A DNA stretch of 64,000 bases from Burkholderiales bacterium. Lineage in GTDB: Bacteria > Pseudomonadota > Gammaproteobacteria > Burkholderiales > Usitatibacteraceae. Shown here piece after piece: positions 1-64,000 of the stretch; positions within the stretch are counted from its first letter, which is position 1, and each line of letters begins with the position of its first letter. Location of the stretch: assembly GCA_025359985.1 (NCBI GenBank), contig JANYDB010000018.1, positions 1 to 64,000 of the forward strand, in the 5' to 3' direction. The notes below the pieces were generated by a model that saw only the letters and a list, made by a program, of their open reading frames with translations, searched no databases and was not told where the DNA came from. The translations under genes and the position numbers were made by a program.

Positions 1-207
1 GAGGCCATTGGCCAGATCGCGCTGGCGCTGCAACATCGGCAGACGCACCAGCGCATGAGTGCCCGTCATAAAGGCGCGGCCACGTTCGATCAAATATTTA
101 TCGTCAAGCGAAATGGAATCGAAACGGGCGGTCGCGTTGGACACATCAGCCGGGTCAGGCGTATGGGCCGACTGAGATTCAGGGGAAGAGACAGGAACAG
201 CAGACAT
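1..207 (-). CDS. Indolepyruvate:ferredoxin oxidoreductase family protein, N-terminal fragment
   Basis: This is the first 69 codons of a gene that runs off the left edge; it is not in the ORF track because no stop is present. The ATG at 207 is preceded by GAGGAG at good spacing. The translation starts MSAVPVSSPE and then reads LDDKYLIERGRAFMTGTHAL and VRLPMLQRQRD. That pattern is typical of the N terminus of the large fused 2-oxoacid:ferredoxin oxidoreductases, which oxidise indolepyruvate and related aryl-pyruvates to acyl-CoA with ferredoxin as acceptor. The thiamine-diphosphate and iron-sulfur regions lie outside the window, so the call rests on the N-terminal motif alone. Upstream on the same strand there is a cluster of short palindromes that may hold its promoter or operator. 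Confidence 0.75.
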   Translation of the reverse strand, partial: MSAVPVSSPESQSAHTPDPADVSNATARFDSISLDDKYLIERGRAFMTGTHALVRLPMLQRQRDLANGL

Positions 208-558
208 CAACAACTCCTCAAAATTTTGTTCTGGGATCAATAATCTGGGCGGCCCAGATTTAGCATGCGCTTTTGCAACATGCTACTCACTAAACTCGAC
301 ACACAGAATTGTGTTCCGGTCGAGAAGCGCGCGCAAGTGTACCGGAAAACTCGGGACTCGTCAGAAAGCAGCCAGACTGCAAGCAAGCTATGAGGCACTA
401 GGCTGGTTACAGAGTGGCTACTCGATAAGTTAGGGCACGCTTTACGCTAGCTGAAAATCGCTCACAGCCTCCAGTTTTACAAACGAAGGAGCAGATCATA
501 ATCTGCATAAAACAACGCGGCAGTATCGCCGCCAAGCGTAGCAAATCACGGCAAACGC
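208..558. promoter_or_regulatory. Intergenic region with three consecutive dyads upstream of the oxidoreductase gene
   Basis: No credible gene was seen in these 351 bases. The part nearest the leftward oxidoreductase gene holds three inverted repeats in a row. The first is AATCTGGGCGGCCCAGATT (242-260), a perfect palindrome around one central base. The second is TAGCATG/CATGCTA (261-285). The third is CTCGAC/GTCGAG (295-324), enclosing ACACA/TGTGT. Their position upstream of the 207 start suggests an operator or leader structure. None is followed by a clear T-run, so a terminator is less likely. The remaining bases, 330-558, show nothing I recognise. Confidence 0.4.
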
Positions 559-3500
559 TTAAGAAGCCTTCTCCACATTTACCGTATTGTCTTTTGGACG
601 TCGATCAATGAGCTTGTTGAGCGGATCTATACCGGCTTTTGCGGGCTTTTTATCAACCGTCAGGATGTACTCATTTTCCTCTTTTTCGATTTTGCGCTTC
701 TCGATAAAAATGGGCACACCTTTTTCATCTAGTACGCCGATATCGATCCAGTCGGCGAGCGGCACGTCTTCTTCTTTACCCAGTTTGTCGGCTTTGCGTT
801 TTTTGGCAATCACACTCAGCGTAACCTCGAATTTACCGTTCGCCAGTTCCTTATAACTTGCTTTGGACGCGCGGTTATCGTAGAGCACAATATTTTCAAA
901 CATATCGTCGATGATGTACTGCAAATGAGACGGCGTCACCGCACGAAAATGATTGATCAGCATGGTTGAATTTGGATACGGCGGGCCTTTAAAGGCGGTC
1001 TCTTCGCGGAACGCTTTAATCGCAGCATTCACGTTTTTTTCACCAATATAATCCTGCAATGCGTACATCACCAGGCTGCCTTTGTTGTAATGGATATAAC
1101 CCTGATTTTCAACGCGTCCAAGGGGCAATTCTTTTTTCTGCTCAAAGGCGCGGCCCATCAGGTAGCGATCCAGTTCATAGGCAAGAAATTTTTGCATCTT
1201 GGCTTCGCCATATTTTTGCTTCATCACCATCAGCGCGGAATACTGTGCCAGCGTTTCCGAAAGCATCGTGCCGCCCTGAACAGCGCCGCCAATCACTTGA
1301 TGCGCCCACCACTGATGCGCCGCCTCGTGTGCCGTAATGTAATACGGGTAATCCAGATCTTTCGGATCATCCTTACGCACGCGGGCAATAAAACCGATGG
1401 CCTCCGAATACGGAATCGTATTCGGAAACGCCTGCGCAAAACTGGCATAGCGCGGGAATTCAATAATCCGGAATTGTTTATGCTGATACGGGCCGAATGC
1501 TTCGGTGTAATAGGCCAGTGATGCTTTCACCGAAGCAAACATGCTTTCAAGGTTATAGCTATGACCGGGCTGATAATAAATTTCAATCGGCACATCGCCG
1601 GTCGGGCCTTGCCACACATCTTTTTTAATTTCATAGCGAGCCGATTGAAAAGCAAAAAACTTCAAAATAGGCACATCCATTTTGTAGGTGAAATACCGGC
1701 GGCCGTTTTCTTGCCATTCACGCTGCAAATAGCCAGGGGCAATGGCGATTTGATCGCTTTCCGTACCAACGGTGGCTTCAAAATCAATCCAGTCTGAATC
1801 ATTGGAAATGTAATTACGCTGCAGACCTTTGACATCATCACGATCCGGCATGCGCTCTTTAGCGGCGAGCCCGAATTTTTTGCGATCCTGATCACGCCCC
1901 ACTTCGTTGCCATCCTGATAGCCAATGAAGGGCAAGATGCTGGCCGCATTAATAAAGGTGCCGTTATAAACCACTTCGGTATTGGAGCCCGAATTTTCAA
2001 ACCCGTTAGTAGGTTGTTCAATGTCAAAAGTCAGCGTGGTTTCAGCACCTGCAGCCAGCGGCGTTTTGAATTTGTAAATCCGCGTGCCCAATTTTTCATT
2101 ATTCTCGATTAACTCCGTCGGCGCGCTGAATTCAAGCTGGTGATAAATGAGCGCTTGGGCTTTGGCAAAACCCAATTGAATTTTTTCAACTGGCTGCTCG
2201 TTCTTGTTTTTAAGCTGGTAGGTACCGACCATGCGCACCCGCTGCTGACGCGGGAACAAATCAGTTTTAACTTTCACCGCCGTGATGCGTAACTGCGGGT
2301 CCTGAGCACTGGCTTTGTAAAGCTTTTCATATTCGACCTGCTGCTTCTGGCCCTCATTTGACGTCTGATAATGATTCAACACATTGGTGTTGTAAAAAAT
2401 AAAGCTGCCCAAACCAACAAACACCAAACCAAATACAGCACTGGTTGCAAGCAGCGGCCTCGTCACACGACTGCGCGCAATCACCCAGCGCTCGCGCCAG
2501 CCAGCGGCCGTACCACGCGTCCAAAATAAATAACCCACGATCAGCAACAAAATAGCCGCTGCAAGCCAATACGCCTGATACGTAAACAGGCGCGGCAGAA
2601 AATGACCATAACCATTCATGTCCGAATAGATTACCGAGGGCACGGATGCGAATTTATACAGATTGTGTTCAAAGCCCATCAGCCCGGCAAACGAGATCAG
2701 CACGTAATACACAATCATCAAAAAATGACCGAGATACTTATTGTTGATGACGCTATGAATTGCAATCGCCAGCGCGCACAGCAGCCAGTAATCGAGCAAT
2801 GAAATACCCAGCATGTTGATGGCGTAATGGCCCAATTCAAAATTGAAGTAACCCTTCGACGCCTGAATCGCTATCCCGCAAAGCATCAGCATCAACTGCA
2901 GTATCACTGGCACCAGCATCAATGCCAGCAGCTTGGCGGTCAATGGCAACCAGGTAGGTGACGGCATGGCGTCAAGGATTTGATCAAGCCGTTGGTCACG
3001 CTCGCGCCACACTAGCTCGCCCGCATAAAAAGTGATGATGATGAGCATGAATAATGCGAAGCTGCCGTTCACCAAACCGATGATTTGATACGTCACGGGC
3101 CAAGTGCTGGTGCCATACGCATCACCCAGTGTGGTGGCCGCGAAAATCAAAAACAACAGTCCTGCAAACACCAGTACGCCAAAATAAATATTCTTGACCG
3201 TTTCAATAAAGTTAAGCCATGTCAGGCGCGGCAGCATCGACAATCCGCTTGACTCAGATGCCGCAAACCCCAGGCTGGGCGCGGTTTTCCGGGCAATTGC
3301 CTGGATTGAGGCAAAATTCGCGATGGCTTCATCAGAAATATCTTCGCTTGCTTTTTTGGATTTTTTCGGCTTCTTGACAGCACGCTCAGCCGAAAATTGT
3401 CCAAATGAAAAACGCCAAAAACAGAACACAGTTGCGCTAACCGCAACGCCCAGCCACAGCAGACGATTCCATAGCAGCACGCCCTCAAGCGGCACCAGCC

Positions 3501-4227
3501 GGATATTGCGTTCGGCCACCGTCCAGTATTCGGTTATGCGCGCCATCGCCGAGCTGCCAAATGGATCAATCAATGCGGCGATTGTTTTATTATCCATATC
3601 GCGCGTGAGTTGCAGCGCGATCAGGTAACCCAGCATCAACAGCACGCTGCCGATATACACCGGCAACATTTTGCGGGTCAGGGTGGCAATGACAAAAAAC
3701 AAGCTGCCGATCAGCAATGCATTCGGCAGCAGGATCATCAAATAAGGCCACACATAGGCGAGTAGCCGATTCGGCCCGACCCGCTCCGCATCTAGCCCTG
3801 GTAGCAAGGTGGCGAGAAATGCGCCCAACCCGATACTACTAAAGATCAGCAGCACCACCACAAAAGCGCCCAAAAAACGACCGCCCAGGTATTGGAATTT
3901 ATTGATCGGAGAGGTAAAGAAAAAATGGTGTGACCGATATTCAAAATCCTGCTGCACCGAGCGGCCCATCACAGTCGCCATGATGATGAGGCCGAACATG
4001 CCCAAAATTGACACCGTCTGCGAGAGCGCGAACGGTGAATTGATAAACACTTTGCCGGAACCAAAAGAAATATTGGCTTCTTTGAAGATGCCACCCGCCG
4101 CCGCAATCCACAATAATGCGATGGTGAAAAAGACACCAAAATACACCCAAGTGGAAATGCGTGAGAGGCGGGTTTTTAGCTCGAAGCGGGCGATAGACCG
4201 GGTAGTCTTGAATGCAGATGTGCGCAC
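559..4227 (-). CDS. ABC transporter permease fused to M1-family metallopeptidase
   Basis: The protein of about 1222 residues has two parts. Residues 1 to about 630 contain many hydrophobic segments of an ABC-2 type exporter permease. After one more membrane segment, the last 550 residues form an extracytoplasmic M1 (gluzincin) peptidase domain. The zinc motif HEAAHQWW lies near residue 965, with a Glu in SETLAQY as the probable third ligand; there are 19 residues between the second His and this Glu, one more than in classical M1 enzymes. The ORF track starts at 4293, but that overlaps the upstream ATPase gene. The GTG at 4227 follows the ATPase stop by ten bases and has GAGGGG in front of it, so it is the better start. 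The partner ATPase is directly upstream. Substrate is unknown; processing or export of peptides is inferred. Confidence 0.85.
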   Translation of the reverse strand: MRTSAFKTTRSIARFELKTRLSRISTWVYFGVFFTIALLWIAAAGGIFKEANISFGSGKVFINSPFALSQTVSILGMFGLIIMATVMGRSVQQDFEYRSHHFFFTSPINKFQYLGGRFLGAFVVVLLIFSSIGLGAFLATLLPGLDAERVGPNRLLAYVWPYLMILLPNALLIGSLFFVIATLTRKMLPVYIGSVLLMLGYLIALQLTRDMDNKTIAALIDPFGSSAMARITEYWTVAERNIRLVPLEGVLLWNRLLWLGVAVSATVFCFWRFSFGQFSAERAVKKPKKSKKASEDISDEAIANFASIQAIARKTAPSLGFAASESSGLSMLPRLTWLNFIETVKNIYFGVLVFAGLLFLIFAATTLGDAYGTSTWPVTYQIIGLVNGSFALFMLIIITFYAGELVWRERDQRLDQILDAMPSPTWLPLTAKLLALMLVPVILQLMLMLCGIAIQASKGYFNFELGHYAINMLGISLLDYWLLCALAIAIHSVINNKYLGHFLMIVYYVLISFAGLMGFEHNLYKFASVPSVIYSDMNGYGHFLPRLFTYQAYWLAAAILLLIVGYLFWTRGTAAGWRERWVIARSRVTRPLLATSAVFGLVFVGLGSFIFYNTNVLNHYQTSNEGQKQQVEYEKLYKASAQDPQLRITAVKVKTDLFPRQQRVRMVGTYQLKNKNEQPVEKIQLGFAKAQALIYHQLEFSAPTELIENNEKLGTRIYKFKTPLAAGAETTLTFDIEQPTNGFENSGSNTEVVYNGTFINAASILPFIGYQDGNEVGRDQDRKKFGLAAKERMPDRDDVKGLQRNYISNDSDWIDFEATVGTESDQIAIAPGYLQREWQENGRRYFTYKMDVPILKFFAFQSARYEIKKDVWQGPTGDVPIEIYYQPGHSYNLESMFASVKASLAYYTEAFGPYQHKQFRIIEFPRYASFAQAFPNTIPYSEAIGFIARVRKDDPKDLDYPYYITAHEAAHQWWAHQVIGGAVQGGTMLSETLAQYSALMVMKQKYGEAKMQKFLAYELDRYLMGRAFEQKKELPLGRVENQGYIHYNKGSLVMYALQDYIGEKNVNAAIKAFREETAFKGPPYPNSTMLINHFRAVTPSHLQYIIDDMFENIVLYDNRASKASYKELANGKFEVTLSVIAKKRKADKLGKEEDVPLADWIDIGVLDEKGVPIFIEKRKIEKEENEYILTVDKKPAKAGIDPLNKLIDRRPKDNTVNVEKAS

Positions 4228-4237
4228 GTCATTCCCC

Positions 4238-5179
4238 TCAGTTCGAAACAACGGCGTCAGCCATGGCCGAGTCAACACCGCTATACGCACCACCCTGATT
4301 CACAGCACCCAAGTGTCCGCCAATCGCTGCAAAATAAGTATCTTCCAGAGTCGGCTCAACCGCCTCAAACATGGAACCTGGCGAGCCCTCGCTGATCACA
4401 TGAATGCGGGTTTTCCCTGACAGCAGGCGCGTTGAAATAACCGGATATTTTTTCCTAGCGTCGTCAATTTCATGCCGCGCCACGGAGGCCGCCCAGATGC
4501 GGCCTTTCAGTCGGTGCGTGAGTTCATCGGGCTGCCCGGTTAACAACACTTCGCCTTTGTTGATAATCGCCATATTCGGGCACAAGTCACTTACGTCGGA
4601 GACGATATGCGTGGATAAAATAACCACGACCTCTTCACCAATATCGGCCAACAGATTATGGAAGCGAACCCGTTCTTCTGGATCCAGTCCTGCGGTCGGC
4701 TCATCAACAATAATCAGCTTGGGATTGCCGAGCAAGGCTTGCGCAATACCGAAGCGCTGGCGCATGCCGCCAGAAAAGCCGCCCAGCGCTTTAAAGCGCA
4801 CATTAAACAAGTTGGTCTGTCGCAATAAACCGATTACGATTTCCTGGCGCTCAGTCTTGTTGTTGAGCCCTTTTAACTCCGCAAAATGCGTCAATAAATC
4901 CAGGGCCGAAACCTTGGGATAGACTCCGAAATCCTGCGGCAAATAACCCAACTGGCGCCGCACGCCGTCTTTATCCTTCAACACATCCAACGTACCCATT
5001 TGCGCTGAACCGCTATCAGCATCCTGCAGCGTCGCAAGGGTGCGCATCAAGCTGGACTTACCCGCACCGTTGGGCCCCAGCAAGCCGAACATGCCGCTGG
5101 GGATGGTCAGGGTCACGTTTTTGAGCGCTTGAACACCGTTAGGATAGGTCTTGGAGAGGCCGCGAATGATGAGTTCCAT
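4238..5179 (-). CDS. ABC transporter ATP-binding protein
   Basis: This 313-residue protein is the cytoplasmic ATPase of the exporter formed with the permease/peptidase fusion immediately downstream. All nucleotide-binding motifs are intact: Walker A GPNGAGKSS near residue 37, the signature FSGGMRQR near 135, Walker B LIIVDEPTAGLD near 156 and the switch His in STHIV. The family is that of single-domain ATPases paired with ABC-2 permeases, used for drug, lipid or peptide export. The C-terminal 90 residues are an accessory extension common in these exporters. The gene is first in a two-gene operon; its stop is ten bases before the likely GTG start of the permease, and the TGA overlaps the GA-rich ribosome binding site of that gene. 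Confidence 0.9.
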   Translation of the reverse strand: MELIIRGLSKTYPNGVQALKNVTLTIPSGMFGLLGPNGAGKSSLMRTLATLQDADSGSAQMGTLDVLKDKDGVRRQLGYLPQDFGVYPKVSALDLLTHFAELKGLNNKTERQEIVIGLLRQTNLFNVRFKALGGFSGGMRQRFGIAQALLGNPKLIIVDEPTAGLDPEERVRFHNLLADIGEEVVVILSTHIVSDVSDLCPNMAIINKGEVLLTGQPDELTHRLKGRIWAASVARHEIDDARKKYPVISTRLLSGKTRIHVISEGSPGSMFEAVEPTLEDTYFAAIGGHLGAVNQGGAYSGVDSAMADAVVSN

Positions 5180-5422
5180 GGTCTGATTTTTTCAGGAATT
5201 AAAGATGGCGAAGTATTGCAGGCATTTGGGAATGGCACAACCAATCATGCGACGAAATGCATATGGGTGTGATGAACGGCGTAGCAGGCAGCACTTAAAT
5301 CTGTAAAATTAAATGGCGTTGATAAAAATTATTTTCATTTCATCTCATTTCACTTTGTTCCGTCCTTTCCATTCTTTTCATCCTTTTCATCTTCCTCAAT
5401 CGTTCATCTAAAGAAGAGCGCC

Positions 5423-6853
5423 ATGCCGCCATTTTTTGCCAGGTTCCTGGTTTTGCCACCACTGTTGTTGACACCCATGCTAATGCCTGGCTGCGCCATA
5501 GTCGATCCGCACAACATGTTAAGCCGCCAGCGTACTGCCGTGGTGATCCCGGATACACCGGTGCCGCTGCTGGCTACGGATGCCTGGAAAAAAGAGGCGC
5601 TTGACTATGTGTGGAATACGGTTAATGAAAAATACTACGATCCGAAATTTAATGGGGTGGATTGGCGTGCGGTGCGCGTTAAATATGAGCCCTTGTTACA
5701 AGCCGCCAACAGCGACGATGAATACTGGGAGCTGCTCGACAAAATGACCGGTGAGTTAAAAGATTCACACACCCGCGTGCATTCGCCCAAACAGGTTGAG
5801 CAGCAGCGTAATAATGAATCCCACTCACTCGGCCTCGGCTTTGCGGAAATGGCCAATTCGCTGGTGCTAACCAGTGTTCATCCGGAATCTGACGCGTACT
5901 GGGCAGGTGCACGCATCGGGATGACAATCAAGACCATCAATGGCGAGCCCGCACTGGCGCTTTACCGGCGTCTTGCCTTTGAGACGCGCGACTCATCCAC
6001 TCCTTGGGCACGCGTTCGCGGTGCGGTACGCAAAATCAATGCGGGCGATATTGACACCAGCGTCAGTATGACATTTGTGAGGGCTGGTACGTCTGCGGAC
6101 GGCGAAATTACCACCACCATGAAGCGCCGCAAATTTAAGACCCCGCCGAGTTTTACCAAACGCGTGCTGCCGTCCGGCTTTGGCTATATCCGTTTTTCCG
6201 GTTTTGTAGAATCATTGCGCGGCGAAGTTATTGACGCGATTGACAGCTTCAAAGACACACCCGGGCTCATCGTCGATTTGCGCGGCAATGGCGGCGGCTC
6301 CGCTGCCATGTCGCAGGCATTGATTACTAAATTTTTAAGCGATACCCAGAAGCCGGGACGCCTGCTTACCCGCACCGGCAAACCGATCACACTGTTTTTT
6401 ATCAAAACGATGGAGCTCGAGCCTGAACTCAAAGGTGACAAGCAAAAAGCTTACACCAAACCACTGGTTATTCTGACCAATGAAGCCAGCGCATCGGCTT
6501 CCGAGATGACGGCTGGCATGCTGCAGGATTTAGGCCGTGCGACGATCATTGGCGAGCGTAGTTGTGGCTGCTTGCTGGCCTATCTGGGCTATGCCGATGT
6601 GCCCGGCGGCGGCTGGCTGGCATACAGCGAAATTGGCTTCGTTTCCAAAAATGGTAGGCGCGTTGAGGCCAACGGCGTGATGCCAGATGTTACCGTGCAG
6701 CTCACACGCGATGACTATGTGCTGAATCGTGATCGGGTACTGGAAACGGCTGAAACTTTTTTAAGAAATAAAAAACCAACTGACGAAAAACGGGCGAACA
6801 TTACAACATCGGATGCAATCTCACCATCAACGCCAGCAGCGAACATAAAATAG
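5423..6853 (+). CDS. S41-family (C-terminal processing) peptidase, lipoprotein
   Basis: The 476-residue product has a short hydrophobic N terminus ending in LMPGC, a lipobox that predicts lipid attachment at Cys24. After a helical N-terminal region comes a PDZ-like segment (about residues 140-230), then the S41 catalytic domain with DLRGNGGGS and the nucleophile region EASASASEM. S41 enzymes trim or degrade exported proteins in the periplasm. The start has AAGAAGAG in front of it. The gene is divergent from the ABC operon, and its upstream region has a long pyrimidine-rich stretch (about 5330-5400). A PanE-like gene follows 45 bases after the stop, so co-transcription is possible, though the functions are not obviously linked. 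Confidence 0.85.
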   Translation: MPPFFARFLVLPPLLLTPMLMPGCAIVDPHNMLSRQRTAVVIPDTPVPLLATDAWKKEALDYVWNTVNEKYYDPKFNGVDWRAVRVKYEPLLQAANSDDEYWELLDKMTGELKDSHTRVHSPKQVEQQRNNESHSLGLGFAEMANSLVLTSVHPESDAYWAGARIGMTIKTINGEPALALYRRLAFETRDSSTPWARVRGAVRKINAGDIDTSVSMTFVRAGTSADGEITTTMKRRKFKTPPSFTKRVLPSGFGYIRFSGFVESLRGEVIDAIDSFKDTPGLIVDLRGNGGGSAAMSQALITKFLSDTQKPGRLLTRTGKPITLFFIKTMELEPELKGDKQKAYTKPLVILTNEASASASEMTAGMLQDLGRATIIGERSCGCLLAYLGYADVPGGGWLAYSEIGFVSKNGRRVEANGVMPDVTVQLTRDDYVLNRDRVLETAETFLRNKKPTDEKRANITTSDAISPSTPAANIK

Positions 6854-6898
6854 CAAACAGCGTAGCCATAAAAAGGCGTATCCGAGGAAATATTGACG

Positions 6899-7885
6899 AT
6901 GAAAATTTTAGTCCTTGGCGCAGGCAGTACCGGCGGCTATTTTGGTGGACGCCTGGCAGAAGCCGGGGCCGATGTCACCTTTTTGGTTCGCGAACGTCGC
7001 GCGCAGCAGCTTGCTCAACGCGACTTACAAATTGAGAGCCCCGCTGGCAACATCACGCTACCAGTCAAGACGGTGTTGGCAGCAAACTTGAAGCCAGAAT
7101 TTGACATCATCATTTTGGCCTGTAAAGCCTATGATCTTGAATCGAGCATCGCAGCGATCAAGCCCGCGATGGGCGCTGACACCAAGCCCGCGATGGGCGC
7201 CAGCATCGACACCCGCACCGGTACGGTTATCGTGCCACTACTGAACGGCATCGCTCACCTTGACTCGCTTGACGCCGCATTTGGCTCGGCACGCGTGATG
7301 GGCGGCACCTGCCAGATTGCCGCGACGCTTACTCCAGATGGCGTCGTCAAATCCATGGCTGACACACACTCCATCACATGGGGTGTGCGTGAAGGATTGC
7401 ATAAACCGCAGCAACAAAAAATCGCTGAAGCGCTGGGTGTGGCCTTCGCAAACACCACCGTCGCGTGGAAAATTTCTGATCACATCATGCTCGACATGTG
7501 GGAAAAGATCGCCTTCCTGTCGACCTTGGCAGCGATGACCTGCATGATGCGCGCCAATGTTGGTGAAATTCTCGCCACGCCCGACGGTAAAAACATCATG
7601 ACTCGTTATGTTCAAATAAGCATGGCAATCGCAGCGGCAGAAGGCTATCCGCCGCGCGCTGATGTGGTGGAACGATTCGAGAAAATACTGGATTCACAGC
7701 ACTCCACACTCACGGCCTCAATGCTGCGCGATCTTGAAAATGGCCATGAAGTGGAAGCTGATCATATTGTTGGCTACATGCTGAACAAAGCACGCGAACA
7801 CCATATTGACGATTATTTAATCGCGATGGCCTTTACACATTTGAAGGCCTATCAGCAGCGCCGACTGGGCAAACGGCGGTCGTAA
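6899..7885 (+). CDS. panE: 2-dehydropantoate 2-reductase family protein
   Basis: The protein begins MKILVLGAGSTGGYFGGRLA, a Rossmann NADPH-binding motif, and has the C-terminal helical domain of ketopantoate reductases, with the conserved lysine in MWEKIAFLSTLAAMTCMMRA near residue 200. The family reduces ketopantoate to pantoate in pantothenate synthesis, but many paralogues act on other 2-oxoacids, so the exact substrate is inferred. The ORF track uses a TTG at 6893; the ATG at 6899, nine bases after GAGGAA, is the more natural start and gives 328 residues. An in-frame 24-base-period duplication encodes KPAMGA twice near residue 90, in a surface-loop-like position. Confidence 0.8.
   Translation: MKILVLGAGSTGGYFGGRLAEAGADVTFLVRERRAQQLAQRDLQIESPAGNITLPVKTVLAANLKPEFDIIILACKAYDLESSIAAIKPAMGADTKPAMGASIDTRTGTVIVPLLNGIAHLDSLDAAFGSARVMGGTCQIAATLTPDGVVKSMADTHSITWGVREGLHKPQQQKIAEALGVAFANTTVAWKISDHIMLDMWEKIAFLSTLAAMTCMMRANVGEILATPDGKNIMTRYVQISMAIAAAEGYPPRADVVERFEKILDSQHSTLTASMLRDLENGHEVEADHIVGYMLNKAREHHIDDYLIAMAFTHLKAYQQRRLGKRRS
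7159..7200 (+). repeat. Short in-frame tandem duplication inside the panE-like gene
   Basis: An identical 18-base sequence, CAAGCCCGCGATGGGCGC, occurs at 7159-7176 and 7183-7200, giving a period of 24 bases, so the reading frame is kept. It encodes KPAMGA twice in a row, separated by two residues. This looks like a recent slippage or unequal-exchange event in a loop. Confidence 0.8.
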
Positions 7886-7904
7886 CTTATCGTGACATTG
7901 CGGC

Positions 7905-9305
7905 TTATTCAGGTGCGCTTGAATCCGTCGTTGAAGTTGACATTGACACTGATAATAAAGCGGCCGCCCGAACTGCCTCTGCTACCTTATTGGCCAGCGC
8001 CTCTACCTGAGCGCGTTTTTCGCCTTCGACCATCACGCGGATGAGCGGCTCCGTTCCGGATGCGCGCAACAGCACCCGACCCTTCCCTGCCAAATCAAGC
8101 TCTGCGTCAGACACGGCACGTTGAATATCCGCGTTAACCGCAAAATCAAGCTTTGCTGCAGTACGAACATTGACGAGTATCTGCGGATATAGTTTTAATT
8201 CTTCAGTGTAGTTAGCCAGTGAAGTCGAAGGGGTTCTCAATGCCGCCAGCACCTGCAACGCCGAGATAATGCCATCGCCTGTGGTGTGTTTGTCGAGGCA
8301 CAGTAAATGGCCCGAGTTTTCACCGCCCACTTCCCAGCCTTTTTCTCGCAACATCTCGAACACATAGCGATCACCCACGTTCGCCCGCGCGAACGGAATT
8401 TGCATGTCGGCGAAACATTTCTCCAATGCGAAATTGGTCATTAGCGTGCCAACTGCGCCGCCTTTCAGAACACCGCGTTTTTGGCGATCTTTAACGACTG
8501 CGTACATAAGCTGATCACCGTCAAACAGAGTGCCGTCCGCGTCGCACATCATGAGACGATCAGCATCGCCATCAAGTGCTAGCCCGAAGTGCGCCTGATG
8601 CTCGCGCACGGCATCTACCATGGTCTGCGGATGGGTAGCACCGCATTGATCGTTGATATTTAGACCGTTTGGATGATTCGCGATCGCGATCACCTCAGCC
8701 CCTAATTCACGGAATACTTTGGGTGCAACGTCGTACGCCGCACCTTCTGCGCAATCAAGCACAATTTTGTAGCCTTTGAGGTCGAACTCCACTGGAAATT
8801 TGCTTTTGCAAAACTCGATATACCGTCCGGCAGCATCTTCAACGCGTCGCGCTTTACCGAGCGATGCTGAAGGCATGGATTGCAATGGCTTATCAAGCTC
8901 AGCCTCAATTTCACGCTCAACCTGATCGGGTAGCTTTTGACCGTCGCCTGAAAAAAACTTGATACCATTATCGTCATAAGGATTATGCGACGCGGAGATC
9001 ATGATGCCCGCAGATAACCTTAGCGCGCGTGTGAGATAGGCTACAGCGGGCGTGGGCATGGGGCCTACGAGCAGCACATCAACCCCAGCCGCGGCCAAGC
9101 CAGCCTGAAGCGCGCTCTCCAGCATGTAGCCGGAAATACGCGTGTCCTTGCCGATCAACACTGCCGGATGAGTGCCATCGGCCGGTCGATGACTGGCGAG
9201 TACACGGCCTGCCGCGTTGCCGAGGCGCAACACAAAATCGGGGGTAATCGGCATTGCGCCGACTTTGCCGCGTACCCCATCAGTACCAAAATATTTTCTG
9301 CTCAT
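7905..9305 (-). CDS. glmM: Phosphoglucosamine mutase
   Basis: GlmM interconverts glucosamine-6-phosphate and glucosamine-1-phosphate, a cytoplasmic step toward UDP-GlcNAc for peptidoglycan and lipopolysaccharide. The protein opens with [15 protein letters not shown], has the phosphoserine loop in [19 protein letters not shown] near residue 100, the metal-binding DGDADR near 245, and the C-terminal phosphate-binding [15 protein letters not shown]. The ORF track starts at 9344; I prefer the ATG at 9305, which gives the usual family N terminus and about 466 residues. A Ser/Thr-rich tail of some 20 residues extends past the family end. In related genomes glmM normally follows folP directly; here an 8.5-kb MoxR-type module lies between them. 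Confidence 0.95.
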
Positions 9306-9401
9306 GTTCATCGCCTGACTAAATAAATCATTACTGTTAAACATTATTATCGCCCACTATCGGCTTACGCCAGAACGGGCCCAGTCAAACCATAGCCTTA
9401 C

Positions 9402-10712
9402 CTATAATTGGCCTGCCTGCTTCAAATCGAGGTAACGGTTTACCAGCGTCACCGGCAATTGTGGCGGCTCGACATCAACGAGCCTTACACCCTGCGCCTG
9501 CATGCGTCTGGTCATTAAGTCACGATCATTCCGATAGCTGGCCGCCACTGCATAAGTCATCGCGTCGTTAATATCATTCACAGGCTGATTGAGCGTCTGC
9601 TCGATCACACCTTCCCGCAGATTTGCAAACAGCACCAGATGACGCCGCCGCAATAGCGTTAGCGCCGGCAACAAACCTTCAGCATCTTCATCACGTAGAT
9701 TCGACACCATGATAATAAGCGAGCGTTTTTTCAGCCGCAGTGATAGATCGACCGCAGCCTGATAGTAATCCGGGGTCTGCAAAGTCGGCTGCAAACCATA
9801 CAGCGCCGATAAAAAACGGTTGACTGTTTCACCTGACTTGCGTGGTGCGACAAAGCGCTTTTCCTGTGTGGCAAAGGTCATCAGACCCGCACTGTCGCCT
9901 TCGCGCAGAGCAACATAGGCCAGCAGCAGCACCGCATTGAGGGTGTGATCAAAATGCGAAAGTTCACCATCTTTGGCCGACATACGCCGACCACAATCAA
10001 TTAAAAACATAATCTGCTGATCGCGCTCGTCCTGGTATTCCCGCGAAATAAGTTTGCGCATACGGGCCGTGGTTTTCCAGTCGATCTGGCGCATCGAGTC
10101 CCCCTGGCGATATTCACGTAATTGCAAAAAATCCATACCTTCGCCGCGACGACGTTTGCGCAGCACGCCAATCTGCGATAAACGGTTATCCACCGCCAGA
10201 AGCGCATAGCGGGTGATTTCAGCAAAATTGGGGAAGCAGCGCACCGCAGTTTCTGCACCGACTTCACGCGCAATGTCCCATAGACCGAACGGTGATTCCA
10301 GACGCAACGCCACGCGGCCAAAACGGAGGTCGCCACGAACTTCAGCTCGAAGACGATATGTTGCGCTAACAAAACCACCGGACGTCAACCTAATACGCAT
10401 CGGCAAATGCTCAATATTGCAGCCACCCGGATAGTTGTCGAATGCCTGAAATCGCCATGCACCGCGGCCATGGTGTGCAAATCGGAGCGTGACATCGCGC
10501 CACACACCCACCGGCAAAGTGGCCGCCACCTTGCGCTCAACCGTAGGTAAATCAGTTCTGAATCGACCTGCCAGCGCATCAGCCAAAGCGATGAGCGCAA
10601 TGGCCGCGCTCGTAACCAGCCACGCATCAACAAGGTGGAGCAATACTGACGCTACCACTGAAAAAACCAGCCAGACACTGAGCAGCCATAACAAACGTTT
10701 TGATGGAATCAT
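9402..10712 (-). CDS. DUF58 domain-containing membrane protein
   Basis: The 436-residue protein starts with two hydrophobic segments (about residues 8-48) and continues with a DUF58 domain recognised from LQLREYRQGDSMRQIDWKTT followed by a von Willebrand A-like fold. The usual metal-site motif DxSxS reads DCGRRM here, so the serine ligands are not conserved and classical MIDAS metal binding is doubtful. DUF58 proteins are standard partners of MoxR AAA ATPases, which are thought to act as chaperones that load cofactors or remodel VWA-type proteins. The gene directly follows the MoxR gene, 66 bases downstream on the same strand, and is the last gene of the module before glmM. Confidence 0.85.
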   Translation of the reverse strand: MIPSKRLLWLLSVWLVFSVVASVLLHLVDAWLVTSAAIALIALADALAGRFRTDLPTVERKVAATLPVGVWRDVTLRFAHHGRGAWRFQAFDNYPGGCNIEHLPMRIRLTSGGFVSATYRLRAEVRGDLRFGRVALRLESPFGLWDIAREVGAETAVRCFPNFAEITRYALLAVDNRLSQIGVLRKRRRGEGMDFLQLREYRQGDSMRQIDWKTTARMRKLISREYQDERDQQIMFLIDCGRRMSAKDGELSHFDHTLNAVLLLAYVALREGDSAGLMTFATQEKRFVAPRKSGETVNRFLSALYGLQPTLQTPDYYQAAVDLSLRLKKRSLIIMVSNLRDEDAEGLLPALTLLRRRHLVLFANLREGVIEQTLNQPVNDINDAMTYAVAASYRNDRDLMTRRMQAQGVRLVDVEPPQLPVTLVNRYLDLKQAGQL

Positions 10713-10778
10713 GGAAATTGCATGTCGAAATAATCGCCTGACCGTTTCAACATGCTCATGGTATCGGCCTGCATTTTG

Positions 10779-11846
10779 TTACGCACGCGGCGCTTCAACC
10801 TGCTCAAACAAATCACGCAATAACTCATCAACATCACGTCCTTCGATTTCCATTTCAGGTGATGGTGTAATACGATGGCGCAGTACCGGCAATGCAACCT
10901 GCTTCACATCATCCGGGGTAACGAACCCGCGTCCTGCGAGAAGTGCCTGTGCGCGCGCTGCCCGCACTATGGCGATACCGCCGCGCGGGCCTGCACCCGA
11001 TGCAAAGCCCGAAAAATCCCGGGTAGCGCGAGCCAGGCGCACGGCGTAATCGAGCACATTGTCATCCACTGTCAAACTCGCGGCCATCCGTTGCAGCGCG
11101 AGAATGGTTTCAGGTTTAACCATGGTAGACACCGATTCAACATTCAGCTTGTCGCCCACATTATTGGCTGTGACACTCCGAACCAGGGCTGCTTCTTCCG
11201 CTAGTGTCGGATAGTCAATACGAATCTTCAATAAAAAACGATCCAGCTGCGCTTCGGGCAACGGATACGTACCTTCCTGCTCAATCGGATTTTGCGTAGC
11301 CAGCACCATAAAAGGCATCGGCAAAAAATGCGCTATCGCTTCGATGGTCACTTGCGATTCCTGCATCACCTCCAATAGCGCCGCCTGAGTTTTAGCCGGA
11401 GCGCGGTTGATTTCATCTGCAAGCAGCAAATGCGCAAACACCGGGCCACGTCGGGTTGTAAATTCACCGGTTTTAGGATCGAACAAGGTATGACCTGTCA
11501 CATCTGACGGCATTAAATCGGGTGTGAACTGGATGCGTGAAAACGATCCGTCGAAAGTTTTTGCTAAAGCCTTGACCAGCAAGGTTTTACCGAGCCCGGG
11601 AACACCTTCAATCAGCACATGTCCGCCTGCCAACAGTGCCACCAGCGTTTGATCAATGATAGCCCCCTGTCCAACCAGAGCCTTACCGATTTCAGCACGC
11701 AAGGCAGACAGAATACGCACCGCTTGCTGGAGTTTTTCGTGGTCGATGGCGGGCGGCTGCGAGGCTCGGGAAACCGAGGCTGAAGCGGCAGTTGTAGGCA
11801 AAGGTAATGGCAAAGGCTCAGTAATGGGATGATCGTGATCCGTCAT
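10779..11846 (-). CDS. MoxR-family AAA+ ATPase
   Basis: This 355-residue cytoplasmic ATPase has Walker A GVPGLGKTLL near residue 81, Walker B LLLADEINRAPAKTQAAL near 140, the sensor region ATQNPIEQEGTYPLPEAQLDRF and the C-terminal lid domain, all intact. MoxR ATPases act as chaperones for neighbouring VWA or DUF58 proteins and are linked to envelope and stress functions. The N terminus adds about 30 Pro/Ala/Ser-rich residues before the conserved core. It lies between the DUF4350 gene upstream and the DUF58 gene downstream. Subfamily assignment from the sequence alone is tentative. Confidence 0.92.
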   Translation of the reverse strand: MTDHDHPITEPLPLPLPTTAASASVSRASQPPAIDHEKLQQAVRILSALRAEIGKALVGQGAIIDQTLVALLAGGHVLIEGVPGLGKTLLVKALAKTFDGSFSRIQFTPDLMPSDVTGHTLFDPKTGEFTTRRGPVFAHLLLADEINRAPAKTQAALLEVMQESQVTIEAIAHFLPMPFMVLATQNPIEQEGTYPLPEAQLDRFLLKIRIDYPTLAEEAALVRSVTANNVGDKLNVESVSTMVKPETILALQRMAASLTVDDNVLDYAVRLARATRDFSGFASGAGPRGGIAIVRAARAQALLAGRGFVTPDDVKQVALPVLRHRITPSPEMEIEGRDVDELLRDLFEQVEAPRA

Positions 11847-11918
11847 GAGAATTCCTGAAAATAAAAGTTAATAATATGGTTGGGTATTTATAGCAAACGA
11901 TGCAATAGAAAATTGAAG

Positions 11919-13394
11919 TTAAAAAATAGATTGAGTTGATTTTTTGGCGGGGTCTAGCTGACCTGCGCGAGGCACGGGCTTAGTGCTATGCTCCAGCATT
12001 TTCAGGTTGCGGATCACTTCTGTAAAGGTGCGGCGGTCGTTCACATCGCCAAACAAAGCGCGCTGAACTTGTGCCTGGCTGACACCCGTGGTTTGTTCGA
12101 GGATTACAATTTGTGCAGCACGGTCAAGCTTTAACAAACCGGTATGTTGACGATGCAGCTGAGCCAGAATCCGTTCGCGCGCGGGACACACTAATGCATT
12201 CCAGCCTTGATGACGCCCCACATAGCGCCCCATCGCGCTGAGATGCTCACCGAGACTCAGGCGCATCGCTGGCGCTTTATCAGGAAGTGGCCCAAAGCGT
12301 GAAACCATCCGTAGAATCCACATCAGCAGCAGACTAAAAAATGCAGCCAGTACCATCCACGCATGTTGGCCCAGCCATTTCCATAATCCGCCCTCTTCAA
12401 AACGCAGCGCCAGCGCCACGACAGGCAAACTTTTTTCCCCGCTTTGGATAGAACTCTGTTGGGCGAGATTCTTCCATTGTGAATTCGCCACAAGATGCCA
12501 TAAAAACTCCGCATGATCATGCTTGGATAACTGCCGTCTCGCCATGAAATCAAAATTGGAAATGGCCGTTACCTGGCCCTGGCCTTCTGCGAACTGCACC
12601 ATACGTAAACCGATGTTATCGCTGACCATCAAAATAGGGTTATCAGCAGCAACGTCGGCAACGACGCCAGCATTCACACGCAGATTTTGATAGGGCGCAA
12701 ACGCAACCTTGAAGGTAGCGCCATCAGCATAAACAATTTCACTGATACCGCTTGTGCGGAACATCGGTGCGATCGCCGCACCCGCTGGCTTGGGCGCAAC
12801 TTTCTGGCGAGAATTAGCTTCAGGCAACGGATCAACCGGCAGGTTTTCAGCATCAACACCGAGCCCTTCTGGATTATCTGCGTCATCGGCGTTTTCTGTG
12901 TCGTTAGCGTTTTCAGTACCACTATCCGTTTTACTTTTTGCGGAGAGCTTCTGCTTTTTATCAGATTTTTCTTTGTAGCCGATTGGCGTCCAGCGGAGCC
13001 CGATATGGCCGAGCCTAAATGCAGCCAGCACCGGGTCATCCAGTTTGGGTTGCTCGGCCTCTACCATCAAATGGCCCCCGGCGCGTACCCACTCAACCAG
13101 TCGAGCAACACGTTTGGGTGTCATTCGGGCCAAGCGGCGATCACCCAATATCAGGGTGGATTTTTCAGGCAGGGTGTCAATATCTGACTGCTGTTTTAGC
13201 AGGATTGTTTTCGCCCCCATGTCCGCCAGCATGCGCTGCATGGCCAGGTAGGGATTGGTGCGCGCCGGGCCTTGTACGTCTGTCCACTCCTGGTGATCTA
13301 CTACCTCAAACCAGTTTAGCGCTGCATACAGTGCGCCCGCTAATAACAGGCCGGCAACACCGATCCAGATGGCGCGAGTGCGATCAATTTTCAT
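11919..13394 (-). CDS. DUF4350 domain-containing membrane protein
   Basis: The 491-residue protein has an N-terminal membrane segment (about 10-27), a DUF4350 region beginning near NPYLAMQRMLADMGAKT and a second membrane helix around residues 345-365. A cytoplasmic-like C-terminal part follows, with RERILAQLHRQHTG. Between residues about 150 and 185 there is an acidic, Asn/Asp/Glu-rich low-complexity linker. DUF4350 proteins are recurrent members of MoxR/DUF58/DUF4129 clusters; their biochemical role is unknown. The ATG overlaps the stop of the upstream DUF4129 gene by four bases, so translation is probably coupled. Confidence 0.82.
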   Translation of the reverse strand: MKIDRTRAIWIGVAGLLLAGALYAALNWFEVVDHQEWTDVQGPARTNPYLAMQRMLADMGAKTILLKQQSDIDTLPEKSTLILGDRRLARMTPKRVARLVEWVRAGGHLMVEAEQPKLDDPVLAAFRLGHIGLRWTPIGYKEKSDKKQKLSAKSKTDSGTENANDTENADDADNPEGLGVDAENLPVDPLPEANSRQKVAPKPAGAAIAPMFRTSGISEIVYADGATFKVAFAPYQNLRVNAGVVADVAADNPILMVSDNIGLRMVQFAEGQGQVTAISNFDFMARRQLSKHDHAEFLWHLVANSQWKNLAQQSSIQSGEKSLPVVALALRFEEGGLWKWLGQHAWMVLAAFFSLLLMWILRMVSRFGPLPDKAPAMRLSLGEHLSAMGRYVGRHQGWNALVCPARERILAQLHRQHTGLLKLDRAAQIVILEQTTGVSQAQVQRALFGDVNDRRTFTEVIRNLKMLEHSTKPVPRAGQLDPAKKSTQSIF

Positions 13395-15130
13395 CGCCCG
13401 CCCCGGATAGATGCGGCGACGATGCTATGCGGCGGAACAGGCGATTTTCGTAGCGCGCTATCAGCCCGATTAATGATGAAATAAATCGCCCATTGCTCAA
13501 TGAGTGGCTCAATATCAGCTGCGCTCACGATCTCACGCGCATAAGCAATCCGTTGCCACTGCTTGACGAGCGCTGAAAAATAATCAGGTTTGCCCTCTAA
13601 AAAGTTGCCCGGTTCATGCTGAATGGAATAAACGCGGCGCACTCGTTGCACACACTCGCCTTCAGTATCACCACGTCCGATCTCGATCCGGCCATCCTGA
13701 ATCAGCGCCACCAATGCAGCGCGATACAACAGGCTCACCGATTCACGCGGATGGCCGTCGTCCAGCAATTTGCGCGCCGCATGAGGCACATTGTCCGGTA
13801 GCGATTCAGGGCGGATATCGAGACCAAACAGCATCTCAGGACCGAACTTGCGACTCTGCCGACCCCAGCCGCTGAGGCCAACATAACGGGCAATCAAATA
13901 AAGTAATCCGGCAGAGACGATGGCGACTCCGATCCAGGCCAGCATCCGCACGCTCTGTGCAAAAAAATCGATCACTGATTTCAACCACGCCCAATCGTAT
14001 TTTTTGGGTGGTGGTTTTTGTTTAAAACCAGGACCAATGTAGCGAATCTTCCAACTGTCTTTGTATTGTCCAAACTCTTTACTGTCGAGCACTCGAGTAG
14101 CGGCATCCGCCGCACCTGTATGAGGTGTAAAGGATTTAATGTCGGCGCCCTCGGCCTGCTCAAGCGCACCGCCAGCCTGGGCGACAACTTCGTCCGGGCT
14201 TAACTTCGGGCACATTGTGGCTGATTCGGGTGATTGAGTTGATTCTGGTGACTGAGGTGGGGTCGTGGTTTCGTTTTGCGCCCAGGCTTCCGGCACATTG
14301 CTCAACATGAAACCGGCAGCGAAGGCCAGCGCAATACACGCCATCCATTGCCCCGCCATTGTCGTCGTCGAACGCGTAGCTTCATGTACGCGACTGCTCA
14401 TTTTTTTGAACGCCAGTTCAACATCCCAGCCTTCAATTACGGTACGGCAATTCAGATAAATCGCAAAGCCTGCCGCCACATAAAACGGTTCCAAAACTGA
14501 AATCGCAACGACATTGACGGCGTTACCAAAAAATTGCATCCCTTTTGAAACTTCAGCATTAAAAAGCATCTGCCACGACAACTGAAATGCAGGATCACCC
14601 GGACTAAAAAGATTAACCATTAAATAGCACGATGCGATCAGCGTTACTTCAAGATGCAGACAAATGATCGTGAGCCAAACCGCCGCACCGCGCCCCTCGC
14701 GACCGAGCACACGACGACGCTTTCGCAGATCCTGCCCGCGCGCGCCCTCAAGCTGAATCATTGGCAAATGAAATGAGCGCGCAAAGTCAAAACGGCCATA
14801 AGTGAGCGACACCGCCAGACGATTGTTCCACCACAACCTTGGTAGCGCGTGCAGGGTGTCGCGCAAAGAAGAAATCGCCCCAAACGTCGCCGCCGCCAGC
14901 ACATGCAATACAACACGATCAAACGCGGGCTTTAACCACCACAACACAAATACCGCAATCCCAGGATGTTGCCAGCAGGCCAGATTAATGAGCAATGCCG
15001 CCGGTAAATACACCGCACACCAGGCAGAAAATAGCGGCTTCCACCAGTTTTGTGCCATCGCATAACCGAGATCAATCGCTTCCCATGTGCTGCGGGGGCG
15101 CAGTGTTATTGCAATATCTTCAACGCGCAT
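13391..15130 (-). CDS. DUF4129 domain-containing membrane protein
   Basis: The 579-residue protein has several N-terminal membrane segments (about residues 45-260), a Pro/Gln/Ser-rich stretch around 285-310, another membrane helix near 400, and a C-terminal DUF4129 signature in RESVSLLYRAALVALIQDG with the following T-x-G-E. The family is found with MoxR, DUF58 and SpoIIM-like proteins and is thought to belong to a membrane-anchored complex; no enzymatic motif is seen. The start overlaps the end of the SpoIIM-like gene by 11 bases and its stop overlaps the DUF4350 start by four, which is strong evidence for one operon. Confidence 0.82.
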   Translation of the reverse strand: MRVEDIAITLRPRSTWEAIDLGYAMAQNWWKPLFSAWCAVYLPAALLINLACWQHPGIAVFVLWWLKPAFDRVVLHVLAAATFGAISSLRDTLHALPRLWWNNRLAVSLTYGRFDFARSFHLPMIQLEGARGQDLRKRRRVLGREGRGAAVWLTIICLHLEVTLIASCYLMVNLFSPGDPAFQLSWQMLFNAEVSKGMQFFGNAVNVVAISVLEPFYVAAGFAIYLNCRTVIEGWDVELAFKKMSSRVHEATRSTTTMAGQWMACIALAFAAGFMLSNVPEAWAQNETTTPPQSPESTQSPESATMCPKLSPDEVVAQAGGALEQAEGADIKSFTPHTGAADAATRVLDSKEFGQYKDSWKIRYIGPGFKQKPPPKKYDWAWLKSVIDFFAQSVRMLAWIGVAIVSAGLLYLIARYVGLSGWGRQSRKFGPEMLFGLDIRPESLPDNVPHAARKLLDDGHPRESVSLLYRAALVALIQDGRIEIGRGDTEGECVQRVRRVYSIQHEPGNFLEGKPDYFSALVKQWQRIAYAREIVSAADIEPLIEQWAIYFIINRADSALRKSPVPPHSIVAASIRGGR

Positions 15131-16184
15131 AGTGCTTATTTTCGCTACTGACCGCGGGCGTCGCCGTTCCGGTCAGCGCCAGGTAGGCTAATGTAATAAT
15201 CCACAGCACCACGCCGACAGCATATTTAATTTCGACGGGTGGTATTCGCGAAGACGACCAGAATGCTTCCACGAAGGCTGCTAAAAACGTCAGCAAGGCC
15301 GCGCCGTACACCAGACCGATAATATCTGGCATGCGACTCTTCAAGGCTGCAAAACGCCGCTGGCGGCCCGGTGCAAGCAAACTCATACCTACCATCAAGC
15401 CAGCTGCGCCCGACAACACGATCCCCGTCAGCTCAAAGGCGCTGTGTCCTGCGACAAAGCCCCAAAAAGTTTCGATGTAGCCGATATGCGTTAAATGGCC
15501 TGCCATCGTGCCAATCGACAGACCGTTGAAAAGCAGGAAAAATATTGTGCCCATGCCAAATAACAAACCACCCGCAAAACACTGAAAATCAATCCGCACG
15601 TTATTCCACACATAAAAGCCAAACATCGCAAAATCACTGTCGGCATTGCGCTCCGCGCCCAAGCGAAAATTATCCGGCGCATACATTTGTTGCACATTGG
15701 CTAACTGCTCACTGGGCAACACCACATGCGCAAAATCAGGAAAATACTGAATTACCGCGAAGCACGCAATCAAGGGAGCCAAAAAAAGAAGCGCCGAAGC
15801 CAGCACGTAGCTGAACCGTTTTCTGACCAGCGCCGGAAAACCATGCCGCAGAAATTGACCAACGCCGCCTTCCATACCGTGTGCGCCATACAAAACCTGA
15901 TGGCCCGCCAGCACCAGGCGTTCCAAACGCCTGACCAATGCGGTGCCGTAATGGCGATCACGGGCGAGTGCCAGGTGATGACATACCTCTCGATAGCGAC
16001 GCGGCACTTCATCGGCGGGGAGCACATCAGCTGCTGCTATAACAGCATCAACTGATGCTGCAGTTTTGTTTGAGACGGCTTTTTTTTTGCTTTTCTTTGA
16101 CCGGGATGATGGCGATGCGCCAATCGCCAGCTCAAAAGCAGACCAGCGCTCGCCATAGCGGGCTTCAAATAATTCTTGGCGCAT
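15120..16184 (-). CDS. Stage II sporulation protein M-like (SpoIIM/DUF95) membrane protein
   Basis: This 354-residue membrane protein has a soluble N-terminal third starting MRQELFEARYGERW, then about six hydrophobic segments. The region HSAFELTGIVLSGAAGLMVG followed by LLAPG is the hallmark of SpoIIM-like proteins. In Bacillus SpoIIM works in engulfment; in non-sporulating proteobacteria the homologue sits in MoxR-type clusters, where its job is not known. A short Lys/Ser-rich segment (SKKSKKKA, near residue 30) is unusual. It is upstream of, and overlaps, the DUF4129 gene, with the RDD gene 33 bases before it. Confidence 0.85.
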   Translation of the reverse strand: MRQELFEARYGERWSAFELAIGASPSSRSKKSKKKAVSNKTAASVDAVIAAADVLPADEVPRRYREVCHHLALARDRHYGTALVRRLERLVLAGHQVLYGAHGMEGGVGQFLRHGFPALVRKRFSYVLASALLFLAPLIACFAVIQYFPDFAHVVLPSEQLANVQQMYAPDNFRLGAERNADSDFAMFGFYVWNNVRIDFQCFAGGLLFGMGTIFFLLFNGLSIGTMAGHLTHIGYIETFWGFVAGHSAFELTGIVLSGAAGLMVGMSLLAPGRQRRFAALKSRMPDIIGLVYGAALLTFLAAFVEAFWSSSRIPPVEIKYAVGVVLWIITLAYLALTGTATPAVSSENKHYAR

Positions 16185-16217
16185 GTTTATCTTTTAGTTA
16201 ACTTTTTTATTTTTACG

Positions 16218-16901
16218 CTAGCGTCGGCCAACAAGGTAATTCGCCATTCTGACCAGCCGCTTTGCCGTCTCACCCTCACTAACACCGCGGGTAAGCGGCA
16301 GGGCATGTGCGGCAAGCTCCGCTGCTCTCGCATCAGACCATTTTGCGCGACGTTCAGCAAAATCAATCAAGGCACGCTGTTCCCATAATGCCAGCGAAAC
16401 ATTGGGTATCAACGGCTCAGCCGAGGGTATCGCCAGCGGTTTTTCAGCCCTTTCGGTATGCACGACAATGGTACCTGCGGCCAGATCACCGAGACGTTTG
16501 AAATCGCGATTAAGCAACATCGTAATCAAACCAAAGCCATAACAAAACGGCAAAAAATCGACCGCGCGAATTAGGTTACGTGCCACTGATGCCCGCCAGC
16601 CAACCGGTGTGCCATCTTCATGCAGCACGCGTAAATGGCACTGGCGCTTGCCTGGTGTAGCGCCCTGCCATAGCACCTCGAACAACACCGGATAAATCCA
16701 TTCCAGTGCAAACCACAATAGCATTGAGATACCGATACCGACTTTCCCGAGTGCCGCCAGCACCGCCTGTACAGCAAGCACAATAATCAGTCGAAACATT
16801 AAATCAATCGACCAGGCTGCGGCACGCGGTACCGGACCCGCCACTTTCAACGTGAGCTCAATGCCCTCAGGGGTCGGAATTGTCCGTAACGTATCAAGCA
16901 T
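16218..16901 (-). CDS. RDD-family membrane protein
   Basis: The protein of 227 residues has the RDD pattern: an Arg in PRAAAWSIDLMFRL with Asp in the first helix, then GATPGKRQCHLRVLHEDG and a second Asp in KRLGDLAAGTIVVH. At least three hydrophobic helices are present. RDD proteins are small integral membrane proteins, some proposed as ion transporters, often found with SpoIIM and MoxR genes. A hydrophilic C-terminal tail of about 70 residues is predicted in the cytoplasm. It appears to be the first gene of the tightly packed module that runs to DUF58. Confidence 0.85.
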   Translation of the reverse strand: MLDTLRTIPTPEGIELTLKVAGPVPRAAAWSIDLMFRLIIVLAVQAVLAALGKVGIGISMLLWFALEWIYPVLFEVLWQGATPGKRQCHLRVLHEDGTPVGWRASVARNLIRAVDFLPFCYGFGLITMLLNRDFKRLGDLAAGTIVVHTERAEKPLAIPSAEPLIPNVSLALWEQRALIDFAERRAKWSDARAAELAAHALPLTRGVSEGETAKRLVRMANYLVGRR

Positions 16902-17014
16902 TGACTACGTCCTCTGGCCGATAAATATCAAACGAGTCCAGAAACCATGGATGCTCCCTTCGAGTGGGGCCGACAGCATCTCGTTTGGTCTTATACGTAC
17001 CCTAAAATGCAAGG

Positions 17015-17830
17015 TTACTCTGCCAAAAATATATCGCGATAAGCCGCGTAAGTGGAGGCATACATCAATGGGAACGCCACCAGCAACCCCATCCCGAAAG
17101 GCAGAACGGCAATAATGAATATAAACAAAAAAACGAGACCATAAATAAGGAAAGGCATGACATTTTTCAAGCAAGCGGAGAAACTCATGCGAATCGCGGC
17201 CATGGGCGTTATATCTTGCAATGCCACCAAAGTTGAAGCAAACCAGAACGCCATGGCGACCGGCACATAAAGCGCCAACATAACCAACACAATCATCATA
17301 AAACCAAGAAAAGAGCTGCCAACAAGCGCCACTACATCGGCCTGATCTCCGCTCATCAAGGCACCGATCAGGCCAGTTGATCCCAGCACCACCGCGAATA
17401 AAATCACCGCCACCACTAGTAGCGCGAGCGTTGCGACCACATAGAGCAGACCGACAATTAAGAGCGATGCCGTTTTTTCTTTGAAGCCCGCAAATAAATC
17501 GCTGATTTCGAATGACCGCCCCAGATGTTGGGCCTGACACCCGATCATAAGTCCCCCGGTGAAAAGGGCAAACAGTATGTAATTAATAAATCCGCCGATG
17601 ATGGGCAGTAAGGTGAGTACCACCGCCATGACCAACATGATGACCATACACACAACCCAGCTTAATGGGGCCTGCGTAAAAATGCTCCAGCCAGCACTAA
17701 TCCAGCTCACTCCATTACCGGTCGGTACTGAACGTCCGCCTTCAATAAACTGACAATCGATTTCAGGCGTCGCACTGATAATGTCAACTGAAGGTGGCTG
17801 ATATGGATTCATCGGCTGGTTCGGTTCCAT
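17015..17830 (-). CDS. BPSS1780-family-like membrane protein
   Basis: A 271-residue protein with about six membrane segments. The N-terminal 30 residues are soluble (MEPNQPMNPYQPPSVDI), then GNGVSWISAGWSIFTQAPLS leads into the first helices and FTGGLMIGCQAQHLGRSFEI into the next. This arrangement matches what I recall of the BPSS1780 family of Burkholderiales, whose function is unknown. The ATG at 17830 has AAGGGA in front. It lies between folP and the RDD gene on the same strand, so it may be the first gene of the inserted MoxR module or a separate unit. The family name is from memory and should be checked. Confidence 0.65.
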   Translation of the reverse strand: MEPNQPMNPYQPPSVDIISATPEIDCQFIEGGRSVPTGNGVSWISAGWSIFTQAPLSWVVCMVIMLVMAVVLTLLPIIGGFINYILFALFTGGLMIGCQAQHLGRSFEISDLFAGFKEKTASLLIVGLLYVVATLALLVVAVILFAVVLGSTGLIGALMSGDQADVVALVGSSFLGFMMIVLVMLALYVPVAMAFWFASTLVALQDITPMAAIRMSFSACLKNVMPFLIYGLVFLFIFIIAVLPFGMGLLVAFPLMYASTYAAYRDIFLAE

Positions 17831-17992
17831 GTTAATTTCCCTTGAAGAAGATGATAAAGGCGCCGCCAGAACAGATCTGGCAAAACTGAAACAGCTTGAT
17901 TGTGATCAATCGTTTAGTAATGATATTGTAACGTGCGCTCTTGCGCTTGCGAACAAAAAAACTTCAGCGAGAGCCGCAAAATAAACATTCAT

Positions 17993-18847
17993 CTACAAAT
18001 GGGCGTTGGCCGCAGCGAGCCATATTTTCATCATATCAACTGTTTCTTTCACATCATGAACGCGGATAATTTTTGCGCCATGCTGCATGGCAATCAACGC
18101 CGTGGCCAAACTTGCGGCGAGGCGATCATTCGCCGTACGGCCGGTAATCAAACCTAGAGAAGATTTGCGCGAGAAACCGGCGAGAACCGTATAACCGCTT
18201 TGCACCAACACATTCAGTTCACGCAATAAAACAAAATTATGCGCTGTGGTTTTGCCAAAACCGAAGCCGGGATCAATCACAATTCGCTCTGATTTAATGC
18301 CCGCTGTGCGGCATACGTCGGCACGAATTAGCAGGAAATCGCGCACTTCTGTGACCACATTTTGATATTCCGGCGCTTGCTGCATGCTTCTCGGCGCACC
18401 TTGTTTATGCATTAAACATAGCGCTACCGTGCTGGCAGCACAAATCTCAACCGCACCGCTCGCCTGTAATGCATTGACGTCATTGATCATCGCGACACCC
18501 TGCTTGATTGCCTCCTGCATGACCTCGGTTTTTTGTGTATCAACTGAGACCGGCACGTTCTCGCGTGCCAACGCTACCAGTACCGGCATGACGCGATCCA
18601 GCTCTTCCTGCAATGAGACCGCAGCAGCACCCGGACGAGTGGATTCTCCGCCAATATCAATTAGGTCCGCGCCTTCACCAATAAGCTGTCTGGCCTGCAA
18701 AATCGCACGATCAGGCCGCAAAAATTTACCCCCATCCGAAAACGAATCAGGCGTCACATTCACGATGCCCATGATCAACGGACGCGCCAGGCTGAACTCA
18801 TGGACGCCGCACATTAAACGCTCAGGCGTTAAAGACTTTATCGACAT
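17993..18847 (-). CDS. folP: Dihydropteroate synthase
   Basis: FolP condenses p-aminobenzoate with 6-hydroxymethyl-dihydropterin pyrophosphate in folate synthesis and is the sulfonamide target. Conserved stretches are all present in 284 residues: IMGIVNVTPDSFSDGGKF, DLIDIGGESTRPGA, the pterin-binding DPGFGFGKT followed by HN, GFSRKSSLG and the terminal RVHDVKET. The gene follows ftsH on the same strand, as usual in proteobacteria, but a likely terminator and a set of small palindromes lie in the 200-base gap. The expected next gene, glmM, is displaced. Confidence 0.96.
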   Translation of the reverse strand: MSIKSLTPERLMCGVHEFSLARPLIMGIVNVTPDSFSDGGKFLRPDRAILQARQLIGEGADLIDIGGESTRPGAAAVSLQEELDRVMPVLVALARENVPVSVDTQKTEVMQEAIKQGVAMINDVNALQASGAVEICAASTVALCLMHKQGAPRSMQQAPEYQNVVTEVRDFLLIRADVCRTAGIKSERIVIDPGFGFGKTTAHNFVLLRELNVLVQSGYTVLAGFSRKSSLGLITGRTANDRLAASLATALIAMQHGAKIIRVHDVKETVDMMKIWLAAANAHL

Positions 18848-18914
18848 GTTAAATTTTTCATTTTTGAACGACCGCTACGAAGCCAACACCCTGAGTTGCA
18901 AATGCAGACTCTCA

Positions 18915-18966
18915 ACAAACAAAACGGGCGACTTGGCAACTTAAAGATCGCCCGGTCGCCCGTTTT
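18915..18966 (-). terminator. Terminator hairpin between ftsH and folP
   Basis: AAAACGGGCGAC (18921-18932) and GTCGCCCGTTTT (18955-18966) form a perfect 12-bp stem. On the minus strand, downstream of ftsH, the right-hand side continues TTTTGTTTGTTG, a U-rich tail. A GATCGCCCG segment in the loop could compete for the same stem. If it works, folP is transcribed partly from its own promoter or by read-through. Confidence 0.6.
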
Positions 18967-19003
18967 GCTATTGCCTCAAATTACGTGCTGTATGGTGTAC
19001 TAC

Positions 19004-19031
19004 CCAATACTGTATTGGTTGTACAGCCAAT
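19004..19031. repeat. Cluster of short palindromes downstream of ftsH
   Basis: CCAATAC-T-GTATTGG is a perfect 15-base palindrome, immediately followed by the near-palindrome TTGGTTGTACAGCCAA, which shares its TTGG. Both are just past the ftsH stop and before the terminator hairpin. They could protect the mRNA 3' end or be a remnant of a repeated extragenic element. Confidence 0.4.
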
Positions 19032-19046
19032 ATTACCGACTACCTG

Positions 19047-20987
19047 CTACCTGACATCTTCGGCCGGTTGAATACTGCTGACAGCGGCTGCTTCCGGTTT
19101 TATTTCTGCTGCTGGCACCGGCGCTGCAGGGCCGCCGCCATCGCCACCGGATTTAGGCTTAAACTGCATCGAGGACGGTTTGGGAGGACGCGGGGGGCGG
19201 CCTTCCATAATGTCTTTGATCTGATCAGCATCAATAGTCTCAAACTCCAGTAGCGCTTTGGCCATCGCCTCAATCTTGTCGCGATTTTCTTCAATGGTTT
19301 TCCGTGCCAGCGCATATTGTTCATCAATGATGCGACGAATTTCTGCATCAACTTTGCGCATGGTTTCTTCCGATACGCTGGTTTGGCGCGTCATCGAACG
19401 ACCCAGGAAAACCTCACCTTCATTTTCAGCATAAACCATCGTGCCCATTGAATCAGACATACCATAGCGCGTGACCATATCGCGGGCAATTTGTGTGGCA
19501 CGTTCAAAATCGTTTGACGCGCCTGTAGTCATTTGATTCATGAACACTTCTTCGGCAATACGACCGCCAAACAGTACTGCAATACGTGTCATCAAATAAG
19601 TTCGGTCATAGGCATACCGGTCTTGTTCAGGCAATTGAATAGTCACGCCCAATGCACGACCACGCGGAATAATCGTAACCTTGTGCACCGGATCGCTTTT
19701 GGGCAACAGATAACCCAGAATCGCATGGCCAGACTCATGGTAAGCCGTGTTTCTGCGTTCTTCTTCATCCATCACCATCGAGCGACGCTCGGCACCCATC
19801 ATGATCTTGTCTTTTGCGCGCTCAAAATCCTCATGATCTACCAAACGCTTGCTGGCACGCGCAGCAAACAACGCCGCTTCATTGACCAAGTTTGCTAGAT
19901 CTGCGCCTGAAAATCCGGGACAACCGCGCGCAATGATACTTGCTTCCACATCAGGTGCAATCGGCACTTTGCGCATATGCACCAGCAAAATTTGCTCGCG
20001 GCCGCGCACATCCGGCAGCGGCACCACAACCTGACGATCAAAGCGACCTGGACGCAGCAACGCTGGATCAAGCACATCAGGACGGTTAGTGGCGGCCACG
20101 ACGATGACACCTGCGGTGGGCTCAAAGCCATCCATTTCTACCAGCAACTGATTCAGCGTTTGTTCACGCTCATCGTTGCCGCCGCCGAGTCCTGCGCCAC
20201 GCTGGCGACCCACTGCGTCAATCTCGTCAATAAAAATAATGCAGGGTGAACTTTTCTTGGCTTGTTCGAACATATCGCGAACACGTGCTGCGCCAACACC
20301 GACAAACATTTCCACAAAATCAGAACCAGAAATAGAGAAAAACGGCACCTTGGCCTCACCGGCAATGGCCCGTGCTAACAAGGTTTTACCAGTACCCGGA
20401 TTACCCACCATCAACACACCGCGCGGGATGCGACCACCAAGCTTTTGAAATTTGGAAGGGTCGCGCAAAAAATCAACTAATTCGGAGACTTCTTCTTTTG
20501 CCTCATCGCAACCCGCCACATCGGCGAAGGTAATGGGATTGGCGTTTTCATCGAGCATTTTGGCGCGGCTTTTACCGAATGAAAATGCACCTCCACGCCC
20601 GCCGCCCTGCATTTGGCGCATGAAATAAATCCATACCCCGATCAGCAGCAATACCGGGAATGACGAAACCAGAATATTGAATAATAGCGATGGCTCTTCT
20701 TCCGCTTTGCCCTGAATTTTCACGCCCGCTTTGAGCAAGCTGTCAGCCATAAAAAAGTCCGGCACCAGAGTGGTGACAAATTCACCCTTATCGCGAGTAT
20801 AAACGCGCACCGTCTTCACACCTTCGTAGCGAATTTTTTCCACGTTGCCTGACTTAGCCTCCTGCATCATCGTGGAGTAATCCATCTCGTTGCTCTTCTG
20901 GCCACGATTGGAAAAACTCATAAAAGCAAACATTAAAACGATGCCGATGACGAGCCAAACACCAATATTCTTAACCCAGTTATTCAC
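19047..20987 (-). CDS. ftsH: ATP-dependent zinc metalloprotease FtsH
   Basis: FtsH is the inner-membrane AAA+ protease that degrades misfolded membrane proteins and short-lived regulators. The 646 residues hold two membrane helices (about 6-23 and 101-122) bracketing the periplasmic domain, then Walker A GNPGTGKT (195-202), Walker [16 protein letters not shown], the second region of homology, and the zinc site HESGHAILG near residue 418. The start is a GTG at 20987 with AAAGGA in front, giving [10 protein letters not shown] 9-bp hairpin lies in the presumed 5' untranslated region. The C terminus is Pro/Gly-rich, as in other betaproteobacterial copies. Confidence 0.97.
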
Positions 20988-21015
20988 TCACGTTCCTTTA
21001 CAAAGTCCGCACATT

Positions 21016-21041
21016 GATGAATACCAAATCGTGTATTCATC
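21016..21041 (-). promoter_or_regulatory. Stem-loop in the ftsH upstream region
   Basis: GATGAATAC (21016-21024) and GTATTCATC (21033-21041) form a perfect 9-bp stem with an 8-base loop, about 29 bases before the ftsH GTG. There is no T-run, so it is not an obvious terminator. It may be an mRNA structure or a protein-binding dyad in the rlmE-ftsH gap. Confidence 0.4.
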
Positions 21042-21141
21042 TACTTACCTACGTTATTTTTACTAAAACAAATTTCTATCGTACACCAAACCCTTGAAAA
21101 CGTCTCCGACGTTGGCTGCTTGCATTGAATATATACGGCAG

Positions 21142-21795
21142 CTACACAGGCGCTGTTTTGACCGATTTAGCCACTAGATAAACCTCACGGCTTTCATCCC
21201 GCGAAGCATCCGGCTTTTTGGCAGACACATGCTGAAAATGAGACCGTAGCAGTTTTATAAACGGCTCAAAACCTTCACCCTGAAAAACTTTGACGATAAA
21301 GACGCCGTTTGGTTGCAAAAACTTGATCGCAAACTCCATTGCTAATTCACCCAGCGCAAACAGGCGAGCCTGATCGGTTAAGGGAATACCCGTCATGTTG
21401 GGCGACATATCTGACATTACAAGATCAACCGGCTTATTTTCCAGTTCCGCAATCACGGCCTGTAACCCGGCTTCATCCGAAAAATCAGCCTCAATAAAGA
21501 TCACGCCGGGAATAGCTTCCATCGGCAATAAATCGATGGCAACTACTTTGCCGGTATTGCCTTTACCCGTGCCACGACCCACCTTTTTGATCGCCAATTG
21601 TGACCAACCGCCTGGTGCCGAGCCCAAATCCACGACGACGGCACCGGGCTTTAAATAGCCGTGCTTAGCATCTATTTCGAGTAATTTGTAAACGGCGCGC
21701 GAACGATAACCCTCGCCATGCGCCTTCTTTACGTAAGGGTCATTCAAATGTCGCTGAACCCAATCACGACTGTTTTTAGGACGGGCGTTAGCCAT
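21142..21795 (-). CDS. rlmE: 23S rRNA (uridine-2'-O)-methyltransferase
   Basis: RlmE (FtsJ/RrmJ) methylates U2552 in the 23S rRNA A-loop using S-adenosylmethionine. The 217 residues contain the SAM-binding VVDLGSAPGGWSQLA near residue 57, VMSDMSPNMTG near 130 and FIVKVFQGEGFE, which together supply the K-D-K-E catalytic set of the family. N-terminal WVQRHLNDPYVKKA is typical. It precedes ftsH on the same strand and is divergent from yhbY with an 18-base gap, the usual arrangement. Confidence 0.96.
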   Translation of the reverse strand: MANARPKNSRDWVQRHLNDPYVKKAHGEGYRSRAVYKLLEIDAKHGYLKPGAVVVDLGSAPGGWSQLAIKKVGRGTGKGNTGKVVAIDLLPMEAIPGVIFIEADFSDEAGLQAVIAELENKPVDLVMSDMSPNMTGIPLTDQARLFALGELAMEFAIKFLQPNGVFIVKVFQGEGFEPFIKLLRSHFQHVSAKKPDASRDESREVYLVAKSVKTAPV

Positions 21796-21813
21796 AGCCT
21801 TTATAATCCGTTT

Positions 21814-22215
21814 ATGAAAATCATATTATCCCCTACCGAGCGTCGAGCGCTCCGCGCAACTGCGCATTCTCTTAGTCCTGTTGTCATGATTGGCAATGAC
21901 GGACTTACCTCAACCGTTATCGCCGAAATTGAGCGCTCTCTCATGGCGCATGAGCTGATAAAAATCCGTGTGTTTAACGATGATCGTGCACAGCGTGAAG
22001 TCTGGCTCAATGAAATTTGCGATCAGTTATCTGCTGCATCCGTGCAGCATATCGGCAAACTGCTCGTCATATGGCGTAAAAGCGAAGAAAAAACCAAACT
22101 TGCCGCCCAAAAAGCCAGCCGCCCCAAGCCGCCGCGCTTGACCAAACGCGAGGAGGAAGCCCGTGCCAGTGGCCAAAAACCTTCACCGCGTCGACGGGTA
22201 ATGCGTAAGGCGTAG
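21814..22215 (+). CDS. yhbY: YhbY-type CRM-domain RNA-binding protein
   Basis: The CRM domain starts at MKIILSPTERRALRATAHSL with the characteristic loop VMIGNDGLT (a GxxG-type loop) and later HELIKIRVFNDDR. YhbY associates with pre-50S ribosomal subunits. The track ORF begins at 21718 but that would run through the rlmE gene start; ATG 21814 gives the family N terminus and 133 residues. The last 45 residues are a basic, Lys/Arg/Pro-rich extension beyond the CRM domain, which could aid RNA binding. It is divergently transcribed from rlmE. Confidence 0.93.
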   Translation: MKIILSPTERRALRATAHSLSPVVMIGNDGLTSTVIAEIERSLMAHELIKIRVFNDDRAQREVWLNEICDQLSAASVQHIGKLLVIWRKSEEKTKLAAQKASRPKPPRLTKREEEARASGQKPSPRRRVMRKA

Positions 22216-22363
22216 TTTACGCGCCGTCTTTTTAGCGATTAAACTCAAGCATTGGTGGAGTTTTTGAAGGCTTTTTACCTTACGACCCGCCACAACGCTA
22301 GAGTTTATAAAATTTATCGACAACTACTCGTTTACCTACACAGCGATCCAAGTTTAATAACAG

Positions 22364-23965
22364 TCAGGTTTTGGTGGTTTGCAATTGCCTGACAGTACCC
22401 CAAGCCATAGCCGCCAACACTGCAACACCCAGCAACAGTACGCCCCATAAAATATAATTTTTTCGCTCAGTGGCCGGGCTTGCGCCCACTTGCGCCAAAC
22501 GCTCAGGGTAAAACCTGGCGGGTTCGATCATCATCAGCGGTAATTGTTCGATCTTTAGTGCGCTCGCTTCGGGCACGATGGTTTGAATCGGCAATGCCAC
22601 ACTCGGCGCATCAAAATAGCCGACCGCCACTCGCATTTCATCTGAAGGTTTGACCGCCGCAATGATTTCTTGGCCGTCATACTCAATCGCCGCCGCGACC
22701 AAATTGGCCGCGATATTTGCGGAGCTGGACGGCACTTCAATTCTCAATTGCCGCACTGAAACGCCATTGAGGCGCAGCGGCGCGTTCGTCGTGATGGTTT
22801 GCTTGCCCGCCACAGGGCCTGCGGTTTCGAGCCGGAACAACACCGTTTCACCGATGCGTCGCCATGTTTGTTTATCGTTGTCACGACCAAGCACGACTAT
22901 CGGCAGCAGCGTGCCCGTTTGCTCGGTAGTGAGCATCAGTGCGCGTAACCGCAGCGGAGAGCCAAGCTGCCACATAAGCGCATGCGGGGTGAAAACAGTT
23001 GCAGTTCCCAAATTACGTTTTGGCTGTGCAATCGGCATGCGGCTGGCTGATTCCGTGGTCATCGTGGCGCCGCGAATGACGACGGCGCTCTGATTTTTTT
23101 GCGGCAGCCCTATTGGCCATGTCACGCGCAGGTATCGACCCATAATAGCGATACCGGTGCGCGCGGTTGTCCCCAGCCGCAGCTCGACCGTTGTAAGCGC
23201 CAGCGCGCCTGCGTTGCTCGCATCTCCCTTGATACCTCCTTTAGCATGTCCCGTGGCATCCTTCGCATCCGCCACACCCCCATAACCAACACCGCCCGCA
23301 TAGCTGAATCGATAAACGGATTGAGCGCTGGCAATCACCTCCCAGTTTAAAAAATCGCGGGTAGCCTCAATGGTAATGGGAATCACCTGATTCGCCGGTA
23401 AATCCATATCAAATTCGATACTGGTGATCTGGCCCTCAATGGCTCGAGTATCGAACAACACACCGACCGTTGTGCTCTCGGTAGTGATAGTCGTAGCGGT
23501 AGCGGCGGCACGGTTGGCTTTAGAATTGGCCGGCAGAACGGTCCGATCAATCAGCACATTCATTTCATCGCCGCGGCTTTCAATCCGCACGGTCGCGCTG
23601 CCTGCAGCCACTAATTTGCCGCTATCACGAATCGGGAAAGCTTTGAGGGTGACCTTGGCAGCGGTGGTTGAAGTGAATTCAGCCGCGCTTGAACGCAATG
23701 CGAACGGTACTGGCTCGCCGCCGCTATTGAACAAACGCAGATCAGCCAAGTCCGGAGTCTGGCTATGCATAATCAAATCAGCCGGCAGCGGAATACGCTG
23801 CAGCGACCCGCCATTTGGCAACGGCTGTATACGCATAGTTGCAGCCATATCATCCAGTGCAAGCTGTTGGGGTGGTCGAATACTTTGCGATTCCGCCTTC
23901 ATTGCGAATAACGCAAAGCACATGGCAAGCCCTGCACCGAGCAAAAGAACTAAATATTTTTTCAT
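22364..23965 (-). CDS. DUF3999 domain-containing protein
   Basis: The 533-residue product has a signal peptide (first 27 residues, ending near AESQS), a long extracytoplasmic beta-rich region and one C-terminal membrane helix around 505-523. This layout matches DUF3999, whose members sit next to DUF2339 proteins in many proteobacteria. Phrases such as RIPLPADLIMHSQTPDLADL and LRLFNSGGEPVPFAL are typical of the family. No catalytic motif is seen. Its ATG overlaps the stop of the DUF2339 gene by four bases, so the two are translationally coupled and likely form one membrane complex. Confidence 0.85.
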   Translation of the reverse strand: MKKYLVLLLGAGLAMCFALFAMKAESQSIRPPQQLALDDMAATMRIQPLPNGGSLQRIPLPADLIMHSQTPDLADLRLFNSGGEPVPFALRSSAAEFTSTTAAKVTLKAFPIRDSGKLVAAGSATVRIESRGDEMNVLIDRTVLPANSKANRAAATATTITTESTTVGVLFDTRAIEGQITSIEFDMDLPANQVIPITIEATRDFLNWEVIASAQSVYRFSYAGGVGYGGVADAKDATGHAKGGIKGDASNAGALALTTVELRLGTTARTGIAIMGRYLRVTWPIGLPQKNQSAVVIRGATMTTESASRMPIAQPKRNLGTATVFTPHALMWQLGSPLRLRALMLTTEQTGTLLPIVVLGRDNDKQTWRRIGETVLFRLETAGPVAGKQTITTNAPLRLNGVSVRQLRIEVPSSSANIAANLVAAAIEYDGQEIIAAVKPSDEMRVAVGYFDAPSVALPIQTIVPEASALKIEQLPLMMIEPARFYPERLAQVGASPATERKNYILWGVLLLGVAVLAAMAWGTVRQLQTTKT

Positions 23966-26900
23966 GATTTGGTTCCCGGACTTGATTCACTGTTTTGATC
24001 ATCTGCCAATGACATCGCAAGCTTGGGCGGCATGGGCGCAAAGAAACCCGCAACCAAAATCAATATTGCTACGCCAATAAATGCCACCACGCGGGTAAAG
24101 CCGCCCACATTTGATATATCGATAAAAAAGAGCTTAGCCACTGTCAAGCCGAGCAATGCTGCGCCTAACATCCATAAGCCACGTTTGACGTTGCGATGCC
24201 CCAACACCATCATCACCAAGCCCATTACGGACCACAGAATCGAATACCCGGTCTGTACAAAAAATGAATTAAATAGCTGGTCTGAATCCCACGGCACCGC
24301 AAAAAAATGATGCGCAATACGCAACCACACGGTGTTGATAAACACGAAGCCGAGAGCCACATATGGAATCCAGATTGAGCGAGAACCCAGTAAGCTGCGG
24401 TCACGGCTTGCCATGCCCAAGCGCCGCATCAGCAGCACCCATGCAACCCCGACCGCGATGGTCAGCGCAACGGTGATCTCGACAGGATTGAGCAAAGGAA
24501 TATACGGCAGCGGCGCGGCATTACCGTCGGACAAAAGCGCCAGTGCAAAGCCGGCCAGCGTCGTACCGATAACCAGTGGTGTCGCTGCAATAAAAATATA
24601 GCTGCGTAAGTAAGAGCGTAGAGGCCAGGCGGAATGTTGGTCAGACTGGCCGTCGTGCGCGTTGGCGGTAGAAGCCGCAACCCACATAATAATTAGCGCA
24701 AGTGCAATCACCGCCGCCACCAACAGAGTTGTTGATGCCCACGCGGTTCTCCACAAATCGGCGTTCGACACCAGACGTGCCAATGCACCGCCAGCCAGCA
24801 CCACTACTATCCACACACTCACGGCATGCGCCAGCGCATACCATTTGCCGGGCGCAGCATCGCCATTTGTGGAATCATCGTTTGCGTACATCACCCAATA
24901 ATGAATAGCCAGTGCAAGCGGCCAGATGATTAAACCAATGCGATTAAATCCGGCATTCAGATCCGTCGTGGATTGGGCTGCAAATAGCGCCAGTAGCGGC
25001 ATGATGATGAACGCGATCGCCCGCGCCGCTTGCCACGCCAAGCGTCTGCCAACGATAAAGCTGACTGTTGCACTGAGCAAAATAACAATCATGATCGCAA
25101 GTGCCTGATGCGCGTCATCGACCAGCCGGTGATAAAAATTATGCTGCAGCGCATCGCCACCGGCGAAAACAGACGGAAAAGTTCGCGTCAACTCATTTGA
25201 CACGCCAGCACACCACAACACAAACGCATACCAATAAGCAGGAGCTGCAAGCCATCGCTCCACCGCCTGATAGCCGCGCTGCAAACCGGAAATCGGGTCT
25301 GCGTTGTCAGAACTATTACTTCCGCGCCGCAGCACCCATGCAATCACTGCGGCACCCAACGCCAACAATAACAAACCCATAAATTGAGTGTTTAAAAAGA
25401 ACTGGGTTACGGGCGTCGGACGCTCCCACGCACTACCAGAGATGCCGAGCAGGAACGTGATTAATGCCACCGGTTGCAGCGCCAATCCAAACGCACGGGC
25501 CAGCCATCGCTGCTGGCGCAAACCAACCCAGACAATCGCCGCACCTTCAATCGCCCATGCTGCCGCGGTGACCTCGGCTCCGAAGGCGAGCGGAATCGCC
25601 AATGTCGCAAAACCCACTCCAATCGCGAGCAAACTTTCACCGGCAAGGCGAGGCGATGTAAATTTCATCACATGAGTGGTGTCATGATTTGCCAAACGGC
25701 TCGCCGCCCCGCGTCTGGCAAGAGCTGATTGCCAAAGTGCCAAGCCCAGATAAACACCTCCCGTCATGACTGCGGCAAACGCGCTCGCATAGGGGATAAC
25801 GCGTACCATCGCGGCCTGCATGCCAAAACCAACCAGGGCCATGCCAAAGACTAAAGTGCCATCAACATAACCGGCACCGCGCTTATCTTGCAGCAGCGCA
25901 GGACGATTGGCGTAGATCAGCGCAATGGCTAAATAAATAACCCAGCCGAAAATCAAAAATGCCTGGCAGCTGGCGTAATGAATCACCTCGTAATGATCGC
26001 GCGCCCATAATCCGGCAATGCCAAAGGTTAGAACAAAACTGCTCACGCTCAGCAATCGCCAGGTCTTGAACCACGCGATCGCCAGCACCGCGATATTCAG
26101 GAGCGCATAGTACGAAAAAAGAGCGATATGACTGCCGCCGCCAGTTGAGAGCAGCACCGGGACTAAAAAGCCTCCCGTGAATCCGATGATCGCCATCGCG
26201 CGCGAATTTTGCAATAACGCCAACGCTGTCGATAGCGCACAAACCACCCCCATGACCGCAAAGGCGAAGCCAGGATCAAGCAGGTGATAGAGCTTGAACG
26301 CAGCGAAAGTGGTCAAGTACAGCACTGCAACACCTGCCCCCTGCAATGTCAGCGCATAGCCCGGTTTGGCGGCTCTGGTGCGCCAGCCAAATATCAGCAA
26401 CGCCACACCAGCCGAACCGATGCCAGCCAGACGCACCTCGATCGGAATCAGCGCGTTATCAACTGCGTATTTAGCCAAAAACAAAAGCCCCAGAAACAGC
26501 ACTACGATACCGATACGCACCACTGTATTGCCACCGAATAACCAATTTTTAGCGGCGGCGAACCCCAGCTCGATAACCGACGGCTCGCTTGGCGGCGGCA
26601 AGCTTGCCACTCTTTCCGGCGGCGGGCGCACTCGGGCTGATGACGGCGCTACGACCGATTCCGGTGAAGCCATAAAGTCGGATTTTAGTGGAGATGTTTG
26701 CGCATCAAGCACAGCCGCGGTCGTAGTCATCGCGGCTGCTGGTTGCTGCTCACTGGGGGGCGTGTCCTGGAATGATTGGGGCGAGGCGGAAGAAGTAAGT
26801 TCCTTCGTTGCGTGCTGCGCTATTTTTTGTTTACGCGCCTCCTCTGCCTCCCATGCCACAGCGAGCGCACGCTGCGCATCAGCGACTGCACCCTTGAGCT

Positions 26901-27036
26901 TTGATTTAATAATGAGGTGCAGGCTGAGGCCCGCAAAAAAACCAAAAAAACCGCCCCCCATTGCGCTTAAAAACTCATCACGGCCCAGTAGCCCGCCAAA
27001 AAATATGCCCCAAATAACTCCCCATAAAATTAGCAT
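23962..27036 (-). CDS. DUF2339 domain-containing multi-spanning membrane protein
   Basis: This 1024-residue protein is nearly all hydrophobic helices, with more than 20 predicted membrane spans after a soluble, Ala/Pro/Ser-rich N-terminal segment (about residues 55-160). The region AKNWLFGGNTVVRIGIVVLF and the following AKYAVDNALIPIEVRLAGIG are hallmarks of DUF2339. Function is unknown; the family is often paired with DUF3999, as here. It is the first gene of a two-gene minus-strand operon inserted, with the two-component genes, between greA and yhbY. Confidence 0.88.
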   Translation of the reverse strand: MLILWGVIWGIFFGGLLGRDEFLSAMGGGFFGFFAGLSLHLIIKSKLKGAVADAQRALAVAWEAEEARKQKIAQHATKELTSSASPQSFQDTPPSEQQPAAAMTTTAAVLDAQTSPLKSDFMASPESVVAPSSARVRPPPERVASLPPPSEPSVIELGFAAAKNWLFGGNTVVRIGIVVLFLGLLFLAKYAVDNALIPIEVRLAGIGSAGVALLIFGWRTRAAKPGYALTLQGAGVAVLYLTTFAAFKLYHLLDPGFAFAVMGVVCALSTALALLQNSRAMAIIGFTGGFLVPVLLSTGGGSHIALFSYYALLNIAVLAIAWFKTWRLLSVSSFVLTFGIAGLWARDHYEVIHYASCQAFLIFGWVIYLAIALIYANRPALLQDKRGAGYVDGTLVFGMALVGFGMQAAMVRVIPYASAFAAVMTGGVYLGLALWQSALARRGAASRLANHDTTHVMKFTSPRLAGESLLAIGVGFATLAIPLAFGAEVTAAAWAIEGAAIVWVGLRQQRWLARAFGLALQPVALITFLLGISGSAWERPTPVTQFFLNTQFMGLLLLALGAAVIAWVLRRGSNSSDNADPISGLQRGYQAVERWLAAPAYWYAFVLWCAGVSNELTRTFPSVFAGGDALQHNFYHRLVDDAHQALAIMIVILLSATVSFIVGRRLAWQAARAIAFIIMPLLALFAAQSTTDLNAGFNRIGLIIWPLALAIHYWVMYANDDSTNGDAAPGKWYALAHAVSVWIVVVLAGGALARLVSNADLWRTAWASTTLLVAAVIALALIIMWVAASTANAHDGQSDQHSAWPLRSYLRSYIFIAATPLVIGTTLAGFALALLSDGNAAPLPYIPLLNPVEITVALTIAVGVAWVLLMRRLGMASRDRSLLGSRSIWIPYVALGFVFINTVWLRIAHHFFAVPWDSDQLFNSFFVQTGYSILWSVMGLVMMVLGHRNVKRGLWMLGAALLGLTVAKLFFIDISNVGGFTRVVAFIGVAILILVAGFFAPMPPKLAMSLADDQNSESSPGTKS

Positions 27037-27256
27037 CCGAAGCCCTTGTTATTATTTAGTATTTCAATTATCAGTAATGATAGTCTGGTTCAGTGCTTTA
27101 CTGCATGACAGCTCAATATTGAAAAAAATGAATAGGACGTGGATGCAACACAAGACTGATTGCGCCGCCCATCCCTGATTACATCCACCCGTCACAAATC
27201 AATGGGAACTAGCTAATCGAATGTTTACGATGACATCTTTTACAGGAGGAATCATC

Positions 27257-28219
27257 ATGAAGCCCACTTTCATTAAACGCTCTTTTGCCACTATCGCCAG
27301 CATCACCAACCTTATTGCCATTGCGACATCCCTATCTTTATCTCTATCTCTATCTCTATCCATTGCCTCTGCTGCGCCCTCTGCCATTGATGCACCCACC
27401 GCGTCCATCGTCCCGAGCGTTTACCCATCATTTAAAGTCAGTGTTATAGGCAACGGCCAGCCGATGATTTTAATTCCAGGGCTCGCATCTTCGGGCGAGG
27501 TTTGGGATAGCACGGTCAAGCAATTTTGCGGGCGCGATCGTTATGAATGCCATGTTTTAACCCTCGCCGGGTTTGCCGGTGTGACACCAATTGCGACACC
27601 GTTGCTGCCCACCGTTGTAACGCAACTGGTCGAATACATCGACACTAAAAAACTCAAACGTCCGATCATGGTAGGGCACAGCCTTGGCGGTTTTTTAGCG
27701 CTGCGCATGGCCGCCGATTATCCGGATAAATTCGGACGCCTCATCATCATTGACTCTCTACCTGCACTTGGCGCAGTGCAGATGCCTGACATCACCCCGG
27801 AACAATTAAAAAGCATGGCTGCCAGAATGCTTGCAGGCATGAAAAGTCAGGACAAAGCACTTGCTGCTGAAGGGCAAAAAAAATCCATCTCCAGCATGGT
27901 TACAAAACCAGAAGATGTTGAACGCGTACTTGGCTGGGGCAGTAAATCAGATCCGAACACCGTATTCAGCGCCATGCACGATTTGATTGCCACTGATTTA
28001 CGTCAGGATATTGCGCGCATCAAATCACCCACACTGGTTCTGGGCACCTGGATTGCCTATAAAGATTACGCACCACGATCAGCCATTGAGGCAACTTATA
28101 AATCGCAATACCAAAAACTTAACGGTGTAGTCATTGAAGTGGCCGATAATGCGCGTCATTTCATTATGTACGATGATCCAAAATGGATGTTTGAGCGCAT
28201 GGAAAATTTTTTGAAATGA
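27257..28219 (+). CDS. Secreted alpha/beta hydrolase
   Basis: The 320-residue protein has a signal peptide (MKPTFIKRS... to about residue 37, ending near IASAAP), then an alpha/beta hydrolase fold with the oxyanion-region LIPGLASSGEVWDS, the nucleophile elbow GHSLGGFLA near residue 140, and a late His in ADNARHFIMYD. The catalytic Asp is likely in the strand around the GTW region or nearby. The track start 27221 is replaced by ATG 27257, seven bases after AGGAGGA. The signal-peptide core is encoded by a hexanucleotide repeat giving Leu-Ser repeats. Substrate unknown. A two-component system follows 94 bases downstream on the same strand. Confidence 0.8.
   Translation: MKPTFIKRSFATIASITNLIAIATSLSLSLSLSLSIASAAPSAIDAPTASIVPSVYPSFKVSVIGNGQPMILIPGLASSGEVWDSTVKQFCGRDRYECHVLTLAGFAGVTPIATPLLPTVVTQLVEYIDTKKLKRPIMVGHSLGGFLALRMAADYPDKFGRLIIIDSLPALGAVQMPDITPEQLKSMAARMLAGMKSQDKALAAEGQKKSISSMVTKPEDVERVLGWGSKSDPNTVFSAMHDLIATDLRQDIARIKSPTLVLGTWIAYKDYAPRSAIEATYKSQYQKLNGVVIEVADNARHFIMYDDPKWMFERMENFLK
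27332..27360 (+). repeat. Hexanucleotide (CTATCT) repeat inside a signal peptide
   Basis: Five tandem CTATCT-like units, four of them exact with one TTATCT variant in second place and a partial sixth, encode alternating Leu-Ser in the hydrophobic core of the signal peptide. The 6-base period keeps the frame, so gains or losses would change the length of the hydrophobic segment without breaking the gene. Confidence 0.75.
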
Positions 28220-28313
28220 TTATCCGATAATCCAACACCGACTGTACAACGACCAAACGACGCCAGCAGCGCGCTTTTATTTAAGTCCGTGCTGCTGGGG
28301 TCCTCAGCCTTTC

Positions 28314-29546
28314 ATGAATATCACGCACATCACAAAATCTGTAACAACACCGACGCCAACACCGGCCCCAGCATCGTCACCCACGTCGGCAAGAACGCAT
28401 GCCGATGAATACTGGAAGTACTGGATTTGTCAGTGCGCGGGCTGGGGAAGTGTTGCGGTACTGTTCACTTTTTCATTCTCGTCATTTTCGCCCAGCAACC
28501 TGGGCGGGCTCGCAACAATCTATGCGTGGTCTGCAATATGTGGCAGCGGCTTATCCCATATCTGGCGAGGCTTTCTTAAACAGCGTGGCTGGCTGACGAT
28601 TCAACATCAACCGCCATGGTGGCGCATCGCCGCTGTGATGTTATTGCTCGGCACCCTGCAAACATTATTGGTCACGCTGGGCTTTGCGGTGATTCGATTG
28701 CCGGGCTCGTTTTCAAGCTGGTCTTGGCTGCCTAGTGCGCTAATAGCGTGGACAACACTGTTTATCATTTGGACTACGATCTATTTTTATGTCGCCTCAG
28801 TTCGCCACACGCGTCAATTTCAGGCGGAAGCGTTGCGGCTGGAAATTTACGCCAAGGATGCCGAGCTGCGTGCCCTGCAGGCGCAAATCAATCCCCATTT
28901 CTTTTTTAACAGCCTCAACAGTGTGCGCGCCCTGATTTATGAGAATCCCAATGCAGCCGCGCAAATGATTGACCAGCTCGCTGGCGTGATGCGCTATGCC
29001 TTGCAATCAGGCGGCGTCAAGATGGTCAAATTGACGCAGGAAATTGAGGCAGTCAATGCTTATCTGGCGATCGAAAAAATCCGGTTCGAGGAACGGTTGC
29101 GGGTCACGGTGCAAATTGAGACAGGACTTGATGAGGTGTTGATTCCACCCATGATTTTGCAAGCCTTGGTGGAGAATGCGGTCAAATATGGTGTGGAGCG
29201 CAGCGCCACCGGCAGTGATTTACGCATCAGGATTTCGCGGCTTACTGGCATGATTCATATCGAGGTGGCCAATACTGGTTTGATTGCGCAATTCGGTGCG
29301 TCATGCATTGCGCCCGTAGCCGATTCCACTCGGCTTGGTTTGGACAATACCCGTAAACGTCTAGCACTTATGATGGGGGCCGAGGCTACGGTTGAGCTGC
29401 GTGAAGAGCTGATCGAAAAAGATCGCTGGGTGCTTGCGGTGATTATGCTGCCTGATGTGCTGATCAAGACTAATATGACGCGCGATGTAAAACGCGACGT
29501 GGCACCCTATTTGGCATCCGATGTGACCACAGAAAAAATGACTTAA
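28314..29546 (+). CDS. LytS/YehU-type sensor histidine kinase
   Basis: A 410-residue membrane kinase. Four hydrophobic segments lie between about residues 38 and 165. The His_kinase domain then carries the phospho-acceptor in QINPHFFFNSLNSVRALI near residue 200 and a HATPase region with LQALVENAVKYGV and GLDNTRKRL. The first 32 residues are Thr/Pro/Ala-rich. Such kinases phosphorylate LytTR-type regulators; the response regulator gene follows after five bases, so they form a cognate pair. The signal sensed is unknown. Confidence 0.9.
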   Translation: MNITHITKSVTTPTPTPAPASSPTSARTHADEYWKYWICQCAGWGSVAVLFTFSFSSFSPSNLGGLATIYAWSAICGSGLSHIWRGFLKQRGWLTIQHQPPWWRIAAVMLLLGTLQTLLVTLGFAVIRLPGSFSSWSWLPSALIAWTTLFIIWTTIYFYVASVRHTRQFQAEALRLEIYAKDAELRALQAQINPHFFFNSLNSVRALIYENPNAAAQMIDQLAGVMRYALQSGGVKMVKLTQEIEAVNAYLAIEKIRFEERLRVTVQIETGLDEVLIPPMILQALVENAVKYGVERSATGSDLRIRISRLTGMIHIEVANTGLIAQFGASCIAPVADSTRLGLDNTRKRLALMMGAEATVELREELIEKDRWVLAVIMLPDVLIKTNMTRDVKRDVAPYLASDVTTEKMT

Positions 29547-29551
29547 AAGCC

Positions 29552-30277
29552 ATGATTCGCGCCATTATTATTGATGATGAGCGGCTGGCACGGGCTGAGC
29601 TTCGGCGTCTGCTGTTAGCGCATACCGAAATCGAAATCGTCGGCGAGGCAGCCCATATTGATGACGCGCTGCAACTTATTGAAGCATTGCAGCCGAACCT
29701 GATTTTTCTCGATGTACAAATGCCGGGAGGCAATGGATTTGATCTGCTGGCGCGGCTGGATACAGCGCCGGAGGTCATATTTACCACAGCCTTTGATGCT
29801 TATGCGCTAAAGGCTTTTGAAGTTAATGCGCTCGACTATCTGCAAAAACCGATTGAGTCCAAACGCCTTGCTGCGGCGCTGGATCGTGCCCGCCAACGTA
29901 GTCAGCCCCTCGGATTATTGCCGACCGCCATCCTGCATCAAAAACGCGCCGAGCATAAAATTTTTATAAAAGATGGGGACCGCTGCTGGTTTGTCGCTCT
30001 CGTTGACATCATGCTGTTTGAATCTGAGGGCAACTATGCTCGGGTTTATTTTCAGTCGCATCGGCCCCTGATGCTGCGTTCATTAAATCAGTTGGAGACG
30101 CGCCTTGATGCCACCCAGTTTTTTCGCGCCAATCGACGACAAATTATTAATCTGAATTTTATTAATACCGTTTCAGCAGCGGACTCCGGCGGGCTAACCA
30201 TCGTCATGAACAATGAGTTACGGATAGAGCTCTCACGCCGACGCGCCGCAGAATTCAGGGATATTTCCAGCCTGTAA
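29552..30277 (+). CDS. LytTR-family response regulator
   Basis: The 241-residue protein has a receiver domain with acidic pocket DDE (residues 8-10), phosphorylation site Asp54 in LIFLDVQMPGGNGFD, a Thr in TTAFDAYALKAFE and Lys in LDYLQKPIESK. A LytTR DNA-binding domain follows (about residues 140-241) with FFRANRRQIINLNFIN. It is the partner of the kinase just upstream. LytTR regulators bind direct repeats in promoters; no target was identified, but the adjacent hydrolase gene is a natural candidate. The gene converges on greA, with only 14 bases between the stops. Confidence 0.92.
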   Translation: MIRAIIIDDERLARAELRRLLLAHTEIEIVGEAAHIDDALQLIEALQPNLIFLDVQMPGGNGFDLLARLDTAPEVIFTTAFDAYALKAFEVNALDYLQKPIESKRLAAALDRARQRSQPLGLLPTAILHQKRAEHKIFIKDGDRCWFVALVDIMLFESEGNYARVYFQSHRPLMLRSLNQLETRLDATQFFRANRRQIINLNFINTVSAADSGGLTIVMNNELRIELSRRRAAEFRDISSL

Positions 30278-30291
30278 TCACCATGCAAAAA

Positions 30292-30777
30292 TTACAGATA
30301 CTTAACATCCATAATTTCATACTCCTTGACGCCGCCCGGTGCGCGCACCTCAACGACATCACCGGCATACTTGCCGATCATGGCGCGCGAGATAGGCGAT
30401 GAAAACGAAATTTTTCCCTGTTTGATATCCGCTTCATCTTCGCCGACAATTTGGTAAGTTACTTTTTCTCCGGACTCAACTTCCTCGAGATCAACGGTTG
30501 CGGCAAACACCACGCGGCCATCATCATCAAGCAGATGCGGATCAATAATTTGCGCGCTGGAGAGCTTGCTTTCCAGCTCCTGGATACGGCCTTCAATAAA
30601 GCCCTGCTTTTCTTTGGCTGCGTCGTATTCGGCATTTTCAGATAAATCGCCTTGCGCACGCGCTTCCGAAATAGCGTTGATAACGGCAGGGCGATCAACC
30701 GATTTCAAACGCTGCAATTCAGCCTTCAAGGCATTGGCACCGATAACGGTAAGAGGAACTTTTGCGAGACTGCTCAT
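30292..30777 (-). CDS. greA: Transcription elongation factor GreA
   Basis: GreA rescues backtracked RNA polymerase by stimulating transcript cleavage. The 161-residue protein has the N-terminal coiled coil with the tip acidic residues in [18 protein letters not shown] and the C-terminal domain with [23 protein letters not shown]. The track start at 30819 is replaced by ATG 30777, which has AGGAAAA in front and matches the usual length (about 158 residues). It follows carB on the same strand, as in many betaproteobacteria. Confidence 0.96.
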
Positions 30778-30904
30778 GTTATTTTCCTGAAAAAATAGGG
30801 CCGGGCACGAACAGCGCACCCTTTTGTAAAATCGCTTGGTGACATGGAAATGATGTTGCTTAATTTAGAAAATTTTACTTTCGCTTTTATCTTTACCCGT
30901 AGCT

Positions 30905-33900
30905 TTACGCATTCACAATCAGTTTATGCAGGCTTTGCAAATCATAAACTTTCAATTCACTGATGTGCTGCATACCGGCACAAGCTGCCTTTGCACCTGC
31001 TATTGTTGTGTAGTAAGTGATGCGGCCTTGCAGGGCCGCATTACGGATCGCCCATGAATCACGAATCGAGCGCTTGTCTTCATCAACGGTATTGATGATA
31101 AGCGTGATTTCGCGGTTCTTGATCATATCGACAATATGCGGACGACCTTCTGCAACTTTATTGACGGGCGCAACCACCATGCCCACCTTGGTTAAATGCG
31201 CTGCCGTGCCTTTAGTTGCCACCACACTAAAGCCCAGTTCGATCAAGATACGCGCTACCTCTTCTGCTTTCACCTTATCGGCATTACGCACACTCAAAAA
31301 TGCTTTGCCTCCGATAGACAACTTTACACCCGCGCCCAATTGCGATTTCACGAACGCCTCGGCAAAAGTCTCGCCTACGCCCATGACTTCACCAGTCGAT
31401 TTCATTTCCGGGCCGAGGATGGTGTCAACGCCGGGAAATTTGATGAACGGAAACACCGCTTCTTTCACCGAGAAATAAGGTGGCGTGATTTCCCGGGTCG
31501 CGCCCTGTTCTTTCAGCGAGCGGCCCGCCATGCAGCGTGCGGCGATTTTCGCAAGTGGCAATCCAATCGCCTTCGATACAAACGGCACCGTCCGTGATGC
31601 TCGAGGATTGACTTCCAGTACATGAACTTTATCGATGCCGTTTTGGGTTTGGATCGCAAATTGCAAATTCATCAAGCCCACCACTTTTAGCGCGTGTGCG
31701 AGTGCGATCGTTTGACGACGCAATTCATCCTGCAATTCAGTCGAGAGCGAAAACGGTGGCAGCGAACACGCCGAGTCGCCCGAATGCACCCCCGCCTGCT
31801 CGATGTGTTCCATAATGCCGCCGATCAATACTTCACGACCGTCGCAAATCGCATCGACATCGACTTCAATCGCGTCGTTCAAAAAACGATCCAGCAGTAC
31901 CGGCGAATCATTTGACACCTTCACTGCTTCGCGCATGTAGCGCTCAAGATCCGATTCGATATGGATAATTTCCATTGCACGCCCGCCGAGTACATAGCTC
32001 GGACGCACCACCAGCGGATAACCGATTTCACGCGCCTTGATAATCGCTTCTTCATTGGTGCGCGCAGTACGATTCGGCGGCTGCAGCAAACCCAACTCGG
32101 TAATCAATTTTTGGAAACGTTCTCGATCTTCTGCCATATCAATCGCGTCCGGCGTGGTGCCAATAATCGGCACGCCATTGGCTTCCAACGCACGGGCCAA
32201 CTTCAGCGGCGTCTGCCCACCGAATTGCACAATCACGCCGATCGGTTTTTCAATCGCGACAATTTCGAGCACGTCTTCCAAAGTCAGCGGCTCAAAATAC
32301 AAACGATCTGAGGTGTCGTAATCAGTCGATACTGTTTCCGGATTGCAGTTGACCATGATGGTTTCGTAGCCATCTTCACGCAACGCAAGTGCTGCATGCA
32401 CGCAGCAATAATCGAACTCAATTCCCTGACCAATCCGATTCGGCCCACCGCCCAGAATCATAATTTTTTTATTATTGGTTGGATTCGATTCGCACTCTTC
32501 GTCATAGCTCGAATACATATATGCGGTCGAGGTTGAAAACTCCGCCGCACAGGTATCGACACGTTTGTATACTGGGCGAATATTAAAAGAATGGCGTCTG
32601 GCGCGGACTTCTGACTCTTTTTGCTTCAAGAGGTGCGCCAATCGGCGATCCGAGAAACCGCGGCGCTTGAGGTCACGCATTTCGGTCGCGTCAATTTCAG
32701 ACAGTGATTTTTTGTCGAGCGTTAACTCTATATCAACCAGTTCTTTTATCTGGGCTAAAAACCACGGATCGATTTTTGTATAACCAAATACTTCTTCCAA
32801 CGACATACCAATGCCAAACGCATCGGCCACGTACCAAAGCCGCTCGCCTCTGGGATACGCTAATTCATCGCCAATTTTTTCAGGGTCTACCGTTTTCAGA
32901 TTGAATCCATCGACACCCGCTTCCAAACCGCGCAACGCTTTTTGCAGCGACTCCTGAAAATTACGACCAATCGCCATCACCTCGCCGACGCTCTTCATTT
33001 GCGTGGTCAAACGATCATCAGCTTGCGGAAATTTTTCGAAAGCGAAGCGCGGGACTTTCGTCACTACATAATCAATGGAGGGCTCAAATGAGGCTGGTGT
33101 AGCGCCGCCAGTAATATCATTTTTTAATTCATCCAGGGTATAACCGACGGCCAACTTTGCCGCGACTTTTGCGATAGGGAAACCGGTCGCTTTCGAGGCC
33201 AACGCGGAAGAACGCGATACCCGCGGATTCATTTCGATCACAATCATGCGACCGTCTTGGGGGTTCACCGCGAACTGCACATTCGAGCCGCCCGTCTCCA
33301 CGCCCACTTCACGCAACACCGCAATCGAGGCGTTACGCATGATCTGATATTCCTTGTCGGTCAGCGTTTGTGCGGGCGCGACCGTGATCGAGTCCCCGGT
33401 ATGCACACCCATCGGATCAAGGTTTTCAATGGAGCAAATGATGATGCAGTTGTCCGCTTTATCGCGAACCACTTCCATCTCAAACTCTTTCCAACCGAGC
33501 AATGATTCTTCGATCAATAATTCTTTAGTCGGCGAGGCTTCAAGACCACGTTCGCAAATCTCGACAAATTCATCGCGGTTGTAAGCAATACCGCCGCCCG
33601 AACCACCCATCGTAAAGCTTGGCCGAATAATCGCCGGAAAGCCAATCGCGGTCTGCACTTGCAGCGCTTCTTCCATCGAGTGCGCAATCATCGAGCGCGC
33701 CGATGCGAGACCAATCTTAGTCATGGCCTGTTTAAATTTTTCGCGATCCTCTGCTTTATCAATTGCCTCGCGCGTGGCACCAATCATCTCGACATCGTAT
33801 TTCGCGAGCACGCCATGCTTCGCCAGATCCAGCGCGCAATTTAATGCAGTTTGCCCGCCCATGGTGGGCAGCAACGCATCAGGACGCTCTTTCTCAATAA

Positions 33901-34129
33901 TCTGCGCCACCACTTTCCACGTAATCGGCTCGATGTAAGTCACATCCGCCATGTTCGGATCCGTCATGATCGTAGCCGGATTTGAATTGACCAGAATGAC
34001 TTTGTAACCCTCGTCGCGCAGCGCTTTACACGCCTGCGCGCCCGAATAGTCGAACTCGCACGCCTGGCCGATAACAATCGGGCCTGCGCCGATGATGAGG
34101 ATGGATTTTATGTCGGTACGTTTAGGCAT
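30905..34129 (-). CDS. carB: Carbamoyl-phosphate synthase large subunit
   Basis: CarB makes carbamoyl phosphate from ammonia, bicarbonate and two ATP, for arginine and pyrimidine synthesis. The 1074 residues contain both ATP-grasp halves: an N-terminal half with [20 protein letters not shown] and [17 protein letters not shown], a second half with [16 protein letters not shown] and [14 protein letters not shown], and the C-terminal MGS-like allosteric domain from about residue 940. The ATG at 34129 lies inside the end of the upstream ORF6N gene (eight-base overlap) and has only a weak ribosome binding site, so its translation may depend on coupling. Confidence 0.97.
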
Positions 34130-34734
34130 AATTTGAGCAAGGTTTCAGGTAAATCCAATTTTGCGTTTTTGCACGAGCAGTGGCAGGTTTAGTTTTTATA
34201 TGAGTGTCCATCAATTCACCAATCGCTTTGAACACGACGGCATTCTGTTCGTCGTACTCCGCTTCCATGTCGGCAACTTTGCGCCGAAGTTTTTGGTTAC
34301 CTTCAATCAGGTTTCGCATAGGGATGAACGCATACATGATTTCAATATTTACTGGGACAACGCGTGGGCTGCGCAGCGCACTTGAAAGCATGGCAACGCC
34401 TTTTTTTGCTGAAGGCGTAGCGTAATTTGCGGATGCCGCCTCGACCGCTTTGATTTGCAAGCTGAAACATAAAGTCGCTCGGGAAACGATTACTATTCCG
34501 CTGCACCGCCTGCATAATAACTTTGGTCTCAACGCGATATAACGCTGCGAGGTCTTGCGCAAACATCACACGTATACCGTGAACAACAGAAATTTTTGAG
34601 CGCACCACTTGATACTTGACGAGTGCTTGCTGAACCGTCAGTGTTTTAATGGCCGCTTTGGTGCCCACCTTGGCTATTGCCTTGACAACCTTAGCGACCT
34701 TAACAACCTTGACGTCCTCAACCGCATTAACCAC
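34122..34734 (-). pseudogene. ORF6N-domain protein, frameshifted, between carA and carB
   Basis: Two ORFs in different frames (34342-34734 and 34122-34562) form one ORF6N-type protein. The first part reads SKISVVHGIRVMFAQDLAAL, then YRVETKVIMQAVQRNSNRFP and SDFMFQL. The second reads KKGVAMLSSALRSPRVVPVN, then IMYAFIPMRNLIEGNQKL and a coiled-coil tail. The frame changes at an A7 run in the coding strand (34401-34407); removing one A would join LRYAFSKK to GVAML, the family's usual continuation. ORF6N domains are best known from phage antirepressor-like and DNA-binding proteins. The proposed GTG start overlaps the carA stop and the end overlaps carB. The N terminus holds a Lys/Val repeat encoded by 9-base units. 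It may be a true frameshift, a sequencing error or slippage-expressed. Confidence 0.75.
34681..34716 (-). repeat. Imperfect 9-base repeats at the ORF6N gene start
   Basis: Four consecutive 9-base units on the plus strand (CTTGACAAC, CTTAGCGAC, CTTAACAAC, CTTGACGTC) encode the low-complexity VKVVKVAKVVKA-like start of the ORF6N product on the minus strand. The pattern suggests expansion by slippage. Confidence 0.6.
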
Positions 34735-35869
34735 GCGCTGTCTCCATCATCGCCACAAACTTGTCAAACAAATACCCTACCTCATGCGGGCCAGGGCTCG
34801 CTTCCGGATGCCCTTGAAAACTGAACGCACGTTTATCGGTGCGCTCAATGCCTTGGCAAGTGCCGTCAAATAACGATATATGCGTAATGCGAACATTTGC
34901 AGATAGCGTGGATTCATCCACCGCGAAGCCGTGATTCTGGCTGGTGATGTAAACTTTTTTTGTCTCCAAATCCTGTACCGGATGGTTGGCACCGTGATGG
35001 CCGAATTTCATTTTCATGGTCTTCGCGCCCGATGCGAGTCCAAGTAACTGGTGGCCTAAACAAATGCCAAAAACAGGAACATCGTTGGTGATGATTTCCT
35101 GAATTGCTTTGATCGCGTAGTCACAGGGCTCAGGATCACCGGGGCCGTTAGAGAGGAATACACCGTCGGGCTTTAACGCCAGCGCCTCAGCGCTGGAGGC
35201 TTCGGCAGGCAATACGGTAACCTTGCAACCGCGATCTGCCAGCATGCGCAAAATATTGTGTTTTATGCCGTAATCGAATGCAACAACATGAAATTTCGTA
35301 TTTTCAATTGCTTTGAAACCCAAGCCCAGCGCCCAGGTTGAGCTGTTCCATTCATAGGGCTCGGTACATGAAACTACTTTCGCTAAATCCAGACCAGACA
35401 TAGCAGGTGCGGCGTTGGCCAAGGCATGTGCTTTTTTGATCGCCGCATCATTATGCGAGCCGCTTAAAATGCAGCCATTTTGTGCACCTTTTTCACGTAT
35501 CAGTCGTGTCAGACGCCGCGTGTCGATCTGCGCAATGGCCACCACCTTATTCCGCTTCAAATATTGCGGCAATGTTTCTGTCATGCGCCAGTTGGAGGCC
35601 AGCGTCGGCAGGTCTCTGATAATCAAACCAGCTGCGTATGTTTTGTTTGATTCTGCATCTTCCGGGTTGGCGCCGGTATTGCCGATATGAGGATAAGTCA
35701 GCGTGACCATTTGTCCCTGATAAGACGGATCGGTCAGGATTTCCTGATACCCAGTCATTGCCGTGTTAAACACGATCTCACCGATACCGGTTCCATCAGC
35801 GCCGACTGAAACGCCCTTGAATACCGAGCCGTCTGAAAGAACCAGAAGAGCGGGCAACGAATTCAGCAA
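34727..35869 (-). CDS. carA: Carbamoyl-phosphate synthase small subunit (glutaminase)
   Basis: CarA hydrolyses glutamine and feeds ammonia to CarB. The N-terminal domain has [20 protein letters not shown]. The class I glutaminase domain has the nucleophile Cys in [15 protein letters not shown] and the His-Glu pair in [11 protein letters not shown]. The track start (35908) falls directly after a terminator-like T7 run and has no ribosome binding site. A TTG at 35869, six bases after GGAG, gives a 380-residue protein that begins like Escherichia coli CarA, which also uses UUG; ATG 35881 is the alternative. Upstream lie a promoter and attenuator-like hairpin. Downstream the gene overlaps the ORF6N gene. 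Confidence 0.94.
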
Positions 35870-35908
35870 GGGCAACTCCATGAAAAACATGAGGGAAATC
35901 GAGGGCAT

Positions 35909-35957
35909 AAAAAAAGGGAAAGGCCATAAGCTATTGAATTAAGCCCGGCGCTTTCCC
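35909..35957 (-). terminator. Intrinsic terminator-like hairpin in the carA leader (possible attenuator)
   Basis: On the minus strand GGGAAAG (35957-35951) pairs with CTTTCCC (35922-35916), extended by GGC/GCC with one bulged base, and is followed at once by seven T residues (35915-35909). The hairpin ends about 40 bases before the likely carA start and is downstream of the promoter at 35988-36016, so it sits in the carA transcript rather than only ending dapB. Confidence 0.65.
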
Positions 35958-35987
35958 GCGTTTTTATTACTTCGCGATTAAAGAAAG

Positions 35988-36016
35988 AGTCTACCCGAAA
36001 AGCGGCTTTCAGGCAA
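35988..36016 (-). promoter_or_regulatory. Predicted sigma-70 promoter for carA
   Basis: On the minus strand TTGCCT (36016-36011) and TAGACT (35993-35988) are separated by 17 bases, a good match to -35 and -10 elements. The spacer holds a near-palindrome, GAAAGCCGCTTTTC, that could be an operator. Start of transcription would be near 35981, leaving a leader of about 110 bases before the proposed UUG start. Confidence 0.6.
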
Positions 36017-36081
36017 TTACATAAGTGAGGAATAAACTTTTCTGCAGACTATTTCCAGCTTTATTCAGCCCTCATTCAGCA

Positions 36082-36867
36082 CTACTTCAATCCTAAAACA
36101 TCTTGCATATCGAAGAGGCCCACTTTTCTGTTCGCCAAAAACTTCGCTGCACGCATTGCACCTTCGGCATAATTCTCGCGCGATGATGATTTATGTGTGA
36201 TCTCGATGCGCTCGCCCGCGCCAGCAAAATAAACCGTGTGATCACCGATGATATCGCCTGCACGCACCACAGAAAAACCGATATCACCTGATTTTCTGGC
36301 GCCCGCCAGGCCATGCCGGTTATAGATACCAACCTCGGCCAATGATTGACCGCGTGCCAGCGCCGCGATCTCACCCAATTTCAGCGCGGTGCCCGAAGGC
36401 GCATCAACTTTCATTTTATGGTGCGCTTCAAAAACCTCAATATCGTAATCAGTGCCTAGCGATTTTGCCGCTAACTCAACCAGCTTCATAGTGACGTTTA
36501 CGCCGATGCTCATATTGGGCGCCAATACGATTGCGATAGATTCTGCGAATAGGGCAATCGCCCGCTTGTCGGCAGCACTAAAACCGGTGGTGCCAATCAC
36601 GGCATTTACGCCATTGCGATGGCAGGCTGCGAGATGCGTCATGCTGCCTTCAGGGCGCGTAAAGTCGATGAGTACGTCACTATTGGTGAGGGCGGCGTCA
36701 AGATCTGCACTCACCATAACGCCGTTCACCTGGGTGCCAACGAGCGGACTGGCAGCATGTTCAAGGGCCGCTGCAAGCGCAACATGGTGATCGAGCGTCG
36801 CGGCGGTCAGTAGCGCCCGCCCCATCCGCCCACCAGCGCCCGTTATCGCGAGGCTGATTATGCTCAT
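36082..36867 (-). CDS. dapB: 4-hydroxy-tetrahydrodipicolinate reductase
   Basis: DapB carries out an NAD(P)H-dependent step of lysine and meso-diaminopimelate synthesis. The 261-residue protein starts MSIISLAITGAGGRMGRAL (nucleotide-binding), has VIGTTGFSAADK, APNMSIGVNV, and the substrate-binding EAHHKMKVDAPSGTALKLGE with the catalytic His and Lys near residue 150, plus IGDHTVYFAGAGERIEITH. It lies just downstream of bamE (12 bases), on the same strand, in the conserved fur-bamE-dapB-carAB order. Confidence 0.97.
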   Translation of the reverse strand: MSIISLAITGAGGRMGRALLTAATLDHHVALAAALEHAASPLVGTQVNGVMVSADLDAALTNSDVLIDFTRPEGSMTHLAACHRNGVNAVIGTTGFSAADKRAIALFAESIAIVLAPNMSIGVNVTMKLVELAAKSLGTDYDIEVFEAHHKMKVDAPSGTALKLGEIAALARGQSLAEVGIYNRHGLAGARKSGDIGFSVVRAGDIIGDHTVYFAGAGERIEITHKSSSRENYAEGAMRAAKFLANRKVGLFDMQDVLGLK

Positions 36868-36879
36868 GCGCGATAGGCC

Positions 36880-37308
36880 CTAGGATTTAGGCGGTGGTGC
36901 GCCAGGCGGCGTGGCATTGGGTGTTCTACGACGCTCGCCACCACCCGTCAAGATCTCGACTGGCGATGCCAAACCATCAATTCGGGCTACTTTTTCATTT
37001 TCAAAATAGACGGTTACTTGAAACCGTTCTTTGTCTCTACCAAACGGGCCATATTTGGTAGCACGATCATCGCTGAAGTAATAATCCCATCGATTGGCAT
37101 GAAAGACGTCCTGTAATAAGGGCGTGCCCAGCGTATTACGCACATCAAGCCGGGACATGCCGGTTTTGACCTTAGCCACTTGCTCCTGAGTGACCAGATT
37201 GCCCTGCTGTATATCGATTTTATAAACACCAAAACCTGCGCAGCCAGCCAATATCAACAACGTCACCGCCGCGATTGAGGTTTTAATTAAAGTAACAGTA
37301 CCGTTCAT
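36880..37308 (-). CDS. bamE: Outer membrane protein assembly factor BamE
   Basis: BamE is a small outer-membrane lipoprotein of the BAM complex that folds beta-barrel proteins. The signal peptide ends in the lipobox LILAGC with Cys23. The mature part shows the SmpA/OmlA pattern: IDIQQGNLVTQEQVAKVKTG, then SRLDVRNTLGTPLLQDVFHA and RWDYYF. The 142 residues include a Pro/Gly/Arg-rich tail of about 25 residues beyond the domain. The gene is divergent from fur, the standard betaproteobacterial arrangement. Confidence 0.94.
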   Translation of the reverse strand: MNGTVTLIKTSIAAVTLLILAGCAGFGVYKIDIQQGNLVTQEQVAKVKTGMSRLDVRNTLGTPLLQDVFHANRWDYYFSDDRATKYGPFGRDKERFQVTVYFENEKVARIDGLASPVEILTGGGERRRTPNATPPGAPPPKS

Positions 37309-37409
37309 GCGTGTCCCTGAATTCGTTTTTCACAACAGCAGATTATAACTTACAGCGCCACCCGACTATTAAAACAACCAAGCGCGGGAGAACGCCAAAA
37401 AGGCTTATG

Positions 37410-37427
37410 ATAATCTCGTATGATTAT
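37410..37427. promoter_or_regulatory. AT-rich dyad in the bamE-fur intergenic region
   Basis: ATAATC (37410-37415) and GATTAT (37422-37427) form an inverted repeat in a GATAAT-rich stretch. It loosely resembles a Fur box, and fur autoregulation is common, but the match is weak and the location, about 105 bases before the fur ATG, fits either divergent gene. Confidence 0.3.
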
Positions 37428-37530
37428 TATTGCGAAGTTGTATGCAGTTGCTTGTAATTACCTGTAGGTTGCTCATCGTTACTCATCATCATTTATACGT
37501 TACTTTAATATCAAGACTGCCCATATCGAT

Positions 37531-37968
37531 ATGTCAGAATCCAAAGATTTACGCAATATCGGCTTAAAGGCCACCTTGCCACGGCTAAAGGTGCTTGAGC
37601 TCTTTCAAACCTCAGCACAACGTCATATGTCTGCTGAGGATGTTTATAAACTTCTGTTGAATGAAAACGCCGATATTGGCCTTGCCACGGTCTACCGTGT
37701 GTTGACGCAATTTGAGCAGGCTGGTCTCTTGATGCGCCACCACTTTGAGAGTGGCAAGGCGGTGTTTGAGCTAAATGAAGGCACTCATCATGATCATCTG
37801 GTTTGCCTGCAGTGCGGTAAGGTTGAAGAATTCTACGATCCGGAAATTGAAAAACGCCAAATCAGAATCGCCAAAGATCGCGGCTTCCATATTCACGATC
37901 ATTCGCTGTATTTATACGCAGATTGCACCAAAACAAATTGCCCTAACAAATCATCTGCGAGCAGTTAG
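37531..37968 (+). CDS. fur: Ferric uptake regulator Fur
   Basis: Fur is the iron-responsive DNA-binding repressor. The 145-residue protein has the winged helix (about residues 1-85) with [25 protein letters not shown] and [19 protein letters not shown]. The dimerisation domain follows with the metal-site cluster [17 protein letters not shown] second Cys pair, DCTKTNCP, lies at the C terminus. It is divergent from bamE and followed 62 bases later by the RNase gene. Confidence 0.96.
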
Positions 37969-38030
37969 CGTCCTGAGCTTGTGCTGATTCCCGGCTCACC
38001 TCCCTACCCCACACCAAAAGGAGTTTCACG

Positions 38031-38465
38031 GTGTCGTCACATGTTTCCCTAAAAAATTTAAGCCCAACCCGCAAACTGTTAAGTGCCTGCATTTTTGTTC
38101 TGCTGGTAGCGGGTGTCGTGATCGGCATTCAACCCAGCCAGGCTCGCGAATCGACCGCTCCAAAATTCGGTGATTTCCCACTGGTGCTGTTGGCTGATAT
38201 GCCCAGAGAAGCGCGTGAAACCTTGAGCCTAGTCCGCAAAGGCGGGCCATTCCCCTACAGTCAGGATGGTGTGGTGTTCAGTAATCGTGAACGCGCGCTG
38301 TTCAAACAACCACGTGGCTACTATCACGAGTACACCGTAAAAACGCCTGGAACACGAACCCGTGGCGCACGGCGCATTGTCTGCGGTGGCAATCCCAAGG
38401 CAGCGCCTAATGAATGTTTTTATACCGACAATCATTATGAATCCTTCCGCAAAATAAAAGAATAG
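38031..38465 (+). CDS. Secreted barnase-type ribonuclease (N1/T1 family)
   Basis: The 144-residue product has a signal peptide or membrane anchor (hydrophobic stretch about residues 17-35, ending near PSQARES). A microbial RNase domain follows with LVRKGGPFPYSQDGVVFSNR and EYTVKTPGTRTRGARRIVCGG. The expected catalytic set is visible: Glu in REYTV-type EYTV, Arg in ARRIV and the C-terminal His in DNHYESF. These enzymes cut RNA preferentially after guanine. The GTG start has AAGGAG seven bases upstream. The stop is eight bases before the barstar-like gene, the classical toxin/inhibitor pairing. Confidence 0.85.
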   Translation: MSSHVSLKNLSPTRKLLSACIFVLLVAGVVIGIQPSQARESTAPKFGDFPLVLLADMPREARETLSLVRKGGPFPYSQDGVVFSNRERALFKQPRGYYHEYTVKTPGTRTRGARRIVCGGNPKAAPNECFYTDNHYESFRKIKE

Positions 38466-38473
38466 GACGCCCC

Positions 38474-38926
38474 ATGTCTTCACCGGAACTCAACACCCTG
38501 CTTGCTCTTGATAAGCCCAACGGTGTTTATTGGCTTAAAATGCACGCCAAAGTAGCTGAGCTGAGCAAACTTGCTCACGCTAAAAAACTCGCCTTCTTTC
38601 ACCTGGAAGGCCAGAAAATAGAAAAGAAGGAGCAGTTCCTGAATCACGCTGCGGTCGCCATGAGTTTTCCGGATGACTTTGGCAAAAACTGGGATGCGTT
38701 CTACGATTGTCTGACCGATATGGAATGGCTGGACGATGATAAAAATAATGCCGGATATGCTATTTATTTTGATCACACCGACGGCTTTTCAGCTCATCAT
38801 GAGAGTCAACTTGAGACCGTTATCGAGCTGTTCCAGGACGCCGTCGATTACTGGAAGACCGAAGGGAAATCGATGGTGGTATTGCTCTCGGGTGATCATG
38901 CGCCTGCGGGAATCGAAAAGCTTTGA
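38474..38926 (+). CDS. Barstar-like RNase inhibitor
   Basis: The 150-residue cytoplasmic protein has the barstar fold signature: LAFFHLEGQKIEKKEQFLNH (strand and inhibitor helix) followed by FPDDFGKNWDAFYDCLTDMEW, where Asp and Trp residues normally plug the RNase active site. It lies immediately after the secreted RNase gene, so it should protect the producer from its own enzyme before export. It has no signal peptide. It is longer than Bacillus barstar (90 residues), with extra N-terminal sequence. Confidence 0.88.
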   Translation: MSSPELNTLLALDKPNGVYWLKMHAKVAELSKLAHAKKLAFFHLEGQKIEKKEQFLNHAAVAMSFPDDFGKNWDAFYDCLTDMEWLDDDKNNAGYAIYFDHTDGFSAHHESQLETVIELFQDAVDYWKTEGKSMVVLLSGDHAPAGIEKL

Positions 38927-39016
38927 GTGCAACCCTCAGTAGCAACCCTCATTAGCAAGCCGCTGTAGCAGCCGACACCAGCAGCCCGCAATGGCTACAG
39001 CCACATCAGCGCCAGC

Positions 39017-39790
39017 TTAATCTGCAGGACGCAGCGATATATCTCCATACTGAGTGGTAATCACTGAATTGGTTGCGTTGGAATCAGACATGACACCCAC
39101 TGAAATGATTTTTCCGGGCAATTCGTTGAAGGCGCGTTTAAAATCGTCCGAAACGTTACGCGTAAATCCCAACCACTCACCCACTCGCGCAGAGCCACTT
39201 TCGACCACGATCATTTTTGCGCGACTTGAATGCGCATTATCGAGCAGCGTGCCCGGCGGCAGTTTGTTGTCCCATACATACATGATGGTGGCATAAGGCA
39301 TTTCACGACCGCTAAAGAGCTTTACCAAATCGGCAGTGGCACGATCTTCAAAATCAAATCTGGATTTATCACCGTCAAAGCTGACAATAATCCGGGCTGG
39401 TGAATCATCGCTACCGCGCCGCGATAAATCGGCTTCTTTCGGTAATTGCGAAATGCGCCAGCGCCAGGATAGCTGCGGATAGAGTTTCGGCTCTATTGAC
39501 ACATCCTGCAGCACCCCAGAAGCGGAACGCTCGGCAAATGCTTCCAGCACGTGCGCGCCCTGCTGCTCAACAATGCGGTATTGGGTTTTTCGATTGAATC
39601 GGGAAATAATCCAGGGCTGCCAACCGGCGGGCAGTGCTTCGCCACTGGCGGCTAAAGAAAAGGGTGCAATCGCTTCATTGAGCGGCAGCTTGAACACGGC
39701 GGGTTTAGAGGGCTCCGAAGCACATGCGCCCAGCAGCAGCATGGTCAAAACCGCAAAGCCTAACGATAATTTTGATACGGCACGATCCAT
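39017..39790 (-). CDS. DUF3047 domain-containing lipoprotein
   Basis: The 257-residue protein begins with a lipoprotein signal, MLLLGAC, giving Cys23. The domain shows SRFNRKTQYRIVEQQGAHVL, the phrase LSWRWRISQLPKEADLSRRG, SPARIIVSFDGD, and a later Trp-rich TIMYVWDNKLPPG, all typical of DUF3047. Function of the family is unknown. Convergent with the RNase/barstar pair; the gene is 90 bases from the barstar stop, and the putA terminator lies on its upstream side. Confidence 0.8.
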   Translation of the reverse strand: MDRAVSKLSLGFAVLTMLLLGACASEPSKPAVFKLPLNEAIAPFSLAASGEALPAGWQPWIISRFNRKTQYRIVEQQGAHVLEAFAERSASGVLQDVSIEPKLYPQLSWRWRISQLPKEADLSRRGSDDSPARIIVSFDGDKSRFDFEDRATADLVKLFSGREMPYATIMYVWDNKLPPGTLLDNAHSSRAKMIVVESGSARVGEWLGFTRNVSDDFKRAFNELPGKIISVGVMSDSNATNSVITTQYGDISLRPAD

Positions 39791-39883
39791 AGCAGCCTGC
39801 GCAGGTTAGTTAAATATTTTAATAGTTTATATTTTAATAGTGCACCCCCCTGTAGGCGGGGAGCATATTTCCTGTTTCTAAAA

Positions 39884-39914
39884 CACGCAAAATGCTAAAA
39901 CAATTTGCGTTTTG
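39884..39914 (-). terminator. Terminator downstream of putA
   Basis: ACGCAAA (39885-39891) and TTTGCGT (39904-39910) form a stem just past the putA stop. On the minus strand the second arm is followed by GTTTTAG, a short T-rich tail, and the first arm by AAAA that could pair with it. A weak to moderate intrinsic terminator is likely. Confidence 0.5.
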
Positions 39915-39918
39915 CTTG

Positions 39919-42900
39919 CTACTCTGAACTCGCAATCAACGCTGCATTCCCACCCGCCGCCGCCGTGTTAACCGTACACATCCGCTCGGACGCAAAACGG
40001 AATAAATAATGTGGCCCGCCGGCTTTGGGACCGGTCCCGCTTAAGCCTTCACCGCCGAATGGCTGCACTCCTACTACAGCGCCGATCTGATTACGGTTCA
40101 CATATAAATTACCCACCTTCGCGCGCGCGCGCACGGCAGCAATGGTCTCTTCAATCCGCGAATGCACACCCAAAGTCAGACCATACCCGCTGGCGTTAAT
40201 TTGATCGACGACTTCCATCAACTTATCGCCGGCAAAAACATAAACATGCAGGATCGGTCCGAAAACCTCGCGCTTGATCGCATCGAAGGCCGGAATCTCG
40301 AAAGCACATGGCGCAAAAAAATGCCCCTCCGGAATATCGCGCGGTAACAGGGTTTGGCCAATTTGCGGATAGCGGGCTGCCATTAATTCGCGGTGCGCGA
40401 TAAGCATCTCGAAAGCATCACGATCAATCACCGGGCCTATATCGGTATCGAGTCTTGCGGGATCGCCCAGTGTTAATTCCTGCATCGCGCCATGCAGCAA
40501 CATCTTGATGCGCGGCGCAATATCGGCCTGCACACACAGAATGCGCAACGCCGAGCAGCGCTGACCTGCGCTATTGAAAGCCGATGCCAGCACATCATTG
40601 ACTACTTGCTCAGGCAATGCAGAGGAGTCTGCAACCATGGCATTCAGGCCGCCGGTTTCCGCGATAAACGGAATGATCGGACCCGGACGATTTCCGAGTG
40701 CGCGATTGATGGCCTGCGCGGTGGAAGTGCCACCCGTGAACACCACACCCGCAATACGTAGATCAGCCACCAGCCTAGCACCCACGGTTTCACCACGACC
40801 GGGTACGAATGCAATAGCGTCGTTAGGCATACCTGCTGCCAGCAATAATTTAACGGCTTCGAATGCCACTAATGGTGTCTGCTCGGCTGGCTTGGCAACA
40901 ACTGCATTACCGGCCGCGAACGCAGCGGCAATTTGCCCAAGAAAAATCGCCAGCGGAAAATTCCATGGCGAAATCGCAGCAAACACGCCGCGTCCGGTCA
41001 GGATCAATTCATTCGATTCACCGGTGGGGCCCGCCAACACTTCCGCACATGAAAAATGCTGTCGGCAAAGTGCGGCGTAATAACGACAAAAATCTGCTGC
41101 TTCACGCACCTCGCCAAGCGCATCGGGCATAGTCTTGCCAGCTTCACGCGCCATCAGCGCCATTAGCAGGGCGCGGTTTTCTTCGAGCAAATCGGCCGTT
41201 TTTTCGAGCACCGTGGCACGCGCTGCCGCATCCATGCCCGTGCCATTTTTGCCGTAGCCTGCGGTGATGGTGAGCGCCAAATCAAGCAGTTGATCATCGG
41301 TCTCTTCAACCGTACCGATGCGCTCCAGCGTGGCCGGGTTAACTATCTCAAGCACCGTCCCGCGCATGGCTTCACCGGCTATCAACGGCTGTGCCAGCCA
41401 ATCCTTTCGTGCCAGCGCCGGCAACATTTTTAGACGCAAGCTTTCAAGCGCGGCTACGTCCGCAAAACTGAAGCCCCCTGAATTACGGCGCGGGGCAGGT
41501 GCATGCGCAAAAAGTTGCGGTGGCAATGGCAGTTTCGGATTGGCTTTTGATGAATGGGCTTCCGATACCGCCAGCGGATCAGCAATCACCTCATCAATGG
41601 ACACATCCGGATCGGCGATACGATTGACGAATGATGAGTTGGCACCGTTCTCTAACAAACGCCGAACCAAATAAGGCAGCAAATCTTCATGACTGCCCAC
41701 CGGCGCATAAACACGGCACGCCGCACCTGCTGTGGCCAGCACCGCATCGTAGAGTTCCATACCCATGCCGTGGAGTCGCTGGAATTCAAACATCGAATTT
41801 GTATTAGTGCTGGTGTTTATTTTAGCGCGCTGCAAAATAGATGCCACGGTATGCGCATTGTGAGTGGCGAATTGGCTATAAAAAACATCGGGGCGCGCCA
41901 TCATTTTTGCGGCACAGGCGAGGTAGGAAACATCGGTATTCACCTTACGGGTGAACACTGGATAATCAGGAAAGCCCTGCATTTGTGCGCGCTTGATTTC
42001 AGTATCCCAGTACGCGCCCTTGACCAGCCGCGTCATGATGCGACGATGATGTGTTGCCGCCAGATGGATGAGCCAATCGATCACATGGCTGGCGCGTTTC
42101 TGGTACGCCTGAACCGCGAGCCCCAAGCCTTCATAACCGCTAAAACGCTGATCACTGTAAATAGCGGCGAACAGTTCCAGCGAAATTTCGAGACGCTCTG
42201 TTTCTTCTGCATCGAGCGTCATGCCGATACCGCCATCACGCGCCAGCTCGGCCAGCTTCATCACTTTAGGCAGCATTTCGGTCATCACCCGATCACGGTG
42301 CGCCAACTCATAACGCGGATGCAGTGCCGATAATTTTACCGAAATACCGGGCGCTTCAAATACCGATTGACCTGGCTTTACATAAGATGAAATCGCCTTG
42401 ATTGCATCCTGATAGGATTGGAAATAGCGTTCGGCATCGTCTGCCGTCATCGCTGCTTCACCCAACATATCGAATGAGTGGCGGTAATTTTTTTGCTCAT
42501 CCCCAATGGAGCGCTTCAGGGCTTCGCTTATATTACGGCCCATCACGAATTGTTCGGCCATTAGCCGCATGCCCTGACGAAGTGACGACCGTACAATCGG
42601 CTCACCAGCCCGCGCTGCCAGCCTCGTGAGCCAGCCTCCCACATCAGTCACGCTGCCCGGTTCAACCGATACCAGCTTACCGGTCAGCATCATGCCCCAA
42701 GTGCCCGCATTGACCAGCATGGAGTCCGATGCGCCCAGATGCTTATGCCAATCGCCTTGTGAAAATTTATCCTTGATCAGCTTATCGGCGGTGGCGGCAT
42801 CGGGAATGCGCAACAGCGCTTCGGCCACACACATCAGCAGCACGCCTTCCTGCGTGGATAGATCATATTGGGTGAGGAACGATTGCATGCCCACACTCAG

Positions 42901-43098
42901 ACCACTACCAACGCTACGGCGGGTGCGGACGGCCTCTACCAGTGAGCGCGCGGTAGCCGTGACGGCTGCGTTATTGTCAGGCTCAAATCGGGCCGTATTG
43001 AGAAGCGCCGTAAGCGTGTCGGTCTCGTCAGCGAGAAATGCATGGCGTAACGATGTGAATGGAGGACAAGGCAGCGTGGAAGAAGGGGATGCAATCAT
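39919..43098 (-). CDS. putA: Bifunctional proline dehydrogenase / glutamate-semialdehyde dehydrogenase
   Basis: PutA oxidises proline to glutamate in two steps, using FAD and NAD. The 1059-residue protein has an N-terminal helical region and a proline-dehydrogenase barrel (about residues 190-490), with SVKLSALHPRYE, RLVKGAYWDTEIKRAQMQG and QFATHNAHT. The aldehyde dehydrogenase domain spans about residues 570-1040, with SPWNFPLAIFLGQIAAA, FTGGTSTAQAIN, ETGG and the catalytic Cys in AGQRCSALRIL. The ribbon-helix-helix DNA-binding domain that autoregulates longer PutA proteins is absent, and so is the long C-terminal extension. This is therefore the shorter, enzyme-only form. Confidence 0.95.
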   Translation of the reverse strand: MIASPSSTLPCPPFTSLRHAFLADETDTLTALLNTARFEPDNNAAVTATARSLVEAVRTRRSVGSGLSVGMQSFLTQYDLSTQEGVLLMCVAEALLRIPDAATADKLIKDKFSQGDWHKHLGASDSMLVNAGTWGMMLTGKLVSVEPGSVTDVGGWLTRLAARAGEPIVRSSLRQGMRLMAEQFVMGRNISEALKRSIGDEQKNYRHSFDMLGEAAMTADDAERYFQSYQDAIKAISSYVKPGQSVFEAPGISVKLSALHPRYELAHRDRVMTEMLPKVMKLAELARDGGIGMTLDAEETERLEISLELFAAIYSDQRFSGYEGLGLAVQAYQKRASHVIDWLIHLAATHHRRIMTRLVKGAYWDTEIKRAQMQGFPDYPVFTRKVNTDVSYLACAAKMMARPDVFYSQFATHNAHTVASILQRAKINTSTNTNSMFEFQRLHGMGMELYDAVLATAGAACRVYAPVGSHEDLLPYLVRRLLENGANSSFVNRIADPDVSIDEVIADPLAVSEAHSSKANPKLPLPPQLFAHAPAPRRNSGGFSFADVAALESLRLKMLPALARKDWLAQPLIAGEAMRGTVLEIVNPATLERIGTVEETDDQLLDLALTITAGYGKNGTGMDAAARATVLEKTADLLEENRALLMALMAREAGKTMPDALGEVREAADFCRYYAALCRQHFSCAEVLAGPTGESNELILTGRGVFAAISPWNFPLAIFLGQIAAAFAAGNAVVAKPAEQTPLVAFEAVKLLLAAGMPNDAIAFVPGRGETVGARLVADLRIAGVVFTGGTSTAQAINRALGNRPGPIIPFIAETGGLNAMVADSSALPEQVVNDVLASAFNSAGQRCSALRILCVQADIAPRIKMLLHGAMQELTLGDPARLDTDIGPVIDRDAFEMLIAHRELMAARYPQIGQTLLPRDIPEGHFFAPCAFEIPAFDAIKREVFGPILHVYVFAGDKLMEVVDQINASGYGLTLGVHSRIEETIAAVRARAKVGNLYVNRNQIGAVVGVQPFGGEGLSGTGPKAGGPHYLFRFASERMCTVNTAAAGGNAALIASSE

Positions 43099-43206
43099 GT
43101 TGCCTCATCAACTCAGAAAGAGCCGGATTATCGCATCCCGTGGGCGCTGGCGCTGAAACAAAATACGAGCTCACCGCAAATCAACCGCAATCTTAATAAA
43201 AATAAA

Positions 43207-43272
43207 AAACTCCTTTATTGACGGGCATTTCAGACCATTTATGACTGAAGAAGATCGTCAATAAAGGAGTTT
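43207..43272 (-). terminator. Long-stem terminator downstream of thioredoxin gene
   Basis: AAACTCCTTTATTGACG (43207-43223) and CGTCAATAAAGGAGTTT (43256-43272) are perfect 17-base inverted repeats with a 32-base loop, which itself contains TTCAG/CTGAA. Read on the minus strand, after the thioredoxin stop, the second arm continues TTTTTTATTTTT. The perfect arms are unusually long for a simple terminator. Confidence 0.65.
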
Positions 43273-43286
43273 CAATTTCAGAATTG

Positions 43287-43664
43287 CTACGACGCGCTAA
43301 CCTCATTTTGCTGCTGCGCAATCTCGGCGTGAACAACCGCCATATCCACTTCAAGAGATTTATGCACCACTTGCTGCAGCCCCGACTTGGGCATCATGCC
43401 GGCCTGCGTGAAGAGAATCACCTGCTCACGAAACACCATCAGGGTTGGTATTGAGCGCACATTGAATGCGCTGCCCAGCTCAGGCTCGGCTTCGGTATTA
43501 ATTTTGGCAAACACCACATCCGGAAATTCTTCAGCGACCGCCTCGAAGGTCGGCGCGAACGCGCGGCACGGGCCGCACCAAGGTGCCCAAAAATCGATGA
43601 TGACGGTTTTACCGGATTCAATAGTGGCATTGAAGTTTTCGTTAGTGAGTTCAAGAACAGGCAT
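43287..43664 (-). CDS. Thioredoxin family protein
   Basis: A 125-residue soluble protein with the redox motif WCGPC at residues 29-33 and the cis-proline loop SIPTLMVF. The usual thioredoxin length is about 108; the extra residues form a C-terminal Gln/Glu-rich tail. No signal peptide, so it acts in the cytoplasm, reducing disulfides in partner proteins. It is followed by a strong terminator and preceded by a Dps-type gene on the same strand (49 bases), suggesting an oxidative-stress pair. Confidence 0.88.
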   Translation of the reverse strand: MPVLELTNENFNATIESGKTVIIDFWAPWCGPCRAFAPTFEAVAEEFPDVVFAKINTEAEPELGSAFNVRSIPTLMVFREQVILFTQAGMMPKSGLQQVVHKSLEVDMAVVHAEIAQQQNEVSAS

Positions 43665-43713
43665 ACGGGGCTTTCATGCGAAATGTGAGGCAATAAAAGA
43701 ATAGAGAGGTGAT

Positions 43714-44208
43714 TTATGACTGCAGCAACGAACGCAGCATCCAGGCCGTCTTCTCATGAATTTGTAAGCGTTGCGTGAGCAAATCGGCGGTAGATTCATC
43801 GCTGGCTTTATCAGCCGCCGGGAATACCTTACGCGCTGTGCGCGTGACCGCTTCATGCCCTTTAACGAGCAATCGAATCATGTCGGTCGCTTCTGGCACA
43901 TGGTCAGTCTCTTCAATGGACGACAGTTTTGCGTAGGCCTTGTAGCTGCCGGGCGCTTCATAGCCCAGTGAGCGGATACGTTCAGCCAGCGCATCCACCG
44001 CCAATGCCAATTCGTTGTATTGCACCTCAAACATGAGATGCAAGGTCTGAAACATCGGCCCGGTCACGTTCCAGTGGAAGTAATGCGTTTTCAGATAAAG
44101 CGTGTAAGTATCAGCGAGCAAACGCGACAGGCCCTGCGCAATTTTTGCCCGGTCTTGTTCGGCAATGCCGATATCAATCGCAACTGAAACACTTTTCGGC
44201 TTTGCCAT
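43714..44208 (-). CDS. dps: Dps-family DNA-protection ferritin
   Basis: Dps proteins form dodecamers that oxidise and store iron and can protect DNA from peroxide. The 164 residues carry the ferroxidase region [19 protein letters not shown] and the following [20 protein letters not shown] with conserved His, Asp and Glu. A short Lys-containing N terminus ([11 protein letters not shown]) precedes the helix bundle. It is upstream of the thioredoxin gene on the same strand. Whether it binds DNA cannot be read from the sequence. Confidence 0.93.
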
Positions 44209-44381
44209 AATGGCGCTCCTGAATTAAATTCAATAAGGAAGTATCGGCTCAAGCAACGCTGTTTGCCAATCGAAATTATGAATGGAACTGATTGCTTCTG
44301 CCTATGCCCGAATCGATGTTGGTATCAAGTGAATATTGATGATCGTATTGATTATTCTAGCGGCCATGAAGTCGACAAAGG

Positions 44382-44954
44382 TCAGAACAGTTTTGCAATC
44401 ATCTGCGCTACTTTGCCACCCAACTCATGCAGCATTTTGCCGGCGCGTTCATCTTTGATGGTGTCATCGGTGTGCATCAAATCACCCGCATGCGGCACCG
44501 CCACAATGGGCAATACCAGTGCCCCCAGATTCGACAAAATATAAGACACATGCGGCAACGCGCGGATCGTGCCAAACGCACCATTGGATGCTCCCATCAA
44601 GCCGCAAATTTTGTTGGCATACGGCGCATTGCCGCTCGCACCATCCACCGATTGTGAAAGCCAATCAATAGTGTTTTTAAGCAGCGGGGTAATTGAAGCG
44701 TTGTATTCCGGGCTCGCAATCAGCAGCCCATTGGCCGCCATCATCAGCTTACGCAATGCCAACATGCCTCCAGGCAGGCCGTGTTCTTGATGCCAGTCGG
44801 CGTCGTAAATGGGCATGGCAAATTCGCGCAGGTCGGCCACCGTGACCTCAGCCCCCGCTTCACGCGCACCTATCACCGCGATAGCGAGTGCCTTGCGGTT
44901 CATCGAGCCATGACGATTGCTGCCGGCGAAGGCGAGGATTTTGGCTTGGGTCAT
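44382..44954 (-). CDS. NADPH-dependent FMN reductase
   Basis: A 190-residue flavodoxin-fold enzyme with ILAFAGSNRHGSMNRKA near the start, a flavin phosphate-binding loop, and PEYNASITPLLKNTIDWLSQ near residue 85. These are hallmarks of the FMN-red family that reduces FMN, quinones or chromate-like acceptors with NADPH. Cytoplasmic; physiological substrate unknown. It stands alone on the minus strand, about 170 bases upstream of the dps gene, with no gene overlap. Confidence 0.9.
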   Translation of the reverse strand: MTQAKILAFAGSNRHGSMNRKALAIAVIGAREAGAEVTVADLREFAMPIYDADWHQEHGLPGGMLALRKLMMAANGLLIASPEYNASITPLLKNTIDWLSQSVDGASGNAPYANKICGLMGASNGAFGTIRALPHVSYILSNLGALVLPIVAVPHAGDLMHTDDTIKDERAGKMLHELGGKVAQMIAKLF

Positions 44955-45224
44955 GGTGTAAATTCAGTGAGGTTAGACGGAGTTTAGTTTGGATAGCAGC
45001 TGAATAAATGCTGCATTCCGCGCAAGCATAAATGCATTTTTATGGTTAATCGAATTAGCCGCTTATTTACCGCCACTAAAGCTTAACCGACCCGGGCCTG
45101 TAAAGCCAACCAGAATTAGCGCAGCGCTTACGAGCTGAATTTTCAGAACGTGTTCGACAGTGTTATCAGGATAATTTATATTGGGTGACTGCTACCAATT
45201 GCTTTCAAAACAGGAAAACTTTAT

Positions 45225-46037
45225 ATGAAAAGATTATTTCTGGATTCACCAACGGGACAACTTCATGTGCGTGAATCCGGTCGCGGTGGCACACCATTGG
45301 TTATGTTGCACGCAGCCCCTGGTAGTGCCTTAATGCTCTCTGCGTTACAGGAAAAATTTATGCAGCGTACCTGGGCCATTGACCTGCCTGGAATGGGGGA
45401 TTCAGCGCCGCTGCCGTCGTGCGCTCATGAGCCCACTATTGCTGACTACACCCATACTATTGCTGCTGCCCTTGAGGGCGCCCGTATCGGTGAGTTTGAT
45501 TTATACGGCACGCTTTCCGGTGTGCGTGTAGCACTTGAGCTTGCCATGCGAAACAGCATAGTTGTGCGCCGTGTCGTGCTCGATGGCATTGGCATTCCAA
45601 AGCCGCAACAGTTAGCCGAATTGCTGGAGCACTACGCACCTGTATTCGCACCCGATATTAACGGCAATCATTTACTCAACACTTTTCAGCTCTGCCGCGA
45701 TCAATATTTGTTTTATCCCTGGTATGCACGTGATACCGAGCATCGCCGCCCGAACGGCCTACCAACAGCCGAAGCTCTGCATCTCAAAACAATGGAAAGT
45801 CTCAAGTCTGCAGCCGCGTTTCGACCTTTAATCCGTGCGGCATTTCGCTATGATGTGGTGGGGAAACTAAAGTCTTTAACCCAACCTGCCTTGATGAGCG
45901 CCGATGGCGCAGCCATTCTGGCTGACCTGCGGCCTGACGTTGAAGTGCTGGAATTTCCACCAGCCGAGCCGCTAACCTGTTCATCGGATTTGTTGGAAAA
46001 ACGGGCAGCGCGCATCGCAAAATTTTTAGCCGTGTAA
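45225..46037 (+). CDS. Alpha/beta hydrolase
   Basis: The 270-residue protein has the alpha/beta hydrolase layout, with MLHAAPGSALMLSAL as the oxyanion region and DLPGMGDSAPLP after it. The position of the nucleophile elbow reads DLYGTLSGVRVALELA, so a classical GxSxG is not evident. The catalytic residue may be shifted or lost, as in some non-esterase members. No signal peptide. A bidirectional terminator separates it from the convergent TonB-receptor gene; the two might act on one compound, but that is only inference. Confidence 0.72.
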   Translation: MKRLFLDSPTGQLHVRESGRGGTPLVMLHAAPGSALMLSALQEKFMQRTWAIDLPGMGDSAPLPSCAHEPTIADYTHTIAAALEGARIGEFDLYGTLSGVRVALELAMRNSIVVRRVVLDGIGIPKPQQLAELLEHYAPVFAPDINGNHLLNTFQLCRDQYLFYPWYARDTEHRRPNGLPTAEALHLKTMESLKSAAAFRPLIRAAFRYDVVGKLKSLTQPALMSADGAAILADLRPDVEVLEFPPAEPLTCSSDLLEKRAARIAKFLAV

Positions 46038-46075
46038 CGGGCGTGACAAAACCAAAAAGTAATGCGTGAATAAAA

Positions 46076-46114
46076 TGCCGTGCCCGCAACGTGAGCACGG
46101 CAATCCACTTTTTT
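46076..46114. terminator. Terminator between the hydrolase and TonB-receptor genes
   Basis: TGCCGTGC (46076-46083) and GCACGGCA (46095-46102) are perfect 8-base arms with an 11-base loop, lying between two convergent stops. The plus-strand side is followed by a CTTTTTT stretch. It could serve the plus-strand gene, and perhaps the receptor gene as well. Confidence 0.6.
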
Positions 46115-46180
46115 GCAGGCGTGGTTTAGAGGTTGATAATAAAGCGTTGCGTAAAATAATAGAGTTTATTTGAAAACTGG

Positions 46181-48553
46181 CTATTTAAAATAATAAATAC
46201 CTTTGAGACTAATCCGCTTCGGTTCAGGCAAGTAATTTAAACCCGCCAATTGTGCAGTCACCCAGGTTTTATCACCACAGTTAGAACAATCCAGCGTAAT
46301 TCGCCATTCATCCTTGCCGTTCAGCAGCGCAATTGATGCGTTAATGACCGTATGCCCACCCGCAAAAATAGCGTTATTGGTAGAAGCCGCCATTTTGCTA
46401 GTGTAAGCCGCGTTAACGGTGGTTGCCAGACGCCAGCTGTACATGTCCAGTGGCATCGTATAGGTCGCCCCTGGGTTGATGGTCTTTTTAGGCACACGCG
46501 AGGGGATTGAGATATTGCCAGACGACGTGATGATGCCCTGGTTACAGTTGGTACGCTGTGAGATTACAGCAAGGCTAATTATTTGATTACGGCACAGGGT
46601 CTGTTGTGTGATGACTTCTCGCGCAACATTTTCATATTTGGCGTCCTGAAATCCTAGATTGAGATAAGTGGTCAATCCTTTCATGGGCGATGCTGAAATT
46701 TCAATTTCAGCACCGCGATTTTTCAGGTCAGCAAAGTTTTTTTGCAGAAACACAACTTGCCCCGTGGCCAAGGTAACGCCCGAAACAGTTTGCAGATTAC
46801 TGACATTCATCAGAAAAAAAGTAGAATTAAAACGAACGGTGTTATTGAACAAACCCGCTCTCCAGCCTGCTTCATAGGACCAAACTGTTTCCGGGAAAAA
46901 CGGCTGCATTTGCAGCGGCGATGTGGCACGCGATGACCAGCCACCCGCCTTATAGCCTCGTGTCGCAGAGCCAAACAACATTAAATTCGGGTCTGCTTGG
47001 TAGGCCAATGCGAGCCGTGGCGTGGTATATCGCGTATTTTGTGAAAGCGGGTTACCGGCTCCGGCGATATTGGCATCTGTCAGGCGCAATGCTGGATTGG
47101 GGGTGGCGGCAAGAGAGCGGTTATCCGTAAAATGAATGGTTTTGTCATCTGTCGTGCTTCTCACCCCAAGCGTTGCGGTTAGTTGATCAGTCAGCTTGTA
47201 ATCACCTTGCACATAAACAGCTTTAGATTTAGTGTCGTTTTGCATGGTTCGGTCGCCCAAAACTAAAGGGAAACCGGGCCCCGGAATATTTGCGAGTGTG
47301 CTCAAAAACAAGTCTGCAAAATCAGTGGTGTTTTCTTCGTTCATGTAAAAGGCGCCAGCGACGTATGTCAACTTTCCACCCATGGCATCACCGGATAATT
47401 TTACTTCCTGGGTAAATTGTTTGTTACGCGCGTCGTTAGTGATAACAAAGCCACCAATTGCGATGGGATTCTGCAAAAAATCGATGCCAAATTTTTGTTT
47501 GAGGTCGCGCCAACCGGAGATGAAATCGATCGACACAGCGCCTAACGTTAATCCAACATTGGACGTCACAGATGTACTGGTAGTGCGATTGCCTAAACCA
47601 TAACTATTCTTTTCACCCGTTGTGCGAGGCACACCAGCAGCGGTGAAAAAACCGCTAAAATCAGTACGGTAGCCTGTGGTTGTTACGCGCTGGCCGTTGA
47701 CCAATGAATTATAAACATTGATACCTTCGTCTTTGATTTGATCGATCGACAAATCCCAGGACAGATTGCTTGATACATTCCACAGAAACGCGCCGCGTAC
47801 GCCAGTACTTCTAGCCGCATTTAACTTCTCGCCTGTGGTGACATTATTGACATAGCCATTATCTTCGCTGTGAAAGTATGAAAATTTGGTTTTGAAATTT
47901 TCAGCCATCGGCACATCCACAGACCCCCGCGAAGATACCTGCGAAAAACTGCCAATGCCTCCCTCCAAATAGCCAGCGAGCTTATCGCCTGGCTTTTTCA
48001 GGATGACATTTATCGCACCACCGGTTGTATTGCGACCAAATAGCGTACCTTGCGGTCCACGCAACACCTCAATGCGTTCGAGATCAAAGAAGCCAAAGTT
48101 ATTGGCGTTTTGGCGGCTGACATACACATCATTTACATAAGTACCGACGGGCGGATCAAAAGTCGCGATTGATTCTGTGTTACCCAAACCGCGTATAAAA
48201 TAGACGTTTGCGGTGCCCAAACCCGTATTGTTTTGTCCCACCATGTTGGGAATAAAATCGGCGAGCGCACGGGTACTAGTAATGCCTTTGGTGACAAGAT
48301 CATTGGCGGTAAATGTACTAACGGGCAATGGTACCGACTGCAGCTCTTGTTCGCGTCGTTGTGCGGTAACAGTAATACTTTCAAGTTTGCCTTCCTCGAT
48401 TTTCTTTTCATCGGCCTTAGCCGGTGTAGCCGGAGAATTTTGCGCCACAGCAAAAGTGGCGGCAAACGGGGCAATCGAGCCGACAACCATGGCGACGGCC
48501 AGATAGGTTGTGTGTAATCTCAATGCGGATTTTGTGCAGCTTGTTTTTTTCAT
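46181..48553 (-). CDS. TonB-dependent outer-membrane receptor
   Basis: A protein of about 790 residues with a signal peptide ending near TFAVAQ, a TonB-box-like ESITVTAQRR, a plug domain with FIRGLGNTESIATFDPPVGT and ERIEVLRGPQGTLFGRNTTG, and a 22-stranded barrel ending in IYYFK. Such receptors import siderophores, vitamins or large nutrients across the outer membrane using the TonB system. The track start 48646 is replaced by ATG 48553, which has GGAG upstream and gives MKKTSCTKSALRL. A strong promoter with tandem operators lies about 180 bases upstream. Substrate not predictable; the plug resembles receptors for aromatic or lipophilic compounds rather than known siderophore types. Confidence 0.9.
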   Translation of the reverse strand: MKKTSCTKSALRLHTTYLAVAMVVGSIAPFAATFAVAQNSPATPAKADEKKIEEGKLESITVTAQRREQELQSVPLPVSTFTANDLVTKGITSTRALADFIPNMVGQNNTGLGTANVYFIRGLGNTESIATFDPPVGTYVNDVYVSRQNANNFGFFDLERIEVLRGPQGTLFGRNTTGGAINVILKKPGDKLAGYLEGGIGSFSQVSSRGSVDVPMAENFKTKFSYFHSEDNGYVNNVTTGEKLNAARSTGVRGAFLWNVSSNLSWDLSIDQIKDEGINVYNSLVNGQRVTTTGYRTDFSGFFTAAGVPRTTGEKNSYGLGNRTTSTSVTSNVGLTLGAVSIDFISGWRDLKQKFGIDFLQNPIAIGGFVITNDARNKQFTQEVKLSGDAMGGKLTYVAGAFYMNEENTTDFADLFLSTLANIPGPGFPLVLGDRTMQNDTKSKAVYVQGDYKLTDQLTATLGVRSTTDDKTIHFTDNRSLAATPNPALRLTDANIAGAGNPLSQNTRYTTPRLALAYQADPNLMLFGSATRGYKAGGWSSRATSPLQMQPFFPETVWSYEAGWRAGLFNNTVRFNSTFFLMNVSNLQTVSGVTLATGQVVFLQKNFADLKNRGAEIEISASPMKGLTTYLNLGFQDAKYENVAREVITQQTLCRNQIISLAVISQRTNCNQGIITSSGNISIPSRVPKKTINPGATYTMPLDMYSWRLATTVNAAYTSKMAASTNNAIFAGGHTVINASIALLNGKDEWRITLDCSNCGDKTWVTAQLAGLNYLPEPKRISLKGIYYFK

Positions 48554-48702
48554 GGTAATCGCTCCAGTCGATATTTCAGTAAATGGCCAGTGGATAAAGC
48601 TCGGCCATACCATTGCTGCAAAAAAGCAAACTCGGTTTTTGAACAATATTCACAAAGCACCGGAATTCAACCGCAAAAATTGCAGTCGGAGAACTTACCG
48701 TC

Positions 48703-48761
48703 ATTTGTCCGTACAAATATTTGTCCGGACAAATTTATTACTTTTTATAATGTGTTGTCAA
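48703..48761 (-). promoter_or_regulatory. TonB-receptor promoter with two tandem 16-bp operators
   Basis: On the minus strand a perfect -35 TTGACA (48761-48756) and ATAAAT as -10 (48738-48733), 17 bases apart, point at the receptor gene. Overlapping the -10 and start site is ATTTGTCCGGACAAAT (48719-48734), a perfect 16-base palindrome, directly abutted by ATTTGTCCGTACAAAT (48703-48718), one symmetric mismatch from perfect. Such palindromes fit a dimeric repressor, for example of the TetR type. No regulator gene is adjacent. Confidence 0.7.
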
Positions 48762-49070
48762 GGGTTTGCTACAAACTTGCGTCCGCAGGGCATACGCTGT
48801 TGGATTTTTACAACGCAAAAACGCGAGAAGTTGCCAAGGCGCAGGAATGTCACGGTGATGAGGTGACGCGCCAAATTGACATTTACAGCAGCGGTCAGAC
48901 GCTTCGAGATTTTCCGAAAGATTAATCCATAAACTTGTAAAGGCTATGCAGCTGAAGACACGACCAACTATCTGATGATCATAAATGATCGTTTAAGCTG
49001 TCCTAAGCTGTCATATGCCCTCAAAAGCGAGGCGCATGTGAACATACAAGGCATATCGTTAAGTGCGGCA
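48762..49070. other. Gap between the TonB-receptor promoter and the decayed gene
   Basis: The 309 bases upstream of the receptor promoter show no credible gene. The only long ORFs here (48510-48866 and 48590-48925, plus strand) run through the promoter and operators and have no recognisable content. Nothing else stands out. Confidence 0.4.
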
Positions 49071-50298
49071 CTAACCACCACGCCGGCGAAACGCAATCGC
49101 GCCTGAAATTGCGTTGTTCAGGTTGCACATGACACCCGCACCCGCGCCAGTACGGCCGGTGAAAAATCCGTCACGGCTTCCAGTGGGATTATTTGGCGTA
49201 CAGCTCGGCGTGCAGCTCAGCAGCAACTGTGCAGGGCGCGGCAACCTGGGGAAGTTGGGTAAAATTGATCTCAAAAATACTACTGGTCAAGATGCCAAGC
49301 GTTCCGAACTGATTGGTGGACGTGGTCGCGGATGCGCGGGTATGGGACACCGTTCCGGTTAATACGTCTGATAAATACGCCGGATAGTCCAAGCCGCCAT
49401 ATGCGAAATGCACACTGGCCGCTGGTTGAAATGCGAAGCCTAATAAATAAAGCTAGATGGATTAACCCAACGGCCAATGGTAACTTGCGAGCTGGCTTGA
49501 GAAGCGCCACCGAGGTTAATCGTTTGCACTTCAACGGCCGTGCCACCTTCAATCGCCAACGACTGTGCGGTTTGAATACCCCGATCAGATTGGTAGTTGC
49601 GCAAGGCCGCACTTTACAGCGTCATATCGGCGGGCAGCGCCTGACTGGGGTATATGCTGCCTGCAATTGAGACTGCAACATCGCGCACGCCCGAAGGATC
49701 AAACGGTGATACCAGCGTATTACCCAAATCAGGCGGCGAAAATACCGGACTGGTGACGCCATTAGCGGCATTACAGGATGCAGCCACCATCACCGGCAAG
49801 GCCGGCTCAATCACCTTAAAGGCGCCTTCGCGATTCGCCCGACCACTACCCGGGTTGCCCGTCATTTTGGCGGAGGCCGAAAGTATGGAAGGCGGCGGCA
49901 GGATCAATACAGGTGTCAGGCCACGCTGCACTTTGACGGTCTGATCCGGCAATGTAGTCAGGCTCGGACCATCGAAGCCGATAATGCACACCACATGGCT
50001 GCCTTGAATGGTGTAATTCAGCGGGGTCGGAACGCCCTTTTCATTTCCATACTCGTTCTTGTTTTCAGCTTCATCGGAATGCTGCAAAATATTACCTGAG
50101 CCGCGTATGCCCGGCATTCGCCCGTGGACGCGAATTGGTGCTCGACATCACCAGCTCGTCAGCCGCACAATCAACCATGCTGTTACTCACCGCCAGCCGG
50201 ATAGCATAGTTGCTCAACACATCCGAAATAAACGTCGTGGTGGAAACAGTGGGGCTGGAGAGAACCGCTTTACTCACCGCAGGGCGACTGAACAGCAC
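49071..50298 (-). pseudogene. Decayed gene, secreted-protein-like, several frameshifts and stops
   Basis: A chain of minus-strand fragments in changing frames looks like one dead gene. The order is 50298-50092 (VSTTTFISDVLSNYAIRLAV), then 50117-49614 (a 167-residue Pro/Ser/Thr-rich stretch with VPTPLNYTIQGSHVVCIIGF). A TAA at 49614 is followed in the same frame by RNYQSDRGIQTAQSLAIEGG, and then come fragments to 49071, including NPTGSRDGFFTGRTGAG. The composition, small residues and Cys pairs suggest an exported or surface protein. I do not recognise the family. The intact parts lack a convincing start. The frame breaks (near 50110, 49614, 49440 and 49240) are too many for sequencing error alone. 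Confidence 0.5.
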
Positions 50299-50499
50299 TC
50301 AGCGATAGGTAAACAGGCTGCCTTAACTATCAGAGAAGGCGTGCTTAGAGATGTCAATATCTTGAACGTGTGATGCCGTGCGGGTGACGCTCACCAGCGT
50401 TTTATGCTATTTAAAATTTATTGCCTAGCGCGGCGTTTGAGTAATTTTAGCTTCAAACTCCGCGCCAGCGCTGGTGTTTTTATTTTTTTATTCGCTGTT

Positions 50500-51090
50500 T
50501 TACTGCTTGATAGCTTCTACCTGAATTAGCAGACGGACGTTATCTGGAATGCCCGGCAAACCGTAGCTGACGTCATATTGGCTTCGGGCAATAGTGGTTT
50601 CAAAATCACCGCCACACACCTCGCGCTTAAGATATGGACTCTGATAGCAACCATAGGAACTAGCCTTGAGCACGACAGGATTGGTTTTGCCGCGGAGCGT
50701 TAATGTGCCGGTAATCGAGGCAACCTTATCGCCGTCAAAAGTGAAGGTGGAGCCAATAAATTTCGCTTCAGGAAATTTTGCGGCGCTAAAAAAATCGTCG
50801 CTACTGAGATGCTTGTCAAATTGCGCAACGCCAGTACTCATGGAGGTCATATCAATGGTGAGCTCGGCTTTGCCTGTCTTGGCGACTTTGTCGAGGGTAA
50901 TCATGCCGGATTTTTTGTCAAAGCGGCCATGGCTGGTGGACGTACCAAAATGCTTCACTTCCCAGGTTACAAAAGTGTGGGTGGGGTCAACCGCGTAGGT
51001 GGCGCTTTCAGCCGAGGCCGTGGTACTGAATGCAATGGCAACGGCAACGGCAAAGCTCGCTAAAAGGAATTTAAGTAAAAAATATTTCAT
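50500..51090 (-). CDS. YceI-family periplasmic protein
   Basis: A 196-residue exported protein with a signal peptide ending near ASAES and the YceI beta-barrel: TYAVDPTHTFVTWEVKHFGT, GRFDKKSGMITLDKVAKTG and TLTLRGKTNPVVLKASSYG. YceI proteins bind isoprenoid lipids in a lipocalin-like barrel. This copy has a Cys pair (CYQSPYLKREVC) likely forming a disulfide. It is the third gene of a cytochrome b561-YceI-YceI group on the minus strand. Confidence 0.9.
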   Translation of the reverse strand: MKYFLLKFLLASFAVAVAIAFSTTASAESATYAVDPTHTFVTWEVKHFGTSTSHGRFDKKSGMITLDKVAKTGKAELTIDMTSMSTGVAQFDKHLSSDDFFSAAKFPEAKFIGSTFTFDGDKVASITGTLTLRGKTNPVVLKASSYGCYQSPYLKREVCGGDFETTIARSQYDVSYGLPGIPDNVRLLIQVEAIKQ

Positions 51091-51130
51091 GTTGGTTTTC
51101 CATCAAAAGTAGAGTGAGGTTGAATAAAAA

Positions 51131-51718
51131 CTAAGGCGCTGCAATTCCGGTTACTACCAATTTGAGATTGACAGTGACTTCATTAGCAACGATAGATACA
51201 TCGTTCCAGTCACCGTCACCAATTTTGAAATCCAGCCTTTTCAAATTAAAGCTGCCGACGACCCAAGTATTATCTTTAGCCTGAATGAGCGTCACCGGCA
51301 CCACAATGTTTTGTGAAATACCCTTGATCACAAGCTTGCCCGCGAACTCAAATTTTCCATTACTCAATGCGCCCAACGCCTTCACGCTGGTTGATGTAAA
51401 GCTCGCGGTCGGCATTTTGAACGAATTAAACCAGCCCGGTTTTTTTAGCTCGGTTTCTGTTTCTGGATTGCCAATATCCGTACTGAGCAAATCTACGGTA
51501 AAGCTGACTTTGCTGAGCTCGGGCTTCTTCGGATCGAACACGATTTGCGCATCGAATTTTTTAAAACTGCCGCTTACGGGCACGCCCATCTGGCGGCTGG
51601 TAAAACTAATTTCGCTTTGTGCCGGCATAAGTTTTTGCTGCGCGCCGGCACTGCTTGCAACACTGATGCTCGCAGCCAGCAATGCCGGGATCGTCAGACC
51701 TAAAAAATGTTTTTTCAT
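51131..51718 (-). CDS. YceI-family periplasmic protein (second copy)
   Basis: About 195 residues with a signal peptide (MKKHFLGLTIPALLAASISV, cut near SAGAQ) and a YceI barrel: LMPAQSEISFTSRQMGVPVS, SGSFKKFDAQIVFDPKKPEL and FKIGDGDWNDVSIVANEV. It is clearly divergent from the neighbouring copy, so the two probably bind different ligands or form a pair. GTG 51727 is the track start; ATG 51718, behind GGTGAG, is preferred. It lies 14 bases downstream of the cytochrome b561 gene. Confidence 0.9.
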   Translation of the reverse strand: MKKHFLGLTIPALLAASISVASSAGAQQKLMPAQSEISFTSRQMGVPVSGSFKKFDAQIVFDPKKPELSKVSFTVDLLSTDIGNPETETELKKPGWFNSFKMPTASFTSTSVKALGALSNGKFEFAGKLVIKGISQNIVVPVTLIQAKDNTWVVGSFNLKRLDFKIGDGDWNDVSIVANEVTVNLKLVVTGIAAP

Positions 51719-51732
51719 GATGCTCACCCTGG

Positions 51733-52302
51733 TTAATGCAGCTTGGTAGTTGGACCCGAGAAAGCTGGCAACATGCGCTGCAACACATCGTCACGCTCAA
51801 TAAAGTGATGTTTCAACGCAGCCGCAGTATGCACCACTACCAGAGCGGCAAGAGTGTAAGCCGTGATCCAGTGGAACGGCTTGAGAAATTCTGCTAGCTC
51901 GCGATTTTTTAAGACCAGATCGGGCAGTGGCAATACCCCAAACCAAACAATTGAAAAACCTGCAGCTGAGCTGTATGCCCACCCCGTCAGTGGAACAGCA
52001 AAAAATAACACATAAAGAAAAATGTGAGTCATGTTCGATGCCCCTTTTTGCCATGCAGGCATAGTGGCAGGTAACGCAGGCGCTGGCCTGTGAAAGCGCC
52101 ACAACAAGCGCAATGCTGACAACACCAAAATAACGACTCCGGCCCATTTATGCCAGTTATAAAGCTTCAAACGCTGCGGCGAAAACGGCTGATCAACCAT
52201 GTAAAGCCCAACACTGAACGAAACTACAATCATCAGCGCCAATAACCAGTGGAAGACTTTGGCTATGCCCGTGTAGGTACTGTTGATTTGCGCCACTTTC
52301 AT
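51733..52302 (-). CDS. Cytochrome b561-type membrane protein
   Basis: A 189-residue protein with four hydrophobic helices. Conserved histidines for two hemes lie in TGIAKVFHWLLALMIVVSF, the LYNWHKWAGVVILVLSALRL segment, and the third and fourth helices (FHWITAYTLAALVVVHTAAA and HHFIERDDVL). The protein transfers electrons across the inner membrane, probably from the quinone pool. Proximity to two YceI genes matches a common operon. Confidence 0.92.
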   Translation of the reverse strand: MKVAQINSTYTGIAKVFHWLLALMIVVSFSVGLYMVDQPFSPQRLKLYNWHKWAGVVILVLSALRLLWRFHRPAPALPATMPAWQKGASNMTHIFLYVLFFAVPLTGWAYSSAAGFSIVWFGVLPLPDLVLKNRELAEFLKPFHWITAYTLAALVVVHTAAALKHHFIERDDVLQRMLPAFSGPTTKLH

Positions 52303-52523
52303 ACTCCTTTCCTGGTTTAGTGCTCACGTTTTATCATGCCATCTCGGCCAGATTGCCTATTGAGCCACGTCCCTATTCTTTCTTAACTTTGCGAATTTGC
52401 TTGACCGTATTCATTACAAACAGGCCATGCAAGAGTAACGGATCTTTAGCTAATTTTGTCTATGGTTCTCATTCGTGCTCCCCAGTTTGCATCCGAAAAA
52501 TAGCTAGTGCATTACGGACAACT

Positions 52524-53222
52524 CTAAGCTAAATCGAACACCAGCACCTCGGCTTGAATACCTTGCGCAATTTTTATATCAGCTACCTCAGTTAATTTTA
52601 GAGCATCACCGGCATTCAGTGCACGGTCGTTCACCGTCACGCTGCCGCGTGCAACATGAATATAGGCACGTCGACCGCTGGCAATAGTCAGGGTGGCCGA
52701 CTCATCACCATCAAACAAACCCGCATAAATTTTTGCGTCGGCATGAATTTTTACCGCGCCCTCTCGCGCATCGGCTGCTGCCACTAAGCGTAATTTGCCG
52801 CGCTTCTCGGCCTCGGTAAAATGTTTTTCTTCATACGATGGCGCAATACCGAGCTGCTCCGGCTGAATCCAGATTTGCAAAAAATGTGTGGCTTGATTTT
52901 TTTCGTGATTGAATTCACTGTGCTCAACGCCGGTGCCCGCGCTCATGCGCTGCACATCGCCCGGACGAATGGATGAGCCATTACCCATATTGTCCCGATG
53001 CGCCAAAGCGCCTTCAAGCACATAGCTAATAATTTCCATGTCGCGATGCCCATGCGTGCCAAAACCCATACCGGCAGCGACACGGTCTTCATTAATTACG
53101 CGCAGTGAACCAAAATTTACATACTTGGGATCGTAGTAATCGGCAAAAGAAAAACTGTGAAAGCTTTTGAGCCACCCATGATCGGCATAACCACGCTCCT
53201 GAGATTTTCTTAATTCAATCAT
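52524..53222 (-). CDS. Pirin family protein
   Basis: A 232-residue bicupin with the N-terminal signature RKSQERGYADHGWLKSFHSF and metal-site residues in GFGTHGHRDMEIISYVLEGA and GTGVEHSEFNHEK. Pirins of this YhhW-like type can act as quercetin dioxygenases in vitro, though the natural role is unsettled. The C terminus is the second, degenerate cupin. The gene is divergent from the damaged LysR gene, in the usual pirin/LysR pairing. An AATAAT/ATTATT dyad near 53319-53335 is a candidate LysR site. Confidence 0.9.
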   Translation of the reverse strand: MIELRKSQERGYADHGWLKSFHSFSFADYYDPKYVNFGSLRVINEDRVAAGMGFGTHGHRDMEIISYVLEGALAHRDNMGNGSSIRPGDVQRMSAGTGVEHSEFNHEKNQATHFLQIWIQPEQLGIAPSYEEKHFTEAEKRGKLRLVAAADAREGAVKIHADAKIYAGLFDGDESATLTIASGRRAYIHVARGSVTVNDRALNAGDALKLTEVADIKIAQGIQAEVLVFDLA

Positions 53223-53380
53223 TTTGACCTTCTTTCATGACGCCTTAAATGGCGACATCGATATGTTGTGCTTGCGGCACCAGATTCACAAGCGGATAAT
53301 TTTCACAAGATTGTTCGAAATAATTGAATATTATTGGATTTTGCTAAACACTCATGCGCATATTTTTACTACAAAACCCC

Positions 53381-53802
53381 ATGCGACTTTCAATGGATGC
53401 CTTGCAAGTATTGGACTCGATAGACCGCAAAGGTTCATTCGCGGCAACCGCTCAGATGTGTTTACCGTGCCCACCATGCAGATGAAAATTGATGCGCATA
53501 TTGCCGGACTCGGCGTGGGCTATCTGCCTGAAAATCGTGCGGCGGCGGCAGTCGCGGCAGGACAATTACAGATTTTGCAAGTCGCCAATCTCAAAGCTGA
53601 TGGCGATCTTTACGCAGTGTGGAAGCCGAATCGAACCGGCAAAGCACTGCGCTGGTTTGCGAAAGCGCTGGCTCAACCCGATGTACTAACAACGCTGATG
53701 CGAGATACGCCAGTGATCCATCATCGTGGGTCGGCTCAAAGTGCAGATAATGCCGCTGGCAAAATAAAGTGGCCGGTCTTATCGGCTAAAAAAATAAAAT
53801 GA
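53381..53802 (+). pseudogene. LysR-family regulator with internal deletion and frame change
   Basis: The start, MRLSMDALQVLDSIDRKGSF from ATG 53381, is the beginning of a LysR helix-turn-helix. After about 25 codons it jumps to DVFTVPTMQMKIDAHIAGLG, the effector domain's late part, in a different frame (from about 53455). Some 190-200 residues are missing. The C-terminal part, PENRAAAAVAAGQLQILQVA, remains open to the stop at 53802. The track ORF 53224-53802 is a false extension of the second frame. The gene converges on and overlaps the DUF952 gene. Confidence 0.8.
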
Positions 53803-54080
53803 CGCTGAATAGCCGCAATGGGAATCGGTGCATAAACATGCGGAAAATCTTCGCCGCGCCCAGCAGCATTTTCGCGTTGCACATTTTCGCCCAACATCAT
53901 GTCATCAATTTCCAGCAGCAACAGGCCGACTTTACCGCCATAGTATTTTGTCGCAGTGCGCAAAACTTGATGTTTTTCCGAGCAATGAATAAAGCCTTCC
54001 AGTGCCAGATCAGCACTGGCAAACTGCCCGGAACGCAAAGCCTGAAGCCAATCCGGGGATTCGGTGATGCGATAAATCAT
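53736..54080 (-). CDS. DUF952 domain-containing protein
   Basis: A 114-residue soluble protein beginning MIYRITESPDWLQALRSGQF, with ALEGFIHCSEKHQVL and YYGGKVGLLLLEIDD, the pattern of the DUF952 family. Members are small cytoplasmic proteins of unknown function, thought to bind or modify a nucleotide-like ligand. The track start at 54200 overlaps gluQRS; ATG 54080 with GGAAG upstream fits the family. Its end overlaps the LysR remnant by 67 bases on the opposite strand. Confidence 0.85.
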   Translation of the reverse strand: MIYRITESPDWLQALRSGQFASADLALEGFIHCSEKHQVLRTATKYYGGKVGLLLLEIDDMMLGENVQRENAAGRGEDFPHVYAPIPIAAIQRHFIFLADKTGHFILPAALSAL

Positions 54081-54129
54081 AGGTTGCTTCCAAATTATTT
54101 TAAGGTGCATAAAAAATGCGTCATACGCG

Positions 54130-55104
54130 ATGCAGACTAGTATGAGCTCTACACCTTCCTCTTCACCTGCCCCTATCGGGCGTTTTGCGCCCTCCCCCAC
54201 TGGCCCGCTGCATTTAGGCTCACTGGTGGCGGCACTTGCTAGTTATCTCGATGCGAAATCTCAGCAGGGCGCGTGGCTGGTACGTATGGAGGATGTTGAC
54301 GAAACCCGCTGCAAGCCTGAATTTGCGGAGGTTATTTTACGCACGCTAACCGCCTTTGGCTTGCAGTGGGATGGTGAAGTGATGCTGCAATCGCAGCGCA
54401 AACCGGCCTACGCACAAGCACTGGCGCGGCTCTCTACGCAGGCGCATACCTATGGCTGTGTTTGTTCACGTAAAGAAATAGCTGATTCTGCCGAATCCGG
54501 AATCGAAGGCCCGGTATATCCTGGCACCTGCCGTCATCGGCGAATCGGGCGCGCGGAATATGGTGGACAGGTTCGAAATATTGCCCCTGCAGAAGCCATC
54601 CGCGTACTGACCCACAACGAGCCGATTATTTTTATAGACGATGTTCAAGGCGAATGCAGCCAGCGCGTTGAATCGCAAATCGGTGATTTTATTATCCGGC
54701 GTCGCGATGCATTATTTGCCTACCAACTTGCCGTCGTGGTTGATGATGCCGCACAGGGCGTGACCCGAGTCGTGCGCGGCGCTGATTTAATCGACTCCAC
54801 CGCTCGCCAGATTCATCTGCAGCAATTATTGGGAATAGTGACGCCATGCTATTTGCATATCCCCGTGATGACGACAATTGCCGGGCAGAAGCTGTCCAAA
54901 CAATCATTAGCAGAGGGCGTGGCCAGCCTGACCGCTGGTGGCGCAGTTGAAGCAGTTAACCGCGTCTTGATCCAAGCGCTTACCTTTTTAGGTCAAAGCA
55001 CGGTGTCGCTCAATGAAAGCATGCCGGTTGCAAGCCTGCTTAAACGCGCGGCCAGCCAGTGGCAAATTACGCAAATTCCCGCTGCACGGGCCTTACCTTT
55101 ATGA
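54130..55104 (+). CDS. gluQRS: tRNA glutamyl-Q(34) synthetase
   Basis: GluQRS charges glutamate onto queuosine in tRNA-Asp; it resembles the catalytic half of GluRS without the anticodon domain. The 324 residues hold the HIGH-like SPTGPLHLGSLVAALASYL, zinc ligands in YGCVCSRKEI and YPGTCRHR, and the KMSKS-like AGQKLSKQSL. A second in-frame ATG lies four codons in (54142), and either may be used. Divergent from DUF952 with about 50 bases between starts. Confidence 0.93.
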   Translation: MQTSMSSTPSSSPAPIGRFAPSPTGPLHLGSLVAALASYLDAKSQQGAWLVRMEDVDETRCKPEFAEVILRTLTAFGLQWDGEVMLQSQRKPAYAQALARLSTQAHTYGCVCSRKEIADSAESGIEGPVYPGTCRHRRIGRAEYGGQVRNIAPAEAIRVLTHNEPIIFIDDVQGECSQRVESQIGDFIIRRRDALFAYQLAVVVDDAAQGVTRVVRGADLIDSTARQIHLQQLLGIVTPCYLHIPVMTTIAGQKLSKQSLAEGVASLTAGGAVEAVNRVLIQALTFLGQSTVSLNESMPVASLLKRAASQWQITQIPAARALPL

Positions 55105-55267
55105 TGCAGTGGGCTGATTTGGCCACTTATGGGTAATCCATCGCCTGAAAAATCCCGCTGGTGAATCTGTTTATGCATTTCATCGCATCCAAGTAGCGAT
55201 TCATCACACGGCCTCGCATACTCGGATTATTCCATTCTGTTTAAATAATATTTCATAAAAGCCCCTC

Positions 55268-56521
55268 ATGACTCCTCCTCAAGCCCCATCAGAAAAAAAA
55301 TCACTACGCGCTAATCCCGCCAAACGCCGTGGCTGGGCAAAATGGTCGGTGGTTGCAATCACCTTGGTAACCATCGTGGCAGGACTTGTGGTATGGAAAG
55401 CCAGCTCTGCCAGCAAGGTAGAAAAGAAACCAGATGATGACAAAACTTTCGAATTCGCCAGAACCGATATTGCCGTCGTCCAGCCGCAGAATTTGGGTTT
55501 GGTCATTGCGGTCTCGGGCTCAGTTCGACCGGTGCTGCAGGCAATGATTAAATCGAAAGTGGCCGGCGAAATAGCTCGCCTGTATGTGCGCGAAGGAGAA
55601 AGCGTGACAGCGGGCCAGGTGCTGGTTTCAATTGATACCGCTGATTTGAAAGCCCGCAATGATGCGCAGCGCGCCATGGCCGCCGAAGCCAAAGCGCGTC
55701 TTGACCTGGCCACGAAAAACGAAGCCAACAATCGCGCCCTGCTGGCCAAGAATTTTATCTCGCAAAATGCCTTTGACAGCGCGGCCAACAGTATGCAGAT
55801 TGCCGAAGCGAATCATCAATCTGCGCTCGCGCAATCCGCTATTACCCAACGCGCGCTGGCCGACGCACAAATCCGTGCGCCGTTTGCCGGCATTATTTCC
55901 AAACGCGCCGTGAATGTGGGCGAAAAAATTACCGCCGATGCGCCCATCATGCAAATTGTGGATCTCTCCAAAATGGAACTCGAAGCCCCCGTTCCCGTCG
56001 GTAATATTCCCAGCGTAAAAGTGGGACAGGAAATTGCCTTGAAAGTGGATGGCTTCAGCGAGCGTGAATTCAAAGGCAAGGTGGAACGTATCAACCCGGC
56101 GGCAGAAGCAGGCTCGCGCTCCATTTCCATTTTTGTCACGCTACCGAATGCAGACGGCGCATTAAAAGGCGGCATGTTTGCAAACGGCACGCTGGCTGCA
56201 GTCGGACGCAGCGCAGTGGCTACATTACCGATTGTGTCTCTCGTCGAAGAAGGCGGTCAGACATTTGTTTATGCCATTAAAAGCGGTTTGATTGAACGCA
56301 AACCGGTCACGATTGGCGCCAAAAATATTGAGCTTGGCTTAGCCGAGATTCGTAGTGGTATCGAGGTTGGCGCCGAGGTGGTCGCCGTCAAGGCCGATGG
56401 CCTCAAGCATGGCTCAAAAGCGATGGTAGCCTCACGTGCTGTGTTGTCACCCGTGACGCCAGCGGCGGCGCAACCCGTCAAACCTGATGCCAGCGCAGCT
56501 AAAACCCCTGTAAAAAGTTGA
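55268..56521 (+). CDS. RND efflux periplasmic adaptor subunit
   Basis: The 417-residue protein has one N-terminal membrane helix (about 23-45), then a lipoyl/hairpin/barrel layout: KSKVAGEIARLYVREGESVT, VLVSIDTADLKARNDAQRAM, QIRAPFAGIISKRAVNVGEK and the later VKADGLKHGSKAMV. Such adaptors link an inner-membrane RND pump to an outer-membrane channel. The pump gene follows after 110 bases; no OprM-like channel is in the window. The membrane helix, rather than a lipid anchor, is typical of the HAE1-related type. Confidence 0.9.
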   Translation: MTPPQAPSEKKSLRANPAKRRGWAKWSVVAITLVTIVAGLVVWKASSASKVEKKPDDDKTFEFARTDIAVVQPQNLGLVIAVSGSVRPVLQAMIKSKVAGEIARLYVREGESVTAGQVLVSIDTADLKARNDAQRAMAAEAKARLDLATKNEANNRALLAKNFISQNAFDSAANSMQIAEANHQSALAQSAITQRALADAQIRAPFAGIISKRAVNVGEKITADAPIMQIVDLSKMELEAPVPVGNIPSVKVGQEIALKVDGFSEREFKGKVERINPAAEAGSRSISIFVTLPNADGALKGGMFANGTLAAVGRSAVATLPIVSLVEEGGQTFVYAIKSGLIERKPVTIGAKNIELGLAEIRSGIEVGAEVVAVKADGLKHGSKAMVASRAVLSPVTPAAAQPVKPDASAAKTPVKS

Positions 56522-56631
56522 TTAATTTTACGGTCCTGCTGACGGCTTACATGCGCCGACAGCACTTTTTTTCTATCTGTCGCTTATTTGACATCCATCA
56601 TTCGTCTATCTAAATATCGCCGGGGCAAACC

Positions 56632-59600
56632 ATGCAAATAACTAAAATTAGCGTCAACAATCCGGTGTTTGCCACCATGATGATGGTCGCCATTATGGTG
56701 TTGGGTTTATTTTCATATCAACGCTTGTCGGTCGAGCAGATGCCGGATATTTCATTCCCGTTTGTCTCGATCGCCACCTCTTATCCAGGTGCATCATCTG
56801 AAGCAGTCATGCAGGATGTGAGCCGCCCGATTGAAGAAGCGGTCAACACGGTACAAGGCGTCAAAAATATCCGCTCGTTTTCACGTGAAGGGTTTTCACG
56901 GGTCTCCGTTGAGTTTCAACTGAATATTGATCCTAAATCAGCTGTTCAGGATGTGCGTGACAAGGTTGCAGGCGTACGCCGCAATTTCAATAAAGAAGTG
57001 GGCGAGCCTACAGTGACGCGCGCTGACAATGATAATGATCAGCCGATCATGCAAATTTCCATCGAAAGCCCGGCGCGCTCATTGCGCGAGCTATCAGATT
57101 TAACCGATCAGCTGGTGGTAAAACGTTTGCAGGGCGCTGAAGGCGTTGGCGCAATTGATATTTCCGGCCAGGTGCAGCGCGAGATGGCGATTCAGCTTAA
57201 CCCGGACAAAATGGCAGCTTATGGCATCAGCGTGGATCAGGTGGTCGGGCAGATACGCGCACAAAACCAGAATCAGGCAGCGGGGTTTTTAACCGGTGAT
57301 CGCACCGAGCGTCTGGTACGGGTACAAGGCAAATTTAAAAACGCCGCCGATTTCGAACGACTTATTATTTCGCGCCGTGGTGGTAGCAGTGTTGGCCTTG
57401 GCGGTATCAGCGACAGCGGCGGCGCGCCCATTACGCTCGGCATGATCGCGAGCGTGCGTGATACCGAACGTGAAGAAACCGGTTTAGCCACCCAAGACGG
57501 TAAACGCGGCCTGCTGGTAGAAATTCGTAAGACGCGTGGCGCCAACGCGATTGATGCTGCCGCTTCGATACGCGCCAATATCCAGAAACTGAAAGCATCA
57601 CTGCCACCTGATTTCAAAATTTCAATTACCAATGATGAATCAGAATTTATCAAGCAAGGTGTCGATAACGTGAAGCACACCATCCTCGAAGGTGCGTTGC
57701 TGACGGTGATCATCGTGTTTTTGTTTTTGCACTCATGGCGCTCCACCGTGATTACCGGCCTTACGCTGCCAATTTCGGTGCTCGCAACCTTTGTGGCACT
57801 TTATGCGATGGGTTTCACCATCAACTTCATGACCTTGATGGCGCTGTCTTTATCGATCGGCATTTTAATTGATGATGCGATCGTGGTGCGCGAAAATATT
57901 GTGCGTCATCTGGCGATGGGGAAAAGTCATTATCAGGCTTCGCTGGATGCCACTCAGGAAATTGGCATCGCAGTCATGGCCACGACTTTTTGTATTGTCG
58001 CGGTCTTTTTGCCGGTCGCCTTTATGGGCGGCATTATCGGCAAATTCTTTTTGCAGTTTGGTCTCGCGGTGAGCGTGGCGGTGCTGGTATCACTGTTTGT
58101 ATCGTTCACGCTGGACCCGATGCTGTCGGCGGTGTGGCATGACTCACCATCACGTTTAAACCAGTTAAAGCCGATCGCCTGGCTGCTCGCTAAGCAGGAT
58201 ATTTATATGATCTGGCTGCATGATAAATATGATGCGGCGCTGCGCTGGGCGCTGGCACCTGACTATCGCCGCACCTGGATCCCCAAGCTGACGATTTTTC
58301 GTTATATTTTTTCAGGTTTTAAGCGCGATTATTTCAAGCTCGACCGGTTCACGATTCGCAATCGCGGCATTGTCTTGTGGGTCGCAGCACTGACTTTTTT
58401 TGCCAGTTTTCTATTGGTGCCCGCAGGCGAATTTGTTCCCGAAACCGATAACAACTGGGCCAACGCATCAGTTGAAACACCGGTGGGATCATCGATTAAC
58501 TACACCATGGACAAGGCTGAGCAGGTTGAAAATGCGTTACGGGAATTTCCTGAAATTAAACGCATCACCCGCAATGTATCCAAAACTCAGGCATGGTTTG
58601 GCCTTGAATTAGTCGAAAAAGAAAAACGCAAGCGTAGTAAAAAGCAGCTTGATGATGCGATCCGTGCGCGGCTGTCTTCAATTGCCGGATTGGCGATCCG
58701 GGTAGGTTGGAATAGGCCGATACAGGTGTACGTGATGGGCCCCGAAATTGGGGAATTAAATCGCATCTCGCAAGAGTTGGTCGCCAAAATAAAAGCCATT
58801 CCCGGCACCGTCGATGTCGAGTCATCCTACAAACCGACCAGCCCCACGCTCGATATTATTGTCAATCGCGAGTTGGCAAGTGACCTGGGCGTATCCATGG
58901 CCTCGGTCGTGAGCACTACGCGGGCCATGATTGCGGGCGAAGACGCAGGCCAATGGGAAGGCCCTGACGGCGAAAATCATCAGGTACTGGTACGCCTGCC
59001 GCGTAGTGACCGCACCGCAGTAGCTGATCTCGATAAACTTTTTGTGCCAACATCCGCGCTGAACGCGGACGGCAGCCCACGCATGGTGCCACTGCGCCAA
59101 GTCGCAGATTTCAAACCGGCATTCGCGGAACGGCAGATCGAGCGCCGTAATTTGCAGCGCCTCATTCAGGTGTTTTCCGGCGTCGCCGCCACCCATACCG
59201 AAGGCCAGATATCAGATGAAGTACAAAAAGTACTTAAGACCATCAAGCTGCCACCGGGCTATCTATTTCAAAGCGGTGGCTCATCCCAGGATATGGCTGA
59301 ATCCATGGGCTATGCTGGGGCGGCGTTAGGGCTGGCCGTGATCTTTATTTACCTGATTCTTGCGTCGCAGTTTGGCAGTTTCCTGCAGCCCATTGCGATC
59401 ATGGCGTCACTACCGTTGTCGCTGATCGGAGTATTTATTGCGTTGCGACTATTCGGAACCACCTTAAATTTATTCTCCATCATTGGCTTCATCATGCTGA
59501 TGGGGCTCGTCACAAAAAATGCAATTTTACTGGTCGACTTTACCAATCACAGCCGACGTGAGGGTATGCCGCGTGATGCCGCTATCCTCGCCGCAGGGCA

Positions 59601-59907
59601 GGTTCGCCTGCGCCCGATTCTAATGACAACCACGGCGATGATCGGCGGCATGTTGCCCCTGGCTCTCGCCTTTGGCGCGGGCTCCGAACAACAATCGCCG
59701 ATGGCGCATGCCGTGATCGGCGGGATTATTACCTCCACTATCATGACGCTGGTGGTAGTGCCTGTGCTCTACACCTATTTTGATACTTGGGGCGAAAAGG
59801 TGACGGTGTGGTTCAAGCGCGGCACACCCGCCGCAGCGCATGCATCGGCACGCTTGGCTGGCGGCGGATCGATTGAGGCGTTACCTGCGGCAAAGCAGGA
59901 GGATTAA
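56632..59907 (+). CDS. RND efflux transporter permease subunit
   Basis: A 1091-residue inner-membrane pump of the AcrB/HAE1 superfamily. Twelve membrane helices are expected; the sequence shows the first near residue 13-30, a large periplasmic loop, a central membrane block (about residues 345-500) with the proton-relay region LSIGILIDDAIVVRENIVRH, a second large loop, and a final block. There is an extra hydrophilic stretch, about residues 500-570, between the two halves. Substrate range unknown. It is co-transcribed with the adaptor upstream. Confidence 0.93.
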   Translation: MQITKISVNNPVFATMMMVAIMVLGLFSYQRLSVEQMPDISFPFVSIATSYPGASSEAVMQDVSRPIEEAVNTVQGVKNIRSFSREGFSRVSVEFQLNIDPKSAVQDVRDKVAGVRRNFNKEVGEPTVTRADNDNDQPIMQISIESPARSLRELSDLTDQLVVKRLQGAEGVGAIDISGQVQREMAIQLNPDKMAAYGISVDQVVGQIRAQNQNQAAGFLTGDRTERLVRVQGKFKNAADFERLIISRRGGSSVGLGGISDSGGAPITLGMIASVRDTEREETGLATQDGKRGLLVEIRKTRGANAIDAAASIRANIQKLKASLPPDFKISITNDESEFIKQGVDNVKHTILEGALLTVIIVFLFLHSWRSTVITGLTLPISVLATFVALYAMGFTINFMTLMALSLSIGILIDDAIVVRENIVRHLAMGKSHYQASLDATQEIGIAVMATTFCIVAVFLPVAFMGGIIGKFFLQFGLAVSVAVLVSLFVSFTLDPMLSAVWHDSPSRLNQLKPIAWLLAKQDIYMIWLHDKYDAALRWALAPDYRRTWIPKLTIFRYIFSGFKRDYFKLDRFTIRNRGIVLWVAALTFFASFLLVPAGEFVPETDNNWANASVETPVGSSINYTMDKAEQVENALREFPEIKRITRNVSKTQAWFGLELVEKEKRKRSKKQLDDAIRARLSSIAGLAIRVGWNRPIQVYVMGPEIGELNRISQELVAKIKAIPGTVDVESSYKPTSPTLDIIVNRELASDLGVSMASVVSTTRAMIAGEDAGQWEGPDGENHQVLVRLPRSDRTAVADLDKLFVPTSALNADGSPRMVPLRQVADFKPAFAERQIERRNLQRLIQVFSGVAATHTEGQISDEVQKVLKTIKLPPGYLFQSGGSSQDMAESMGYAGAALGLAVIFIYLILASQFGSFLQPIAIMASLPLSLIGVFIALRLFGTTLNLFSIIGFIMLMGLVTKNAILLVDFTNHSRREGMPRDAAILAAGQVRLRPILMTTTAMIGGMLPLALAFGAGSEQQSPMAHAVIGGIITSTIMTLVVVPVLYTYFDTWGEKVTVWFKRGTPAAAHASARLAGGGSIEALPAAKQED

Positions 59908-60002
59908 GCGGCATTGTTAAGTATGCATATTCAAGAGCGCATACGTAAATGCATCATGGTAGATAAACGATCAACATTGGCCGCGACTAAAAAATTTACC
60001 CT

Positions 60003-60368
60003 TTATGCCAGCGCATAAGGCATCCGCACATTGGGCAATTTGGCGTCGAAATCTTTGGTGTTGCGCGTGATCAACAGCAGGCCATGCTCGATTGCGCTGG
60101 CGAGAATAATGGCATCCGGTAATTTCATGCGCCGCTCGCGGCGTAGCTTGATAGCGCGTTCAGCGATGGGCTCAGTCACATTAATCATTTCAAAAGACGA
60201 CAGAAACCCGCGCGTGATGGCGTCTGCCTGAAGCTCGCCACTCGCCATCACTTCCATCCATGTCACCACGCTGATAGCGCGAGATTCATAGAGCTGAAAC
60301 TCTTTTTTGGCCGCCGCAATGCCATTCAGATAGTCGATCAGAATATTGCTGTCAAAGAGCGCTTTCAA
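60003..60368 (-). CDS. vapC: VapC-like PIN-domain toxin
   Basis: A PIN-domain RNase of about 121 residues. The acidic site is intact: LFDSNILIDYLNG (Asp), VVTWMEVMASG (Glu), LPDAIILASAIEHG (Asp) and the terminal ITRNTKDFDA. VapC toxins cut tRNA or rRNA. The track start at 60560 would run through the antitoxin gene; the TTG at 60368, just ten bases after the antitoxin stop, gives a normal length and is preferred, though rare. The pair order antitoxin-toxin is standard. Confidence 0.85.
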   Translation of the reverse strand: MKALFDSNILIDYLNGIAAAKKEFQLYESRAISVVTWMEVMASGELQADAITRGFLSSFEMINVTEPIAERAIKLRRERRMKLPDAIILASAIEHGLLLITRNTKDFDAKLPNVRMPYALA

Positions 60369-60378
60369 TACGGATGGC

Positions 60379-60612
60379 CTAACGATCCCATTCGGCGCGG
60401 AGTTTTCGCTGAATGGTGACGCCATCCTTTGCTTTTTTTTGCGCTGGGGTTTTAGCTTTCCACGCGCCGAATGCGTCAGGCGATTCTGCATATTGCACCA
60501 CATATTGCGCAATCGCTTGGCGCACCAGCTCGGCACGCGAAACATTCTTGCGCACCTCAATCAACCGGAGCGCTTCAATTTGACAATCAGGAAGATCAAT
60601 AATGGTTCGCAT
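60379..60612 (-). CDS. Ribbon-helix-helix antitoxin (VapB-like)
   Basis: A 77-residue protein, MRTIIDLPDCQIEALRLIEV, then VRKNVSRAELVRQAIAQYV, the pattern of a CopG-type ribbon-helix-helix DNA-binding domain, with a basic C-terminal toxin-neutralising tail (KAKTPAQKKAKDG). ATG 60612 is preferred over the track start 60678. It is immediately upstream of the PIN toxin gene and probably represses the pair's promoter. Confidence 0.82.
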   Translation of the reverse strand: MRTIIDLPDCQIEALRLIEVRKNVSRAELVRQAIAQYVVQYAESPDAFGAWKAKTPAQKKAKDGVTIQRKLRAEWDR

Positions 60613-60717
60613 AAAAATAGTATCGGGCGTAAGGCAAAAGGTGAAAAAATGGTAATGAAAAATGATGCATGATGACATGATATGTCATCATAGTGCAGCG
60701 CTAGATTTTATGCAAAC

Positions 60718-60775
60718 TCCCCGTCAGGAGCTGTGTTTGAGGCAAAATGTGCTCAAACGGCAAGCAAGACGGGGA
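60718..60775. repeat. Nested stem-loops between the antitoxin and the glutamyltransferase-like gene
   Basis: TCCCCGTC (60718-60725) pairs with GACGGGGA (60768-60775), enclosing GTTTGAG (60735-60741) paired with CTCAAAC (60752-60758). The two stems are perfect and concentric. On the minus strand it is downstream of the transferase gene; no clear T-run follows, so it might be a structured RNA or part of the toxin-antitoxin control region. Confidence 0.45.
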
Positions 60776-60809
60776 CTTTGGTTTTGGCGCAGCCTGGTTT
60801 ATAAGATAT

Positions 60810-62414
60810 TCAAAGCCCTGCCGCATATCCATCTTTGCGATGATCACTGCCCGCACAGTAACCATCATCGCCCATGCGCCAAATTAATTGCGCACCACCA
60901 AACGCAAAATTAAGTGTTTCAGCAGCAGCAAGGCGATGACCTAATACCTCAAGTGCCGCGCCAACGCTTGATTTGAGGGCATCTTCCAACCCCACGGTAC
61001 CATCTGGATTAACGATCCAGCGCGGTGCATCACTAGCCGTTTGCGGGTTTTGGCCATAGTCGCAAATACGCGTCACCATTTGCACATGGCCTTGCGGTTG
61101 CATATGCCCGCCCATCACGCCGAAGCTCATCACCGGCTGGTTTTGATGGTCAGTCAGGAAGCCGGGAATGATGGTTTGAAAAGGCCGTTTGTTGGGCGCG
61201 ACTTGGTTGGGATGACCTGCGATTAAATTAAATCCGTGCCCGCGATTTTGCAGGCTGATACCGGTGTCCGGCACCACCACGCCAGAGCCAAAGCCCATAT
61301 AGTTTGACTGGATGAAACTTACCATCATGCCACTTGCATCTGCCGTGCTGAGATACACCGTTCCGCCGTGTTGCGGCATACCAAAGGTGGGCGCTGAGGC
61401 GCGTTGCATATGGATCAAGCCCGAGCGTTTTTTTAGGTATGCCGGATCGAGCAGCGCGCTCACCGGCATATCCATAAATGCAGAATCCGCGATATAGCGG
61501 TGCGCATCGGCGAAGGCAAGCTTCATCGCCTCAATCTGCAAATGCAGACTGGCAGCTGAATCGACTTTATGCGAGGCGAGATCAAAATTTTCGAGAATAC
61601 CTAAACACAGCAAAGCGGCTAACCCCTGCCCGTTTGGCGGGATTTCATGAAGGCGCACATCACGATAGTTTTGATGCAAAGTGCCCACCCAATCCGCTTG
61701 ATGCGCATCGAGATCAGCCATCGTCATCGCGCCGCCATTAGCTTGTGCATGCGCAATCATTTTTTCGGCGAGCGCGCCGCGATAAAAAGATTCACCCTCG
61801 GTCGCGGCAATATCTTGAAGCGTTGCTGCCTGGCCCTCAAGTATCCATTTTTCGCCCGCTTGGGGTGCACGCCCATGGTATAAAAAATCGCGACTAAAAT
61901 CAGTTTGATCCTGCAATATTTCGGCCTGCCGCGCCCAGCTTGAAGCGGTAATCGGCGCGACCGGAAACCCTTCACGGGCATAGCGAATCGCCGGTTCAAA
62001 CAAGGTTGCGAACGGCAGCTTGCCCATTTTTTTTGACAGTGTTACCCACTGTGAAACAGCACCCGGCACCGTGACGCTGTCCCAGCCACGCATGGGCAAA
62101 CTATTTGCGTCGGGATATTTTTGCGCAAAGTATTCTGGCGTCCACGCGGCCGACGAACGACCCGATGCATTCAAGCCGTGAAGTTGCCGCCCATCCCAAA
62201 TAATCGCGAACCCATCCGAACCTATGCCGTTACTGGTGGGCTCAACCACGGTTAGCGCAATCGCGCTCGCAATCGCCGCATCAACCGCGTTGCCACCTTG
62301 CCACAACATTTGCATACCGGCCTGCGCGGCGAGCGGCTGCGAAGTCGCTACGATATTTTTTGCCATCACCGGCATGCGTTGCGATGCATACGGAAACGCA
62401 AAATTAAATTTCAC
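60810..62414 (-). CDS. Gamma-glutamyltransferase family enzyme
   Basis: A 534-residue Ntn-hydrolase with the GGT fold: ALTVVEPTSNGIGSDGFAII near residue 55 and the probable nucleophile Thr in HGGTVYLSTADASG, preceded by the internal processing site. Later come GFGSGVVVPDTGISLQNRGH and MSFGVMGGHMQPQGHVQM. These enzymes self-cleave and then transfer or hydrolyse gamma-glutamyl or related acyl groups, for example in glutathione or cephalosporin substrates. No signal peptide is apparent, so it may be cytoplasmic. The GTG start overlaps the stop of the small Cys-rich gene upstream by four bases; a later Met (RMPVMAKN) is another possible start. Confidence 0.85.
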   Translation of the reverse strand: MKFNFAFPYASQRMPVMAKNIVATSQPLAAQAGMQMLWQGGNAVDAAIASAIALTVVEPTSNGIGSDGFAIIWDGRQLHGLNASGRSSAAWTPEYFAQKYPDANSLPMRGWDSVTVPGAVSQWVTLSKKMGKLPFATLFEPAIRYAREGFPVAPITASSWARQAEILQDQTDFSRDFLYHGRAPQAGEKWILEGQAATLQDIAATEGESFYRGALAEKMIAHAQANGGAMTMADLDAHQADWVGTLHQNYRDVRLHEIPPNGQGLAALLCLGILENFDLASHKVDSAASLHLQIEAMKLAFADAHRYIADSAFMDMPVSALLDPAYLKKRSGLIHMQRASAPTFGMPQHGGTVYLSTADASGMMVSFIQSNYMGFGSGVVVPDTGISLQNRGHGFNLIAGHPNQVAPNKRPFQTIIPGFLTDHQNQPVMSFGVMGGHMQPQGHVQMVTRICDYGQNPQTASDAPRWIVNPDGTVGLEDALKSSVGAALEVLGHRLAAAETLNFAFGGAQLIWRMGDDGYCAGSDHRKDGYAAGL

Positions 62415-62632
62415 GTCGCGCTGCCCGTAATCGCAGTAGTGACGGAAGTGGTGGTGGAATTGGTGGCAACAGTGGCATCCGCCTGACTAACTGTGTTGGC
62501 AGCCTCCCATGCCTTTAAATCTTTTTCGTATTGCCACAGCTCTTCTTCGTAAATATCCATTACGCATGGAATGCAGCCGGTGCCACAGCATTCATGCGGC
62601 TCGGGTTTGCGGGGAGGGTTTGGAGCTGACAT
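62411..62632 (-). CDS. Small oxidoreductase-like (Cys-rich) protein
   Basis: A 73-residue protein with PNPPRKPEPHECCGTGCIPCVM followed by DIYEEELWQYEKDLKAWE. This is the N-terminal oxidoreductase-like motif (Oxidored-like family), found alone in small bacterial proteins; the Cys cluster suggests metal or thiol chemistry. Its C-terminal 25 residues are Thr/Ala/Ser-rich. The TGA overlaps the GTG of the transferase gene, so translation is probably coupled, tying the two functions together. Confidence 0.75.
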   Translation of the reverse strand: MSAPNPPRKPEPHECCGTGCIPCVMDIYEEELWQYEKDLKAWEAANTVSQADATVATNSTTTSVTTAITGSAT

Positions 62633-63028
62633 AGGGACTGGAATAAGAGTGGACGTAAGGGTAGAAATAGAGGCAACAATAGGAACAAAAATAGGCGGAC
62701 TCTTGAGAGCAAAAAAGAATACACGAATACGCTATCAACTATTTTACGCGAGGCTTGCCACAATAGATGCAAGGCCATCAGTCATCGCCGCCACTGACGT
62801 TGATGTCATCCCCAAAAGGCAGCGCTATACCGCCTGCCCCTGATGCCATAACAGATACCGCCGCTTGCGGGCGCGACGCTACTTGAGCGATGCTTGTGCA
62901 ATAAAAAACCCATATCAGGTTCGGAAAAGTAAAATTTGTTGACTCATTAAGCAGCGATAAAAATGAGTGGGGCCCGAAATTGTAGACAGGCCGGTTGATA
63001 TTACTTTATCAACTTGTTGGGAGCCGTC
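62633..63028. other. Gap between the Cys-rich gene and the IS3 remnant
   Basis: No convincing gene or structure was found. An ORF at 62560-62778 on the minus strand is Leu/Phe-rich but has no start context and overlaps the Cys-rich gene. The last 50 bases may include the left end of the decayed insertion sequence, but no terminal repeat could be confirmed. Confidence 0.4.
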
Positions 63029-63690
63029 ATGAAACGTATTCGCCGTCGTACCTTGGCTGCCAAATTCAAAGCTGAAGCCGTTAAGTTAGCGACTGAACAA
63101 AATCTCACGCCAGACCAGATGCGTATTCGTGAGTTGGAACGAGAACTTGCCATTGCTAAAATGGAGCGAGATATATAAAAAAGAGACAGGAGCGCAGCCC
63201 CGTGTTTGCAAACTAGATGATGTTGTGAAGTATACCAAGAGAGGCTATTAGGCATGTAGTCGTGGCAGTTGATTCCTGCCCGCAAGCTGAAAAAAGCGCG
63301 CCGGTTGGTGGCAATCCGTGCTGCCCATAAACGCGGTCGCGGCATCTATGATCCAAAAAAGATTCAAACCGAGTTAGCGCCATAAGATCTTGGTACCTGT
63401 GTGAATCGCATCAAGCGACTGCGCAAGCTCCACGGTATCCGCTGCGCCCTCTAGCAGCAGTTCCGCGTCGCGACAGATTCTTAGCATCAATTGCTAGTGG
63501 CGCGATCAAGGACTTGACTTGTATAGGTGTGAAATCGTCGGCTGGTCGATGGACAAACTATTGATAATTGATGCGCTGCGGACGGCGTATTGACGCTATA
63601 AACTAAGTGCTGGGTTGATGCATTATTAAAGCCCTAAAGGGGAGTATTTGCAGCCAAACATACCGTGCGTTGCAGGTCAGCTATAAGGTG
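63029..63690 (+). mobile_element. Degenerate IS3-family insertion sequence
   Basis: The first part, from ATG 63029, reads MKRIRRRTLAAKFKAEAVKL, then RIRELERELAIAKMERDI and a stop, an OrfA transposase fragment with its middle missing. Farther on, RGRGIYDPKKIQTELA and VNRIKRLRKLHGIRC correspond to the start of OrfB, and CEIVGWSMDKLLIIDALRTAY to its integrase core, with stops and frame changes between. No intact transposase remains. Terminal repeats and target duplication were not identified, so the edges are approximate. Confidence 0.75.
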
Positions 63691-63777
63691 ATCCTGGTGG
63701 ATTAGAATTTTTAGTACCTTCGATCTTTATGTGAAGCCGCCTCAAGGCGCAAGCATTTTTACCAAAGCCGCTTGGGG

Positions 63778-63825
63778 CACATGTGTTGGGATATGCGTGT
63801 TTAGACTTATGTCCCTACACATGTG
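63778..63825. repeat. Inverted repeat near the ABC-F gene end
   Basis: CACATGTGTTGGGA (63778-63791) and TCCCTACACATGTG (63812-63825) are 14-base arms with one mismatch and a 20-base loop, lying about 70 bases past the stop of the ABC-F gene on its downstream side. No T-run follows. It could be a mRNA 3' structure or a factor-binding site. Confidence 0.45.
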
Positions 63826-63892
63826 ATTATCGGTACGTTTGGCATGAGCATGATGCAATCAATCGCTGCTCATGAGCAAATATTTTTATCGA

Positions 63893-64000
63893 TTAATCCG
63901 GGCTGGCGGCACGCTTGGCTTCGAGCCATTCCCAGCGCTGCATCGTCGCGGCTAGCTCAGTCTCAACTTGGCTTACGCGAGCTTGCAGGGTTTTACGTTT
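63893..64000 (-). CDS. ABC-F type ATPase, C-terminal fragment
   Basis: The last 35 codons of a gene entering from the right edge, ending with TAA at 63893. The peptide QARVSQVETELAATMQRWEW followed by LEAKRAASPD resembles the C-terminal coiled coil of ABC-F proteins such as Uup or EttA, which act on ribosomes. The ATPase domains are outside the window, so the identification is provisional; a different coiled-coil protein is possible. Confidence 0.5.
   Translation of the reverse strand, partial: KRKTLQARVSQVETELAATMQRWEWLEAKRAASPD

Follow-up and report, generated by a model that had tools for sequence, protein, structure and literature searches.

A pair of abutting palindromes at a TonB-receptor promoter

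The window analyzed here is the full stretch of 64,000 nucleotides, and all coordinates without a contig name are positions within it. It includes an alpha/beta hydrolase gene and a convergent TonB-dependent receptor gene, with two 16-bp palindromes at the predicted promoter of the receptor gene. The relevant features are as follows.

44382-44954: FMN reductase gene, neighbor of the module
45161-45176: TGTTATCAGGATAATT, a version of the operator with 3 mismatches, upstream of the hydrolase gene
45225-46037, plus strand: alpha/beta hydrolase gene, convergent with the receptor gene
46181-48553, minus strand: TonB-dependent receptor gene, presumed to be regulated (790 aa, ATG start, Plug and beta-barrel domains)
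48703-48718: distal candidate operator ATTTGTCCGTACAAAT, downstream of and close to the predicted start
48719-48734: proximal candidate operator ATTTGTCCGGACAAAT, overlapping the -10 element and the predicted transcription start
48732-48737, minus strand: -10 element TAAATT, from the promoter scan and alignment with relatives
48756-48761, minus strand: -35 element TTGACA, from the promoter scan, in the same place in 5 relatives
50500-51090: YceI gene, neighbor of the module

The first-pass annotation described two abutting 16-bp palindromes, one perfect and one nearly so, and both 16-mers were located with a gap of zero between them; ATTTGTCCGGACAAAT is perfectly symmetric and ATTTGTCCGTACAAAT is off at one base. 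Allowing up to 3 mismatches, the window contains 3 matches as opposed to 0.36 expected, and none of 100 shuffled sequences reached 3. The single match besides the operator pair, at 3 mismatches, is TGTTATCAGGATAATT, which is possibly a decayed or weak operator and may also be of chance origin. The notion that the palindromes themselves are a chance occurrence without regulatory function has nothing in its favor beyond the general abundance of palindromes; it is contradicted by the shuffle test and by the co-occurrence and conserved promoter architecture described below, and can be given practically no weight.

The -35 and -10 elements are separated by an 18-bp spacer and match the consensus at 10 of 12 positions, and the -10 element shares 3 bp with the proximal operator. 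Because chance alone gives the promoter scan about one hit of this kind per region, the call leans mainly on conservation in the relatives. The annotation had placed the palindromes over the -10 and start region of a promoter with a consensus TTGACA; the overlap with the -10 element and the consensus -35 element stand, and both are conserved in relatives, while the start region under the operators is a predicted one. The leader from the predicted start to the receptor ATG is about 170 nt, and no RNA element was found in this long leader or its flank. A distance of 16 bp, about 1.5 helical turns, separates the centers of the palindromes, so that two bound dimers would lie on opposite faces of the DNA. 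It is plausible that both palindromes are occupied at once in this way; the cooperative binding named in the first-pass annotation is at most a conjecture, and what relatives conserve is the architecture of the pair.

Further copies of the site and a candidate regulator

Sites were sought by pattern search in the genome from which the window comes (G000; 3.43 Mb in 129 contigs). The exact 12-mer core, TTGTCCGGACAA, has three copies genome-wide, namely the one in the window and two on contig C46 (C46:26500 and C46:32305). With up to one mismatch there are 12 places, versus 3 for a reversed control pattern, and 7 of the 12 are at the receptor promoter or in a large cluster of catabolic genes on C46. 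The other five are scattered, four of them inside ORFs and the fifth, on contig C126, with no called ORF of at least 80 aa over it within 3 kb. Those four are the only scattered 12-mers inside ORFs genome-wide at this mismatch limit, so the motif is not widespread in coding sequence, a possibility that the first-pass annotation had raised against its own reading.

The C46 sites have the following neighbors. One, with one mismatch (C46:9712), is between a GntR-type gene and a divergent MmgE/PrpD gene; a pair with one mismatch each (C46:45165 and 45197, 32 bp apart) lies upstream of a second TonB receptor. Further C46 sites separate a DUF1838 gene from an alpha/beta-hydrolase fusion gene and precede an operon containing a short-chain dehydrogenase. 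The GntR-type gene is the candidate regulator:

G000:C46:8963-9691, minus strand: GntR/UTRA regulator gene, 242 aa, divergent from MmgE/PrpD

Its product has an N-terminal GntR winged helix (PF00392, E=5e-22, residues 9-71) and a C-terminal UTRA domain (PF07702, E=3.5e-14, residues 95-229), and by sequence it is assigned to the HutC subfamily of the GntR family. None of the named NCBIfam equivalog models (HutC, PhnF, TreR) reached its curated cut-off; the best score was with the PhnF model (106.5 bits versus a cut-off of 156.8), and HutC gave 103.3 versus 220. The first structural matches of the predicted fold (pLDDT 74) were PhnF, YvoA and DasR, generic UTRA matches to a model of moderate confidence that do not point to an effector. 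The operator at C46:9712 is 21 bp from the GntR start, and the genes of the orthologues in G003, G006, G007, G008 and G009 have one or two sites upstream. Three other GntR-like genes in G000, 28-29% identical to the C46 regulator, were counted against the assignment. In the contigs of a wider collection, only two relatives of the regulator were found, at 25-26% identity and both in Bacteroidota, and a literature search for the operator sequence returned no relevant paper naming it.

At the GntR/MmgE divergon, the operator (L018:9710-9725) spans what is likely the ATG of MmgE/PrpD, whose protein starts MSGQ, and the same arrangement is seen in G006, G008 and G009. Translation may begin farther downstream; if not, the operator belongs to the start of the coding sequence.

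Two expectations of the first-pass annotation were borne out by these searches. No regulator gene adjoins the operators in the window, and the regulator would act in trans from elsewhere in the genome: the C46 gene carries the same site beside itself, and its presence tracks the sites across genomes. Its proposal that the regulator is of the TetR type fared less well. TetR proteins also bind palindromes of such size, some of them as paired dimers on opposite faces, both of which would suit a TetR-type repressor acting in trans. None of the 12 places with up to one mismatch is in the promoter of a TetR gene, and in G000 not one copy is beside a TetR gene, while copies do adjoin the GntR/UTRA gene. 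A TetR-type repressor is thus largely refuted and very improbable; the copies point instead to a GntR/HutC (UTRA) protein.

Co-occurrence of regulator and sites across genomes

The central evidence for the predicted pairing of regulator and operator is their co-occurrence across the genus. A total of 120 genomes was surveyed, 13 of the genus (the source genome included) and 107 more distant, with E<=1e-40 as the threshold for an orthologue. Of the 12 same-genus relatives, 5 have an orthologue of the regulator, at 53-55% identity; no orthologue was found among the 107 distant genomes. The six carriers, G000 included, have 3, 8, 5, 10, 8 and 10 exact sites, as compared to 0, 0, 1, 0, 0, 0 and 0 in the seven same-genus non-carriers (exact Mann-Whitney p=0.0006, which is only a guide because the genomes are related). 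The other 107 genomes contain 16 exact sites in total, about the chance rate. Incomplete assemblies (73-88%) represent some of the relatives, and absence of a regulator or site carries less weight there than in the complete ones.

Operator and promoter architecture in relatives

Conservation of the 41 exact sites in relatives continues into the flanks beyond the 12-mer, with A at -2 in 80/82 and A at -3 in 70/82, giving a consensus of 16-18 bp that reads A-A-(T/G)-TTGTCCGGACAA-(A/C)-T-T. The core, a palindrome of the GT-N4-AC type (TTGT-CCGG-ACAA), stands in all 41 and in the window. The predicted regulon in the relatives also reaches past the cluster.

The same abutting arrangement, spaced at 16 bp, is found before a TonB receptor in the same cluster slot in G003, G007, G008 and G009, where the promoter takes the form TTGACA-N17/18-TA(A/G)ATT and runs into the first operator, just as in the window. 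The orthologous receptor promoter in G006 has a single operator, which argues that the pair is not essential, and single sites form the majority of the regulon. Both facts would suit a distal palindrome that belongs to some larger composite site, or one that is a functionless tandem duplication. Against this, the pair is found again in four relatives whose sequences differ, arguing that it is kept, and we consider either form of the idea rather unlikely. An exact-pattern search of contigs for the abutting double site in other genera gave zero matches.

A receptor-hydrolase module separate from the main cluster

Orthologues of the window receptor were found in G006 and G008; the one in G008 is a direct orthologue, 66-70% identical over two pieces split between contigs, and the receptor in the same cluster slot of G003, G007 and G009 is a distant relative (about 30%). 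The hydrolase has orthologues 67-68% identical in G003, G006, G008 and G009, with an operator directly upstream. That operator is perfect in the relatives, whereas the window retains at most the 3-mismatch remnant. The cluster order in relatives is formamidase and enoyl-CoA hydratase (minus), a site, hydrolase (plus) and convergent TonB receptor (minus), sites, and then DUF3598 and hydrolase fusion genes. The window module is exactly the convergent hydrolase-receptor pair of this order together with its operators.

The genes that flank the module in the window, FMN reductase and YceI, are neighbors in relatives (98 bp apart in G003, about 110 bp in G007 and G009), so it seems that the hydrolase-receptor pair moved out of the cluster or that the cluster split. 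Either order of events would account for the arrangement, and both readings are kept. Such a separation also explains why no regulator gene lies next door: the window holds a two-gene module detached from the main cluster. No convincing repeats marking the ends of a relocated module were found. Between the operators and YceI (49073-50117) are fragments of a FecR-like gene in several frames, a family name given by eye from the sequence. The gene is intact in G009:C15 and adjoins FMN reductase in G011, and the fragments are a decayed gene that borders the relocated module.

Proposed mechanism

The best account of these observations is that the palindromes are tandem operators of the C46 GntR/HutC regulator, which would repress the receptor promoter in trans; we assign this reading a probability of roughly 90%. 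Each palindrome would take up one regulator dimer, which would bind by its N-terminal winged helix and contact the G of GT-N4-AC with the conserved R45, and the bound protein would block polymerase at the -10/+1 region of the TonB-receptor promoter. Binding of a pathway metabolite to the UTRA domain would cause the regulator to let go, and the uptake receptor would then be made together with the cluster enzymes.

The sign of the regulation, repression and not activation, rests on operator position. The poor -10 element, TAAATT, is what one might expect if the GntR/HutC protein were an activator, or both activator and repressor, at this promoter. The operators are over -10/+1 and downstream of the -35 in the aligned promoters, however, which is the classical position for a repressor, and the -35 element is the consensus TTGACA. 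A role in activation is quite improbable.

The recognition logic of the proposed repressor-operator pair can be read against that of NagR, in which R48 contacts G-4 and R38 contacts G-5 (PMC4333415). R45 of the C46 regulator is invariant and aligns with NagR R48, and base -4 of the operator is G; where NagR has R38, the C46 regulator has I35 and its orthologues leucine, and base -5 is T. The predicted contacts thus fit the bases, with R45 matched to G-4 and the loss of R38 matched to T at -5.

Relation to known regulators

Operators of the HutC subfamily are mostly of the GT-N4-AC form (PMC4494728). Among its members, NagR/YvoA and DasR (GntR/HutC) share with the C46 regulator the same GntR winged helix and UTRA architecture, GT-N4-AC operators, sites scattered over the genome and repression released by a metabolite, both repression and release being predictions in the present case. 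The resemblance is limited in sequence (about 20% identity), in the half-site (TTGTCC here versus TGGTCT) and in the second arginine, where the loss of NagR R38 goes with a T in place of G at -5. It is also limited in function, since NagR/YvoA and DasR control use of N-acetylglucosamine, and the genes presumed to be regulated here form a catabolic cluster of the CoA-ester/amide type that includes TonB receptors.

A second relative in terms of recognition is AraR. The effector domain of AraR is of the sugar-binding LacI/GalR type; the C-terminal domain of the C46 regulator is UTRA and not LacI/GalR-type, which places it outside the AraR subfamily. Even so, the Bacillus subtilis AraR operator, with consensus At(T/A)tGTaCGTAcaa(A/T)T and ORA1 AATTGTTCGTACAAAT (PMC4218819), is nearly identical to the operator here. 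AraR keeps only the first of the two NagR arginines (PMC4333415), and its recognition helix has GVSRHTxR in common with the C46 regulator. The AraR regulon is likewise spread over several loci, with pairs of boxes at some promoters, but those pairs are in phase and loop the DNA, whereas the window pair abuts at 16 bp and is out of phase.

The main cluster also resembles the divergent autoregulated HutC-subfamily arrangements described by Suvorova et al. (PMC4494728), in which the regulator is likewise divergent from a structural operon with 1-2 sites between them. In G003, G007, G008 and G009 the paired divergon sites are 37-38 bp apart. Unlike such divergons, the receptor promoter in the window is a remote satellite.

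The regulon and its pathway

As a catabolic regulon of the HutC type the system is ordinary, its regulator being a new, undescribed member, and it leaves knowledge of bacterial repression unchanged. The regulon defined here is absent from the literature searched. Its description turns an orphan operator into a testable set of regulator, operator and targets, ties the receptor and hydrolase of the window to one specific catabolic cluster, and provides a clear natural case of operator and arginine matching between HutC-type and AraR-type recognition.

The cluster encodes hydantoinase-, formamidase- and amidase-like enzymes, a LeuCD-like hydratase, MmgE/PrpD, CoA-transferases and several TonB receptors. 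We would guess from this enzyme set that an amide- or imide-containing compound is degraded through CoA esters, a guess alongside which we list the ETF-ubiquinone oxidoreductase (ETF-QO) gene that follows a site in G003 and G007. The same enzymes prompt a further guess, a substrate of the bilin or cyclic-imide type. Tentatively, the regulator and its scattered sites might constitute an undescribed catabolic regulon for a nitrogen-containing natural product, in which the out-of-phase pair is reserved for the uptake receptor and the receptor module is still controlled after leaving the cluster.

CpeT-, DUF3598- and DUF1838-type proteins co-occur with the hydantoinase, formamidase and amidase genes (L018:18860-20000, L018:6773-7294, L019:5469-6392). 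In relatives, sites also stand before the gene of a cyclophilin-type isomerase that bears FG-GAP repeats and, in G003 and G007, before that of ETF-QO (G003 1870954 and 2396073; G007:C47 5062 and C126 31864; G009:C45 212064).
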